Source: Halocafeteria seosinensis (taxonomy: Eukaryota > Sar > Bigyra > Bicosoecida). From it: a stretch of DNA of 64,000 nucleotides. Of the stretch, positions 1 to 64,000 are shown in pieces. How positions within the stretch are numbered: position 1 is the stretch's first letter; each line of letters starts with the position of its first letter. A program made the position numbers and the translations under genes. Location of the stretch: the NCBI GenBank assembly GCA_001687465.1, contig LVLI01000172.1:267438-331437 (forward strand), written 5' to 3'. Under the pieces are notes generated by a model. The model was not told the origin of the DNA. It worked only from the letters and a program-made list of their open reading frames with translations, and ran no database searches.

Positions 1-298
1 TGCAACGGGATCACGATTGGTAAAAAAATTTGGCTTTTGAGTGGGAATCTACCTTTTCCATTGAAGGATGCATACAGATGGAACTTTTTGAACACTGTTG
101 GCTCTATGTTCATTGGTGTCGAGATCATCTAAGTTAAATGACGGAATTCGTTTCGACACTGTGGCGTTGCTCAATCTCCGTCCACAAGGCAAGGGAGGAA
201 GCGGCAAGCAACAAACAAAATTGTATATGCGAGTGCCTTCTAGTTTAATTCTTCAATCGAATGCCGTAGGTACACCGGGATGTATATGCCAAACGGTG

Positions 299-2275
299 CT
301 AGGATCTCCGAAGTTCTACTCCTCCTAGCCGAGGTAACGATGTGGAGATGCCAACATCTGACGGCGGTTCAGAAGGACGCTTTGCGACTGGAGGCGCCCT
401 TGGAGCTGTGGGTCTTGGTTGAGACGATGGAGTGTCGCGAGAAGTACGACTTGTAGACGCATTAGACACAGGGGCGTGTATCGCATGAGCCTGTGCGCAT
501 CCATGGCTTGTTTGAGAGTATGCCGATGAACCATATGCTGGGGCGGGCATTGGTGAACTCTTTTCGGGGTAGTTCTGTGTTCTCTCGCGACTTCTATGGG
601 ATGGACTTGTGGATGGAGCCTTCTTCTGAGGAGTTACATACCCCTGGTGCGCATTGCTGTTGTTGGCATACGCGGGAGGGCGAAGAGATGCCGAATTATG
701 TGCCGGTAACGGTTGAGATAGTGTCTGAGACAGCAATCGAAGACAGTCATCGAGAGTAGCCTTGAACTTTGACCAGCTCTTGAGCAATGCCTCAATGCTA
801 CCCATGTTCTCTGCAGCGAGACACTGTTCTAAGAGTTCCGATTGTACACGCTCCTGTGTTTCCTTTAGCTGGAGCGCGTCCGCTTCATTACGCGGTATCC
901 GCTGAAGCACTGCGAAAAACGAATCAATTATTTCCTTCACATAGTTTCGTACACTTGAATCATATCTCAGCACCGCATTGGTATCTTTGCTACGTCTGGG
1001 AGTCATGGGGGAACCATTATTATGCGAACCACCGTCCCGGCTTCGAGGGCTCCTCCCGTGGTTGCTCCGCTTATCTAGCTGATTCCTTAAATCAACTATA
1101 TATTTTGATAGTTCGTCATGCTGTTGTCGCCACATTTGTTCTTGCTGTTTCCAATAACGATGAATACTCTCCCATTGTGCGTGGTTGTCATTCCAAGATC
1201 GCTCCCGCTCTTCAATTTGCTTTTCCCTCTCCTGCCACGCTTTTCTCCATTCTTCCTCCCGTCCCCGAAGTATTTTTTGCCAGTAAGAATCTTCGTTTTC
1301 TGTGTCTTCCATTATAACGCTCAGACGGTGCTCCGTTGAGTCGTCTAAGCTCTTGGGCTGACCACCATTGAACGATGAGTATTCAAAAGGAATTAAATCG
1401 TCCTCTCGTAGCACTTCATCTTGCGATGAAGCAGAATCGACGCTATTGAGTCTTTCACCAAAGAATTTTACTTTTTTGCTGGAACTAGTTGGAGAGGCCT
1501 CTTGGTTCTTTTCCTTTACTTGTGGCTCAGGTGGACTGCGTTTCTTGGCGCCGCTATAATGTGCCAATTGGGCTATCGCGTGTATAGTTTTGCCACTGAA
1601 TTTCTTGAAATCGTGCCGAATAAACTCTTCGAACCTTATGTGAGCAAACCGAATTTGTTCGAGAGCATCTTTGATCCTCCTTTTCTTTCGCACTAGTAAC
1701 TCGGTTAGTTCCTCCTTCATATGGTAGTTATCCTCCAAGCTCTTGTTGAGCCGCGCTTCGAGTGAATGTATCCTGTTTATCAGGTTCTCTCTTTGCTTTG
1801 GTGATTCTTTCTGTTGGATACGATTCGGTGATTCGCCTTGCAGACTGGATCGCTCACGGATGGTACATGTTGCCTGATAGATTGATCTTGTCAGGAATGC
1901 CCTGTGAGGAGAGCTTCGAGTTTCTGTCCTCTCATATTTGGGGGTATGTGACGAAAGCTGCGATGCAGTGTATGACCTTGTCAGAGGTGAAGATGAATAC
2001 GGCCGAGCCCTCGGAGGGCTAACTGCAGAGGGTGTACCCGAAGTTTCCCAGTTTCGATCCGGGTTCCGTTCACTAAATGACCGTTCTAATTTCCTAGAAG
2101 TCGGGGGAGAATTCGACGAACGCGTTCGTTCACCCGCCGGTGGTTGCCGACTGCTCCAGGATGACGACGGGGACAATTCACGGTGTTGATATTTCTGCGA
2201 ACTTCCGGCACTGGAGTGGGAACGAGGGGAATAGGATTGCTTCATGGTCCGTAATTCTTCCGCCATATCTCCCAT
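299..2275 (-). CDS. Coiled-coil, Ser/Arg/Pro-rich protein of unknown function
   Basis: Single-exon frame of 658 residues starting MGDMAEEL; a second Met three codons later is an equally possible start. I do not recognise a family. The first ~150 residues are disordered and rich in Ser, Arg and Pro. A helical segment around 160-240 (with ENLINRIHSLEARL) is followed by a charged stretch rich in Lys and Phe. A second strong coiled coil lies near 328-400, very rich in Glu, Arg, Gln and Trp (REEEWRKAWQEREKQIEERE). The last ~120 residues are again low-complexity Pro/Ser. It is divergent from the OFD1-like gene, with about 540 bp between starts. This layout is common among centrosomal and cytoskeletal scaffolds, but that is inference from composition only. 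No membrane segment or signal peptide is visible. Confidence 0.8.
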   Translation of the reverse strand: MGDMAEELRTMKQSYSPRSHSSAGSSQKYQHRELSPSSSWSSRQPPAGERTRSSNSPPTSRKLERSFSERNPDRNWETSGTPSAVSPPRARPYSSSPLTRSYTASQLSSHTPKYERTETRSSPHRAFLTRSIYQATCTIRERSSLQGESPNRIQQKESPKQRENLINRIHSLEARLNKSLEDNYHMKEELTELLVRKKRRIKDALEQIRFAHIRFEEFIRHDFKKFSGKTIHAIAQLAHYSGAKKRSPPEPQVKEKNQEASPTSSSKKVKFFGERLNSVDSASSQDEVLREDDLIPFEYSSFNGGQPKSLDDSTEHRLSVIMEDTENEDSYWQKILRGREEEWRKAWQEREKQIEERERSWNDNHAQWESIHRYWKQQEQMWRQQHDELSKYIVDLRNQLDKRSNHGRSPRSRDGGSHNNGSPMTPRRSKDTNAVLRYDSSVRNYVKEIIDSFFAVLQRIPRNEADALQLKETQERVQSELLEQCLAAENMGSIEALLKSWSKFKATLDDCLRLLSQTLSQPLPAHNSASLRPPAYANNSNAHQGYVTPQKKAPSTSPSHRSRERTQNYPEKSSPMPAPAYGSSAYSQTSHGCAQAHAIHAPVSNASTSRTSRDTPSSQPRPTAPRAPPVAKRPSEPPSDVGISTSLPRLGGVELRRS

Positions 2276-2815
2276 TTGGTCCAGAAGTTCCCACAGAGTA
2301 TTTCTGACAGACAGACAGACATACAGGCGTACTCGAGCACAAGCACACCCTTTCTCGTTGGTGGTGAACTTACTGGTCTAAATTGCCGGGCTTACCACTC
2401 GTACCACCACTCATTGTGGTGGTTCGCTTCTCTGTGTCTGTTAAACTACCGGTATTGGATAGGGCTCACTTCCTACTACTACTGAAATTTCATGCCCGTA
2501 TCCCTCCTTATTGCATGCATGCTTTTGCCAACTGGTGAACTGGAGCCACGGAGACACTCCCAAGGAACAAAATACTGCCCGTGATGGAATCAAACTGGCA
2601 GCATAGCAACCCAAATAAGCTCTCTCAAGGGGTCAAGCGCGCTCTAACCGTCAAGACAGCAATCAAATCGTCGACTTAATTCAAACATTCAAATGAGTGA
2701 GGATATCATATTGTCCTAATGTGATGGGTTGTACGGTATATAGGGATATATGCACCTTTGTCTATATGCCTTGTTTTGTCGGAGAGCAACAGAGGGAAAC
2801 ATTAGAGGGATAAAA
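2276..2815. promoter_or_regulatory. Divergent intergenic region, presumed shared promoter
   Basis: About 540 bp separate the starts of the coiled-coil gene (minus) and the OFD1-like gene (plus). It has no convincing gene. An AT-rich patch reading ggtatatagggatatatg lies about 80 bp before the plus-strand start and could serve as a core promoter element. A promoter role is inferred from position only. Confidence 0.35.
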
Positions 2816-5800
2816 ATGGAGGAAGAGGAAAGTGTGTCTTCGATCCGGGAAGATCACCACTTCCAAACGGGACGGAATGAGTCCTATAACAAGCCACAGA
2901 CGGCTTCCCAGTCATTCACGTCCCGTGATGAAGATGAAGTAGAGGAGGAAGATGAGACCTACTCGTTCACGTTCGAGGAGCAGCAGGAGGGAAGTGAGTA
3001 CTCGTCGTTCAACCGTGAGGAAGAGGAGGAAGAGACAGCTACACGAAGCAGTTTGGACAGCTCTCAACGACCTATACGGTCCTCCCGCAGTCGAAGGGAC
3101 AAGAATACCGAGCATGAAGAGGAGGCGAGTAGGTACAGAAGAAGAAAGCACCGAGAGTATACCGACGAGGAAGAAAGCATGGCTATGAAACGCCAAGTAC
3201 CCAACGGCGAGTTACGCCAGAAAGTGTACAAGACACTGGCGAAAGACGGCGTCATTCAAAAGGCGACAGCGTTGATGCGAGAACATGTTATTCGAGCGTT
3301 GTACAAGGGCGGCAAGAATGGGGTATCCAAGCAAAAATTGGATGGTACTACAACGGACCCTACAGATAGTAATGGAACGTCCACGGAAATGACACTTCTC
3401 TCGGATGGACTGGTGCTGGAACATCTTGTCCGGAAACAGTATTCCAGTTCCGCTAGTGTTTTTGAAGCTGAGGCAGTGAAGGGGTGCACAACATTGGCGG
3501 ATAATCGTGCGGCCATTCGACGGGTATGTTCCATCGCGACCTGACTTGGACTCTACGTCTTCGGTGTGTATGAGTATTTGTGTATGAGTGCAGCAACTGG
3601 GAATACCTAACGAAGATGATGATGATCATTCATATATGTCCTTGCTTGAGAATTTGTTACTGAAAATTCCCACTTACATAGGTGAGACGAAGGACAGAAC
3701 GAAGCAAACTGATGCAACATCCAACAAGCCAATCTCTCTGTGTAAGTTCGGTGTCCAGAGGAGGTACTCGCTTCTATATTTTGATCGGGTTTTATCGAAA
3801 TGTGCAGCGGATCGGCTTGCGCGTGTCCAATCCAAGTATGAATCATATACCCCCAATCAGCACGAGCTAAATGAAAGAATGGCACGTTATCAAGCAGAAT
3901 GTGACGCTAGAACTCGGGAAGAAATTGATGCTCAGGTGGCTCAAATACGGCAAGTAGAGTTGACTCGACTGCGGCGGCAGTTGACTGGTCAATTCCAAGA
4001 AGAGAAGGAGCAGCTTCGGAACCAGTTTCAGGAAGAGTATAAGCAGAAGTACAAAGAGCAGATGGACAGGTTAGAACAAGAGCGTCAACGCTTGCATCAG
4101 CAACGCAGGGATCTCGAGCAAGAGCAGTATGAATCTCGACAGAAAATTCTCCTGGATTTAGGTAAGCTGCGAGAGCGGGAAAACGAATTAAAGCGTTCCT
4201 CAGAGTTAGACTCTAGAGCTCTGGAATGGGAGAGAAAGAAAGTACAAGAGCTTGAAGATCAAATGCGTGGACGGGCTTATGTTAACTACCAATTTCAGAA
4301 AGAAGGATTAGGAACATCGGGTCCCCAATATAAGGCCTCAGAGACTCAAACGGAAGGTTCTCGTCCGGGGGATGCGGACGCCGAGTCAGAAGTGAAGGCG
4401 CAGGACGAATTACAGTCATTGAAAGAGAGCTACTCAAAGCTCGAAAAAGAGAATGAGCAACTTCATAGCGAATGTGAAGAACTAAGGATGGAGTTGGAGG
4501 ACGCTAAGAAGAAAGTTTCGTCAGTCTCATCGAAGAATTCCGAGTACGAGCAAACAATCCAAGAAAAGGACAATCAACTTTTGTCAACTGAAAGACAACT
4601 ACAATGGAAGCTCAAGAAGGAACTCGAACAGCTGGAATGGGAAAAGCAATATCAGCAGGACCAACGAGAGCGTGAATGGAAAAATGCTTATTCTAAACTA
4701 TCCAGTCAAATCGAAGACTTGAAAGCCGAGCGACAGGAGCTGGAAGAAAGGGTTTCTGACGCGAGATCCAACGAAGAAGCCGCCCGTAGGGAAGTAAAAG
4801 AACTTTCGCGACTTCTAGATGCCGCTAAACAGAGTTTGCGAGAACCGCAGTGGAAAAAATCGTTGGAAGACATGACAAACTCAGCGCGGAAAAGCGTACG
4901 CCCACCTGTTGCATCCCGTACCGACCCGAGGTCACTGGTCAAGAACATGCATTCTTGGCCATCGGAAACGGATAATAAGCCACCTGTATACTTCACAGCT
5001 CAGCCCGGGTTCCACCCGCTGCAGCAATCTCAGGCGTACGAGCAGAACGTTTACACGATGGGTGGAAACGCTGACGCAGGCAGGCACTGGATGGCTCAGA
5101 CTGACTCTATCTCACAGGGAGGACATCCCCCTTCGTCCGCGAGTACTTTCAACGGCTCTGAAGTGCAGAACATGTATCAACATCTAGAATCCCCTTGGGT
5201 CGGGGCTTATCCTAGTACTCACTCTCAGCTGGGGAACCGTGCGCCAAATCACGGTGAGAGTACAATAGGGGCCCAATTTTCTTGGACGACAAGGTCAGAC
5301 TTCAGTGCCACGAAGTTAACAACGACATCTGGTATGGAGCATAGAGACCCTGCAGAAGCAAACGAGGGGACCAAGACGCAACAGAAAACAGATTGGGCCG
5401 ATAAACGCTCAACTACGACTTCAGTTGGTACAGATGGATTTTACAGCGGAGGCCGGAGCCTTCCAGTTTCCTCTCAAGAAGTTGGCGGGCTTCGGAATGA
5501 TACTCCTCATATGGCAGGGGAGACTTCACATCCAACCCTGACGACTGCTGCTTCTGCTGGAATAGCGGCTCCTAAACGTATCTTTACGAGCGCTCCAGAA
5601 ACCCTTCACACCAGTCAGGTTGCCCGTCGCGACAGTTCAAGTAGCGCAACAGAACCCGATAGTAACGTTCGCACCACCGATGCAATCGCCGCAAAGGGAC
5701 AACCCGAACATATACCATCGACAACTTTGACGAGAGCCATCGAAGTCGGCTCTCGGGCTGAACCTGAAAGCAGAGTTGACTCGTGCCACGATGCTACGGA

Positions 5801-6365
5801 AAATACGTCGCAATACGGAGATTATCAAGCCTCTAACGTTGCCAGTGAACCGACATCCGTTCATCAACCACAAAAGGCTCCTTTAGCAGAGACTGAGGTA
5901 CAAAATTCTGTTTCGTCACAAAGAGAAACAAATAGAGCACTATTTGGCGATGCCACTTCAGCCGTAACAGAGGGGGGTGAACCAGTGTCCGTCTCATTAT
6001 CAGTAGAGGTTAGTAGCGTATCATCTGTAGGAAATGCTGTGGAGATTTCGAAGTCGTCCGTGGACACAAGCGTGGCTCCAACGTCCTCGACTGCTAGCTC
6101 TGCGACGGCTTCGCCAACAAAAGGATCGATGGAAGAATATCAACGGCGAGCAAGGGAACGTTTAGAGCAGCGTCAACAGGAAGAGTATGCTCCTAGTCAA
6201 GGCGAAATGAATATGGAGGATATAGCCTTGGACGACGACGACGATGACGAAGAGGTTGTAGTGGGTGGAGTTCAACAAACCGCTGAGACTGCCTCCTCTG
6301 AAAATGAGTCTTCTCCGATTAGCGAAGATTCAGGGTCCAGTGAGGAATCCGTTGAATGGTTCTAA
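2816..6365 (+). CDS. OFD1: OFD1-like centriolar/basal-body protein (TOF/LisH plus long coiled coil)
   Basis: Model: 2816-3523, 3594-3741, 3808-6365 (1137 residues). Both introns are GT-AG (70 and 66 nt). The second is a multiple of three without a stop, so it could also be read through. An acidic N-terminus leads to a TOF/LisH-type module near 130-222: ELRQKVYKTLAKDGVIQKA, then a LisH-like DGLVLEHLVRKQYSSSASVF. Human OFD1 has the same order. Residues ~285-700 form a Glu/Gln/Arg-rich coiled coil opening with ADRLARVQSKYE, as in OFD1. The C-terminal half is disordered and ends in poly-Asp and Ser/Glu-rich acidic tracts. Known role of the family: centriole distal-end and ciliary satellite protein needed for basal-body docking. 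Its presence implies the organism builds centrioles. Not a FOP/FOPNL protein, which would be far shorter. Confidence 0.8.
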
Positions 6366-6434
6366 TTGCTATAAAGTAGAATATAACCTTCAGATAGTCG
6401 GTGTATGCTCCTCCCGTTGCAGAGTAGGTTAATG

Positions 6435-7043
6435 TCATAGCTTCTGTAACTCTTTTATCTCAGGACACTTGGACGAAAGATGGTTGCAAGCATGAAAAAT
6501 GCACGAACGTTGGATCCCTACTTCTTGCCTGATTTCCATGAGCTGTGACTCGTCCAGGCTCTGCATACATTGGAATATGACATCCCGTGTTACATACATA
6601 GAGATGGAAGCAAAGCTCCAGGATTCCACGACGTACTTTACATCTTCTGTGGGGACATTAGCTTTTTTCGAAGAGACTTGTTTGGGGACAATTCCAGTGA
6701 CCTTCACACCCTTCCCTGTCGCTTGCTTCTTGCCAGAGGTACTACTCTTGTTCTTTTCCTCGCGTGGGCGCTTGTCATTTCTTGCTTGCTGTGTACCCTT
6801 GTCCTCTCTGAATAATGCTGCTGCTGAGGTGAGTTTCCTGGGTTGGTTTGTCGTGCTCGAACTCGACGCCACCACTTTCGAGTCGCTCGTGCTCATGGTT
6901 CCGGCCTGCTGAGACCTTGTGGAAGAGGGTGAGACTGTCTGGGACGCCGAATGACTGCTATGACCACTATAAGAGCCTTGATTCTGTCTTCCACCCGAGG
7001 CAGTCTCCTCCTCTTCGCTGCTGTACTCGCCCAATAAATCCAT
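6435..7043 (-). CDS. Small unknown protein with acidic N-terminus and Ser/Lys-rich middle
   Basis: Single-exon frame of 202 residues starting MDLLGEYSSEEEE. Not recognised. The N-terminal motif (a hydrophobic-Tyr patch followed by acidic Ser-Glu residues) resembles the start of several nuclear/spliceosome-associated proteins, which is only a loose resemblance. Residues 30-125 are Ser/Thr/Lys-rich and probably disordered, with a basic cluster (KRPREEKNK) that could be a nuclear localisation signal. The last ~70 residues look folded, with hydrophobic helices and three Cys. It ends only 69 bp from the convergent OFD1-like gene, so the 3' UTRs probably overlap. Placement as a real gene rests on ATG start, composition and the compact convergent fit. 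Confidence 0.65.
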   Translation of the reverse strand: MDLLGEYSSEEEETASGGRQNQGSYSGHSSHSASQTVSPSSTRSQQAGTMSTSDSKVVASSSSTTNQPRKLTSAAALFREDKGTQQARNDKRPREEKNKSSTSGKKQATGKGVKVTGIVPKQVSSKKANVPTEDVKYVVESWSFASISMYVTRDVIFQCMQSLDESQLMEIRQEVGIQRSCIFHACNHLSSKCPEIKELQKL

Positions 7044-7311
7044 TTTCTATTATTTTTCCCTCCAGAACTGGTTAGGGACATTCATAACTAACTAACCAGG
7101 ATCATTTCATTCATGTGCCATTGATTGATTGACAATCAGTAAAGGTGAATAGACTCAAGTAGACGAAAAGATTGCTTCCTTGATTTGACTAGTTCCATAG
7201 TAGAGGCCAATGGCGCCTCTATATAAGGTTAGTGGCGAGATTTTCACCCATCGTATGGTATGGTATACTCCGTCAGCCTCAGTATGACACTTGTAACCGA
7301 AACTCGGTGAA

Positions 7312-10300
7312 ATGGAGCATAATACAGCAGCCAGGCCACCGGGGCCACCGCAGACCACCTCCAGAGAGAGGAATCACGATTCCATTGGCTCCCAGAGACG
7401 CTCCCAGGAGTCGATTCCACGCGGTACGGGTTCAACTTCTCCCTTATTATTCACTTCGGCCTCCTGGGCACTCCCGACAATGGCTTCAACACCGATGGGC
7501 ACTCCTCGATCTCCGACCGCGTGTCGATTCCAGCAAATGCCGTTTGATGAGTCCCTATTCGAGATAAAACAGCTCCGAAAAGCAATGTTAGAGACGACCA
7601 ATGGGAGCGCCACGAGCAGTACCCCCAGTGCACGGGCTGCCAACATGAGGCAGAGGATTCAGACGCCGAGTAGAAGCAGAGCGAATAGTCGTGAGCAAGA
7701 GAAGATTGAACTGAAAGAGTAAGTGACGTGTTGGTGCATGGATGGGTCCTGAAGAATCTGACGCTACCCCGACTACTGCAGAATTTCGGACCCAATACCG
7801 GAAAGTGGTATTGAAGCACTCGTATTGGCATTCACAGGAATGGAAGAAGAGGATGAGGAGGATGACACAGGTGGCCACGCGGAGCGAAATGGAGACTCGG
7901 CGGGAGACGACAATGCACACAGTCTCACAATTCGGACACCCACTGCTAGTGGGAACAGATCATGGGGCAACTCATGGGCCAATGCGAAATCCCGTGCTAA
8001 CAGAGGGAATGCCTCTACGGTGAAGAAGGCTGAAGAGAATGTGAGCGAGCCGCGTCTGACACAGCTATTCGTCAGAGAATCTTCGTTCGAAAAAGGGACG
8101 TTCCGTTTGTCACTGCATAATGAGACACATCTCAGGACTGCGCTGAGTAATGTTAAAGAAATTCGTCTTTCGGGATGCAATTTGGGGAGTGTTCCACGTG
8201 AGTTGTTTGAGCTACCGGCGCTAACATCATTGGATCTGTCGCACAATCCGTTGGAAGCACTCCCTGATAGCTTTTGGGAGTGCAAATCTTTGCGCCGTCT
8301 GGAACTTCAATGTGAGGATCGAAGTATGATGCCCTCACACAACGAACGAATCAGTTCTGGAACAGAATTCCTAAATGATCTGGACGGGACAAAGCCTCAA
8401 AAGCCAACGCATGCTCAGCTTCTGGTATTTCCCCCTCCATTTAAGCATAGAGGCAATCAGGAATTACCTCAGCTTACTTACATCGACATCCGAGGATGTG
8501 GGGTGGATGAAATTTCAGATCAAATTCGCCATATCCCGTGTCTCCATACTTTTAAGGCCTCCGGGAACAATATCTCTTGTTTGCCGAACGAACTTTCGTC
8601 ACTTAAACGGTTATGTATAGTTGAGGTGGAAGACAACCCTCTGTGCTCTGTTCCTCCTTCTCTCACGGAGAAACCGGGGCTGGAGCTTATCAGTGGGGTA
8701 CCAACCGAAATTTTACCGGGACTGTATCTTGGCGACGTCAAGAGCGCAAGAAACAGTCGCTCTCTAGATTGCCGGCATGTAAAGCGTATTGTTTCTGTTA
8801 TTGAATCCGTAGACGCAGTTGTGCAGTCGGGACGTGATACGTTGGTCGTTGACGTCAAGGATAGTCCGGCCGAAGATTTAGGCTTTTCCGATTGCCCATT
8901 TCCCTATTTCGCCCGTTTCTGCTTACTTCCAAAGACAGATACGCCGTCGCCTTCTCTTTTAGGCCTTGTAGCACCTGAAGACGACGTCAAGAGTGAAGGC
9001 TCCTGGGGCGAATCCTCCAGCTCTTCGAGACAGCGTACTCCTGGTATAAGCCTTGGTAGCGAACAATTTCTTCGAGAAGATCGTATGATCCGCCTTTGGG
9101 AACAATGTGGCATCAAAGTGACTAAAAGCGACGGCCAGCAGCATATGAGTGTACCCCCTTGTTTGCTTCCAAGGGGTACCAATCCGGACCATATACCCAA
9201 CGTCGAGCTGCATATCGCAAACAGAAGGCTTCATGCTGAAGCTAAAGAACGACTTCCTGCAACGTTTGCCGACAACTTTTTCGGCGGAGAGCCTGTTCTC
9301 ATACACTGCCGTGCCGGTGTTTCCCGGTCTGCAACCCTAGCGATTGCGCTGGTAATGCTGGCCTGTAAGAAGCCACTTTTATCTGCCTTCCTACATGTTA
9401 AGCAGCGTCGCGGCAGTATTTCACCAAATTTGGGGTTCTACAAGCAGTTAGCTAAATTCGAATCCACTCTTTTACAAAACGGCATCCTATCCAGCTTGCA
9501 CAATGACTTTCACAGCCAGCCGGATCAGACGACTTGCTTTCCAAGCATGTCTGTACAAGAGTATTTGAGTCTTAGTTCATCTCTGATTACAGCCGATGTG
9601 TGGGAAGCGAGGTATGGGAGCAGAGATGCTAAGATTAAGTTTGGTGCTCTGAATTCAGAGAGCAGCTCAGCAAAACTGCGTTCTTTCAACACCTTTGGAG
9701 ATGGGATCGAGCGCTCGAACGTGTCTCGTCCTGCTGCCTGCAACAGTATCGAAGCCACGTCGAGTAGCGCAGATGACTTCTCCAACGACATAGTCGGCAT
9801 CGATATCAACGAAGACTCTGGCCAGTATGAAATGTCCCCTCCGACGCTTCTCCCGTGTCACGGTAATGAATGTTTTCAGGTCCCGGAAGAACAAGCACCT
9901 AACGTTGATTCTGCTCCCTTCTCTGCGTCGACGCCGTCGGGGCAGTGCGAAGAATTTGAGCTTGGCGTAGAGACCTCTGCATCGAGCTGCACAATATCGC
10001 AAAACCAACAAGAGCAAATAGGGTCTATTGACCGTTGCTCCACCACCATCAGCACGGCATGGTTATTTGAGTCCGATTCTACGCCTGCTCAGCACCACGC
10101 TTCATCAATGCTTTTGCCTCCACCGATGTCCACTTCTTGGTGGCATGACGTTTCCAAACGTGGTAGAGAGGGAAAGCCTGCGGCTGATACTGACCGACCA
10201 TCGAAACTGGAAATTCAACCAAGTCATATATCTTTCTTCATATGGCAGGCGGACGGAACCAACAAAACGGCTTTTACTCACATCCCTATGAACGCATCAA

Positions 10301-10791
10301 ATAGAATCGTTGTCAACGATACAGCCCAGAAACTTTTAAGGAGTAACATGTCTCGGCACAAACTTACGGAGACGGAAGCGGCTCGATTGCTCCGGGTAGC
10401 CGTTCCTTCTGCTGGTGGTACAGGGTATTTCGGGGTGAGGAACCCTTACGTACCATACAACTCGATATCGTTTGGGGGCCTAAACCACAGCTTGGAAAAG
10501 ACCACTCCCCGGAGCAAGCCTAATGAGCAAAATGTGAGCGACGCATCATCGATTGCTTCGCGGAATGTACGCAAGGTAACCTCGTTGATGAATCTCAACT
10601 CTTTAGATCCCGAAGAGGATGAGGATGTGAAGACGAATGGACACAAGTCCACGAATGGAGGAACTGATGAGCAAGGTGATAAACTTCGACTTCTCCTGAG
10701 ACCTTCACTTATGTATGCGAACACATCACACAGAACGTCATGGAAGGAGCGTGGCAGACGAGGCAGGCGGCGAAACAGTTTCGGCATCTAG
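7312..10791 (+). CDS. Leucine-rich repeat plus dual-specificity phosphatase fusion
   Basis: Model: 7312-7718 and 7782-10791, 1138 residues, one 63-nt GT-AG intron. The N-terminal ~240 residues are disordered. LRR units lie near 252-313 (LTSLDLSHNPLEALP) and 368-430 (FKASGNNISCLPNELSSL). A dual-specificity phosphatase fold starts at ~442 with TEILPGLYLGDV. Its general-acid region carries VDVKDSPAED, and the P-loop is HCRAGVSRSA with catalytic Cys at about 645. The standard Cys-X5-Arg motif is intact, so activity is expected. About 100 extra residues, Ser-rich and probably a loop, separate the general-acid region from the P-loop. The C-terminal ~440 residues are Ser-rich and low complexity, ending in a basic RRGRRRNS tail. 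Inferred role: LRR-targeted protein phosphatase, substrate unknown. Confidence 0.85.
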
Positions 10792-10893
10792 CAACGTCAT
10801 CACAGTATTACGATTCATTGTACAATTTGTACGGTAGATCTGTTTATTGGGTTTCCCTTTCTTAAGAATTGTTATAATAATGTCAAATACTCC

Positions 10894-13800
10894 TTAGTAC
10901 ATATTAACGTCACCGTTAGCTGGCGGAGAGGCTCCGGGAGAGCTATCCTCTTCAGCTTTTCCAGCTCTCTTCCTCTGAACATTGAAAACGAGGGGTACTT
11001 CGCCTCCAGAGAGACCACCTCTGGTGGCCCCTGTTGTTTTCCCGGTAGGGTCTACGTCGACTGTAACGTAACAATTTTCGCGAATTTCACCGCTGATCAT
11101 CTTAGTAGAAATAGCTGTGGAAATATGCTTTTCTATCCAACGTCTCAGTGGCCGAGCACCGAACGCTGGCGAGTAAGCTGCTTCCAGGATTGCATCAATC
11201 GCAGCGGTAGTTAGTTGAACGTCAATCTTACGCTCCCGTAACTTCCCAAGCACCTGATCCACCTGCTGCGTAATAATGCTTCTCAGATGTTGTTGCTGAA
11301 GAGGTCCGAACATAATTATATCATCCAACCGGTTCAGAAACTCCGGTACAAAGTGTTGTCTGACCATGTTCATCACCTGCTCTTCTGTCTCAGTCGGAAT
11401 GACATTAGAGCCTGTGACACCACCGACATCCGCCCCAACATCAGTTTTGCGCTGTTTCCTTTGAGACTCCTGACTCATGGCGCTTTCAAGAAGATACTGT
11501 GCTCCAACATTACTCGTCAGAATGATGACAGCATTCGTAAAGTCCACTGTCCTTCCTTGGCCATCAGTCACCCTGCCGTCGTCCAGTATCTGGAGGAGGA
11601 CATTCAAAACCTGTCTGTGTGCCTTCTCTACTTCGTCAAAGAGGATTACATTATATGGTCGACGTCGAACTTTCTCGGTGAGTTGCCCTCCTGCTTCGTA
11701 TCCCACGTATCCCGGAGGAGCGCCAATAAGTCTTGACACTGAATGCGATTCCATGTATTCAGACATATCTATGCGTACGATATTCTTATCGTCATCAAAT
11801 AATTCGGCAGCGAGAGCTTTTGCCAATTCCGTTTTGCCGACACCAGTCGGCCCTAGGAACATAAAGCTCCCTGTTGGTCGTCGTTCGTTTGACATACCTG
11901 CGCGGGACCTCAGAACCGCACTTGCAACGGCTTCCACGGCAGCATCCTGGCCGACTACACGTTCCTTTAATCGATCCCCCAGTTTGAGCAGTCTTTCCTT
12001 CTCAGAAGTAGTGAGGTTCTTTACAGGAATTCCAGTCCATCGTGACACCACGTCCGCAATAGCTTCAGGAGTAACCACTTCAGACAGCAATTTGTCGCTT
12101 TCCCCAGTAGCTGCAGCGTGTGCTTCTTGTTCTTGATGTTCTTTAGAAAGACGCTGAAGATGGGCTTCCGTATCCGGAATAGCGCCGTAACGCAAGTCAG
12201 CAGCACGTTGCATCTCGCCGTTTCTTTCGGCTTGCGCAAGTTTTTGCTTCAAACCCTCCAGCTTCTGCTTGATTTGGCGAAGTTCGTCAACTCGTTTCTT
12301 TTCTTCTTGATGTTTCAATATGAGTGGTTGCAGTTCGTCTTCCACTTTGCCGAGTTCCTTCCGCACGTTCTTCAGCCTGTCTTTGCTCGCTTGATCTTTC
12401 TCTTGTTCTAACGCGGTTTTCTCTACCTCAAGCTGAAGTTTCCGGCGTTCCAACTGGTCAATGACTTCCGGTTGACTGTCCAATTGGACGCGAATGTTTG
12501 CACAGGCTTCGTCGACCAAATCGATCGCTTTATCAGGAAGGAATCGCTCTGTTACGTATCTCTGGGCAAGTTTTGCAGCCAGGACAAGAGCCGAGTCCAT
12601 AATACGGACACCATGGTGAGTTTCGTAAGAGTCTCGTAGCCCCCTTAGAATCGACACAGTATCTTCGATCGTCGGCTCGCCTACTTGTACATGTTGAAAT
12701 CGGCGTTCAAATGCTGCATCCTTCTCTATATGTTTGCGATATTCTTCCAAGGTAGTCGCCCCAATGCATCGGAGTTCACCACGGGCAAGCATTGGTTTCA
12801 GCAGGTTGGCAGCATCCATTGCCCCACTAGTTTGACCGGCTCCTAATACCAAATGCATTTCGTCAATAAACAAAACGATGCCTCCTTCACTTTCTTTTAC
12901 TTCTTTCAACACAGACTTCAGCCTGTCTTCAAATTCTCCGCGGTAGGAAGCCCCAGCAACAAGCGCACCCATATCCAACGAGATGACTTTGCACCGTAAG
13001 TTCTCAGGCACATCTCCTAAAACAATTCTTTGTGCAAGTCCTGCGCGGTAATATTCACTAATGTGAGAAATTGCTAATAGTTACATGGCATAATACTTAA
13101 GCATACCTTCTACAATTGCCGTCTTTCCTACACCGGCTTCGCCCACCAGTACGGGATTATTCTTCGTTCTCCGCGAGAGAATCCGAATCGTCCGTCTGCA
13201 AGTACGTTATTAGTATTCAAGGATGATGGTACCGAGAAAGCAATGATTGGGCCTTCAGCACTACCAATGACCCTTACCTTATTTCATCATCTCTCCCAAT
13301 GACGGGATCCAATTTGCCTTCTTCGGCAAGCGCAGTGAGGTCTTGTCCGTATCGCTCGAGAGCATCGTAAGTCTGTTCGGCATTTTTACTGCACCATCCA
13401 ACAGAGCAAGAAAACGTCAGCAGGTGCCAAATGAAATACCGCTGTTCAGGAAAGCACTAAGGCTCAGATACAGAATGTTTCACCCTTGTAACCCGGTGTG
13501 ACGTCATCAATTTCCCGTCCCCCCTGACTTTCCCTATGCAACCTTTTTTGTTATTTTTCCGCGGCTTGTTCGACAAATAGAAGGTGAGAAATCCCGGGTA
13601 CCGTAATACGTACCTTGTCGCTTGTTTATTGCCTTTCACTTCCTTGATAGCTTCTTGGACTTTGCCAGTATCCACTTTGGCTTCCTTCAAGGCTTTCTTG
13701 ACGGCACTGTCGCTCAGCAAGGCGGAGAGTAAATGATCGACTGACAGGTAGGTATCGCCAGTACTCGACTTTTGTAGTTGCGAAGCATTCCTCAGCACTT

Positions 13801-14074
13801 TTATCAAAGAGGACCTGGGTTGTGCTTCTTCGGGGGCAGGATCTTGCCGTGGTAAATTGCTCACATGCTGATCGACGGCAGACTTGAGTGCGTTGACGTC
13901 CACTTCAGCCTTCCGGAAAACTCGCGGAGCGAGCCCATTCGAATCGTCGAGGAGCGCACTCAAGACATGGAGTGGCGAAATACCTTGACTGCAGGCATTT
14001 TCGTGCGCTAAAGACTGAGCCGATGATATGGCTTCATTAGTCTTTTGGGTAAATTGATTCGGATCTAAACTCAT
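10894..14074 (-). CDS. HSP101: HSP101/ClpB-type disaggregase, cytosolic
   Basis: Model on the minus strand: 13614-14074, 13278-13388, 13107-13195, 10894-13040; 935 residues. Introns are 225, 82 and 66 nt, all GT-AG. A Clp N-domain (1-~150, starting [16 protein letters not shown] with no transit peptide) is followed by AAA1 with Walker [10 protein letters not shown] near 208 and Walker [15 protein letters not shown]. The ClpB/Hsp104-specific middle coiled coil comes next, then AAA2 with [15 protein letters not shown] near 616 and the [13 protein letters not shown] pore loop. The C-terminal tail is Pro/Ser-rich. These proteins work with Hsp70 to extract polypeptides from aggregates after heat stress. 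The middle domain separates it from ClpA/ClpC. The lack of an organelle presequence favours the cytosolic HSP101/HSP104 group over mitochondrial or plastid ClpB. Confidence 0.95.
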
Positions 14075-14874
14075 TTTTCCCTCTTTATTCTATCCTTCTT
14101 GCGAAGCAACACCACGCTGGAACTGAAGTCACTCAAACTCGGATGCAGAGAAAGTGGTGAGAATCTCTCACTGAAATTGATCGATCTTGAATAATTATAT
14201 ACGCAAAACAAAACAGCCGTGTTTAGTTCAATGCTTTATCAAATCCAATGGATTTTCTTATACTACTACTGCCATACCGTGGTGTGGAATCGCAACCCGA
14301 CCCAAGTTGCTTTGTGAAGGCCACACGGACGGGAAGGGGTTGAAGCAGCAGAACGATAGAACTTTCAATGGTTTCTCATCTTCTAGAAGCCGAAGGTTTT
14401 ACTTCTGTCTGGAACATGTTGATGCATGTCGATAGCAACGATGCCCTGGTACTGTGGGAATGAATGTGTAAGAGGAAATCCAGCATTGTTTGTATGGGCA
14501 GTGCGACCAAACTTCAGCCGCTGAAGTTGAGGCTGAAGTTCTCACAGAAACAGGTTGCACTGTCGATGGGTGCTTCCCAGCGGTTCTTTATCCATTGATG
14601 AATTATGTGTCGGGTCGAATACGCCAATAGAAGGAATGAAGAGTCGATAGTACGGAGGCGGAAAGACTAAGTTGGAGGAAGGGGTAAAATGGAATGGAGC
14701 CCAGATGAACCAGATGACGGTGGTGGAACCCTGTGCATTTATTGCAGGAACGCACAAATTCAGAAATTCTACCTACATGAAGCACATACCAAGTTCACTA
14801 ACGTCCTAGCGAAAGATCGAGCGGTCTTACAGAAGTCGTAGCATGATAAATGCAGGTCCTCCGTAGCCAAGTGC
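14075..14874. other. Intergenic, no gene recognised
   Basis: This 800 bp lies between the start of HSP101 and the end of the sterol reductase (both minus) and should hold the HSP101 promoter. I looked for heat-shock elements; no unambiguous array of nGAAn units stands out. The short frames here lack recognisable motifs. Confidence 0.4.
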
Positions 14875-16188
14875 TTAGAAGACGAGGGGGATCAGTTTGT
14901 ATGGCACCTGCTGACAATATCTGTCCCAAGCATGGCCATATTTCAATTGGCATCGTTCATCATCGCGGAAAAGGCGATGGAGCAGCAGTATGGTCAAGTA
15001 GATTCCATACATACAGGGATAGATGTCCTTCGGAACCACTCCGGGAATGCACCACAAGAACGCTGCGAGGATTTCGAAGACGTAATGGACATGGCGCGCT
15101 ACTCCCCACCAGCCGCTAACGAGTAATGAAGACTGGGAGTCAGTGGAGATATAAGCAGCAGGTTGACCCCATATCTTGGCCTGGTGTCCGTGCAGTTTGA
15201 AGTTGTACTTTTGCATATCCGCATCCCAGTTGGCATATATGGAGAGGATACCAATTACAGCTGCAATAGTTGGCCCAACTATGGCAGTCGATTCACTGTG
15301 GACATATGCCAGAGAGGCACACGTATAAAAAGCGGGCACCCATACAAAGCAGCCCCATTCTGTGTAGTAACCAGCGCGGTCGTGTTGCATGTCCATAGAC
15401 CGCAGGTATCCTCCTTCCCACAGGAAAAATTTGAAAATGTAGACCAACTGAAGACCAACTGACACTAAGAGTGGAGCGTTAAGCGTCTTTGAGGCGGCCA
15501 CATAAGACAGCAGCAGGATTGGCCAGAGCATCATACCGATCCGACAATTGATCAGTTGCTTAATTTGGACTCCTCCAATTTCAGGATGAAGTTCAGTCCC
15601 CCAGTAAAAATCCATCAAAGCACTATGAGATGTTCCTGAATCGGTAGAACTAGGATAGTACAGTCCCTTGAACATCAACAGGCAACAAGCACCTAACGCC
15701 AGGATATGAGCTGCGCACAGCAGAGGCACGATGTTGTGATACAACCAGTCTCGGGGAAGGGGCCAGTCCAACGACCACACAAAGATATTGACGAAAAAGC
15801 AGACAATGCCTGCACCTCTATACTGAGGGATATGGCCTCTTGGTGTGGTTGCCCCATCGATTTTCGGAGATAACAGCAGTAGGACACTCTGGAAAGCGAT
15901 CCATCCTGCCCAGAACACAAATACTTGAGCATTGAGCTCAAAAGGGAAACGTGATGCTTGTTTGTCAGCAATCCAGTTGGCCCATGAGCCTCCGTACTCT
16001 TTCCCTACAACGCCAATGACTGGTGCAATCCATGACGTGGCGGCGATCAGGAAGATGAGCAGGACTCTGTATTGCGTGGTAATCGCTGGCTCCACGTCAT
16101 GGTTGGATAGTGGCTCCTTTGTCGGGCTTATGTCATTCCGTTTCCCTAATGGTTGCTTCTCCTTCTTGGCTGTGGCCCGCGGTGCCAT
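14875..16188 (-). CDS. DHCR7: 7-dehydrocholesterol reductase (DHCR7/DWF5-like sterol delta7-reductase)
   Basis: Single exon, 437 residues, with about nine hydrophobic transmembrane segments after a basic N-terminus. Signature blocks of the sterol reductase family are present: MDFYWGTELHPEIG, WEGGYLRSMDMQHDRAGYY, WGCFVWVPAFYTC, SLLVSGWWGVARHVHYV and the C-terminal RCQLKYGHAWDRYCQQVPYK. The WEGGYLRSMD..HDRAG block matches the plant DWF5/animal DHCR7 branch better than the C14-reductase ERG24/LBR branch. Reaction: NADPH-dependent reduction of the delta7 double bond of a delta5,7-sterol in the ER membrane. The implication is that the cell finishes delta5 sterols of the cholesterol or phytosterol type rather than stopping at ergosterol. 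A C14 reductase is the main alternative call. Confidence 0.88.
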   Translation of the reverse strand: MAPRATAKKEKQPLGKRNDISPTKEPLSNHDVEPAITTQYRVLLIFLIAATSWIAPVIGVVGKEYGGSWANWIADKQASRFPFELNAQVFVFWAGWIAFQSVLLLLSPKIDGATTPRGHIPQYRGAGIVCFFVNIFVWSLDWPLPRDWLYHNIVPLLCAAHILALGACCLLMFKGLYYPSSTDSGTSHSALMDFYWGTELHPEIGGVQIKQLINCRIGMMLWPILLLSYVAASKTLNAPLLVSVGLQLVYIFKFFLWEGGYLRSMDMQHDRAGYYTEWGCFVWVPAFYTCASLAYVHSESTAIVGPTIAAVIGILSIYANWDADMQKYNFKLHGHQAKIWGQPAAYISTDSQSSLLVSGWWGVARHVHYVFEILAAFLWCIPGVVPKDIYPCMYGIYLTILLLHRLFRDDERCQLKYGHAWDRYCQQVPYKLIPLVF

Positions 16189-17090
16189 ACTGCTTGTGTA
16201 TGGTCCGAATAAATCCTCGTAAAGGACCGAGTTCGGCGCTACTAAAGACCCTGTTCCAAGGGATCGTTAGACAAATCTGCAGCCTCCAAAAAAAAAAAAC
16301 AAAAAGACGCTGGCGTTATCCCTGTGAATACGTCGGTCGATTCAAGGATGGCTCCCTTTTCCAGATAGAAACAGAGAAAAACTCCTAATATGAAATATTC
16401 CGTAGAGGTTTAAATGGTAATAAACAACTTGCAAGCAGATAAATCAACCAGAAACGACAAAAAGGGTTTTCAGGGGAAGTCACAGGGGAAAAAAGTGGCA
16501 CTTCACTTTGCTGTTTTGTTCCCTCCGGGATATGGACCCGGAACTCTCATGAACACGCACCTTGTTGGGGTTGCTTCGCGACGCACGCGTTGACAAACTA
16601 AACAGCTGAGCTTTGAAGAGACATATAGACAAACTGCTCTTTGGGGTCACTCACGTCAGAGGGGAACGCACACGCAACGCTCGAGTCGTGCGGAAGTAGA
16701 CTTAATGATTGTCTTGTTGGGCAGCGAGCGACCGTGAGATTCCCCACGCCAACCTTGGAGTTGGGTCTAGCTCACATCATCTGAAGGGTTTGGTCGACAG
16801 TGGCTAGTAAAAATAGAGTGGCTCCTTGTAGCAGTGGGTGCTTGGAAAATCGGGGAAAGAGAGAGAGAGGGAGATTCCACGGCTTGGAGATTCTTGGCGA
16901 AGTGCTCCACGAGTGAGTGTCGGTCGCAGGATCAGGGGATGTCAGAGACCTTATAGAGTGATACGAGACGATACCCACGTGCAGAGCAGTTCGACACGGA
17001 TCTACCACCCCAGGAACGGATGGTTGCAAAATTTTGGTGGCCTTGAGAGCAGACAATACCCTAGGTTGATTCTGCCAACTCGGAACAAGT
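16189..17090. other. Intergenic, presumed divergent promoter region
   Basis: About 900 bp between the sterol reductase start (minus) and the TPR gene start (plus). It includes a short A-run near 16290 and a (GA)n tract near 16857-16872. No coding region, tRNA or repeat family was recognised. Confidence 0.4.
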
Positions 17091-18288
17091 ATGACATCTT
17101 ACAACAAGGCAGTGTCCGAGGGAAGGAAGCTCTTTGGAAAGAGAAGCTTTGGAGAAGCGCTTGAATATTTCGATGCCGCCGCGACGAAAGCTGAGACAGA
17201 GGATGAGCATGAGAAGCACCTTGAGGCGCTGCTGCTACGAGCGCAGACCGCCCAGGTCATGGAGATGCATGACCAGGCTGTAGCAGCTTGTGATCAAGCA
17301 ATTATGATGGCTGATAGATACGAAGACGTACCGACACCTTTGGTCCTCGGGGCCTATGCTCTTCAGACAAGGAGCTACAATGAACAAAATCAGCCACAAT
17401 CGGCACTAAAAGCGTCCGAAACGATGTTAAAACTAAATCCATGGGCAATCGAAGGCTACCAAGCAGCTGGTAGAGCCTTCATTAAACTAGGCTATCCGGC
17501 GGAAGGAAAGCGTTGGTACGAACGAGCCATACAGATTGATCCCTACAATCCTGCTAGTATCACTGCCGTGCTAGAGTGTCTGGTGGAACTCAAGCAGTAC
17601 TCAGTTGCGAGTGATAGGGCAACTAAGGCGGAAGAGTGTCTTGATACGTCCATATGCCGTAAATACGGGGTGTACTATTGGAAGGGGGTTGCTCTAGCGA
17701 AGATGGGGAGCCACGCTCAGGCTGTGGAATATTTCGCGAAGGGTTTCGTGCGCGGCTTCACGAAGAACGCCGTAGCTGATGCTGAATCTCACCTGGAGCT
17801 GGGTAAATTGAATAAAGCCTTTCAAAAGGTCGAGGAGGCACTTGAACAAGATCATTCTAATATAGAGGCACTCTACGTAAGCCATCTCAAGACTAGTTTA
17901 TTGAGCATTGGACAATCTGGATGTGTTGTTTGCTACTTTTGCAGCTGAAAGGTAGACTGCTCAAGGAATCTGGCGACCCTTCCTCAGCCATTTCCCTTTT
18001 TGACCAAGTAATTCGTATAGACCCGTACCATGCGAAGGCGTATGTTGGTACGTGCGCGTTTTATCTTACCAGTGTGTTGTTTTCAATGCAAATACGGTTC
18101 TCGTTGGCTCAGGTCGCGGATCGTGCATGTCTGCACTCTATAATTTTGACGAAGCGCATGCCACTTTGGAAAAAGCTCGTGAAGTTTGTTCTGGGGAAGA
18201 CGAAGAGACACAAAGGGAGATTTCGGAACAAATTCGAACTGCCCTCTATGGGGCTGGTGGAGGTGGCCACAATGTTGCTGGGGTGTAA
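17091..18288 (+). CDS. Tetratricopeptide-repeat protein
   Basis: Model: 17091-17876, 17945-18047, 18113-18288; 354 residues; introns 68 and 65 nt, GT-AG. Nearly the whole protein is TPR: about seven 34-residue helical hairpins. Clear examples are QPQSALKASETMLKLNPWAI, EGKRWYERAIQIDPYNPASI and the exon-2/3 unit SAISLFDQVIRIDPYHAKAY followed by GRGSCMSALYNFDEAH. Joining the third exon completes the last TPR, which supports the model. The layout resembles the TPR part of DNAJC7/TPR2, but no J domain follows; the protein ends with a short Gly-rich tail. No targeting signal is visible. Inferred role: adaptor or co-chaperone scaffold, partner unknown. Confidence 0.85.
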
Positions 18289-19190
18289 TTCTCTATTGGC
18301 TAGGAATAGAGACAAATTTATGGTCGTAACGTTTACGTTTTGTAAAAGGGTCCCGATATACATACACACAGCATTATATTAAACCGACTTAGCAGAGGAT
18401 CCCCAAATTACGTTAGACAGACACCACCATTGACACCTCGGGCAGCTACTGGTAGCTTGGTAGCTAGGTTCAGGTAGAACCACCACGAGCCCTCGGTGCG
18501 TCCTGCTAGTCGTATCAACTAGAATTATCGGTATGGCGCGTCGCCTTGCAAAGTAGATACACTCCTTTCCACAGGAAAAAAATGTCGTCGAAAACTGTTG
18601 GCCTGTATGGCTTCAGCTTCGTTCTCAGTGGGACCCTCTCTTCCTGCTCCTTCTCAGACGCAGTAAAGCACTGATTGCACGTGACTGAACTCGTGCTCTT
18701 GTCCCCTCCTTAGTGATTTTAGGCAGTCTTGGGTTTGGATGCGAGGTGCCAGATCCTGGGACCTCGGCCCGAGTGGAGCGAGAAAGAACAGTGGTCGCAA
18801 GAGGTCCCACGAGATTCAGCAGAAGCAAGAAAGCAAAGCGCGCGTTCGTGTGCAGTTTTGATTGCTACCACATACATGTTCGCTCCTGTCGTGGTGGTGG
18901 TGGTTCCTAATAATGCACCTACTGACAGTGTCGTGCGTGCATGCATGCAATAGAGAAGAAAAAGAGGAGGGGGATACATGCTCATCAACGCGGGTCTTTA
19001 GTGAGAGTCCCCTATTTCCTTTGGTTGTTTCGTGTATGTACTGCTTACGAGAGCTCACTCTTCTTTCATCCCTCGAAGGCGTCATTGCTGTCTGGCAGTA
19101 GGAGAAGTGGGAGAAAAAGGGTCTGGAAGAAAGTGAGGAGTCTGTTGCTCTCGGCAAGGTGGGAGGCGCATTACGGACGCGTATTCTAGC
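18289..19190. other. Intergenic, no gene recognised
   Basis: This 900 bp lies between the TPR gene and the first giant repeat protein, both on the plus strand. A (GTG)n tract near 18891-18904 and an alternating gtgcgtgcatgcatgc stretch near 18933 are simple-sequence features. The open frames on both strands look like chance. It should contain the giant gene's promoter. Confidence 0.4.
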
Positions 19191-22100
19191 ATGGATGGCA
19201 CTCCTGAGAGCCACCGGAGGCTGACGCCTCAGTCTCCCGGTTCATTTGTACGAGTAAGTGTCTGTGGGAATGGGAAAATGACCCCCCTTGTACGGAGTAT
19301 CCTTTGAATGTCGGAAGTTGCAGGCGGCTTTGGATAAGGCCATGAGTCCATATGAGCACCCTGTACGGACATTGTCACGCGCGATGAACTCATCGAATGG
19401 ACTGAGCTTTGAAACACCCCCAAGGAGTCCACGAGATAATCGAGGATACACTCGGTCAACGTGTGCGTCTCGCGCCAAGCGCTCTCACAGTGCGGTCTCC
19501 AACACCTTATCGCCACGGTTCTCCGGGGAAAGGGAAGTAGACGGTATACAGCGACGCTGTGAAGCGGGATGTCGGAGTCATTATGGACTCTCTAGAGAAC
19601 AGAAAATACCCGCCACGACGAATGCACGATCTGGGCGGGCGTCGTACAACTCTGGCACCACGTTCTCCCAGGGTTCAGAGTTCTGGAAAGCCCGAAGCGA
19701 GAGAAGGAATACGAGGACAACGTCAACGGAAATGTCTGACCTTGAATATGCAAACTATATTGATGAAGCTGTGGATGATGAAAGCACAGGGTCGTCCTCC
19801 TCAGAAAGTGCTTTCGAAGTCAACGAAGCCCGCATTGCGTCCCGCGTTCGGATTTCTCCCCCACGCCGCCCACAGACATATGAAGAGCGAATATACGAAA
19901 CTATCGAATACCTTCGGACGGTTCGCAGCTGGACTACAGTTACTATAACGGAGTTTGTTGCCTTGTGCCGGAAGAAAGTCGAGGAAACCTATGGTACTCA
20001 TGGCTCCGACAGAGTCTTCGCTTCTCAGATGCTCATCCAGCTTCTAATGGAAGCCGGGCTGTACGAAACACAGATTAAAGAAGCTATGAATAAGAGATAC
20101 ACAGGCCATGATCCAAATGAACGAACTGGAATGACGAAAGAAGTAAACCACTTTATTCAGCAGTTCTTTCAGCCGCTTGTTTCAGAGTTTCGAGAACGGC
20201 AATACAAGAAGCTTCGCTCGCGTTTAGATACCACCAAGGCTGCATCGATGGGCCTATTAGAACAGGGTTCTGTTGGCGAAAGACTTATATTTGAAGTCGT
20301 TGAACATTTACAACACGAAAGGATGTTGAGTAGCAAAAAGGAAGCTTTCGCGTCATCTTGTCGGTGTCATTTAGAGAAATACTCTTTCCCCAAGCAAAAA
20401 CTGTTGGTGGAAATTCTAGAAATTGTGCTACAAGAGCTTGGCTTAGTAGACTCCGGAAGTTTGCTGAGGGCATCGACGAGATCTCGTCACCAGGACGAGG
20501 AAATGGAGAGGTTGGTTTCTACTATGTTTACTAAGTTCCTCGAAACGTTCTGTGCCCTTTACTCTCTGGCAAATTTCGCCAAGAGTGCTCGTGAATATGT
20601 CAAAAGTGCCTATCAACGCTCGCGCAACGTCGTGCAGTTGGATCGCATATGTACTCCAAGTCCGAAAGTAGTTCAAATGAAGGAAATCTGTAGCCCAGAG
20701 TCCAAGGATGGAGAAGACATAAAACAGTCTGAGGAGGCGACAGTGTTCGATTTCTCAAATAATGTAGATTCAAATTATCGACGAGCTATTTGGCATCTTC
20801 ATAAAGCACGCGTGTACGAAGCCGTACAGAAGTACGTCTATCGACGTCGAAAACAAATCCGATTGGACCGGGCGATGACTATTGTTCGTAAGGCTCAAAT
20901 ATTGGGAGCTCTGCAGCGATATATACTTCGGCGACGCTTAAGAAACGATTCCCGACTAAGCCAGGCGAAACAGCATGTTCACAAAGCGTTAATATATTGT
21001 GCATTACGAAGCTACATCCTCAGGCGCCGAGAAGAACAAAGAAGTCGTCTTGCTGAATTTGAGTCCCGAACTCGTCTGTTTATTGGTCATATGTATAAGG
21101 CGAAGGTATACGGTGTGCTCCATGATTACATCCAGCGGCGACGATATCGCCGCCATGAAATCAGGTGCACGATTCTCCATGTTATTGCTCATGTTCATAA
21201 AGCTCAAGTATACGGATGCTTGCAGAGATACGTCCTCCAACGCCGAGACAGGCAGTGCCGTCTGTCCGCGTCTCTTGGACGAATAGCTGATCATATCAAG
21301 TGTGCACGAGTGTATGCGGCGCTACGGATATACATTCTTCGTCGACAAGAGAGAATTGCGCGTCAATCTGAAATCAAATCCCGGATAAGACAGATTATTA
21401 GCCATGTGCATAAAGCCCAAGTTTACGGGGAATTACAAAAATATATTTGCGAATTCCAAGCAAGACGATCTAGGCTGTGGGAGATTGAGAACCGCATTCG
21501 GCAGGCTATCAACCATGTCCACAAAGCGCAAGTATATGGAGCACTCGATGGATGGCTTCGGCACCGGAGAGAGAGACTTCGTCGCTTTTCGCAGCTCAAG
21601 TTCCAACTTCAGCAAGCCATTGCTCATTGTCACAAAGCACAAGTTTACGGGGTGTTACGTAATTATGTTCGATCCCGTCGGGATAGGCGCGTTCGCTTAG
21701 CCGACATTAAACACCGAGTTCGTTCGGCCATTGACCATACTCATAAGGCCCATGTTTACGGCGCTCTGGTCAGGTTTATAAAGTGGCGACGAGAAAAACG
21801 AGCTCGTCTATTTGAAATAAAGTCACAGATTCGTCGAGTCATCAAACATGCACACAAAGCTCAGGTGTACGGAGCTATTGGAAACTATATTCGCCGATGG
21901 AGGGACAGACGGCGTCGTCTTGCGAGTGTCAAGAGAGGTATTGTGGAAGCCATTGAGCATGTGCACAAGGCTCAGGTGTATGGAGCTCTATACAGCTACA
22001 TTTACCGCTTTCGAGAGAAAAGGGAGCGTCTGGTAGATATCAAAAACCGAGTTCGAGCGGCCATTGACTGTGTCCATAAGGCTCAGGTTTGCGGTGTGAT

Positions 22101-25100
22101 ACAACTCTACATTCGTCAATGGCAGGCCGAACGAGCTCGTCTTGAGCAAATGAAAAACCGGCTTCGACAGGCCATGCACCATGTGAATAAGGCGTTGGTA
22201 TATGGATGGATGAAGAGCTGCATTCGACGCAGCCTAGAGAAGAGAGCCCACCGCCGTGAAATCGAGTGCCGTCTTCGTCGTATCATCGCGCATGCTCATC
22301 GTGCGCAAGTATATGGCGTATTACATGTCTATATTCGGCGACATAGAGAGAGACATGCCTATTTGTCTGATTTAAAATCACGGCTGCTACAAGCTATTGA
22401 CCATGTTCATAAAGCCCAGGTGTACGGGGAGTTGCGAAGCTACGTTCTCCGTCGGCAAGAAAGACGGGCAGATGTTAGATTCCGAATCCAGCGAGTTATC
22501 GATCATATTCATAAGGCTCAAGTATATGGAGCATTAGCTCTTTGTATCCGGTCGCATCGGAGGAAACTTGCTCGTCTGTCCGATATCAAAAGCCGGGTTC
22601 GCCAAGCTATCGATCACGCCCATAAAGCACAAGTCTATGGACAGTTCCACAAATACATTCTCCGCCGTCGGGAAAGATGCGCACGTCGCTCCGCTATTGA
22701 GTTCCGAATCAGACAGGCCATTGAACATGTGCATAAGGCTCAAGTATACGGGACACTACACAGCTACATACTGTGTTACCGCCAAAAGAGACTCAAACGT
22801 TTGGCCCAGATTCATTCCCGAATTCGGCAAGCCATTGGTCATGTTCATAGAGCTCAAGTCTATGGGGCTCTCATTGAATATGTTCACCAGTACCAGGAAA
22901 AACGATCTCGACGTGCTGATATCATGTACAGAATTCGTGAGGCTATTGCTCACACACATAAAGCCCAAGTTTATGGACAGCTCCAGAAATACACTCGCTT
23001 TCGTCGGCAAAGACTCGCACGTTTAGCAGACATTGAGTTTCGGATCCGAGAAGCTATCCACCATGTTCATCGAGCCCAGGTATATGGTGTACTCCATGGC
23101 TACGTATTGCGAGCCCAACAGAAGCGAGTTCTTCGGCGGTCGGACATCGCATCGCGTGTGCGTCGCGCCATTGTTCACGTACACAAAGCACAGATATACG
23201 GGGTAATGCAAGAGTATATTCGTCGCTGCCGACAAACACAGATTCGTCAAAGCGGATTTAAACTCCAGCTTCGGCAAGTAATTGTTCACTTCCACAAGGC
23301 CCAAGTATATGGCGTGCTACAAGAGTACATTCGCGCGTGGCGGAATAGACGAGCTCGTCGTTTGGATATTGAATCCCGGATTCGTCATGTGATTGACCAC
23401 ACACAAAAAGCTCAAGTATATGGGATAATGGCAAACTATATTCATCATCGGCAGAATAAACTTGCGTCTTTACGAAGCAATAGAAGGACGCTTTATCAAT
23501 TCATTAAACACCTGCGGAAAGCTCAGGTATACGGGGCACTAAGCAGCTATATCCACCGTATTCGAGAAAGAAAAGCACGATCTAAGGTATATGAATCGGT
23601 TTGTCAGTACACACGAAGACGTCGAAAAGAACTGACTGCTGTGACTGGCAGTCGTATAGCAAATCGACGCATGGATGCGGCCATCTCTAGTTCTTGCACG
23701 AACTGGGACGACATTGCGGCCCCTACTCCTTCGTTCGAGCGGCAACGTGTGCAGAACATGAAGCATCTGCAGAGTGATGCATCTGGAAAGGAACGCTCTT
23801 GCGTTCTACTAACGTCCAGACTAATTCTGCACTACCTCGTTTTTGGATTGATCGTGTTCATCGCAAGCGTATTCGACGTGCGGACGACACACCACTGCAA
23901 GACGGTATCATTGGGCGATGTGCTGGTCACTTCCAGTAAAATGCAATGCGTATGTCCGAACCCTGAGTCGTACTGGTCGCTTTATTACCGCGAGCACCTT
24001 GCCACGGATGAAGAAGTTGCTGAGTTTGCTGCCGAGCGTTTGCTGGCTGGGAAAGGAGGCAATTTTTTATCTGAAGCATTTGGAACGGTACACACACCAA
24101 CAGACGCACGAGGGGTAACCGACGGGCGTGAACGTAAACAGGTTCAGCGAACATACGAGCACAAAGACGTCGAATACAGACAGTACCGTTCACATTGGTC
24201 TAAGCGGGACAATACGCGGGATCTGAAGCAGTTATTTTGCGTCAATAGTGCTTGGGATAGTGAGACGATGCAATGGTTCTCAAGCAATAGTATTCCAGAC
24301 GAGGAGGTATCTGAGAGTATCCGCGTAGAGCAAAGGATACCGAACTTAGACGGCCGACAAGATGATGATCATCTTCCTGTAGGAGAAAGGACTGCGTCGA
24401 AAGGAAATGCCACCCTCAAAGATTCTTGTACCGTGGACAGAACGTCGGCTAGTAACCAGTGCCCATCACCCTTTTGGACTGAGTATGCTTGGAAGCTTGA
24501 GGGAAATCCTGCAGTAGCTGTGTCTGTTGCTAGAAGCTGGAGGTCTACTACATTCCGTTCCACCCCCACTTCACGGGTAAAACTTGGGCTGCAGCCCTCT
24601 CAGGAGCCCGAGATTCCCGAAGCCTTATTTCGCCAATCCTCTGTACCGGTATCAGCAAACGTTTCATTTAATTTTGGCATAGCAGTGTCCTATGCTTCAA
24701 ATACCGCTGCTCATGGTGAGGATACTGCTTACATTCCATCTGAGAGTCCTTCCAGCCACTTCGATCCTTCGATCAGCGAAACGATGGATACGTCTGCCGA
24801 AGGTATAAAGAGTAACGTACATTCTCATACTGATGAGGAACGACTTTTGCCGCTTGACGGCGCAACAAAGTCTGTAGTCCACGATTATGAGCAAGATGTG
24901 GTAGCTGGCGTTACCAACCATACGATGGATACGTCTGCCGAAGGTATAAAGAGTAACGTACATTCTCATACTGATGAGGAACGACTTTTGCCGCTTGACG
25001 GCGCAACAAAGTCTGTAGTCCACGATTATGAGCAAGATGTGGTAGCTGGCGTTACCAACAATACGTTTTCCAAGAATCACTCGTCGGAGATGTTCGAAAC

Positions 25101-25659
25101 TCCTCATTCCAAATCGCGTGTAGCTCGATTGATGAGCAACGATACACGGTTGGTAAACCACTCTCAGTACATGGATTCTTCAATGCCATCTAAGGGAACT
25201 GGTATACGGTCCAGTACGTTTACCCTTGTGCTTCTGGTTATAGGGGTTTTTTCTACGCTCATCGCGGCGTGCGATCTTCGGGAATGGTTATTTTCTGTCT
25301 TGCATCTGTATAGAGGATTTAGAGCCGATAACATGTGGCAGTGGGGAATGAAACTGTTTAGAGCCAGCAAAGTTGAGGACAGTGAGTATGCTTCTCCTGT
25401 TAGCATGCGGATAGAGGTTCAGAAACGGCAACAGGTATGGCAAGAGGAAGAAGACACGGCAAGTGCGGTGGGAGCGCTGGAGAGCCAGTTGGATTCTGCG
25501 GAATGGCAATATAGGAGCACCTCAGCGAAACGTGAGAGGAGTCGTGCACGGGCCCGTACAAGTTCACGATCGCGTTCCACCACTAGACGTAGTAGCCGCA
25601 GCACTCGAAAGCGAAGTGTCGGACGATCCACAGCGAAGAAGAAATCAGCGGGTAACTAA
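19191..25659 (+). CDS. Giant membrane-anchored helical-repeat protein A (SFI1-like repeats)
   Basis: Model: 19191-19253 and 19324-25659, 2132 residues. The 63-nt first exon (MDGTPESHRRLTP) joins through a 70-nt GT-AG intron. The order is: a Ser/Arg-rich N-terminus; a folded module near 207-320 with RSWTTVTITEFVALC, shared with the downstream paralogue; a helical region; about 26 units of ~37 residues (about 509-1443) with core H-x-HKAQVYG-x-L-x-x-YI-x-RRR; a hydrophobic segment near 1518-1540 (LHYLVFGLIVFIASVF); a ~440-residue Ser/Thr/Asp-rich loop with a Cys pair (CVC); a second hydrophobic segment near 1987-2007; a conserved SPVSMRI...W patch; and a basic RS tail. Both segments are probably membrane-spanning, which would put repeats and tail on the same side. 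The repeats recall centrin-binding SFI1 repeats, but lack the canonical Trp. Function unknown. Confidence 0.85.
20785..23587 (+). repeat. Array of about 26 protein-coding ~111-bp repeats (37 residues each)
   Basis: Lies inside giant protein A. Units are recognised by AQVYG or close variants (ARVYE, ALIYC, AKVYG, AHVYG, AQIYG), usually preceded by H-V-H-K and followed after 8-10 residues by a Tyr-Ile/Val-x-Arg-Arg patch. The typical spacing is 37 residues; a few units are shorter. The DNA has diverged between units while the protein core is kept, so the array is old and under selection. The regular spacing suggests one long continuous helix or helical solenoid. Confidence 0.9.
24781..25062 (+). 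repeat. Near-perfect 141-bp tandem duplication in coding sequence
   Basis: Copy 1 is 24781-24921 and copy 2 is 24922-25062. They are identical except for the last few bases. The duplication keeps the frame and adds 47 residues (starting TMDTSAEGIKSNVHSH) to the loop between the two membrane segments of giant protein A. The lack of divergence shows a very recent event, or possibly an assembly artefact. Confidence 0.95.
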
Positions 25660-26388
25660 TTATTAGCCTTGCGAGCGACGCTCATCTCACTGGTACGTCC
25701 AGATATACTACAGGTTAAGGATGTTCTCTACAAAGTAAGTTGTGCCACTTAGGCATACGTATGTATCTGAGCTCTGGCACTCGGCGTCCTAGGGGGGTCT
25801 TCCTCCAACACCGAAGGAAGTTGGTCGACCTTAAAAAGACCCCGTCGTTTCCCTCGAGGTAGATGTCCTTCTCGGACGTTAGCAAAAACTTATATATGCA
25901 TTCAGTGAACATCTTGTAAGCATTTTTGCTAGGGCTGCAAGATGGCCCTTGACTACAAACTGCAACATTACAGTTGGCTCTTTCACGGCGTACATGTAAT
26001 GCATCGCTAACTATCAAAGCAATACATAACAACAAAGTCACTATTGGCTTCCTCTCCCCTTTTATACACGAGACGTTTTTCAAGAAGAATACGGCGATAC
26101 TAGATGACTTGCGTGAAACTCGTTAATGCTGCTTACTTCACACCACACTACCTCAAATTCATCCGTGCCGTTCAGAAGACGTCACATTCCAGTTGTGTAA
26201 CGTACCAAAGTTTGCCAGGTTTTTCTAGTAGTTTCTGTTGCAATTGTAGCCCGTTGCATCCATGTGGGTGCTACATTGGTAAGTGCACAGTATGTATCTG
26301 TGGCCGTAGCACGTCATATACAAGGAAAATAGAACGTGTACGGGAGATACAGGTGGTATTTTTCTGTCGTTGCAAGTCCTAGATAAGA
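25660..26388. other. Intergenic between the two giant paralogues
   Basis: Holds 729 bp. A minus-strand open frame at 25715-26083 has a hydrophobic start (PIVTLLLCIALIVSDALHV) and several Cys, so it looks superficially like a small secreted protein, but it has no ATG at its 5' end. No other coding signal was found. The region should contain the promoter of giant protein B. Confidence 0.35.
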
Positions 26389-29300
26389 ATGGATTTTCTG
26401 GACTTTGAGACACGGTATCAAACTCCCACAAAGAAAGAAAGGCGTCTTAACCGAAAGCACTCTCATAACAACAGTTTTATTCAACCGACTTATTCTTCTC
26501 GGGCGAAATCCAGAGGAGCCTCTCCGGAGGCAGATGAAGTGGGTTCAGGCGCACAACCACACCCCAAACGTACCCATTCAGCAAGAGCACCTTCTCGTGG
26601 AGAGCCTCAGAGGGAGTTGACCCCAACTCGCAATGGAGGGTACTCTTTCACTGACCAACACACAGTGGGAGGATATGCGCAACCGACGTTGGCTTCAAGG
26701 GCAAAATCTGTCCCTCGCAAGCGTGGATCATCCTCTGTGGAGGAAACACTAGGTTCGCCGAGCCACTATATTCGTTGTGAGGGATGCCGACGTTTTCACG
26801 AAAAAGTAGAAGATCACGATGCTGATAATGAATCCACAAACGGAACCCACGAGGAGGGCCACGGGCCACACGAGGAGCACATTCATGCAGCGGTACCAAC
26901 GGCAGCTCCACGCTTGAGGAAGGCACCGGTCAAAAAACCAAAGCCGCCAATTCAAAAGAAATTAAACTATGAGAGGGCTGGGAACGGAGCCCAGGAAGCT
27001 AATAATCTTGATTCCGCTTCTTCAGACGATGAAGCTGTGTATGCTGGGGCGCTTACTTATGAAGAGACCATAATCGTGGAAGCAGTTTCATATTTGAGAC
27101 GGCTTCACTCATGGACGACAGTAACAATAACGGAGTTCATTCGGAGGTCTTATGTTTTGGCGGAAAGCAGATATGTTTCCCATAAAGAATATGCGATAAA
27201 TATTTTGCATCATCTATTTACGTTGTCAGGATTGCTGGATGTAACTCCACCCCCGTCAGAACAGGTTCCTTACAAAGGAACTGAAAAGGATATTAACCGA
27301 GTTGTCGAGCACTACTTTAGTGGATATGTTGACAAACTGGTAGAAGAACAAGAAAGAAACGTCAACCATGATCACGAACAAGAGAATATCGAAAAGCAAG
27401 CTGCTATACACGACTTGTTTCAACACTTGATCGAAGGCATGAAAAAAGAGAAAGTGCAAAGCTTCCTGAAAACATCTGTTCTCCGAAGACGGCAAACGCT
27501 GTTGCTAGCAGTAAAACGGAAAGAACTGCGTGAAAAGATACTGGCCGCAAAACAGCATTACCAAAGGGCCCTGGCGTACCACTTCCTACGGGAAACAATC
27601 GTAAGGAGACGCACACTGGTAGAGGAACAAGAAAGATTCATCAACCATGATCACGAACAAGAGAATGTCGAAAAGCAAGCTGCTATACACGACTTGTTTC
27701 AACACTTGATCGAAGGCATGAAAAAAGCGAAAGTGCAAAACTTCCTGAAAACGTCTGTTCTGCGAAAAAGGCAAAGATTGATGCTAGCAATAAAACGGAA
27801 ACAACTGCGTGAAAAGATACTGGCCGCAAAACAGCATTGCCAAAAAGCCCTGGCGTACCACTTCCTACGGGAAACAATCGTAAGGAGACGCACACTGGTA
27901 GAGGAACAAGAAAGATTCATCAACCATGATCACGAACAAGAGAATGTCGAAAAGCAAGCTGCTATACACGACTTGTTTCAACACTTGATCGAAGACATGA
28001 AAAAAGAGAAAGTGCAAAGCTTCCTGAGAACATCTGTTCTCCAAAGACGGCAAACGCTGTTGCTAACAATAAAACGGAAACAACTGCGTGAAAAGATACT
28101 GGCCGCAAAACAGCATTGCCAAAAAGCCCTAGCGTACCACTTCCTACGGGAAACAATCGTAAGGAGACGTACACTGGTAGAGGAACAAGAAAGATTCATC
28201 AACCATGATCACGCGCAAGGGAATATCGATAAGCAAGCTGCTATACACGACTTGTTTCAACACTTGATCGAAGGCATGAAAAAAGCGAAAGTGCAAAACT
28301 TCCTGAAAACGTCTGTTCTGCGAAAAAGGCAAAGATTGATGCTAGCAATAAAACGGAAACGACTGCGTGAAAAGATATTGGCCGCGAAACAGCATTGTCA
28401 AAAAGCCCTAGCGTACCACTTCATACGAGAAACTGTCGTAAGGAGACGCGAAGAAAGAGTAGTCGTGGAGCACATTAGGAAAGCTCAAGTGTACGGAGTA
28501 CTGAAGAAATACGTGACTGTTAAACAAACACAGATACGCACGCGGGAGATTCTTATCCGGGACCACCTGGGGAAAATATCTCATATGGTGCGGAGCGAGC
28601 AAATATGTACACTTATACATAAGACGGCGCTCCGTCGTCGGAAATACAGGATACAAACGGCACTGGTGTACGCAACACTGAAAAGGTATCTTCACCGGCG
28701 GCGAGCGAAGCAAGATATGTTTAAGCGGATAGCTCGGGCTAGAGTCCACATGTGTAGGGCTCTGGTCTTTGGGACTCTCAGTAGGTACGGTTTGCGCATC
28801 CGGAGGACAATTGCGAACCGAAACCTCAGATACAAAACAGTACTTGATAGACTGAAGAAAATCGTGAATAAAGCTCGGATTTGCAGCGTTATTCGAAGGT
28901 ACGCATTGCTTCGCCGCAATGAAGCTGCCAGAAAGGATAAAACCTGCAAACGAGTTAGCGGTCTTATCAGTCGGTCCCGTGTGCGTTCCTTCGTCCTTAG
29001 AGTTGTTGTATTGAAGAGAAAATACGTACTCCTCAAGAGACGCGCTGCATTGCGTGCTGATATTCTGAGGGCTGCCCAACATGTCCATAGGGCGCAGGTG
29101 TATGGTGCTCTGGGGGCGTTTATGCAGCAGAAAAGGAGAGAAGCCATCAAGAACACTTTGGTCAAAGCGTTCGACAATGTCCACCGTGCTCAGGTGTATG
29201 ACATTATGCTGAAGTATGCTAGGAGACGGAAATTACTAAAGTCTCTGACGAAAAACCAACTCACGACTCGCGCCCGTTTTAGGATTGTTCGACCGGCATT

Positions 29301-30354
29301 CTGGATCTTCGTTTTCCTAGCGTTGTTTTGCTCAGTGGTCCTCTATTTTTCCGTTCTTGATCATAAGCCAATCACCCAAACTGATCAACGTGAAGTGCCA
29401 TCAGCCGTCGATATCTCCCAGTCTGCATCAGCGTTTCGCCAACAAGTGTGTTATCCAGGTGAAGAGCTAGAGGCATTGTCTTATCCCAAAGGGAATTGTA
29501 CCGTGTTAGACCGTCCTCGAATGGAAGAACGTTCCCCTCACAAGTTCTCTACTACCGGGAGCAAACGAGAACCATCTCAAACAACTGTGATTCAACACAT
29601 TCGCCCTTTTGACTCTAAATCCACGGAATTCCAGGAGAGTCTTCAGGCCGACAATCTCACAAACACCAAATGTTTGTGCCCCCAAGTGGATAATGAAAGT
29701 GCCAATCACCTTCCACAGCTTATTACCCCAACTTCCAGTCCAGGTATACGCAATGGTAGACATTTTTGCCAACTAATACGTTTGGGCGGCGGCTTACAGC
29801 GCTCACGATTTTGCGGTAATAGTAATCCAAATCTATCGCCTGTGGACGGCTCAATGACTTCGTTTAACTACGGCCAATGCTCTTGGGACCTCGAAGGCAC
29901 ATATAAAAGCAACTCGAACGATCATCTGGAACGTGGGAATAGCTGGATGGCCATTTTCGTGATGGCTGCATTCGGCAGTTTCACCCTGCTTTGGCGTCTT
30001 GTGTCTCGGATTTGGTACTCTTTGCGCCAGCCGTGGGGAATTGCCAGCCCTTCCTCAGAAGAACCCGAGGCTGAATCGTCGCCCGTACGAATGAGTATCG
30101 ACAGAAAACAGCATAATTGGAGATGGGAAAAGGACGTACACGGAGAATACCGCATGTCGAACGGGGACGCTGAAGCAGCACGAAAAATTGGTGTGTTATT
30201 TGAAGATGATAGGGAAAACCCTCACTTCGGTACGCCCTACGCAGCTCAGCGCTCATCTTCCAGGAGTGCATCCAAACGAGTGCAATTATATTCTACGGCA
30301 AGAAGCCGAAGAAGCAGTTCCGTTTCGAAGCGCAGGATCCCGAAACGGAAATGA
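26389..30354 (+). CDS. Giant membrane-anchored helical-repeat protein B (paralogue of A)
   Basis: Single exon, 1321 residues, ATG at 26389. Architecture follows protein A: a Ser/Arg-rich N-terminus with an SRAKS motif; a module near 224-340 containing LHSWTTVTITEFIRRS; four 93-residue tandem units (~317-688), each apparently two ~38-residue helical repeats plus a spacer (FINHDHEQENVEKQAAIHD); and further single repeats including RKAQVYGVLKKY and HRAQVYGALGAF. Hydrophobic segments follow near 970-990 (FWIFVFLALFCSVVLYFSVL) and 1185-1208 (WMAIFVMAAFGSFTLLW), with a loop carrying a CLC pair between them. Next come an SPVRMSI...W patch and a basic Arg/Ser tail. It is shorter than A because the repeat array and loop are shorter. 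Same inferred topology and unknown function. The pair most likely arose by tandem duplication. Confidence 0.85.
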   Translation: MDFLDFETRYQTPTKKERRLNRKHSHNNSFIQPTYSSRAKSRGASPEADEVGSGAQPHPKRTHSARAPSRGEPQRELTPTRNGGYSFTDQHTVGGYAQPTLASRAKSVPRKRGSSSVEETLGSPSHYIRCEGCRRFHEKVEDHDADNESTNGTHEEGHGPHEEHIHAAVPTAAPRLRKAPVKKPKPPIQKKLNYERAGNGAQEANNLDSASSDDEAVYAGALTYEETIIVEAVSYLRRLHSWTTVTITEFIRRSYVLAESRYVSHKEYAINILHHLFTLSGLLDVTPPPSEQVPYKGTEKDINRVVEHYFSGYVDKLVEEQERNVNHDHEQENIEKQAAIHDLFQHLIEGMKKEKVQSFLKTSVLRRRQTLLLAVKRKELREKILAAKQHYQRALAYHFLRETIVRRRTLVEEQERFINHDHEQENVEKQAAIHDLFQHLIEGMKKAKVQNFLKTSVLRKRQRLMLAIKRKQLREKILAAKQHCQKALAYHFLRETIVRRRTLVEEQERFINHDHEQENVEKQAAIHDLFQHLIEDMKKEKVQSFLRTSVLQRRQTLLLTIKRKQLREKILAAKQHCQKALAYHFLRETIVRRRTLVEEQERFINHDHAQGNIDKQAAIHDLFQHLIEGMKKAKVQNFLKTSVLRKRQRLMLAIKRKRLREKILAAKQHCQKALAYHFIRETVVRRREERVVVEHIRKAQVYGVLKKYVTVKQTQIRTREILIRDHLGKISHMVRSEQICTLIHKTALRRRKYRIQTALVYATLKRYLHRRRAKQDMFKRIARARVHMCRALVFGTLSRYGLRIRRTIANRNLRYKTVLDRLKKIVNKARICSVIRRYALLRRNEAARKDKTCKRVSGLISRSRVRSFVLRVVVLKRKYVLLKRRAALRADILRAAQHVHRAQVYGALGAFMQQKRREAIKNTLVKAFDNVHRAQVYDIMLKYARRRKLLKSLTKNQLTTRARFRIVRPAFWIFVFLALFCSVVLYFSVLDHKPITQTDQREVPSAVDISQSASAFRQQVCYPGEELEALSYPKGNCTVLDRPRMEERSPHKFSTTGSKREPSQTTVIQHIRPFDSKSTEFQESLQADNLTNTKCLCPQVDNESANHLPQLITPTSSPGIRNGRHFCQLIRLGGGLQRSRFCGNSNPNLSPVDGSMTSFNYGQCSWDLEGTYKSNSNDHLERGNSWMAIFVMAAFGSFTLLWRLVSRIWYSLRQPWGIASPSSEEPEAESSPVRMSIDRKQHNWRWEKDVHGEYRMSNGDAEAARKIGVLFEDDRENPHFGTPYAAQRSSSRSASKRVQLYSTARSRRSSSVSKRRIPKRK
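27337..28452 (+). repeat. Four tandem 279-bp coding units with ABAB higher-order pattern
   Basis: Units start at 27337, 27616, 27895 and 28174. Each encodes 93 residues beginning LVEEQER. Units 1 and 3 share a version with KVQSFL and RRQTLLL; units 2 and 4 share a version with AKVQNFLKTSVLRKRQRLML. The pattern implies duplication of a two-unit (558-bp) block. Similarity at DNA level is very high, so the expansion is recent compared with the 37-residue array of protein A. Confidence 0.93.
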
Positions 30355-31171
30355 GACGCAGCAGGTCCCCATAGAGACCGACGCAATATCGAAAAGAAAG
30401 ATCGGCTTCTCCCATCCCCATGCAAACCTATAGTATTATCCATGAACCAGACAATGAGCATCTAGGAAGTAACCACTAGCGAATTTTCTACCGCGCTATG
30501 GCGAGGGTTGCGCGTGTGTCTGATAAACTCAGAGCAAGCGGAAGAGGAAATTCGGTAGTAAGACCAGAAAGTAAACGATGGTCGGAATCAGGACTCATCT
30601 TCTCTATTTGTTCGACTCTGTGACGATGTTGAGGCTGGCTATCTCGGTCCGTCCAGAGGTGAAGACTCGCTCTACAATTTGAGAAGCCCGTTTACCAATC
30701 CTCCAGTCATTGGCTCCCGGTATTCTAGTCCATGAAGCATCAGCTGGTCATGAGTAGAGCGACTTGGTTTTGTTGTACCGGAATGATGCCAATCCTGTCT
30801 ACGGTACCACCAAGCATGTGTCATCGTTTGATACAAAGATGAAGATTCGACGGTCTGGAAACGTGGGAAAATGGCCAATGAGCCCAAGAATGGAGTCTCA
30901 CTGGATGGCGCCGATTGCTTCCAATTTTCCAATATATTTTCCCTGTATACAGTAAAACAATGTTTGTCGCACCGAAGATATGAAATACGGATTGTTGCCC
31001 ACAACTTGTTGCCAAACTTGTAACCTAGTAGCTTGGTCACCTTCACATCGACTTTCACAAACGTCACTTGCGTACCATGGAATTCTAGGCTACCCTATAG
31101 CGAGTTTTCCCATCACTGTTTGTTGTATCGTGGTATATGACAATACATGACTGCGAGCATAAGGTAGGGTA
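30355..31171. other. Intergenic, no gene recognised
   Basis: This 817 bp lies between giant protein B and the YkgJ-type gene. A minus-strand open frame (30672-31067) reads plausibly (for example YKFGNKLWATIRISYLRC and LEYREPMTGGLVNGLL) but lacks an ATG, and no upstream exon joins cleanly. It could be a relic or part of an unresolved minus-strand gene. Confidence 0.35.
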
Positions 31172-32503
31172 ATGCTTCATCGATTGGGGAACTTACGAGG
31201 AGTGCTGGCTCAAGCTCCAAAAGCGCGTACACGTGCTTCGTGTCTCTGGCGTATACGATGTCTTTCTGGAACAAGTGACCAGGATGAGACCGGTATTGCA
31301 TTTCCGGTAGTGGATGAAGACGAGTCGCCTGATAGTAAACTGGAGAAGGATTTGTACAAGCGGCGAATCAGAAGGTACACTCGGCGAAAGCGACCATTGC
31401 CTCTACACTACAGTGAAGATGCCGAAAGAGTGGTCCACGACGAGAAAAAGTTGCTGATGAAAGAAGATAAGTTCCGATTTGGTTGTACGGGATGTGGCAT
31501 GTGCTGCCGTGATTATGCCGCAAGTGTTACACTCGATCCCTATGATCTCTTCCGGATGAGACAGAAAGTAGACTTTGGTATTCACGATTCCAGATGTAGA
31601 CACGGATTGGGTATGTTTTCCAAAGATGCTCTTGGTGGTTTGGAGCACGTTCTTTCCGATGATTCCCGGATTCCAGCTACTTCGAGGAAAGGGGTAGCTC
31701 CTGTCATGTTCCTGAATACTGTCACCCATGCCGACGGAGCTACATGGTGTGGGTTCGCGGACGTACTCGAAAATCAGGAGGTAACTAAGACGGGTTCTAA
31801 TGACCCGGTTGCGCTGTGCTCATTAGGTCCTGCTCATATGCCATTGACATGCGCTTTATACCCGCTTGGTGAAATCAGCACGAATTATGCCAGTTCCTCA
31901 CAGAATGGGATGGAAAGGGAGTCCCGATCGAATCAATATCTACCCAGTTTATCCAAGTTTGCTTGCCAAGAAGCATCCATTCAGTTGGGCAAAGGAAGGG
32001 GACAGTTTTCTCTAGATCATAAGTGCTGCGAAGGTGTCTATAGCACGGATAAACCGAAACTTTCAAAGAGTGGTACTACGGAGAAGCGATTGGACGAGCA
32101 TTCACTCTGGAACAACGTGGACGCGTACTTGTCCGAAAAGGACTATTTACAGCGAAAAATTTATGCAGATTGGTTTCGCTGTTTGACTACTACAGTAGGA
32201 TGTGCGGGTATCGATAGACGTTTGATGACGTTATCTCGCTATACCGGGAGACATACCATCCAATCGTGGAGTGAAATTGTAGAGCGCTATTTCAACCTCT
32301 TGCGAAATATATGGTATGGTCCGATGAATGAAAATGAATGGGAGTACATTTTCTCTAGAATTGACCAGGATTCGTTCGAAGTCGTTGTCGAGTTGGAGAA
32401 GTCACTGAGAGTGGTTGAGTCCGGTGCCGTATCCAGTGATCAGTCAATGGACTGCATTTCTGGACGTTTGAAGCAACTAGAGAAACAGTATTGCGTGGGA
32501 TAA
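31172..32503 (+). CDS. YkgJ-type Cys-cluster (putative zinc/iron-chelating) protein, probably organellar
   Basis: Single exon, 443 residues. The N-terminus is Arg-rich and free of acidic residues (MLHRLGNLRGVLAQAPKART), typical of a mitochondrial presequence, though plastid import cannot be excluded. The diagnostic motif is FGCTGCGMCCRD at 103-114, with C105, C108, C111 and C112. It is followed by VTLDPYDLFRMRQ and later Cys in TCALYPLGE and HKCCEGVYS. This matches the CxxCxxCC family (UPF0153/YkgJ), proposed to bind zinc or iron; the true function is not established. It is longer than the usual bacterial members, with an extra C-terminal region of ~150 residues that I do not recognise. Confidence 0.8.
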   Translation: MLHRLGNLRGVLAQAPKARTRASCLWRIRCLSGTSDQDETGIAFPVVDEDESPDSKLEKDLYKRRIRRYTRRKRPLPLHYSEDAERVVHDEKKLLMKEDKFRFGCTGCGMCCRDYAASVTLDPYDLFRMRQKVDFGIHDSRCRHGLGMFSKDALGGLEHVLSDDSRIPATSRKGVAPVMFLNTVTHADGATWCGFADVLENQEVTKTGSNDPVALCSLGPAHMPLTCALYPLGEISTNYASSSQNGMERESRSNQYLPSLSKFACQEASIQLGKGRGQFSLDHKCCEGVYSTDKPKLSKSGTTEKRLDEHSLWNNVDAYLSEKDYLQRKIYADWFRCLTTTVGCAGIDRRLMTLSRYTGRHTIQSWSEIVERYFNLLRNIWYGPMNENEWEYIFSRIDQDSFEVVVELEKSLRVVESGAVSSDQSMDCISGRLKQLEKQYCVG

Positions 32504-33391
32504 TGTCAACACAAGTGAGCCCTAGGAAGTTCTTGATCCCTTATAAACAAGCCTTATATTGCACGTTGGGGTTCATTGCGAGCAATCGTTGAACATGCCA
32601 GGACTTCACATGGCAACTTCAACAGACCGAGGGAGGCGTAACTTTTGTCGACATATTTTCCGTCACTTTGTGCTATGTCAAGACGATTTTCATTTACAAC
32701 TGAGGTAGATTTTTCCTCTCCCAATTGTTGTACAATTCCTACCGTTGAATTGCGGAACTCTAGCGCTGTGAGTTTCACAGCTGTTCGCTTAGGAGCTGCG
32801 ACATTACCGTACGTGAGCTCAGCACAGAGCGCAACTATACCGAAGGATTCCTTCAATGCGCATCTAAATCTGCCCTCGGAAGCAGTAATGCCGGTAAGCG
32901 GTTGTACAATTCCGAGCGTTGAATCAGCGCTGTGAGTTTCACAGCTGTTCGCTTAGGAGATGCGACATTACCGTACGTGAGCTCAGACAGAGCACAACTT
33001 TATGGAAGGATTCCTTCAATGCGCATCTAAATCTGCCCTCGGAAGCAGTAATGCCGGGAAGCGGTCAATACAGAGAAAGGGTTGAAGTGAGGCGGTGCGG
33101 AGTTGCGATCCCGTATTATGGGTAGGTTGTCGGACCCCGTATTATGGAACCTTCTATAGGTTACGACCAGCACCTTGAAGGAAGGTGCGAGCCGCGTCCA
33201 AGAGACCGTCATGGGTTCTCTCTGGATCGTTTCTCATGCTTTAATTTGTTGCACATCAATGAATGGATCAGATAGTTCATGCGTGCACAGGGTGAGCCAA
33301 CTCCAACTTGCGTATCACAGCGACGTCATACACGCGCCACTGTTTAGGACAATTTATCCCTTGATATAGAGTGCACGGACACGGGAGAAAG
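32504..33391. other. Intergenic with a duplicated non-coding segment
   Basis: About 890 bp before the SLC6 gene. It contains the tandem duplication described at 32727-33064. No protein-coding signal is convincing; short frames over the repeat are not conserved between its two copies. Confidence 0.5.
32727..33064. repeat. Imperfect ~170-bp tandem duplication, non-coding
   Basis: Copy 1 (32727-32900) and copy 2 (32901-33064) both start gttgtacaattcc and end near agtaatgccgg(t/g)aagcgg. Long identical blocks include gctgtgagtttcacagctgt and cattaccgtacgtgagctca; small deletions and substitutions separate the copies. The indels are not multiples of three, so a coding role is unlikely. Confidence 0.88.
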
Positions 33392-36047
33392 ATGTCTGAA
33401 GGGCACAATCAAAATGCCAGTGATACTGTCGCTTCTGGTACCACCAACACCGCCGGCACAGTTGGTGAGGCTTCGATTACGGTTGAGTCGGAAGCACCAA
33501 GTGCCGAAGCTGAGATAGAAATACCGACGACGGATAAGAAGCCAGCAGAGGATCAGAAAATTCACAGCACTGGATCCACCGATGTTGCAAATAAACAGCA
33601 AAGCAGTGACCAGCAGGAGCAAACGTACTTGGATAAGAGCTTGATCAATTGGACTGTGGAAGATGTTTGCGCGTGGGCCAAATCGGAAACCGCCTTGCCT
33701 GACAGAGTGATAGAAAAGTTACTGGAACATCGATTCACCGGTCCGATGTTGACGCAACTTACTGAGAGAAGATTACATGGCTTTGGAGCAGATGATGAAG
33801 ATGCTCGCCATGCTGAAAATGCCATCGACACGTTGCTGACTATGAAAGCGAAGGAAGATCCGATTCAAGACGCACAAGCGTTGACAAAGTGTACACAGTT
33901 ACGACGTGGCTGGAAACACCGTAGGGCAACTCTCACTGAAGCTCCACGTAAGTTTCTCGTATCCATTTTTTGCTGATGCTTTAGTTGCTGATTGCTGTTT
34001 GTTTGCAGCTCCGAGGCTTAGCAGTGACGAGGAAGCAGAGAAAAAGCCGGAAAATCACCCATCCCGAGAACGGCGATGGGGAAATCCGATAGAATTCGCG
34101 TTGGCCCTCGTCAGTTACGCGGTTGGGCTCGGTAACATATGGCGGTTCCCTTACCTTGCGTATTCGAACGGCGGAGGAGCGTTTTTGATTGTGTACCTTA
34201 TATTCCTAGTGTTCTTGGGGTAAGTAATTAACTAACTTACTCGTTCGCGGGGATGCGTTTATGCCAATCTCGTGTGTACAGGATTCCTATATTCGTGATG
34301 GAGCTTGGACTGGGCCAGCTGTTCCAGGTTGGAGCAGTCCAATTATGGGCTATGATTCACCCGAGACTAGCAGGTCTAGGCTTATCTTCCATTTTCGTTG
34401 CCTCTATTGTCTCCATATACTATAATGTGATCATCGCATGGGCACTCTTTTATCTCGGAAACTCTTTTCGCTCGCCATTGCCATTCGGCAATGACCCAGA
34501 AGCATACTGGTTTGATAATACGTTAGATGTTAGCGAAAGTGTTAACAACTTAGGAGATGTTGTGTGGCCGACGTTTGGAACATTGATCCTAGCTTGGATT
34601 TTAGTTTTCCTCATCATTTTTCGAGGAGCACAGAGCACCGGGAAAACAACATACTTTACTGCAATTTTCCCGTATATTGTGATGATAATACTTCTCGTTC
34701 GAAGCACAATGCTGGATAATGCTGGAGAGGGGATTCGTCTGTTTTTTGAGCCTAAGTTTGACAAATTGGGGGATTTCAATGTTTGGATAGCTGCTGCTAC
34801 TCAGGTAAGCAAAGGATGCTTGAAAAGGTCCAGTATGAGAATCCGTAATAGTCGTTACACCATTGGAAATTCGACGGTGTTCCGCTGTTGTTGCAGATTT
34901 TCTACAGTCTCGGCATCGGATGGGGAGCTTTGATTGCTTTTTCTAGTTTTAACAGCAAGAAGCACGACTTTATTAGAGATGCATACATTGTGTCAATCGT
35001 AAATGCATGCACTAGTTTTCTCGCTGGAACAACTGTTTTTGCTGCCGTAGGCTTTCTTGCAAAACAGCAGGGGAAAGATGTCTCAGAAGTTGCAGCTTCA
35101 GGGAGTGGTCTTGCGTTCGTGATCTTCCCCGAAATCCTGTCTCAGTTTCCAGTACCCCAATTGTTTTCCGTTTTATTCTTCTTGATGATTGGCACCCTAG
35201 GTGTTGGTTCGGAGTTTTCCATGGTCATAGCAGTGAGGTACGTGACGATCCTATGTATGCGTAGTCTATTGGAAGTTTTCGACACCGTTGGTCCTTCGCT
35301 TACTTGCCCAGGAACGGGATCATCCAGTCACCTTCCTTGAAATGGCTCACGTCGCTTCTATCCCCGTTCACAATTTCTGCACTCTTATGCGTCGTATTTT
35401 TCTTGATAGGAATTATCTTTGTGACGAATGGGGGTTTCTACTTGTTAAATCTTGTAGATCAAACGGCCGCTGCCATTACGCTGGTGGTGGTAGTGCTGGT
35501 AGAATTATACGCAGTTATCATGATATATGGCCGTGAGAAGTTTGTGCAGCAATGTCTCGCCATGACTGGCAAGCCTATTCCGAAGATAATTCAATGGGCT
35601 TGGTATACTACTTGCCCAGTGCTACTGTGCGTGATCGTCATTGGAGTGCTCGTCCAATATCCTCAGGGAAATTACGAGCAAGTTGGATGTATCGAAGGCG
35701 TAACCGCCACCGGAGAATGCACGGAAGTTGATTGGTTGGTGCCATTGGCTTACGTCATCAGTTTTGTATCATTAGTCCCTGCTGTGGGATTGATGATCAA
35801 GAACTGGTACAAGCCGAGGCCCCAAATCAAAGCTGCCCAGGCAATTGAACAACAACGAGAGGATCGGCTGGCCCAGTTAGAGTATGGCAAAGTTCATAGG
35901 TTCGATGAGCCTAGGAGTAAGATACAAGAAAAGCTACGGCAAAGGGGGAGGAGGATACAGAAGATATGCGCTGCGAGGATTGGCACGGATCAACAGTGTA
36001 ATCAAAGGGCTGACGGAAAATCAACTTCGCAACCGAAAGAAGTATAG
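33392..36047 (+). CDS. SLC6-type sodium-dependent transporter with N-terminal SAM domain
   Basis: Model: 33392-33947, 34009-34219, 34282-34804, 34897-35237, 35312-36047; 788 residues; four GT-AG introns (61, 62, 92, 74 nt). The first ~210 residues are cytosolic and hold a SAM domain near 80-150 ([15 protein letters not shown] ... [20 protein letters not shown]). The SLC6/SNF fold follows: TM1 with [17 protein letters not shown], which carries the sodium and substrate-site backbone, then [31 protein letters not shown] and [14 protein letters not shown]. About twelve membrane segments are visible. The C-terminal tail is basic and coiled. Family role: sodium-coupled uptake of amino acids or related amines at the plasma membrane; the substrate cannot be read here. 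Ordinary members are ~600 residues and lack a SAM domain. Confidence 0.92.
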
Positions 36048-36102
36048 GTTCAAATGTTACCGTACAGAATGACCGATCTACCTGGTATTCATGCCTACAA
36101 AT

Positions 36103-38474
36103 CTACGCCTGTCTATTCTGTTGCTTCATGAGACGAACCTTAGCAGCGTCTACATACATCTCTTCCAAAATTTGTTTCGGATCCTCATCGTCTGCTTTTT
36201 GGCGGGGACATGGAAGGTCAGGCCTCCGCGGTTTCTCAGCTTCTGCAGGCATTTGCCGCTCATCTTTAGTTTGCTTCTGCATCGCACGACTTTTATCGTT
36301 TTGCTTTATCTGCTTCTCATGTGGGTCATCCTTCAGGTGCGGTTGCTGGTCTTTCTTTGTGTCTTTAGGTTCTGTGCGTTGTTTGAGATTCACTGTGGGT
36401 CTCTGGTTTGAGCTCTGCCGTGAGGTAAAACGAGTGTCTTCTTCTTGTCGTTCCTTCCCAGTTGGGTTTGGTGATTCCTTATCTGCTGAAGATTGCTTTA
36501 GTAGTTCCTTCAGCGCGCCGGGATTAGCACGGAATCTAGCTGGGCCAGAAATACCACGTAGTCCACTTTCACTTTGTTGTTGCATTGATTGTTCCCGGAT
36601 CCGTAGGAATTCCTCCTTTTGTTCCTGTAACTTTCGCTTGCGCTCTTCCTCTTGACGCTTCTTTGCTTCTTCCTCTTGACGCTTATCTTCCTTCGTTTCT
36701 TCATCCACTTCCAGAATTTTGGCAACTTTAAATGGAAGCAACTCGTGAGGAATGCATGGCTTCTGGAAACTTTCATTAACCTCTACCAACGGTTTCAGCA
36801 TTTCAGCAAAGTAATCTGCTGCCTTGGGCACGTCCACTGCAATGTCGTCAAGAAATTCCAACACATTTAAACAAGCTGTAACCACCGCTGAGCGATCAAG
36901 TAAGGAGGCGTAGAGATATACAGGTTCTTCGAGTTCTTCTTCAAGTCCTTGTTCTTCTTCAACGGCCTTTGTCACATCGTAATTCTGCGGTATCATCAAT
37001 GCTTTCAACGCCTCACCCACGATGGACTTATCTTCATCCCAGTCGCAAGCACTCTCTAGTAGCTGTTCGATTATGACCATTCTTCCGTACTGTAACGCTA
37101 AATGGGGCTTATCGATGCGGTCGTCTTCCGTCTCGTAAAGAGGTGCCGCTATATCTTGCTCAGTGACGGAAAACGATTCCTCCGATGGCCTTATCAACTT
37201 TACCATACCGAGGAAATGTTGAAGCTCGTGAGCAAGTCGTAAATCCTGCAAAGAAGTGTAAAAGATGTGTGCGATGAAGCACTGACGATTTTAGCCATGG
37301 GGTAGGTAAAAACGCTAATAAACCCATCAATACAACGTGGGACCCAACATTGGGCCAAACCGGGACTTTCACAGTGCAAGCAAAACGCCCGTACTGTTTC
37401 CATCACCGGTCACCACGTCGTCTACTATAGCATTGGCATGAAAACCACAAAGCTACCATTGGAGCAGTAAGTGGCCGATATTACAATGCAGGCAACAACT
37501 TGGATGCTCCACACAAAGTGGGACGGGAAGCGAGCAATGGGAGACACTATGCCTTACCTCTATTATACCTTTCGCTCTCTCCTTAATCTCGTTCTTAGAC
37601 AGCTCCTGGCTCTCTAACGGGGGAACAAGATCGACATCTTCGCCAATAGCTTTCTTTGGCGGCTCTTGTTCCTCTTCCTCATCCATAGTGTCTGCTTCCA
37701 CTGGCGCACCCCACACGGTCGCCTTCTGTTGCGTTCCATCATCTTCCCGCTCTCCCTCTTGTCTGTGCGGCGTTAAGGAATCAATCCATCATTCGAACAT
37801 ATGATTTTCAGTACTTCTCAACATAGACATCAAACATACCCAGGACCACGGTTGCCCTTCAAACTGGGAAATTGTGCAACGCTATTTAAGTTTGGTTTCC
37901 TTGCTCCCATAGCTGAGCGTCGAGCTCCCATCCACGTGAGTTTAGAGGGTTCCGGAGTTGTCTCAGCTTGAGACTCGGTATTTTCATTCTTCTTGGCCGT
38001 TTGCTTGGAGCGTTTCTGTACTTCTTGAATTCTTGCTCTGTAAACATACAACCACAGGGCATTGAATTGAATTCCCACCAACTAAAGAAAAAGTTCAAAA
38101 TGACTCCCAACCTACCGAAATTCTTCCTTTTCAATTCGGGTTTTCACGTCTTCCTCTTTATCACTGCATTACAACACACACATCCATTACGTACAGTGAA
38201 AAAGACAGAAAATACAAGCAAAATAAAGCATGTCTTCATCTACGCAAGGTGCCTGTTCACACCGATGGATCAAGAATTGGAGGACATACCTGCTTTGCAA
38301 ATCCTTGACTTGGATCTTCGGGGCTCCCGAGGGAGCGCTTTCTTCTGGTATATTCCATCCGGCGGTATTCTCCTTCTGTTTATTGCTATCATCGTCGCTC
38401 TTCTTCTTGGACGAGGACTTTTTCCCCTTCTTTTTCAAGAAGGACTGTAAGGCGTTTTTCTTTGCTTCGGACAT
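36103..38474 (-). CDS. MA3-domain protein, possibly translation-initiation related
   Basis: Minus-strand model: 38290-38474, 38116-38163, 37840-38037, 37558-37762, 36103-37245; 592 residues; introns 126, 78, 77 and 312 nt, all GT-AG with matching phases. The 48-nt second exon is recovered only by splicing. A Lys-rich start (SEAKKNALQSFLKKKGKK) leads to a linker with FPSL, then WGAP and an acidic stretch. An MA3-like domain follows near 203-350: NEIKERAKGIIE, LRLAHELQHFLGMVKLI, FLDDIAVDVPKAADYFAEML. The last ~200 residues are highly charged. MA3 domains in eIF4G, eIF(iso)4G and PDCD4 bind eIF4A. No MIF4G domain is present, so it is not a complete eIF4G. Function as an eIF4A partner is inference. 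Confidence 0.72.
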
Positions 38475-38828
38475 ACTGGCCTGCTTTTATTGCTTATTCC
38501 AATATGACTCTAGTGAAAGCAGAAAATCGGCTCTACATCACCGTCGTATCGAGTAAACAAGGCCCAAAAAGGGGTGGGTGTCAGCAGCCTTCGTCCATAA
38601 GTAGGCGAAAAGTTTGTTTGGTTCGACAAATGATTGTTGCTTCTGTACTTGGCTAAACGGCGTGTTATGTTGAGAGAGAATTGAGTCAATATACTACAGA
38701 TACGCTGCATTGAATACCATGGACGGGATAGGTGGTATGTGCGCTGTTGTCTCGCGTGTACCATGTGCATGCAGCGCGTAAACGACACACCCACACCGTT
38801 TTGTTGAAGTTTGAGTAACGAGGGAACC
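38475..38828. promoter_or_regulatory. Divergent intergenic region, presumed shared promoter
   Basis: 354 bp separate the starts of the MA3 protein (minus) and the LRR protein (plus). No gene fits. Promoter function is inferred from the head-to-head arrangement only. Confidence 0.35.
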
Positions 38829-41282
38829 ATGGCTTCCACTTCACCTCTATTATTTCGCTTAGACATTGGGATTTCAGAGAATCAGCGTGAAATTCTAGAT
38901 GTATACTCGGGGATTGATCCGCACGATGCGGCGCACCGATTTGCCGTCGCGCATGGCTTATCGGAGGATATTGAGTCGAAACTTGCCACCATGATTCACG
39001 AGCGTTTACGGCTTCATTATGCTGAAAAAGGACGAAGCGACTTTTCACCGGCGAGTAGCGCTTCTCAGAAAAGTAGCAGTCGTGGTCCGAAGGCGAATTT
39101 GGAACGCTCGAATGATTCAGGAAACAGCAGAGCTGACCAACGGGCGACAAGTGCACGGTCTGCCAACACACCAGATCACGTTGAAGAGAGTGATGACCGT
39201 CAAGAGTACACAGAACAACAGTTGAACGGAAGCGCAACAACGATGGAAAGTTTCCACCGTCACGATTCGTTCGAAGACGATAGCAGCCGCTCTACTGCAC
39301 GAAGATTGTCCCTTTCGAGTAATGTGGTGGGCGAAGCTGTCCCCGAAACTTCGTTCCAGTCGCACAATCTGGAGACGCCTTCCATGGGTACTGCACATCC
39401 GGAAATTGTGGAAGAGGAAAAAATAGAGAAGAAACAAGTCCCATTCGCTGCAGGATCAGACTCTGCTAGGACAGTCCAGGAACCAATCGCTGGCGAGGAA
39501 GAAGATACTGAGTCTATGAAAGCAATCTTAGACCTTAGTGGCAAAAACCTGACTGACTGTAGGCTCCTCCCGTTGCTAAAAGAGTTTCTAGAAGAATGCT
39601 ATTCTATGGTTTCTCTCGAAAGGAACAAATTGTCGCTGTTTCCTCCCGGAATCGATTCTCAGGGTTCCGAGAGCGATATTTGTTTGAGGACTCCTTTAGC
39701 GAACAAATTACAGATGCTTAATATGTCGCGCAATTCACTCCGAGGGATATCTTTGGAGGCATTTCCCTCTTTAAAGACGCTCTATCTCAACCACAACAGT
39801 TTAAGCGACTTATCCGGATTACACGTGTGCAGCAATTTATCTCATTTGTTTCTAGCCCATAACGACCTGGAAGAGGTCTTCGGCTTGGAGGAATTGATGA
39901 ATTTGAAGGTGCTAGATATTAGTTACAACCATATTGAATCCGTGGATGGCATAAACTGTCTGGCGGTAAACAAGAACTTGCAAACATTGCGGATGCACGG
40001 CAACCCAATTTGCACGAGGATAACTCCTGCGAAGTACAGAGCACTTGTACTGAACAAGCTGCCTCAAGTACGTACGCTTGATGGGTTTAAAAGAGAGGAA
40101 GGAAGAGAAGACAACACTAAGGAAGAAGCGAATACCGACGAAAACGAAGAAGATTCAACCGCTGGTGTTGCCATTCTACAAACCCAGGTCAGAGACAGTG
40201 CCGACAAAGCCCCAGAAGGCAAGACCGAGCCGTTTCCTAAAGCGGGCTTTGGACAATTACCTTCGGAGCAGCAGTCGTCAACACCACAAGAATCTGCTCG
40301 TCAACTAGCCGAAACCATATTCTTTTGTACGCCATCCAACAAAACCTCCACGAATGGGTCGGCCCTAAGTGGGATAGTACCTGCGGAGCATGCTTCGAAG
40401 TACGCTGCGAAGGAACTCGCGGAGTCAATTGTAAACTCCGGTAAATATTCACGATCCAAAAGTGCAACTGGGCGTGCCACTACTCGACCGGTCTCCTTGG
40501 CCACTGAGGAAACGAATTCCTATACAGCCAAATTCAACAAAGCTAGACGACGGACTCCTTCTTTTCCCGAGTCTCAGTCGCTCGCGGGGTCACACTCATC
40601 ATCTCGGCGATACAGGTCTTTATCGGCGAGTAGACAAGCTGAACAAGATCGGCTGAGAACGCGCGGTTGGTCGCCGCGGCAAGAGCGTGTACAGCGGGTC
40701 AGAGAGGAAATTGATCCTGACTTGCTTGAAAAGATGTCCAGGACCCAAAGGACAGACGCTGAGAAGAGTGGAAAATCCACCTTCACCAGAACTACGCGTT
40801 CAACAACCCGCTCCAGAGCTCCACGATTCCGTACTGAACAAAGGAGTCTGAGTCGCAGCAGGTTTTATCCAGCAGATCGCCAATCGAAGGACGAGCTGCC
40901 GGCTTTCCGCAAACCATTCGATGATCTATCGACGTCTGCCATGACGAATGAAAAATGGAAATCAATGCTTCGGAGGGATCGAGTGGGCCGCCGTAGGATC
41001 CCCAAGCATGTCGACTCAGAAAACAGAGCCCACCCTGATAGAGCACATATGTTCTCCGATTTCCAGCCGGAATTGTTCCGACGGAACCCTCCCTCAATGC
41101 ATCAGAACACGGAAAATACTAGAGACAGTTCATCGCAGCCAGTACAGGATATTATTAAGGCGTTGATTGCTGGCAAGAAGGCAGCTCTCGACAAACTTCA
41201 AAGTAGACGTCCCTCTGCATCGTCAGATAACGCAACTGCCTATCGAAATTACCTTTCAAAATCGTTATCAGGTGTAGCGTAA
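38829..41282 (+). CDS. SDS22-like leucine-rich repeat protein with charged C-terminal half
   Basis: Single exon, 817 residues; ATG at 38829 in a good context (aaccATGg). The N-terminal ~65 residues form a small module (LFRLDIGISENQREIL, then DPHDAAHRFAVAHGLSEDIE) like those I associate with several ciliary and centrosomal proteins; that link is from memory and tentative. SDS22-type LRRs lie near 235-420: LQMLNMSRNSLRGISLEAF, LKTLYLNHNSLSDLSGL, LSHLFLAHNDLEEVFGLEEL, LKVLDISYNHIESVDGI. An LRR cap follows (LVLNKLPQVRTLDGFKREEG). The rest is low complexity, Arg/Ser-rich and disordered, ending with a helix. LRR proteins of this type often act in axonemes or with PP1. The 3' end overlaps the convergent nuclease gene by 34 bp. 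Confidence 0.82.
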   Translation: MASTSPLLFRLDIGISENQREILDVYSGIDPHDAAHRFAVAHGLSEDIESKLATMIHERLRLHYAEKGRSDFSPASSASQKSSSRGPKANLERSNDSGNSRADQRATSARSANTPDHVEESDDRQEYTEQQLNGSATTMESFHRHDSFEDDSSRSTARRLSLSSNVVGEAVPETSFQSHNLETPSMGTAHPEIVEEEKIEKKQVPFAAGSDSARTVQEPIAGEEEDTESMKAILDLSGKNLTDCRLLPLLKEFLEECYSMVSLERNKLSLFPPGIDSQGSESDICLRTPLANKLQMLNMSRNSLRGISLEAFPSLKTLYLNHNSLSDLSGLHVCSNLSHLFLAHNDLEEVFGLEELMNLKVLDISYNHIESVDGINCLAVNKNLQTLRMHGNPICTRITPAKYRALVLNKLPQVRTLDGFKREEGREDNTKEEANTDENEEDSTAGVAILQTQVRDSADKAPEGKTEPFPKAGFGQLPSEQQSSTPQESARQLAETIFFCTPSNKTSTNGSALSGIVPAEHASKYAAKELAESIVNSGKYSRSKSATGRATTRPVSLATEETNSYTAKFNKARRRTPSFPESQSLAGSHSSSRRYRSLSASRQAEQDRLRTRGWSPRQERVQRVREEIDPDLLEKMSRTQRTDAEKSGKSTFTRTTRSTTRSRAPRFRTEQRSLSRSRFYPADRQSKDELPAFRKPFDDLSTSAMTNEKWKSMLRRDRVGRRRIPKHVDSENRAHPDRAHMFSDFQPELFRRNPPSMHQNTENTRDSSSQPVQDIIKALIAGKKAALDKLQSRRPSASSDNATAYRNYLSKSLSGVA

Positions 41283-42825
41283 GCATCTGTTGGAGGTGTT
41301 GCGTTTTCATGAAATCGCTGAACGATTGGAAGAAACTCATCCTGAGCAGCATCTGGTAGCTCGAAGCCCAAATGCAAGGGCGAAGTCGGGTAGTTATTGG
41401 TGCCAGAGAAAGTGCCAACCGAATCAAATACTTTCCACAGGTAGAGGCAAGCCTTGAATGCAGAGAAAGCAGTCTCGTTGTCACTGGTTCTTCTGACCTC
41501 AACAACGCCTGTTGTTTTGTCAATACGAACGACCATAGGACGAATCAATCGAGGGTCATAATGCAGTTTGTAAGAAGAATCAGTCATCTGCCGCTGGTCA
41601 ATTCCCGCTTGCAGTCTTTGCTTGAGCTCTTTGACAGGTTCAGGAACTGTAACTGAGCTTGTTTCAGGAGCCGATATTGGATAAAAAGCTTCATTTTCAC
41701 CACTAGAATTGTGTCTCCTAGATGCTAAACAAGCGCTCACGTGGAGTGATCGACCCATAAAGCCAGAGCTGGCAACTGCAAACGGGTTGTGATTTCGTGA
41801 GTTGAAAATACTTGCATTAGATGTAGACTGCCGCTTAGAAAGTAATGATGAAGAATCTTCCTCCATTCGTTGGGCAGCCGATGGATGGTTGCCGGATTGT
41901 CCTGCGGACAAGTAATCTTCCCTTGGCAGTCGTGACGGACTTCTTCGGGATGAGTAGCGGTGTGCTTTCGAACCGCTTCTACTCGCATTAATTCCTTCGA
42001 TTTTCGGTGTAGGCGGTGACAAAAGACCTTGGTTAGCCATTTCCGCGTAAGAATACGCATACGCTGCCAGTTGTAGCCCGTAAGAGTGGTGAACCCAGTT
42101 CGAAGTCTTGAAATCAAGCACGTACAACTGTCATCATAAAAAAACAAACAAACAACTCATATTTTCAGAACTGGGTACGACAATGTACGATAAACGTTTG
42201 GCTAACTTACGTATCCCTCTGCATCGGTTGCTATGGCATCCAAGGACCCAGCATATCCGTACGCCTTACTGTAGACCGTAGTGTCCCCAGCATAGTGTAG
42301 TTTCAATCCTGAATTAGCGTGCCATTTCTGGAACCCTTCTACTACAGTGCGAATGTCATCGGTAATTGTTGGCTCTACTCCTCGAATTATCTTATCAATG
42401 GCAGCGTGTGCTCTGGTACCCAAATCCGCGCTTTGTACCTTGATATCTTCAGGTCGACTTTCGGCTTTGCTGAGTGTGTCCTCCAGCCATTCCTTCGTAA
42501 ATTTCTGTACAGGAGGGGCTTTTCAGTTGCTTGTGTCAAATTGACCGGGCATGATTCGGAATTCCACTTACAGCGTCTTCCCCATGTTTTTGAAATTCAT
42601 TGCGGACAACTTCCAGAGATTGTTTGACAGCCCATGGAACCAATCCTCCTTTGTCTAGCACATTCAACACTGCGCCAAGAGCCTCCTAGTGCAAAACCAG
42701 GCACACACGGAGATAATTTAAACACCAATGACCGTACCTGAAGTGACACTCGGGTACTTTGCGCCTCCGATCTGATACAGCCGGGAACCCTTCTCAAACA
42801 TGCGCTTGATAGTCGGGGACGCCAT
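41249..42825 (-). CDS. MGME1-like PD-(D/E)XK nuclease
   Basis: Minus-strand model: 42738-42825, 42572-42669, 42211-42504, 41249-42127; 452 residues; introns 68, 67 and 83 nt. Splicing restores KYPSVTS-VLNVLDKGGLVPWAV, a typical start of this nuclease family. Core motifs: YAGSLDAIA with Asp near 149, LYVLDFKTSN with D165 and K167 (the D-x-K of PD-(D/E)XK), and YGLQLAAYAYSYAE with the Gln-Ala-Tyr block near 178. A ~150-residue low-complexity Ser-rich stretch then precedes a short helical part. The family includes the mitochondrial exonuclease MGME1, which trims single-stranded DNA ends. No clear presequence is seen at this start (MASPTIKRMFEKGSRLYQ is basic, so weak targeting is possible). The third acceptor (gcgcag) was chosen because it keeps frame and motif. 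Confidence 0.8.
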
Positions 42826-43140
42826 TTCGGGGTGGCTCTCTCCTCGAAGACTGAAACTTCGCGAATGGTCTCAATGGACAAGGGCAACTACTGTGTGCTC
42901 TTGCTGTACCAAAATCCATATTCGCAACAACACGGAGAGCCATAATAAAACTTCTTCCTAAATGAGAAGTCGACGAAAACATTGACGCCTTCGAAACCTC
43001 AATTATGGCAGTGCGTCGTCACAATCGTGTATGAATCAAGGGTTCGGAATCTTAATAATTACGCTCGTTAGAAAGACTCCGCGGTTTCCAAAGGTGCGAA
43101 CGTCGTCTATCGTTGCGGATTTGTACAGCGGAAGCGCAGA
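42826..43140. promoter_or_regulatory. Divergent intergenic region, presumed shared promoter
   Basis: 315 bp separate the start of the MGME1-like nuclease (minus) from that of the VOC-family gene (plus). A minus-strand frame crosses part of it but is out of phase with the nuclease. Role inferred from head-to-head layout. Confidence 0.3.
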
Positions 43141-43865
43141 ATGTCGTTGTTCCACGGGCTCGCACGCCGAGCGACAGCTTCGTTGTTGTCTTCAGGACGG
43201 CACACACTGAGACAGAGGATACATGGTGGACCATTGAGGCCCAATGAGACTGCTTTGCCAAATTCCGTCAGTGAGCAATTTTACTTGAAAGCAGGCAGCA
43301 GAGCATTCGTGTCGGCGGCGGTATGTGACAATGTGGAGAACATGCCGAACTGGGATACTTTACTTCTTCTTGCCTTGTATGATGTGATTAATTGATGCAG
43401 AACTCTTCTGATCGTCCGTTTAAGATTTTGGGCGTCCAACAAATTGCGGTGGGAAGCACTGACAAGGAAAAACTTCGCGCACTATGGGTGGACAAGCTGG
43501 GACTGACAATGGAATCCAACTATAGAAGCGAGAAGGAAAATGTCGATGAAGATATTCTCCGAATTGGAGAAGGTCCAACGGCTGTGGAGGTAGACATCAT
43601 GCAACCTATAGATCCTGAGAAGGCACCTAAGGTTCATAATCCTCCGTTGAACCATTTTGGGCTGTGGGTGGACGATTTGCCGAAAGCATACGAGTGGTTG
43701 CAGCAACAGGGTGTGCGTTTCGCTCCTGGGGGAATTAGGAAGGGTGGTGGTGGTCATGATGTTGCCTTTATTCATCCCAAAGGAAATGAGGAATACCCGC
43801 TCTCCGGCCAAGGAGTCTTGATTGAATTGGTGCAAGCTCCGGAGGAGGTCCGTCAACTGAGATAA
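43141..43865 (+). CDS. VOC-superfamily (glyoxalase I-like) protein, probably organelle targeted
   Basis: Model: 43141-43320 and 43401-43865, 214 residues, one 80-nt phase-0 intron. Exon 1 encodes only an Arg/Ser-rich leader ([20 protein letters not shown]) resembling a mitochondrial presequence. Exon 2 encodes the entire folded part: two beta-alpha-beta-beta-beta halves starting at [12 protein letters not shown], with [51 protein letters not shown] and [10 protein letters not shown]. The metal-site candidates are Gln in VQQIAVG, Glu in AVEVDIM, His in LNHFGL and Glu in LIELVQ. It is closer in pattern to bacterial VOC proteins annotated as lactoylglutathione lyase-like than to classical eukaryotic GLO1. 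Substrate is unproven; methylglyoxal detoxification is possible. Confidence 0.83.
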
Positions 43866-44659
43866 GTTTTCACTCAACGGAACAATTTCAGTGCCACCAC
43901 GGTCGATGCTCTTTACAGATGATGATGTAAATCTACATATTGCCCCGTTAATGACAAGTAACTGACATCAAGAAGTTCGTAGACTCTATGCCAGCATATT
44001 CATCTTGACCAGGCATTGTGAAATCCGCCGTCGTCGTATCCCTAGTTGGAAAGCATGATTCTATTGCTTAATTTAGATATTGATATAAATTGCTAGCTCC
44101 ACAATACTTAAGTTGCAAGTCGAGAATCGGGATTCTAGCTTCCTGACGTCCTCGAGAAGGTTAGGACTCGGCTTGAGACAGTGGCTTCCTGGATCCCCTT
44201 CTATCACTTCATATACTGCATCATGTTTGTTTGTAAAATTACCACCTACGAGTGGGGACATCTTTCCTCCCGTCCTCCCGGAGGCTGTCAGAACTTGGTT
44301 TTCCTTGCTCGATGCGGAAAAGCCGTGACCAGCTCTGCTGCGTTGAGCGGAAGGGAGTCTTTGCTACGTATACGGTTTTGTTGGCCTCTTGAGTTCCCAG
44401 TATCTATTCCATTGGTAGGAAGAATTCATACTGCAAGCAATAGGGGGCATTGATTCCTGTGGACAAAGCAGAGGTTTTCTTAAGGAAGTGTCTGTTGCGT
44501 GTAGTATTAACCTCGTTGGACATACGACCGGCTGTAGGGGGGACGAAAGAACATGCATGTGTCTTACTACGTTTGAGGTGACATTTATGAACCACAGTGT
44601 GAATAAATCTGCCTGAATTGCTTTCATAGAGTAAGTTTTCGCTGCAATATATCGTGTGC
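43866..44659. other. Intergenic, no gene recognised
   Basis: About 790 bp between the VOC gene and the small membrane protein candidate. A minus-strand ATG frame of 124 codons (44404-44778) spans its end but is antisense to the small candidate gene and has no recognisable motif. Confidence 0.35.
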
Positions 44660-44833
44660 ATGGTAGATAAAATGCCATCAAGAGGGGGAAAAGGAATCCC
44701 CGGAATTCTTTTGTTTGGGGGAAATCGAGAATTCAAGCTATTCAAAGGCTTTATCGATGGACCTTTTGCCGTCGGCATAATGGGCTTTTATGTGTTTATC
44801 ATTTACGCTCACGTGTATGAGGCTCCCGCATGA
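44660..44833 (+). CDS. Candidate small single-pass membrane protein, 57 residues
   Basis: ATG at 44660, stop at 44831-44833; a second in-frame Met lies at 44672. The product begins MVDKMPSRGGKGIPGILLFG, continues with a basic-acidic mix, then has one hydrophobic segment PFAVGIMGFYVFIIYAHVY and ends EAPA. Size and layout (Gly-rich basic start, one C-terminal membrane helix, short tail) resemble small accessory subunits of respiratory complexes or ATP synthase, but I cannot assign it to a family. It lies 166 bp before the next plus-strand gene. An upstream exon cannot be excluded. Evidence is composition only. Confidence 0.42.
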   Translation: MVDKMPSRGGKGIPGILLFGGNREFKLFKGFIDGPFAVGIMGFYVFIIYAHVYEAPA

Positions 44834-44999
44834 GGTTGGTCACCGACTGCTCCGGACTGGGGGACAGTTTTTAGCATGAGCCTTTTTGTACCCTTTGGTC
44901 TCCCCCCCGTGACTGTACCCCTCCATGTGACTGTCTTTACGTCTCGATACTGCTCATATGAGGTGCAGATTTGGATACCAACGCTTGTCAGATAGTACG

Positions 45000-47785
45000 A
45001 TGGACGATATAGTGTCTAATTCGCCCGGCACTCCGAACCGCCGTCGGCGGCGTAATAAACGGGGGAAAGATAAAAAGAAGGGAAGTGGCCTGGAGCACGG
45101 CGCCATTGAAAATGAGCCTCTTCCATTACAGCTGCAAAAACTCACGGAGGACTATTCGAAGCAAGAAATACTCAAAGCCAGAAATGATTTGTTTGAAACT
45201 GACGAAGATTATGATGATCCGGAAGTGGTACGGAAGTACTTGAAAGGGGAATTGAATTCGCACGATGGATCAGAGCACTCGACATCGACCCCGCCAATCT
45301 CTTATCATAGCCATAATGCACGAGTACGTAGTACATGAGGGTTGAAAGAGTTTATATCCGTATGCTGTGAACTCCGTTTGCGATATGTTCTCTGTTTTGG
45401 AACAGAGCTGGGATTCCTCGGCTGCGTCGATATCTAGTGCAGCCACCCCGTCGGGAGAACATAGCAATGGCGGTCACGAACAACAGAGTCAAAGTCAGCA
45501 TTCCAGTGCCTCCCAAGATTCCAAAAAAATTAAAGAAGAAGAAAGTGCGGACTCAAGGAGATACGCACAAGCAACACAGCTGAATGCCAGCAGTATAGAA
45601 GAACAGAAGAAAATCCTCGAACAAGTATGTTGAGAGACTGTGCACTATATGCGGGATTGGTTTCACTTAAGGCTTACAACACCTTTCAGGTCGTGGCTTC
45701 GTCAAAGTTGAATGATGTCTTGACGGGGTTGAATCACTGGTACAATGCGGCATCTGTAGTTCAAGTAAGTCTACAACGTGTCTTCGAAGCTGCTACCATC
45801 TATCACTTTACTGCAACCTCGACCCCCAGGTTAACTGCTTCTTCGAGAGCGATGCGCCAAGGCGACTGTTACTGAATATTCTCTCTCGCATGCCCCATTC
45901 AGAATTCGATAAACTGTTCACTGAGGTCTTGGAAAAATTAGTGACCCCCTTACGTATGAAGCCAGAAGAACGACCTGTTCAGCTTGTCCATCGGTGTACA
46001 AAGGCTGTAGTTACGAGAATGCGCGAAGTCATTGAAAGCCTACGTAAGGTTGACCCCGAGGCTGCAGGCGAGAAGTCTGAAGAAGCACGCCACATTGCTG
46101 CGCGTGTGATGGCTACCCAGCTTCGGGAACTTCGCAATTTTGTCGGAAGTTCCTGGTCAAGCATGAATGGCCATGTGGACTGTAGCCGGGTACTCAAGCA
46201 GAATGAAGAAAATGTGAAGCAGTTGCCGGCGGATAAGAATGATCTAAGGTCGTTACTGATGAGAAGAGATTTACATTTTGAGACAATGCAAGCGCTTCGA
46301 CATACGCAAAGTAGAACGCATACTGAAAAGCTTAGTGGCTCTCCACTAATGCCGAAGACTGTGGAAGATGAGCTCCGTAGTCTTCGTGCTCTTTCTGGAA
46401 GTGGTTCTGATAAGACGGTTGTCGAGGTAAGATAAAAAGTTTTGTTTTGTGAATGTTAATTGCCAGCGCGGTTTCTCTTCGCTTTTACTTTCGATTTCTC
46501 TACACACAACACTGTGTGGTGTAATACTCGGGAACCGCTATAGCAATAGGATGTAACTCAACCGAGGAGTCTATTCCCGTGGCTTCGTGGTTCTTTCAGC
46601 CTTCAACATTTCATTTGGCTTGTGTTTTCTTTGGGGATGCAGGAGCGTGAAGCAAAGGAGGCTTTGGAGCAACTTCACAAGGAAATAGCAGAGTCTCTAG
46701 GGCCTTTGAAAGAGGAAGAACAGCGCTTGTCAGATGACCTGGAACAACTTCATCAACGCCGCCGAGAACTGCAACAGGAATTAAACCGCATAAACGATGA
46801 CATAAAGTCAAAGACCAGGGAGAAGAAAGCCATTTCAGAGAAAGCGGAAGTGCTTGGAGACAAGTTCAAAGAAAAGAAAGGAGTGCTTAATTCACGATAC
46901 AATGGTATGGTTGCCCGTTGCGAAGAAGAAGGGGTTGGAGTGTCACTTCAGAGTTCCATTCAAGGGATCGTGGAGGATGTTGATAAAGTGATAAACGAAC
47001 TCGACATGGTAGGAACCAGGGAAGCGGGTAGTATGGATGAAGATACTCGAAGGTATCATTGGGCTGAACAAACATTTCTAAGCTGCCAAAGTGACAAACT
47101 GATAATCAATGCGTTAAAAAAGAGGTTAGAGAAATCCCAAGGGGAGCTTGTGAAACTCAAGAATGAAGCTGAAAATTTCAAAAGCTTAAACATGAAGAAT
47201 GTCGTCAAGGAAGTGGAAAAAAGCCTGCTAAGAGTATCTGCCGAAATCAAAGAAGACGAAAACAGTATTGCAACATTCACTCAACAAACCCGTGACTACG
47301 TTCGTGACTTTTTACACCAGTACTCCATGCCGGAGGATACTGGTAGTCGTAAGGATAGCGGTACGCTTTACGATAAAGAATTAGCCTTCGTTCGCCGGCT
47401 CTGCGATATAGCGGTAGATTTGGGCCTTGACAATGATTTTATTGAGTCTTTGGGGCTGATCAAGCCCAGCCAGAGTGCCCTAGATTTCGTTGACCAGCAT
47501 TATACGAAGGAAAATTCGAATGTGAATGCCCCTTCAAAGACTCCCGGAAAGGACACGAGCCACGCCGAAAACCCAAAGTCGGTTGTCGCCACAGCCCATG
47601 TTCCTTCCTCGCAGTCGAGCGCGAACACTCCTCCTCGACCTCATACCAAAGCGACTGCGACCAATGGTACGTTTCATAGGTCGTCTCCGTCGTGGGGAAG
47701 CACTTCGGGGAGCAATAGAAAGCCTGTCTCCTTGAAGGACTTACGCAAGCGAGCAAACAATGCAGATAACGTATCCGAGGCATGA
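45000..47785 (+). CDS. Large coiled-coil protein of unknown function
   Basis: Model: 45000-45323, 45406-45624, 45690-45764, 45830-46426, 46643-47785; 785 residues. All four introns (82, 65, 65, 216 nt) are GT-AG and phase 0. I do not recognise the family. A basic start (NRRRRRNKRGKDKKKGSG) suggests nuclear or nucleic-acid contact. A Ser/Gln-rich linker leads to a helical folded region near 181-330 (VASSKLNDVLTGLNHWYNAA, FESDAPRRLLLNILSRMPHS, RPVQLVHRCTKAVVTRMREV). A long coiled coil follows near 405-655 (EQRLSDDLEQLHQRRRELQQ), then a short helical domain and a Ser/Pro tail. The phase-0 joins are consistent and keep the helical pattern across boundaries, which supports the model. Alternative starts upstream (44958) would add 14 residues. 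Confidence 0.75.
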
Positions 47786-47913
47786 ACAGCTGGCTTTAAT
47801 GTTATATTTCAACTGTATCTATTTATGTATATTTTAATAATCGTTAAGAGGCAGAAGTTATCAGGTTACAGTTTATACCCGGTCGTTCCGGTAAAAAGTA
47901 ATACACTCTACGC

Positions 47914-50782
47914 CTACCTAACTAGGAGTGGAAGTAATGCGCCAGTCCAGCCGGTGAAGGGATGCGTACCGGTGCCTCTACCATTGTCTGGGTCAAAGTT
48001 CTCCCAGAGAAAACCACTTTCTTGGAACTGCTGGACGACATTGCCGACCAAATTTGTTCGCAACTCTTCCGCAACATCGAAGAGTTGGGACTTTAATTGT
48101 GAAGATGTTCGCTCATTGTGCGCATAGTAACGAAGCCCCCTCCAGATCAGGTAATTTAAATTAACCCAGATTTTGCCTCGCCAGTAGTCCTCATGTGTCC
48201 TGTACGCACCGTCTTGCTTGGACAAGCTTCGAATGCCAAACGGGGACCAGAGCTCGCTCTCGTCCCGCAGCACATTCAAGATACTCTCAAGACGGGTATC
48301 GTCTGGAGACATGATCCCCAAAGCAAGCGGAAATAAACCGATGTAGCCCTTGTGGCATGTATCTCCAATCTTGGTTGCTTCATCACTATCAGCATATTGA
48401 GCACCATAGTCACAAAACCAGTTATGATCGCTATTCCACAGTTTCTCGAGACGCTCGCGAATCTTGTTTCGTTTCTCCTTCAATTCAATCAAACTGTCTT
48501 GTCTATCTATTTTGGCAGCAATTTTGTCAAGCAGGTCTATGCCCTGCAGTAGAGGAGTCCATGGATGGCGCAAGAGTGGATTCCAATGAAACGCATTGCA
48601 GACTTACCCATATTAACCAGCTCATAAGATCCACGTGCACATCATACTCCGTAGGCACCACTCCGCGGGGAAAGTCATCAATGCCAGAAGCAAATGTGTG
48701 ATTGGGGGAAGCTCCGGCCCACCGCAAATCCCCTTCTTCTCCACGCGGAGTGTATTGGGTGTTCAAGTACCAATACATCCATTTGACAAGTTTCGGATGG
48801 ATCCTCGATAACCACGCCCGATCATCTGCAGCGGAAATAGTTGTTCGAGACTTGTAGCTGTGCTCTTGAACGTACTAGCACACTTACCTGAGCTTAGTTC
48901 AGCATTAGTTGAGCCGGAATCAGCGTCAAGACCGATAAGTTTCTCAATCGCCAGCAACAACGTTGGTGGGTTGGCTATATCCGGTCGCTGCACACGGAAC
49001 TTTGCCGGAACGCGAGACTGAGCCTCTTCTCCCATAGTTTGCTCCCGAGGAATCCATCCGTCTGAATCCATTGTGCTAAACCAAGATTCAATAACGGTTT
49101 TACTGAGCATTTTATCCCATTCAGATACGAGCAATTGATGAAAACCTTCATCCCATAGGAACCCTCGAGGGAAAATTGAACGAGAGGGCATTCCAGTTAT
49201 GAGTTCATATTCCCTCGAGTGCACGATTGCACCTTCTTCCGCCACCCTTCCGTCAGTTGTAAGAACAGAACTGGCGTGCTCTCCCTCAGAGCCTCTTTGG
49301 GAGGGGTCCCTTCGGTCTACGAGCAGACTCCCACGATAGTGGGTAACGCAGCCTACAACTTGGCTCAGTGCGTTGTGTAAGGCTTGATAAACATCCTTCT
49401 TACCAGCCCAGACAGACCCTTTCACTATGGTTTCGTTGAATCGGTTGTCAAAAGAAGATATCGCTTTACTTCGTCTTTCTGTTACGGTCTCTTCTGTTTG
49501 CTGAGCTTGAATGAATTCTACCAGCTTCGCAGCATCGTTTTCGCTGTCTATTTTCTCCATCCCCGCAGCGCGAATCATTTCTTGAGAACAATGAAGCACG
49601 CGAATATTAAACGGTGGTTTGAGAACCAATTGTAACATTCCCTGATGTATAGATCCATTCCCGATGTAACCTGGTAGCAGGGGAACTACACCTGCTTCAG
49701 AAGCTTTCTGCAAGTGAAAAGGATTTATTTCTTCCCCTCTATCGGCCGCTGCAACTTTCTCCAACTGGTAGTGCCTATACACAGTCTTTTGGTGGGATGC
49801 TTGCAGGAGCTGACCCATGTGGCCCCCGAGTTGCCAGTAGTTATAAGTCTGGAAGCCTGTGAGGTAGTAGTGAATGTTCATCAACTCAGGTGCCTTGTTG
49901 ACCAAGTTTTCTCTGGATTCTCTCTCTGCGAGTGGAGCTTGAGTAGAATGAAGCGTTCGACCATTCGATGGATGTGATTTTGCCGGTGGGTTCAATACCA
50001 CAAGCGCCTCCTGCTCGCTAGTCTCACCTCCTACAAGCACAGCGTGACCGCGGATACCAGGCAGGCTACTACTCTTGTCGGCGGAAGATTTCGTGTCAAA
50101 CAGTTTCATCGACACAGTTTGATTTTCTCCCCCAGACATGTAAAATAGCACACTGGCTTTCATCGATTTCGACTGCCGTGAATTCTTGAATCGTTTGCTT
50201 CCGTGGATGGTACCGTTGATATCCAATTGCCAGGAAGCGTGATTCCGAAACGAGCAACTCGTGGAGAAGTCTTTGGGGTTTAAACAGTGCATATCCGCTT
50301 CCAACTTCTGCACCGTACCGCACCAACATTGAGCAATAATAAACACTACATGCATGGCACTCAAAAACCTACCAATTTGTGGTTGGGGTCAATGAATTGC
50401 TGCTGCCAGAACCCTTGTCCATCATTACGCATGAATCCCCATCGTTGCAGACCGTCATCATCGCTGGCGTCATGGCGCAAGCCTGTCATACCTTGGTTCA
50501 GCATCCATGCCACTCCAAACTGCGGTTATACAAGGGGGTTAACGTGTATGGCAGCGAGGTTGGCCCTGCAGCACGTACCAAGGAGCCTGTTTTGGATTGT
50601 TTTGTGCCGATATACAAGTTCGGCCGAGGCCATATCTGCGTATACGACTGCAGATCACCCTCTCGTGCTTGTGTAGCTTCCTCCTCACCAACATGGGGAT
50701 GAGGATCAGCTCCTGTGGTGTATACAGCTAGCCACAGCGAGAGGGCAGCCACCAGAGCCCCACGCACGAGGACCATCACCAT
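47914..50782 (-). CDS. GCS1: Mannosyl-oligosaccharide glucosidase (ER glucosidase I, GH63)
   Basis: Minus-strand model: 50579-50782, 50373-50519, 48888-50307, 48608-48825, 47914-48543; 872 residues; introns 59, 65, 62 and 64 nt. An N-terminal signal anchor ([16 protein letters not shown]) marks a type II ER protein. The beta-sandwich domain shows [20 protein letters not shown], complete only after splicing. The GH63 catalytic domain shows [19 protein letters not shown] near 500 with the acidic catalytic candidate, [18 protein letters not shown] near 540, [18 protein letters not shown] and the terminal [20 protein letters not shown]. Reaction: removes the outermost alpha-1,2-glucose from Glc3Man9GlcNAc2 on nascent glycoproteins, the first trimming step feeding the calnexin cycle. 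Length matches the family. The organism therefore transfers glucosylated N-glycans. Confidence 0.95.
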
Positions 50783-51021
50783 GCCCTAATGAGACTATTC
50801 CTCTTCCTGCCTGTACTATGGGATTCATGGACGTGTCTGTGTGTGTGTATTACAATTACACCCAAGCCAACCTACGGAACCTATGCAAACGGTAGTAGTA
50901 CGCCCTGAAAGGATAGCTTCACATGTGCTGGTGAAGAGTGATAGGCATGGGCCATACCATGCACGGCCGTATACACAGCGAGGTAGGACGAAGCGAAGCA
51001 ACACAACGGTTGCTTGGTTAG

Positions 51022-53141
51022 TTATTCCGATTGCTGGCATGCTGCCAGAGCTTCGGCGGAGAAAAACTGGACGTCATGGTCGGAATCGTTGAGAAGCTGA
51101 CGCAGCTGCTGCTTGACGGTTTGTTGAATCACTCTCTGAGGCAAATAAGGAGCGAGTCGTTGCAGAACTTTGGAAACATTGAAACGAACATTGGCTATTG
51201 TATCCTCGCTCATACTTAGAATGGACGGGAGAAAGCGTTCATGCCGAGTTTTCTTGCTCACGGCGATGCAAACTTCGTACAAAGCGTAAATGGACGATAG
51301 CCGAACCAGATAGCTTTGATGCTTCTGTAGTGCTTCGATGTGAGGGACAATTTGAGACAATGCCCATTGTTCTCCAAATGTTTCAGTCAATTTGCGCAAG
51401 TTTACGGCGGCGGCTTCTCGGATACTAGATACATCATCACTTAACCAGCGAATGCACAACTGAGTGAGTTGATCGTTGAAAAACTCACGGCCCAGTTGAT
51501 TCGCCAGGAGTGGCATAAACTCAATGATAGCCATGCGCACCCTCCATTGTTTGTCTTCTGCCAAGTACGTTATAGCAGGCAGTAATGATTCCGAGAGAAC
51601 CCGCACACCGACAACTGCGTTTAGTTCCTCGAGAGTGGAAATGATGTTCAAGCGTACCTGTGAACCAAATACAATAAGAAGTAGGGCTGTGTTTGCCTAG
51701 TAGTTTCCCCGTGTTCACGACCGGCTTATCTTACTTGGGATTCATTATCTTTCAATAAGTCTAAAATAAAAGGGAGAAGCTTCTCCATTGTATCATCAGG
51801 CCCAAGAACTCGAGCAAGTCCCATTATTACTTCTGCGAGCGATTTGCGCACATGCTCCGAGGGGTCACTCGACAGCGATTTTACCCGAGGAAGAATCTGT
51901 CCGAGTTCCTCAAGACGGCAGTGTTAGAACGTCGAAAAGCAAAGGAAACCAAGCAGGTTGAAAACTTACATTGTTTATGACGTCCTCCTTAGGGATCCTT
52001 TTGCTAACGTCCGTTACCGCCGCAGCGGCTGCGGTGCGAACCTCCGCTTCATGGTCGTCTAGAAGGCTGACGAAAGGCTTGAGTAGTTCATTTCGAGCCG
52101 CTTGGGGACCGAGGGCTTCACATAATGCTACGTATTTATTCGCTACACTCCATCTTACCCTCCATGACCTATCATTCGCAAGCATCATTGCGGTAGGTAA
52201 GAGCGATTCGTCGATTTGCGGTTTGCTAACAAGTTGAGCCAACACAGTGCAGTTATCAACAGCAAGTAATCTAACACTGTCTTGCTCGTCACTGGCCAGC
52301 TTCTTTAGGAGCGGTAGCGTAACCTGTTCACACTTTCCGCTCGGTATTTTCTTGCTAAAGGCACCCAAATTCGCACAAGCAGCCCGCCGGACCATTGGAG
52401 TGTCATCCTCCACTAGACGCTGATAGATTTCATCTAATTCTTGCGCAGCTTCGGCTGTAACGTGTTCATAGGGGGCTGCTAGTATCCCCGCTGCACTAAT
52501 CCTAGAGGTGAACCAGTCTTTGGACGCCAAGCGCTTGATCAAGGGAACGAAATAAGATACCAAGTCTTTGGTAGGCATTTCAGAGGCAATTTTGTTAAGA
52601 CCTTCAATTGTCTGCAAATTCGGTGTTGCTGATGGTATACATACATCGACGAGGTAAGACAGCCGACAACACCACTTACTTTATCCCGCACGGCCATTTC
52701 TTCTACATGTGCCAGTTTTTCCAATGGACCCAGTAGTTTATAAGCGTATTCGTTTCCTCCAATATATGGTACAAGTTGTCCCAATTGCTCCGCCATGGCT
52801 ACCAATACTTCATCATCATCATCTATGGAGCTCCCCAGGAATGGTAGTAGTTCATCCCGTGTTCGTTGCGGTCCCAGTGCTTCAGCTGCAGCAGAGGTAA
52901 CCATGTCAAGAGACTAGCAGACATGCACACCAGCTAGCTTACCAATGACTGTTAATTTCTGCATGGAATTCAGTCGGTATTGGACGTCTTCATGGCGTAA
53001 TTCATCTATCAAGACGGCGATCTCAAATAAGTCTTCCTCCTCCCCATCATGTTTCCCTTCTTCCTCTTTGCCACCTCCGGACATATCTCTATCTTCCTCC
53101 TCTTCCTTGCCCTCTCCTGAACGATTCGAGCCACGCATCAT
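51022..53141 (-). CDS. PPP2R1A: Protein phosphatase 2A scaffold subunit A (PR65)
   Basis: Minus-strand model: 52943-53141, 52680-52885, 51970-52611, 51735-51908, 51022-51657; 618 residues; introns 57, 68, 61 and 77 nt. The protein consists of about 15 HEAT repeats. Family landmarks: [126 protein letters not shown] and [19 protein letters not shown]. It is slightly longer than the usual ~589 residues owing to an acidic, Gly-rich N-terminal extension of ~35 residues; MSGGGKEEE inside it is an alternative start. Role: scaffold joining PP2A catalytic and regulatory subunits, with wide functions in mitosis and signalling. Confidence 0.96.
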
Positions 53142-55102
53142 GCCGTGTACTCGGATAATGGGGCCTCCAAAGTATAAACAGGAAGCCGTCGTTAAACTAA
53201 CTCAAATGACGATGATAATGCCTTTCTCTCGTTCCACAGCGCTAGCAATGGGCTGATTCATTTCCGTATGTATGTTAACCAGAAACAAACAAACGCATAC
53301 AAAAATGCTCTCTTTCTGCATGCGTGTGCGTGTGTGTGTGTGACACGACACTAGACCCGGTATAAGGGCAATTTGGGGTTCACAGGACTCAAAGTTGCTT
53401 CAACCAACCAACCAACGCACGCTGGGTCACCCCCCCCTGCCTGGGTGTTGGTCCCGTTGTTTGTTTGCTTCCCCTGACTGGAGTCTCAAAGTCGGGTCTG
53501 GAATTGAGTGTATTCTGAAAGAAGCGAAAGATGATGACAACTTGTCAAAGCGAAACCATCGCTTTAACTAAGGGAAATCTCCTGGTTGTGGCCCCCAGCA
53601 ACTTTTTCTTGGTTGAGAACTTCAGCGTCAGGGGGTACTTAAGATGGTTCCTGGAAGGATGGACGCGTTTCCACTGACCATAGTCCAGATGCTAGAGAAT
53701 CTAGTAGAGATCCACCTGCAGTTGTTGAAAGCTCTATTGTACCGTATCCTATCGTAAAGAAGATGAAGCACAAGGAACAAGTGCACCTGCAACTGCCTTC
53801 CGCCGTCTCTTTGTGGTTGGGGCAACGTGGTGGCTGGTGACTTGACCACAGTGACGAATGGCTAATGCCAACGGCACCCTCAGGAAGCGCTAAGACGTCT
53901 CAAGCTATGAAACATGTTTTAAGCCTAAGAGGAACTTGCGCACAGAAGCCGAGAAACTGTTCTGGTCGTCAGCTACATGTATTTGGTTTTGCTGTGTGGT
54001 CCCTCAGCCAAGCGAACGACCTAACGACACAGCATAGTAGAGGGAAACAAAACCTGCATTCAACATGATCTGTTATGAAACTATCCGCGTTGACTTCATA
54101 CACAAACGTGCTTGGATGGAAGGCCCGAGGGTACGCAAACCCAGACCACGTTTCGCTGGCCGTGAGTGAGACGTTTGAAGGCGCAAAGAAGATTATTGAC
54201 TTAAGTGGTGCGGACGATTTTGAAGGGATGTTTAGAATTTAAGATGATGTCACGTTGATAGAGGAAGCTCCTTGCCTCGTAGCGTCTTTTTCAAGCATGG
54301 AAAAACTGCGGAGAGGACTGACTTTGTCGTCCAACCTTTTAGCGGTACATTCGTGCAGCTCTCTGGGATATCGAACGGAGAGAGGGCAGTTGAATGTGTG
54401 GCTGGGGCTGCGGGACCAGTGGTGGCCGTGAGATCAATATATCGAACTCACACTCTACAGGGATTATCTTAGGCCTAACACCGTCCGAACAGCAACACCT
54501 CGTTGTACTACTGTGTAACATGATCTGAGACAGCTACTAGCACTCCTGCCATTTCTAGGAAGCCAGTGAGCCGAATACCGAAGTTTTCCGCCTGCTCAAA
54601 GAGGGAAAAGGATGACATCTCTGGAGACCCAACAATTGCTACAAGGGGGTCCACTATCTCTCAACAATCGGGCACTAGTCACTCTCAAGACGGCTGACAA
54701 TACGAGTGTCCGTGCACATCACTTGCAGGTTCAAGTCCTTCAACAGCACAGGGTCTATATCATGGAAAATGCAAGCCATTAGGCATCCATTTTATTTTTA
54801 CAAGTTTCGTACTTTTCCCGATAATTTCATTTTGTGCCGCCACCACAAGTTGCCTGCAACTTTCTCGTCCGTGATGTGGCATCGGCCGAAACTTCCAAAC
54901 CTTGCTTCAGGTGAACGATTTGTTTGACGTGATGCGGGGGTGGCTTGACCTTTCGGCCCTTTGCAAAGCTTGATAGACTCTATAAAGCTAAAATATAAAT
55001 GAAATGAGCTTGAATTTCGTATATTCGTAACCTTGATTCATTCATAGCGGTAACAGTCATCTCGAAAACGTCCTGTGTCTCGTGTGTGGAATTGAAGAAA
55101 CC
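53142..55102. other. Long intergenic region with simple repeats and a possible relic
   Basis: Almost 2 kb between PP2A-A and WASH1. It holds a (GT)n tract near 53324-53342, a caaccaaccaacc tract near 53402 and a C-run near 53429. A 55-codon ATG frame at 54075-54242 (MKLSALTSYTNVLGWKARGY, ending DDFEGMFRI) reads like coding sequence, and short coding-like pieces occur nearby (53644-53757). This would fit a decayed mobile element or pseudogene, but I recognise no transposase, integrase or reverse-transcriptase motif. WASH1's promoter should lie in the last few hundred bases. Confidence 0.4.
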
Positions 55103-56889
55103 ATGGGACTCTACTCCATTCCTCGTAAGTGCAACTCAACTCGTTTCTCTATACACGTGCTCTGGATCAATCTAGTGTTGTATACCAACCACGTTGTCCG
55201 TATATTGCAGTGGTCACACAAGATGTGAGCGATTCGGATCTGCCCAGTTTACTGTTCAACTCGCTCCGTAAACTGGACCAAGTTAGCACGGATTTAGCGC
55301 AGCGCCTTCAGACCCGCACAAATGAAGAAAGAAATAAGATCCGAGACATCCGGAGGCGCACTCGGATTGCCAAAGCAAAGGTGGATCAGCTGCCCTCCTT
55401 CAAAGAGGCGATCAAAGTATACAGCTCTAGCAAATACCCAATGACGGATACTGCAGGTACACCAGCGAATGAATACATTATCATTATGCAAAACTGAACT
55501 GACTGTACTATGTTGTTGCTTACAGGTAATAGAAAAAACCAAACAGTTCTTCCACACTCTCAAAAGGCTTATCAAGAGGGTAAAGACGAAAGAGGAAAAG
55601 AACATGAACTCCTCATGATGCCCGCACTGACAAGTACCTCACAGGAGGACACGGCGAGTTATGCCAGACAGACGAAAAAAGCGTTCAGCTTATGGATGCG
55701 TTTGCGTCGTGAACAAGAGGCGAATTGGAAGGATAAAGACTTGGAGGGCGTCGGCAAAGTTCCTCAAGATGTGCGTTCTTGCACAAGCATGTTACTATTC
55801 AACACTGGCAAGAATCCTTACTCGGAGTATATGGAGACGACGGACAACCTCGTTCATGGAACTCAGTCGAGGAGGGTTTTGGATGCTCAGGAGGGGAAGG
55901 AAAGCTCATTGGCTGACGCCCCTGCTTCTTTGGTACATGGATCTGATGATCCTGACGTTGCGCCGTTGCAGTTTGCGTACAAGCCAGCAGTCAGGGACGT
56001 AGAGTTCTTCGAGCTTCCCTCCGATCTTATGTTACCAAATGTCGTAGATATTACAGGCGAAGGAGAAAATTTTGACGATGATGCTGAAGCAAGGAATTTG
56101 ATTCCTTCTGAGTTTCGAGCTCAACTGCCTGAAGTGCCGACAATTGAAGACTATATTCCTGCATCATCTAGGTCTCAATCGACTCCTACTTCACCGCAAA
56201 CCACTCATCCTCCAAGCTCCTCTGCTGGCGCTACAACAAATGCTTCCCCTCTGACCCCTCAAAACAATGAACCTCCACCCCCGCCAAGGAATGAACCACC
56301 TCCGCCTCCAAGAAACGAGCCTCCGCCACCGAGGAATGAACCGCGTCCCCCTGTTACCCAGAGCCAGCCTGCTACCTCGCCAAGCCAAATGCAGACGCCG
56401 CAAACCAATCAAAGTGGTAACTCGAATCAGCCCCAGTCAATGCAACAGTCTGAGCAGTCTGGATCCCCAGCACCCCAGTCTTCAGCGGCTTCTAGCCAAC
56501 AGCATGAGGAAGCTGGTGGTGGAGGCAGTCAAGCATCTCCAAGGAAGGTGGATGAATCACCCCCGCGCCCTTCTTTCTTGGACGACATAAAGAAAATGGA
56601 TGTAACAAAGTTGGGAAAAACTAAGAAAGCGACCACCCCACCGCTGCAACCTAAGAAGAAGGAACTGTCACAAGAAGAAGAGATAGCAGCAAAGTTTGAG
56701 GAACGCATGAAGCGTATACGTGGGGCTGTTAGCGGGGCGCCTAAGCAAGAGGATGAGAAGCCACCCCGAACCCTCACTCATGCAAAGACGGCACCAGCAG
56801 GTGGGGGCATGATGGGCGGTATTGCAGCGAAAGCGCAACAGTTTAAGGAAGAGGATGAAAGCGACGACGATTCCGATTCAGACGATTAA
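55103..56889 (+). CDS. WASH1: WASH complex subunit 1 (WASH1)
   Basis: Model: 55103-55124, 55211-55456, 55526-56889; 543 residues; introns 86 and 69 nt. The 22-nt first exon gives MGLYSIPL, matching the short N-terminal start of WASH1. The WASH homology domain follows: SLLFNSLRKLDQVSTDLAQR, IAKAKVDQLP, FKEAIKVYSSSKYP, and later TSMLLFNTGKNPYSEYM. A Pro-rich segment near 337-365 has repeated NEPPPPPR units. A WH2-like actin-binding motif (FLDDIKKMDVTKLGK, near 439) and a connector-like helix (IAAKFEERMKRIRGAVSG) come next. Role: activates the Arp2/3 complex on endosomes to drive sorting. The acidic C-terminus (EDESDDDSDSDD) lacks the Trp that normally contacts Arp2/3. The gene ends 40 bp from convergent MAD2. 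Confidence 0.9.
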
Positions 56890-56929
56890 CTGTCGTGTCG
56901 TTAATTTTCTTCTGATGGTCTATGAGCCT

Positions 56930-57872
56930 CTAGACATCTTCTTCACCCTCGCCGATATTCTTGTAGGCAACGCTAGCGTCCACTTTGTGTACCTTGGTAG
57001 TGAAGCTACGTAGCTTAACCTCTGTAGAGTCTTGAATGTACTTGGGGTCGCTTTCTTCCCAACTCCCTGGGACTTCGGCCTCCGAATCGGTATAGACGAG
57101 TAGATCAAATGAGCCTGCAATAATTAAAAAAAAACAAAAAACAAAACAAAATCGACAGTAGCCCCTAGCATTGGCACTTTCTCATGATGATGCGCACTTA
57201 CATGGTTCTTCTAAGAGAGGTAAAAACGTCACAGAGGCCGTAATTTGCCGAATAATTGCCTGTATCTCACCTTGTACTTCCTTTAAGGATTTCTCCCTGG
57301 CCTTTCTGCAAGAGCGGTATTCTCTATAGCAATATTATTCGCTGGAGCATCCTCGATTCCAAATGTAAACATACCCTCCTTCTGCTGTGCTTTTATCAGT
57401 ATCCACATTGAATACCCATCGTTCCAAGATTTCGCCAGATTCTGCTCCAGTGATGACAATTACCAGTTTCTTGATTTCTCCATGCATCAGCCACTCTGGG
57501 TCACAAGAGTGGATGTAGGTAAAAAAATAAAAATAAAAATAGCGGTGGTTGAATATCGACGCACTAAATGAACCACGTACGAGAGATTTGGGTAAGAACT
57601 TGCGAGAGGTAGGACTTCAAACCTTCGTCTTTGGTTACCAACATTGAGAGGCCATATTTGGGGACTGTACTGAAGGACTCTGGCGGATAGATCCCTCGTT
57701 GGTACAGGATACTGCATACACAGAGAGTACCAGCAGGAGTGTCCACTACACGCATACAGAGATGTGTGTATGTATGCACGTACCTATTAATGCTGAATCC
57801 AAAGAATTCAGTCACAATTTCCACTGAACCCTTGAGGGTGATTTCATTTTTCGCTGCCACGGCAGCCTGCAT
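56930..57872 (-). CDS. MAD2: MAD2 spindle assembly checkpoint protein (HORMA domain)
   Basis: Minus-strand model: 57784-57872, 57581-57711, 57375-57495, 57202-57305, 56930-57114; 209 residues, close to the usual ~205. Introns are 72, 85, 69 and 87 nt. Splicing restores the complete family pattern: NEITLKGSVEIVTEFFGFSI, ILYQRGIYPPESFSTVPKYG, LTQISQWLMHGEIKKLVIVI, ESGEILERWVFNVDTD, EIQAIIRQITASVTFLPLL, then CSFDLLVYTD and the safety-belt region WEESDPKYIQDSTEVKLRSF TTKVHKVD. Start MQAAVAAKNEITLK was chosen by alignment with known MAD2 N-termini. Role: unattached kinetochores convert MAD2 to the closed form, which binds CDC20 and inhibits the anaphase-promoting complex. Only fragments of it are visible as open frames, so naive gene callers may miss it. 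Confidence 0.95.
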
Positions 57873-58779
57873 CCATGCCACGAAACACACGCCCACATGT
57901 ATACACTTGATACTACTTTAGAACAGTAGTTAACGCATATTCAACGAATGCCTCGTCGTTCGTGGGGCAGACAAAGGCCCTTGGGTTGGAGAGGGCGTTA
58001 ACGGCAAATCATTCGACATGATATATACACACTAGCTGACCTCCTGTAGTCCATTCTCATCCTCGTCCATGGCACAGCAGTACGGATAGATACCGCACCG
58101 TGTGCGGTCCTCCTCTCTGAGGGACTGACTAGCGCGTAAACAGCGAGTATGTGAATGGGAAAGGCCTTACCATCGTGACGACAGTGGTCGATTTGGAATC
58201 CTACCAACAAATAAACCCAAGACAAGTGATTGGTACACACACCTGAACTGTCTATGGTGTCAGCTGGTTCAGCAATCCAATAAAGGTTTGCATATAATGA
58301 GTGCATACTATGCAGTCGAAATTGTGTAGTTAGATTGTTTGTGAAACTGGGACTTGCAGTCTTCACCGCTCTGCAGTCTACTTGGATCTCGACAGGTGGT
58401 GCCCACTTCAGTGGCTCCTAGCCATTGCAAATGGTTGAGTAGTGGTACGACTTCGACTCTACTCGCAGTATGCTATTGGGCGAAATGAGCTCCATTAAAT
58501 TGGATTTCGGATCCCGCAATCTTGTGCGGCTTCGAAGATTTCCGCGCTGGAATCCCATCGACGAAATTGGACGTCTCGAATAATTCGGGCGATGAGCTTC
58601 TGCGAATACAATGCCCTCTTTATAAACAGTTCTGAAGGAACAATTCCGTGAGAACTTGAAGACACTGCAGCTTCCGTTGTAGATATTCAAATGATCATGA
58701 GTGGTTCAAATCTATCGGCGATCTACAGACTGCAGTGCTCAAGTCCATTGGCTCTACAAAAGCCGACATGATGAGACTA
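57873..58779. other. Intergenic, no gene recognised
   Basis: About 900 bp between the MAD2 start and the end of the CCCH-Abitram gene (both minus). Two minus-strand frames (57998-58366, 58418-58690) are open but show no motif. A stretch near 58480-58600 reads on the minus strand as ARIIRDVQFRRWDSSAEIFE before a stop, which looks coding-like and may be a relic of a gene or element. Not assigned. Confidence 0.35.
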
Positions 58780-59695
58780 TCAGGATTCCATGCTTGCTAC
58801 GTCCGAGTTTTCATTCATATAGTGCTCAAAAGAAACCAGACGATCGTATAGTTTGTCGATTCCGACGAGTTTGGGCTCAATAAGGGCAAGATATCCCATC
58901 CCTTCCGACTGTAAACATAGAGATGAATAATTATGATCGACTATATTTCAACACAAACACTAGACTCTACACATATACGCCACTCACATGTATAGCACAC
59001 GCCTGGGGTGCACTCTCGAGTGTTGCATTCCATTCAATTAGCTTCCCGTCTACCATGAATGGAATACCGTACTCACTTCCATCCTCACAACGAATTCGAC
59101 ACATTTCTTGAGTATGTTTGACGGCAAGTCCATCCTTCTTCTTTTTGCCTGACACCGCTGACGAAATTGCTTGTTGAGTCGCCTCGGATGGCTTTACAGC
59201 GACCACAGTTTTGTTCTGAGCGAGCATGGGGTGTTTCCGGGCCAACCCTATCAAGCAGAGCTTATTAGAATGCTGGAACACATACACATCATTCCCCTGT
59301 ACGTCGCTACAATCTTTTCCAATCATCCGCGCATAGTATCGTTCGGTTAGACTCCCGAACCGCGTAACATGGTCTCCTTCTCCTGAAGCTGCTGCCATAG
59401 GAGCTCCTCGAAGTGTCACTGACTGGCTATTCCGAACGAGAGCTTTTTGATCCCCTATCGTCGTGGCTTTTCCATGCACCTTGCGTTCCCGAAGTTCCTG
59501 GGTCCCATGCGCAAATCGACATTTGTCTCCATGTTTGCAAGTTCCACTCCGTTCCCATTCGAAACAGACGGCGGTCTTCCGGTATTTGGCTTTGGGTCCC
59601 TCATTGGGCACCGAGCTACCAGTATGACTCGGTATCTCTGTACAATGGGAGCCACTCGTTGACTGAGAAGGATGGCTGGATTCCTTCCACGACAT
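58780..59695 (-). CDS. ABITRAM: Abitram (Simiate/FAM206) homologue with N-terminal CCCH zinc finger
   Basis: Minus-strand model: 58988-59695 and 58780-58908; 278 residues; one 79-nt phase-0 intron. A CCCH zinc finger lies at 44-63 (C44, C53, C59, H63; spacing C-x8-C-x5-C-x3-H). From about 105 the protein matches the Abitram family: SLTERYYARMIGKD, VYVFQHSNKLCLIGLARKHP, CRIRCEDGSEYGIP and VDGKLIEWNATL. The spliced second exon supplies the typical end, SEGMGYLALIEPKLVGIDKL. Animal Abitram is a small nuclear/actin-linked protein of ~180 residues without a zinc finger. The CCCH finger suggests RNA binding. That this is a single fused gene is directly visible, because the finger and most of the Abitram domain share one uninterrupted exon. 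Confidence 0.87.
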
Positions 59696-60152
59696 GGTAC
59701 TTCCCCAAAGCTGAAACGCTGATGCAGCGTTATGTAGTTGATGACGGCAATGCTATTTTCTATGGCATGTTCATTTTGCAAAAGACGACCTCAATACCCA
59801 GCTAAGATAAACCACCACTCTTCTATTCTTCCTTTATGTTTTGGAGCAAGCATTCTTTCGCACTGTGAACTTGGGTGTGAAGTGTTGGTAGTACTTGGGA
59901 CACAAGGTTTGTTACCCATAGCAGAAGGCTGAAGGAAGATCGGTCAGCAGGATTCAGACGGACCCTCATACATTTCAGGAGCGGGAGAGAATAGAATGAA
60001 TTTTCCCTATTGTGCTTTTCAGACTACACGTACTTAATGAAATTCTGGTAAGAAATTTCAGAGTTTCCATTTAGAGATGTGCCATTTAGGAGAGTTGTCC
60101 CCCTTTGAAATGACAAAGTTTACCTACTGGCTCGTCCAGATCCTAAGGATAG
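59696..60152. other. Intergenic, no gene recognised
   Basis: 457 bp between the start of the CCCH-Abitram gene and the end of the Zn2Cys6 gene, both minus. No coding signal beyond short chance frames. It should include the CCCH-Abitram promoter and the 3' UTR of the Zn2Cys6 gene. Confidence 0.4.
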
Positions 60153-62230
60153 TCATAAACGAAGTCCACGGCTATACGGATTGTTTTCCTGTTGTATCCT
60201 ACCATTCATAACCGGTATCCGCACGCCCGCACTAGCTACAGTTGAGGCCAAACGATCAAGAGGAGCGAATGCATCGCCAGCACCGACGGTTTGAAACTTC
60301 ACCATCAAATATTGGGGATCTTTTTCAATGGTATATCGGTTTCCACATACGGACACACCGGCTTCCCCAGAGGTGGCTGGGCCAGTAGAGTAATCGACGA
60401 TTTCGTAGAATCCGTTCAGCGCATCAAATACTGGGCGATCCTTCCGAGGAAAAGCGGCTTTGCCATCATGCGTCACGATGGGTTGCATTGGACTGATATA
60501 ATAGCCAATCTGGCTCAGTTTCTCGTCCGAAACTGCATTCCTTAACTTTCTGTATGTATCTGCCCAGACAGAGCTGAAGGAATCCAGCTCGACTGTCTCA
60601 CCAGTAAAGCGCGGCTGAGTATACCAGATCGTCCGGCTGACAGCACCCGCCTGGGAATGCCACTCGATCTCATTAGCAACGCATGCTTCGTATACTTGGA
60701 ACGTGTAGCGTTTCGGTCGACCATCGGTATCCACTTCTGCTGCTAAAGAGTCCACTGAAGGGTCACCGTCAGGGGAAGAGACATTCCTCAGGTAACGACC
60801 CCAGTACATTATGGTAGGCAAGCGATTATACCCTGCTTTCAAATAACCTTTGACTACTCTGCTCTCAACTTCATTGGGGGGGACCCAAGACATTTCCTTC
60901 GAGAGATACATGAGGCGTCGCATTCGATCCGAGTCCAGGCCAAACAGTTGACAGCACGGCTTGTTGAAAAACACACTAGTCAGCGAGAACGTTGAGGAAT
61001 CGTAAGTAATACGGCAGCAGGGGATGGGTGATGCACTCAGAGTTGTATACAAACACCGCTTTATGACTCCCATGGCCCTCCCCTCTTGCATGTCATCACC
61101 ATCGGCGATGTTGTGCCCACCTAGCTGGTTCAAAGAGGAGGCACTGCTAGCAGTACTAGTTCCTGGATCTGACGTAGAAAGAAACTGTTTCGGAGGCACG
61201 TTCACCGGAGACTCTTGCTGGATGCTGTCCTCTTTTGCAAAGAGATCTGAAGCAGCATCGCTGCTGTTGAGAAAGTCTTCTTGGGCAATATCTGTTGTTG
61301 GGAAGTTGGAATCACCGGCGAGACCGTCGGCTCCCAACGAAACATATGTGACATATGTCTGTAGTGGATTGTCCGGGGAAGAGCTATTGTAGGATTGCCC
61401 ATCGAAAGTGTAGTGAAGCCGCTCAGCCCCTAGGGAAAGTTCCTTTGTATAGTTGGTTGAAAGCACGTCATTCCAAACTTGATCAATATACTCCGAGCCA
61501 TTTAATTCATCGGGTGGAGTAATGCTGTCTATAGGAATGTCACCTGGTACTTGTAAAAAGTTCTGCGAAGTAGTGTAGCCTGAAGAGCTGCAATACCGTT
61601 CTGGGTTTTCGGAGAACGTTTCAGTAGGTGCGGAAGCATCTGGCATTGAGGCTACTGGTTGACTAAGGGTAGTGCTAGACACACTGCACTTTGGTGTGGA
61701 CCCAGCGTGAGACCAGACGGCCGCTTTCTTTACCTCCACTGCAGAACCAGTAGCCTGGGTGGTGCTGGTGTCGCTCCACTCACGTTTCTTCCCGTTGGCC
61801 TTTCCACTAGCCATCCGCTTTATTGCTCTTTCAGACCAGGGTACATCCTCACATTGCTCAGTCCTATTTCTCGCTGCACACCTCTGCAAATTCGCATAAC
61901 ACGCAATAAAAAAAAAGAAGGTCAAAGTTGAGGAGTGAACGTATGTTCCAAAGAAACCGAAACGCGACATTTATTCGACTGTACATACAGCACAAGGCCG
62001 CTGCCCATCACATCTTCGCTTAGCACGGGAGCATGGGGTGCAAGCTCGCTTGGCTGGCTCTCGTTGTCGGTTTGTCTGCAGCATGTGCAATGAAAAGAGG
62101 AGAGGGTGAACCCCTGACTTTTGGCTTGCTTCAAAAAGCCCAAAGAAACGAGTGGATATACCATTTCTTGGGACTTTGTATGACTTACCTTCCGTTTCTT
62201 ACCCGGTTTTTGGGTATTCATACCTTGCAT
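60153..62230 (-). CDS. Zn(II)2Cys6 transcription factor with PAS-like C-terminal region
   Basis: Minus-strand model: 62189-62230, 61989-62075, 60153-61883; 619 residues; introns 113 and 105 nt, GT-AG, phase 0. The binuclear zinc cluster is assembled only after splicing: C26, C29, C36, C42, C45 and C54, spacing C-x2-C-x6-C-x5-C-x2-C-x8-C, with the basic SRAKRR loop and the cis-Pro-type RPC. The 87-nt middle exon carries four of the six Cys. A Ser/Thr-rich region follows. From about 325 a folded region reads like a PAS domain: ASPIPCCRITYDSSTFSLTS, FFNKPCCQLFGLDSDRMRRL and IMYWGRYLRNVS. Role: sequence-specific DNA binding, probably with a sensory domain; ligand and targets unknown. Such factors are best known from fungi but occur in several algae and protists. 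Confidence 0.87.
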
Positions 62231-64000
62231 TAGGGTAGTTTAGTCCCACTCCAACCACGATTAAGTACTAAAGTTGCTTCTAAAGACACACTGCGGCTGA
62301 AAACGCCGTAAAACTACCTTGTGGAACTGGTCGTTCTACAAGCGACGGGGGCGTCGTACACACACCTACTACTAGAATAGAGAGGCGCACGGGATGATGC
62401 CACTACACTCGTCAAAACAGTCTCAGTCGGGGAGGATGTACAAACCGCGAGTAGGCAAATCTATTCCCCGTTGGAGCCCGACTTGCCCCTTCTAATCTTT
62501 CTGGAAAGGAGTGTTGCGACCAGAGGATCAACCAACACCCAAGTTGGGCCCCAACCAGTCTCGAGTGTTGAGGTGTCTTCAACTTACACCACCTCAAGCA
62601 TGGAGCATGTTGCAAAGTAGAAGAAATAAATAAAAAAAGAGCACATTTACATACTGAAAACATGTCGGAGAGGTGGTTGGTTTCGTATTTAGACGGCAAG
62701 TTTCGAATACCGGTATAGATGACACGGACTCCAGTTCTTGTTTTCCTCAATTTTCAGTGTCACCGGACGCCGACAGTGACTGTGGAACTACCTCGGCTTT
62801 AAGTGTGAGCGGACTTGACTCAAATATAAACTCCCTGTGCTATCTCCCCATAATGACATCTTGCAACCATAATCATGCACACAGTTGTAGTGGAAGTGAT
62901 CCGACCAGAAGTCACAACTTGACTCACAAGCGAAGTGGTAGAGGGACGAAAACCTATCCCATCTATGAACAATACTGCAGGTCCGTTGCCACAGGTTTTC
63001 TTCCATTCCCTAAATTCTTAACATGCGGATTCCTCTACTGTCCACTGAGAACGAAAGCCCACCACACTAGATAATTTAAGGAATCCAACGCACCTTGCAG
63101 GAGTGGTCCAAAATTATCCCCCTAACCTCTCATACACGTTCCTGCAACATTTGAACACATCACCAGACGGAACTTCAACAAAAATGGCGAGCATCCTCCT
63201 TTTTTCCGCCTCCTTCGGAGGCTCGCCCCGAGGGGTCGGCTCGTTCTCAGCGTCAGTTCGAGGCGCAATTGCCCTTGTAGCATGGGTCGCAAGTTCTGAT
63301 TCCACGCCTTGAAGAGATGATAGAGACAAATTTCCACTTCCACATCCAAAGCATCATAGGCATCTCCCAATTCGGAAGCGTACTGGCGGAGCCAGAAATC
63401 GGACAAAGTATCCCGGGATGCTCTCCGACAGTATCCCGGGATGCGCTGCCCCGAGTATCCCGGGATGCTCTGTCCGGGTATCCCGGGATGCTCTTTTTGG
63501 AATCGCCCCCCAAAAACATTTACAGTTGTATAACCTGGCTGGAATGTATCGTACAACCATACAAAGTATATGTACATGTAGTGTAATCAGATAGCTTGTA
63601 TTTCGGTACGTTTCAAGATGGGGTTCTTAATTATACATGAATGAGACGGCAATACGTGGGCGAAGATGAAGCTCGGAGCCGAGACAGCCTGGCGAGAAGG
63701 GCTCATATGCAATATGTAAGGTGCCAATCTCTGAAATATTTGGTGAATATGTCAGTACTTGTGTGTTTAACACATTGGAAAGCGCAGACTAGTTTGATTT
63801 CACTGGGGATACGATTCATTCTCTGGTTCCAGAGACTCTCCTCCTGTGAAGTCGAGAGCCATGAGAGAGACCCGGAAAACCCGGTCAGAAAGCACCATTA
63901 TCTTCGGATTGTTCGTGTAACAATCGGCTCCCACCCTTTTCCACTCATATGGGTATCGTATCATGCCTTCAGATGGATGCTAAATTAGCTGCTGTAGCTG
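62231..64000. other. Terminal region without a convincing gene
   Basis: About 1.8 kb upstream of the Zn2Cys6 gene. A plus-strand frame at 62673-63074 has natural-looking composition (NHNHAHSCSGSDPTRSHNL) but no ATG, and splicing to the nearby MSERWLVSYLDGKFRIP start fails on phase. The minus-strand frame 63122-63577 crosses the minisatellite. A gene reaching beyond the window edge is possible. Confidence 0.35.
63410..63489. repeat. Four-copy minisatellite built on the palindrome atcccgggat
   Basis: Exact copies of the 10-bp palindrome start at 63410, 63433, 63457 and 63480, spaced 23-24 bp. Each is followed by a related g(c/a)tg-type spacer. The spacing is not a multiple of three throughout, so the array is not a simple protein repeat. 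Confidence 0.93.

Follow-up and report, generated by a model that had tools for sequence, protein, structure and literature searches.

Two adjacent genes on the plus strand of the window (the whole 64-kb stretch of DNA that was analysed) encode large proteins that, together with a third gene located elsewhere in the genome (g3, at C408), form one paralogous family. Gene 1 begins with an ATG at 19191, its frame is open to 25659 and its product has 2132 residues; gene 2 adjoins it on the same strand (26389-30354) and encodes 1321 residues (Table 1). All three paralogues possess the same core order of an N-terminal module, a repeat array and a C-terminal hydrophobic pair. We read the products tentatively, with confidence clearly short of even, as membrane-anchored rods bearing EF-hand light chains, which would link the membrane of the ER or nuclear envelope to the calcium-sensitive centrin fibres at the flagellar base.

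Table 1. Features of the two genes, in positions of the window.
Feature	Position	Strand	Remarks
Gene 1 exon 1	19191..19253	+	21 codons; splice inferred from sequence
Gene 1 intron	19254..19323	+	70 bases, GT-AG, GTAAGT...TTGCAG, phase 0; predicted
Gene 1 exon 2	19324..25659	+	open up to the stop
Gene 1 SRAKRS motif	19468..19485	+	aa 70-75, within Ser/Arg-rich start
Gene 1 N-terminal module copy 1 (SWTTVTITEF)	19867..20202	+	aa 203-314
Gene 1 N-terminal module copy 2 (putative), diverged	20269..20643	+	aa 337-461
Gene 1 helical repeat array	20752..23577	+	26 units of ~37 aa, aa 498-1439, proline-free
Gene 1 hydrophobic segment 1	23824..23880	+	aa 1522-1540
Gene 1 loop between hydrophobic segments	23881..25215	+	445 aa, 6 Cys
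Tandem duplication within gene 1 loop	24781..25065	+	141 bp, 1 mismatch
Gene 1 hydrophobic segment 2	25216..25272	+	aa 1986-2004
Gene 1 SPVSMRIEVQKRQQVW patch	25393..25440	+	followed by basic Ser/Arg tail
Gene 2	26389..30354	+	one uninterrupted open frame, 1321 aa
Gene 2 N-terminal module	27046..27348	+	aa 220-320
Gene 2 super-repeats	27334..28449	+	four x 93 aa; start overlaps module end as drawn
Gene 2 remaining helical array	28450..29283	+	holds 4 units that score with the profile of gene 1
Gene 2 hydrophobic segment 1	29302..29358	+	aa 972-990
Gene 2 loop between hydrophobic segments	29359..29946	+	196 aa, 7 Cys
Gene 2 hydrophobic segment 2	29947..30003	+	aa 1187-1205
Gene 2 SPVRMSIDRKQHNW patch	30079..30120	+	followed by basic Ser/Arg tail

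Sequence comparison revealed that genes 1 and 2 are homologous in both the array (E 9.1e-14) and the module (E 1.0e-5), and the first intron has the same position in g3 as in gene 1 when compared by eye. The tandem pair with a joint architecture that the preliminary description had proposed was confirmed, the module, the array and the hydrophobic pair being found in both genes. The shared order of parts that it listed held for the core, which recurs in all three paralogues, but not for the SRAK motif, the SPV-x-M-x-I...W patch and the basic tail, which are missing from g3 and, among the three paralogues, confined to the two window genes: SRAK occurs once in gene 1, twice in gene 2 and never in g3, SPV-x-M-x-I once, once and never, and the net charge of the last 40 residues is +16, +13 and -9, respectively. 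In addition, gene 1 seems to bear a second, diverged copy of the module, which matched g3 module 1 at E 1.5e-4 and g3 module 2 at E 0.001 in a seven-sequence database, and copy 1 directly at E 0.34-0.38. The structural model of the module had a mean pLDDT of 49.5, and a fold search with this low-confidence model gave 22 rows at E<=10 and none at E<=0.001. The C-terminal domain of g3 was also used as a query and returned 22 loci among 35 rows, including 19 with E<=0.001. Gene 2 also matched a 5093-aa frame on C258 at E 0.6, which was taken as chance.

The repeat unit comprises ~37 residues around the core IxHxHKAQVYGxLxxYI. Against a profile built from 18 of the same 26 gene 1 units that it scored, all 26 exceeded 8 bits, the lowest reaching 21.4, while the best score in 200 protein shuffles was 1.3. 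The spacing between units is exactly 37 in 17 of 25 cases and 29-38 in the remainder. Position A19 is conserved in 26/26 units, Y22 and H15 in 24/26 each, and glycine occupies position 23 in 23/26. With the same profile, four units of gene 2 passed the 8-bit threshold, the first of which starts 21 codons upstream of the 28450 boundary or overlaps it; each 93-aa super-repeat of gene 2 contains two weaker copies of the helical motif. Only two units score in g3, and rod length is therefore not conserved. Among 171 pairs drawn from 19 of the 26 gene 1 copies (the seven omitted being the first six and one at aa 1068), the median pS was 0.79 and the median pN 0.34, and silent change was beyond correction in 115 pairs. 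Because these 19 copies have kept the motif although their silent sites are close to saturated, the gene 1 copies look old and constrained. Chance or an annotation artefact was ruled out by the three paralogues, the near-saturated silent sites and the shuffles.

The array is predicted to be a long helix. For four units, AlphaFold2 gave one unbroken helix over residues 2-147 of 148 with a mean pLDDT of 78.6, from an alignment of five rows that all come from one protein; the pTM stood at 0.32, and mean pLDDT was 51-68 in the four remaining models. A rod of up to ~100-150 nm, if fully helical, had been suggested previously, and our computed length of 98-141 nm if helical agrees with it, the gene 1 array accounting for ~141 nm if helical throughout. 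The single helix might instead be an artefact of the shallow alignment, with helix pairs that break near Gly23 and build a HEAT- or TPR-like solenoid scaffold. The frequent Gly23 and the near-opposite hydrophobic faces of the unit could mean such a hairpin; the 942 residues of the gene 1 array contain no proline, AlphaFold2 gave a single helix, and the Pfam rows for g1, g2 and single units include no solenoid family, so that we consider a solenoid improbable.

In each unit, residues 5-19 form one hydrophobic face and residues 21-30 a second, and the mean angle between the two is 159 degrees (at 100 per residue) or 197 degrees (at 102.9 per residue) in an analysis that pools related, non-independent copies and in which the mean moment is reached by 10-23% of shuffled segments per unit. 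Faces turned in this way would suit a two-lobed clamp but not a continuous coiled coil. Coiled-coil membrane tethers have a continuous heptad hydrophobic stripe, and golgins consist of a long coiled-coil rod with a C-terminal membrane anchor. The present proteins resemble golgins in their predicted long rod and in the likely membrane anchor toward the C-terminus, and a long predicted helix with a hydrophobic pair behind it and a module in front is the golgin layout. At least two chains zipping into a rod that bridges membranes would nevertheless be a quite unlikely explanation, since 37 is a multiple of neither 7 nor 11 and the hydrophobic face changes side inside each unit, which golgins do not share.

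The hydrophobic pair is likely to be a membrane anchor, as supported statistically: two segments as strong were found in 1 of 2000 shuffles of gene 1, 0 of 2000 of gene 2 and 41 of 2000 of g3, whose segments are weak. As previously described, the pair encloses a Cys-containing loop in both window genes, with 6 and 7 cysteines, respectively; the g3 loop has 1. The net charge of gene 1 is +178 before the pair, -18 in the loop and +13 after the pair, a pattern that fits cytosolic ends. Glycosylation-type sequons number 7, 3 and 2 in the loops of gene 1, gene 2 and g3, counts reached by 9%, 36% and 20% of shuffles, with no clear enrichment. Both g1 and g3 have further, weaker hydrophobic windows in their module regions. 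SUN-domain matches were found in the genome. KASH proteins of LINC complexes have a single transmembrane segment and a short lumenal C-terminus; here there are two hydrophobic segments, and the tails behind the second comprise 128 (g1), 116 (g2) and 343 aa (g3). It is also conceivable, though unlikely, that the same rod and EF-hand logic serves a protein of the plasma membrane, the flagellar membrane or a vacuole, which would anchor fibres of the cortex or the contractile vacuole rather than the nuclear envelope.

Pfam was searched with g1 and g2 (E<=1), g3 (E<=0.1) and single units, and nothing lay above the cut-offs; rows for g1, g2 or g3 such as ExsD, DUF3216, bAvd and SAP_new25 were below them and were dropped. 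PDB sequences gave no match at E<=10 to a profile of 31 units, g1 or g2. The viral contig collection gave 6 pattern matches for gene 2 and none for the repeats, and the genome contig collection gave 17 pattern matches for the repeats; neither yielded a relative, and neither is a good place to look for a eukaryotic family. The Rfam search of the window gave no matches.

A resemblance of the repeats to SFI1 had been noted, and it stood in part. In the available portions of a published account (PMC9406199), Sfi1/SFI1 is a centrin-binding rod made of a long helix of regular units, each with a hydrophobic triad of 8-4-1 spacing amid basic residues, Trp is at triad position 1 in all 32 repeats of Toxoplasma TgSFI1, and earlier work is cited in which Ala in place of this Trp weakens binding. 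The gene 1 array is similar to the extent of a long predicted helix, regular units, basic residues and 8-4-1 spacing in 24/26 units when Tyr or Phe is allowed for Trp; this spacing is common in amphipathic helices, and the match is therefore weak evidence. Unlike Sfi1, however, the array has Tyr where Sfi1 has Trp (at position 1, 22 of 26 units have Tyr, 2 have Cys, 1 has Trp and 1 has Phe), and its ~37-residue unit with a conserved HxHKAQVYG core differs from Sfi1 as described in the same source. With Trp required, 4 triads were found in gene 1 versus 1.3 expected and a maximum of 6 in 300 shuffles. The spacing V/I21-xxx-L25-xx-Y28 is that of a reverse centrin triad, after which the basic residues come. 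The published Sfi1 consensus, AX7LLX3F/LX2WK/R, had no match in g1, g2 or g3, and the Pfam Sfi1 family PF08457 was absent for g1, g2 and single units (E<=1) and for g3 (E<=0.1); it was also absent from the whole genome at E<=10 in a search that was silent in control genomes too. Membership in Sfi1 was rejected on the missing consensus, the single Trp in 26 units and the lack of a Pfam Sfi1 match. IQ-motif rods, such as myosin lever arms, are single helices with evenly spaced EF-hand (calmodulin or light-chain) sites, and the array would share the predicted single helix and the putative even spacing of sites. Their motif, [FILV]Qxxx[RK]Gxxx[RK], had no full match in g1, g2 or g3, unlike IQ-motif rods, and with no Pfam IQ row these proteins were rejected as well.

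A membrane-anchored polybasic rod, whose Arg-rich stretches and Ser/Arg tails would bind microtubules or nucleic acid directly, without EF-hand light chains, is another reading, which we regard as rather unlikely. Between residues 501 and 1400 of gene 1, each 100 residues carry a net charge of +14 to +23, Arg is more frequent than any other residue at unit positions 30-33, 35 and 36, and the last 40 residues of both window genes are strongly positive. However, the strongest conservation lies in the HxHKAQVYGxLxxYI core and not in the basic stretch, a rod built on charge alone is not expected to keep this core through near-saturated silent change, and the g3 tail is acidic.

The genome contains a centrin-like gene piece, whose best 8 PDB rows are all centrin or caltractin (best E 7.9e-62), and a second EF-hand locus, L004, for which the comparison did not separate centrin from calmodulin. 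RIB43A and IFT57 were also found and suggest that the source organism is a flagellate; a radial-spoke search of the genome gave a sub-cut-off match alone. The preliminary description had placed an OFD1 gene nearby, behind which we found just a sub-threshold LisH match (19.0 bits, cut-off 21.6). Gene neighbourhood says little in a eukaryote.

Under the reading that we favour, the hydrophobic pair behind the array would anchor the protein in the ER/nuclear-envelope membrane system, with the loop lumenal and both protein ends cytosolic. The array would form one extended helix in which every unit is a docking site, clamped from two sides by an EF-hand protein (centrin, or less likely calmodulin), and the decorated rod would connect that membrane with centrin-containing fibres at the flagellar base, the N-terminal module making the far contact. 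We infer the identity of the membrane, the topology, the EF-hand binding, the basal-body end and the role. The link from an organelle or nuclear membrane to basal bodies or the spindle pole that the preliminary description put forward is hypothetical as well. In Chlamydomonas and some other algae, centrin fibres join the basal bodies to the nucleus (PMC6070942). In budding yeast, the bridge anchor is the separate protein Kar1 (PMC5981266), whereas here the hydrophobic pair lies in the same chain. The giant centrin/spasmin scaffolds of protist myonemes are likewise long repeat proteins, whose repeats are said in the accessible part of PMC12661445 to array EF-hand proteins, as our units may do; unlike gene 1 with its 26 units, they are said to carry hundreds of binding repeats, and membrane segments go unmentioned in that part of the description.

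It is doubtful, but conceivable, that the three genes represent an undescribed eukaryotic family which combines a centrin-type rod and its own anchor in one polypeptide and tethers the nuclear envelope or ER to the flagellar base, with the Tyr-based HxHKAQVYGxLxxY unit replacing the Trp unit of Sfi1 and unit number tuning rod length between paralogues. If the sites bind no EF-hand proteins, the products would still be membrane-bound rods with no Pfam name and of up to ~100-140 nm if helical. To our knowledge, the membrane end of centrin fibres is poorly known, and a single chain that probably carries its own membrane anchor along with a series of putative EF-hand sites would make the fibre anchor open to testing.

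The preliminary description of two adjacent giant genes was confirmed and could be extended by a third paralogue. The reading frames, including the predicted splice of gene 1, bore out the tandem pair at its proposed lengths, and genome searches recovered the third paralogue, g3, elsewhere in the same assembly (30.6 Mb, 605 contigs). g3 matched gene 1 with an E value of 1.1e-31 across the start and the modules and of 1.5e-9 across the array. Its upstream exon, MSDDTAPSTPSSPFIE, precedes a GT intron in phase 0 and lies, by eye, at the position of the first exon of gene 1; YEHP follows the first intron in both genes. g3 contains two module copies, its array has 2 units that pass the threshold, and a pair of hydrophobic segments lies beyond the array. 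The architecture proposed for the pair extends to g3 in part: neither the SRAK nor the SPV motif occurs there, and the final 40 residues of g3 are acidic rather than basic, which limits the core common to the three paralogues to the module, the array and the hydrophobic pair. The three genome searches run found no fourth full member.

Features of the family and of its surroundings (bare coordinates count within the window)
Feature	Location	Strand	Description
Gene 1	19191..25659	+	21-codon exon, 70-base GT-AG intron, long exon 2; 2132 residues
Gene 2	26389-30354	+	single open frame, 1321 residues
g3	C408:19791-23177, read as L021:2289-5678	minus strand of C408	found by genome searches with gene 2 and gene 1
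Loop duplication in gene 1	24781-25065		141-bp tandem duplication, one mismatch
Piece of g3 second module	L023 (G000:C195:77538-77885)	minus	87% identical, within another, 214-aa frame
Phosphatase frame	7825-10791		one open frame, leucine-rich repeats and dual-specificity phosphatase domain
LisH match	2750-3544		19.0 bits, below the cut-off of 21.6

The N-terminal module, which contains SWTTVTITEF, spans ~110 residues and is helical by prediction. In a seven-sequence database, the first copy in gene 1 showed 32% identity to gene 2 (E 3e-12) and 41% to g3 (E 7e-32), and a diverged second copy seems to follow the first in genes 1 and 3 through a weak link (best E 1.5e-4 in this database). The AlphaFold2 model of the module, built from a two-sequence alignment, had a mean pLDDT of 49.5, with values of ~60-80 in the first ~65 residues only, and Foldseek returned nothing from the PDB for it at E<=0.001. 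The module piece on C195 lies beside Gly-rich repeats, which we take to be GLUG-like, as if DNA carrying the g3 second-module copy had moved there recently. A C-terminal domain of ~95 residues is duplicated within g3 and had no Pfam match above cut-off; elsewhere in the genome, 22 of 35 rows matched it, 19 of these at E<=0.001, and of the five loci read (L025-L029) one encodes a U-box, another TPR repeats.

The gene 1 array comprises 26 units, spaced by exactly 37 residues in 17 of 25 cases. Ala19 is invariant and V/I21 is present in 26/26 units, followed by H15 and Y22 (24/26 each), G23 (23/26), I13 and Y28 (22/26 each) and L25 (19/26). Because the median proportion of silent differences among units (0.79) exceeds that of replacement differences (0.34; 19 of 26 copies), the gene 1 units look old and kept by selection. 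The gene 2 array consists of four 93-residue super-repeats, each with two weaker units, and then more diverged units; the weaker and the more diverged units were called with a loose pattern composed after inspection and used without a control. These super-repeats are younger (proportion of silent differences 0.07-0.23). No proline occurs in the 942 array residues of gene 1 or the 653 of gene 2, which, if helical, would measure 141 and 98 nm at 0.15 nm per residue. AlphaFold2 modelled four gene 1 units as one helix (mean pLDDT 78.6 in the best of five models, pTM 0.32; 51-68 in the other four). Each unit bears two near-opposite hydrophobic faces: the mean turn between them is 159 degrees if each residue advances the helix by 100, and 197 if by 102.9. 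Mean hydrophobic moments are 0.51 and 0.43 vs. 0.30 in shuffled segments, 10-23% of which reach these values.

A hydropathy scan placed a hydrophobic pair behind the array in all three paralogues, and this pair was equalled in 1, 0 and 41 of 2000 shuffles for genes 1, 2 and 3. The intervening loop is 445 residues long with 6 Cys in gene 1, 196 with 7 in gene 2 and 111 with 1 in g3. Since net charge is strongly positive before the pair, negative between its segments and positive after it (+178, -18, +13 in gene 1; +104, -2, +10 in gene 2; +33, -4, +2 in g3), the sequences fit a topology with both ends cytosolic. A lumenal loop is not proved, because enrichment of sequons in the loops was not significant. 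The duplication in the gene 1 loop reads as a recent in-frame event.

We take the source organism for a flagellate, probably non-photosynthetic, because the genome search gave matches above cut-off to the IFT57 and RIB43A families, a centrin-like gene piece is present and chlorophyll-binding families had no match in the genome. The radial-spoke family matched below cut-off only. Matches to IFT57 (C113 and C48), RIB43A (C247 and C156) and the SUN domain (C378 and C140) each lie above cut-off on two contigs, reflecting either duplication or two genomes within one assembly. In the window, the LisH match may mark the OFD1 gene of the preliminary description.

The family is without a name in Pfam, PDB sequences and the literature searched. 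Pfam returned nothing above cut-off for the three genes or for 31 single units (two families at E<=1, 1/31 units each), and PDB sequences gave no match at E<=10 to gene 1, gene 2 or the units. Among the matches listed from open-licence literature on centrin-binding or membrane-anchored rods, titles and abstract starts offered no protein of the same layout, and no combination of Sfi1-like repeats with a transmembrane domain was found in the open-licence literature. Other eukaryotes may have relatives, perhaps even ones that already bear a name.

The suggested resemblance to SFI1 repeats held for spacing: V/I21, L25 and Y28 have the spacing that PMC9406199 gives for centrin targets, the reverse 8-4-1 triad. 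In the same paper, however, Toxoplasma Sfi1 repeats carry Trp at position 1 in 32/32, whereas Tyr takes this position in 22/26 gene 1 units, and the Sfi1 consensus given there matched nowhere in the family. For both reasons, we rejected filing the family under Sfi1. An anchored helix in which two-faced hydrophobic sites recur at even intervals, separated by basic stretches, is laid out like a rod that carries light chains. In budding yeast a separate protein, Kar1, ties the Sfi1 bridge to the nuclear envelope (PMC5981266), and Chlamydomonas has centrin fibres that connect its basal bodies with the nucleus (PMC6070942). Here, unlike in yeast, a probable anchor and the putative rod lie in one chain, and such a rod would merge a Sfi1-type bridge or centrin fibre with its membrane tie. 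That the proteins work like a centrin rod is the likeliest single reading, which we offer tentatively, and their localisation we can only infer; the earlier interpretation is partly supported. The protein family is real and looks constrained, and its mechanism is directly testable.
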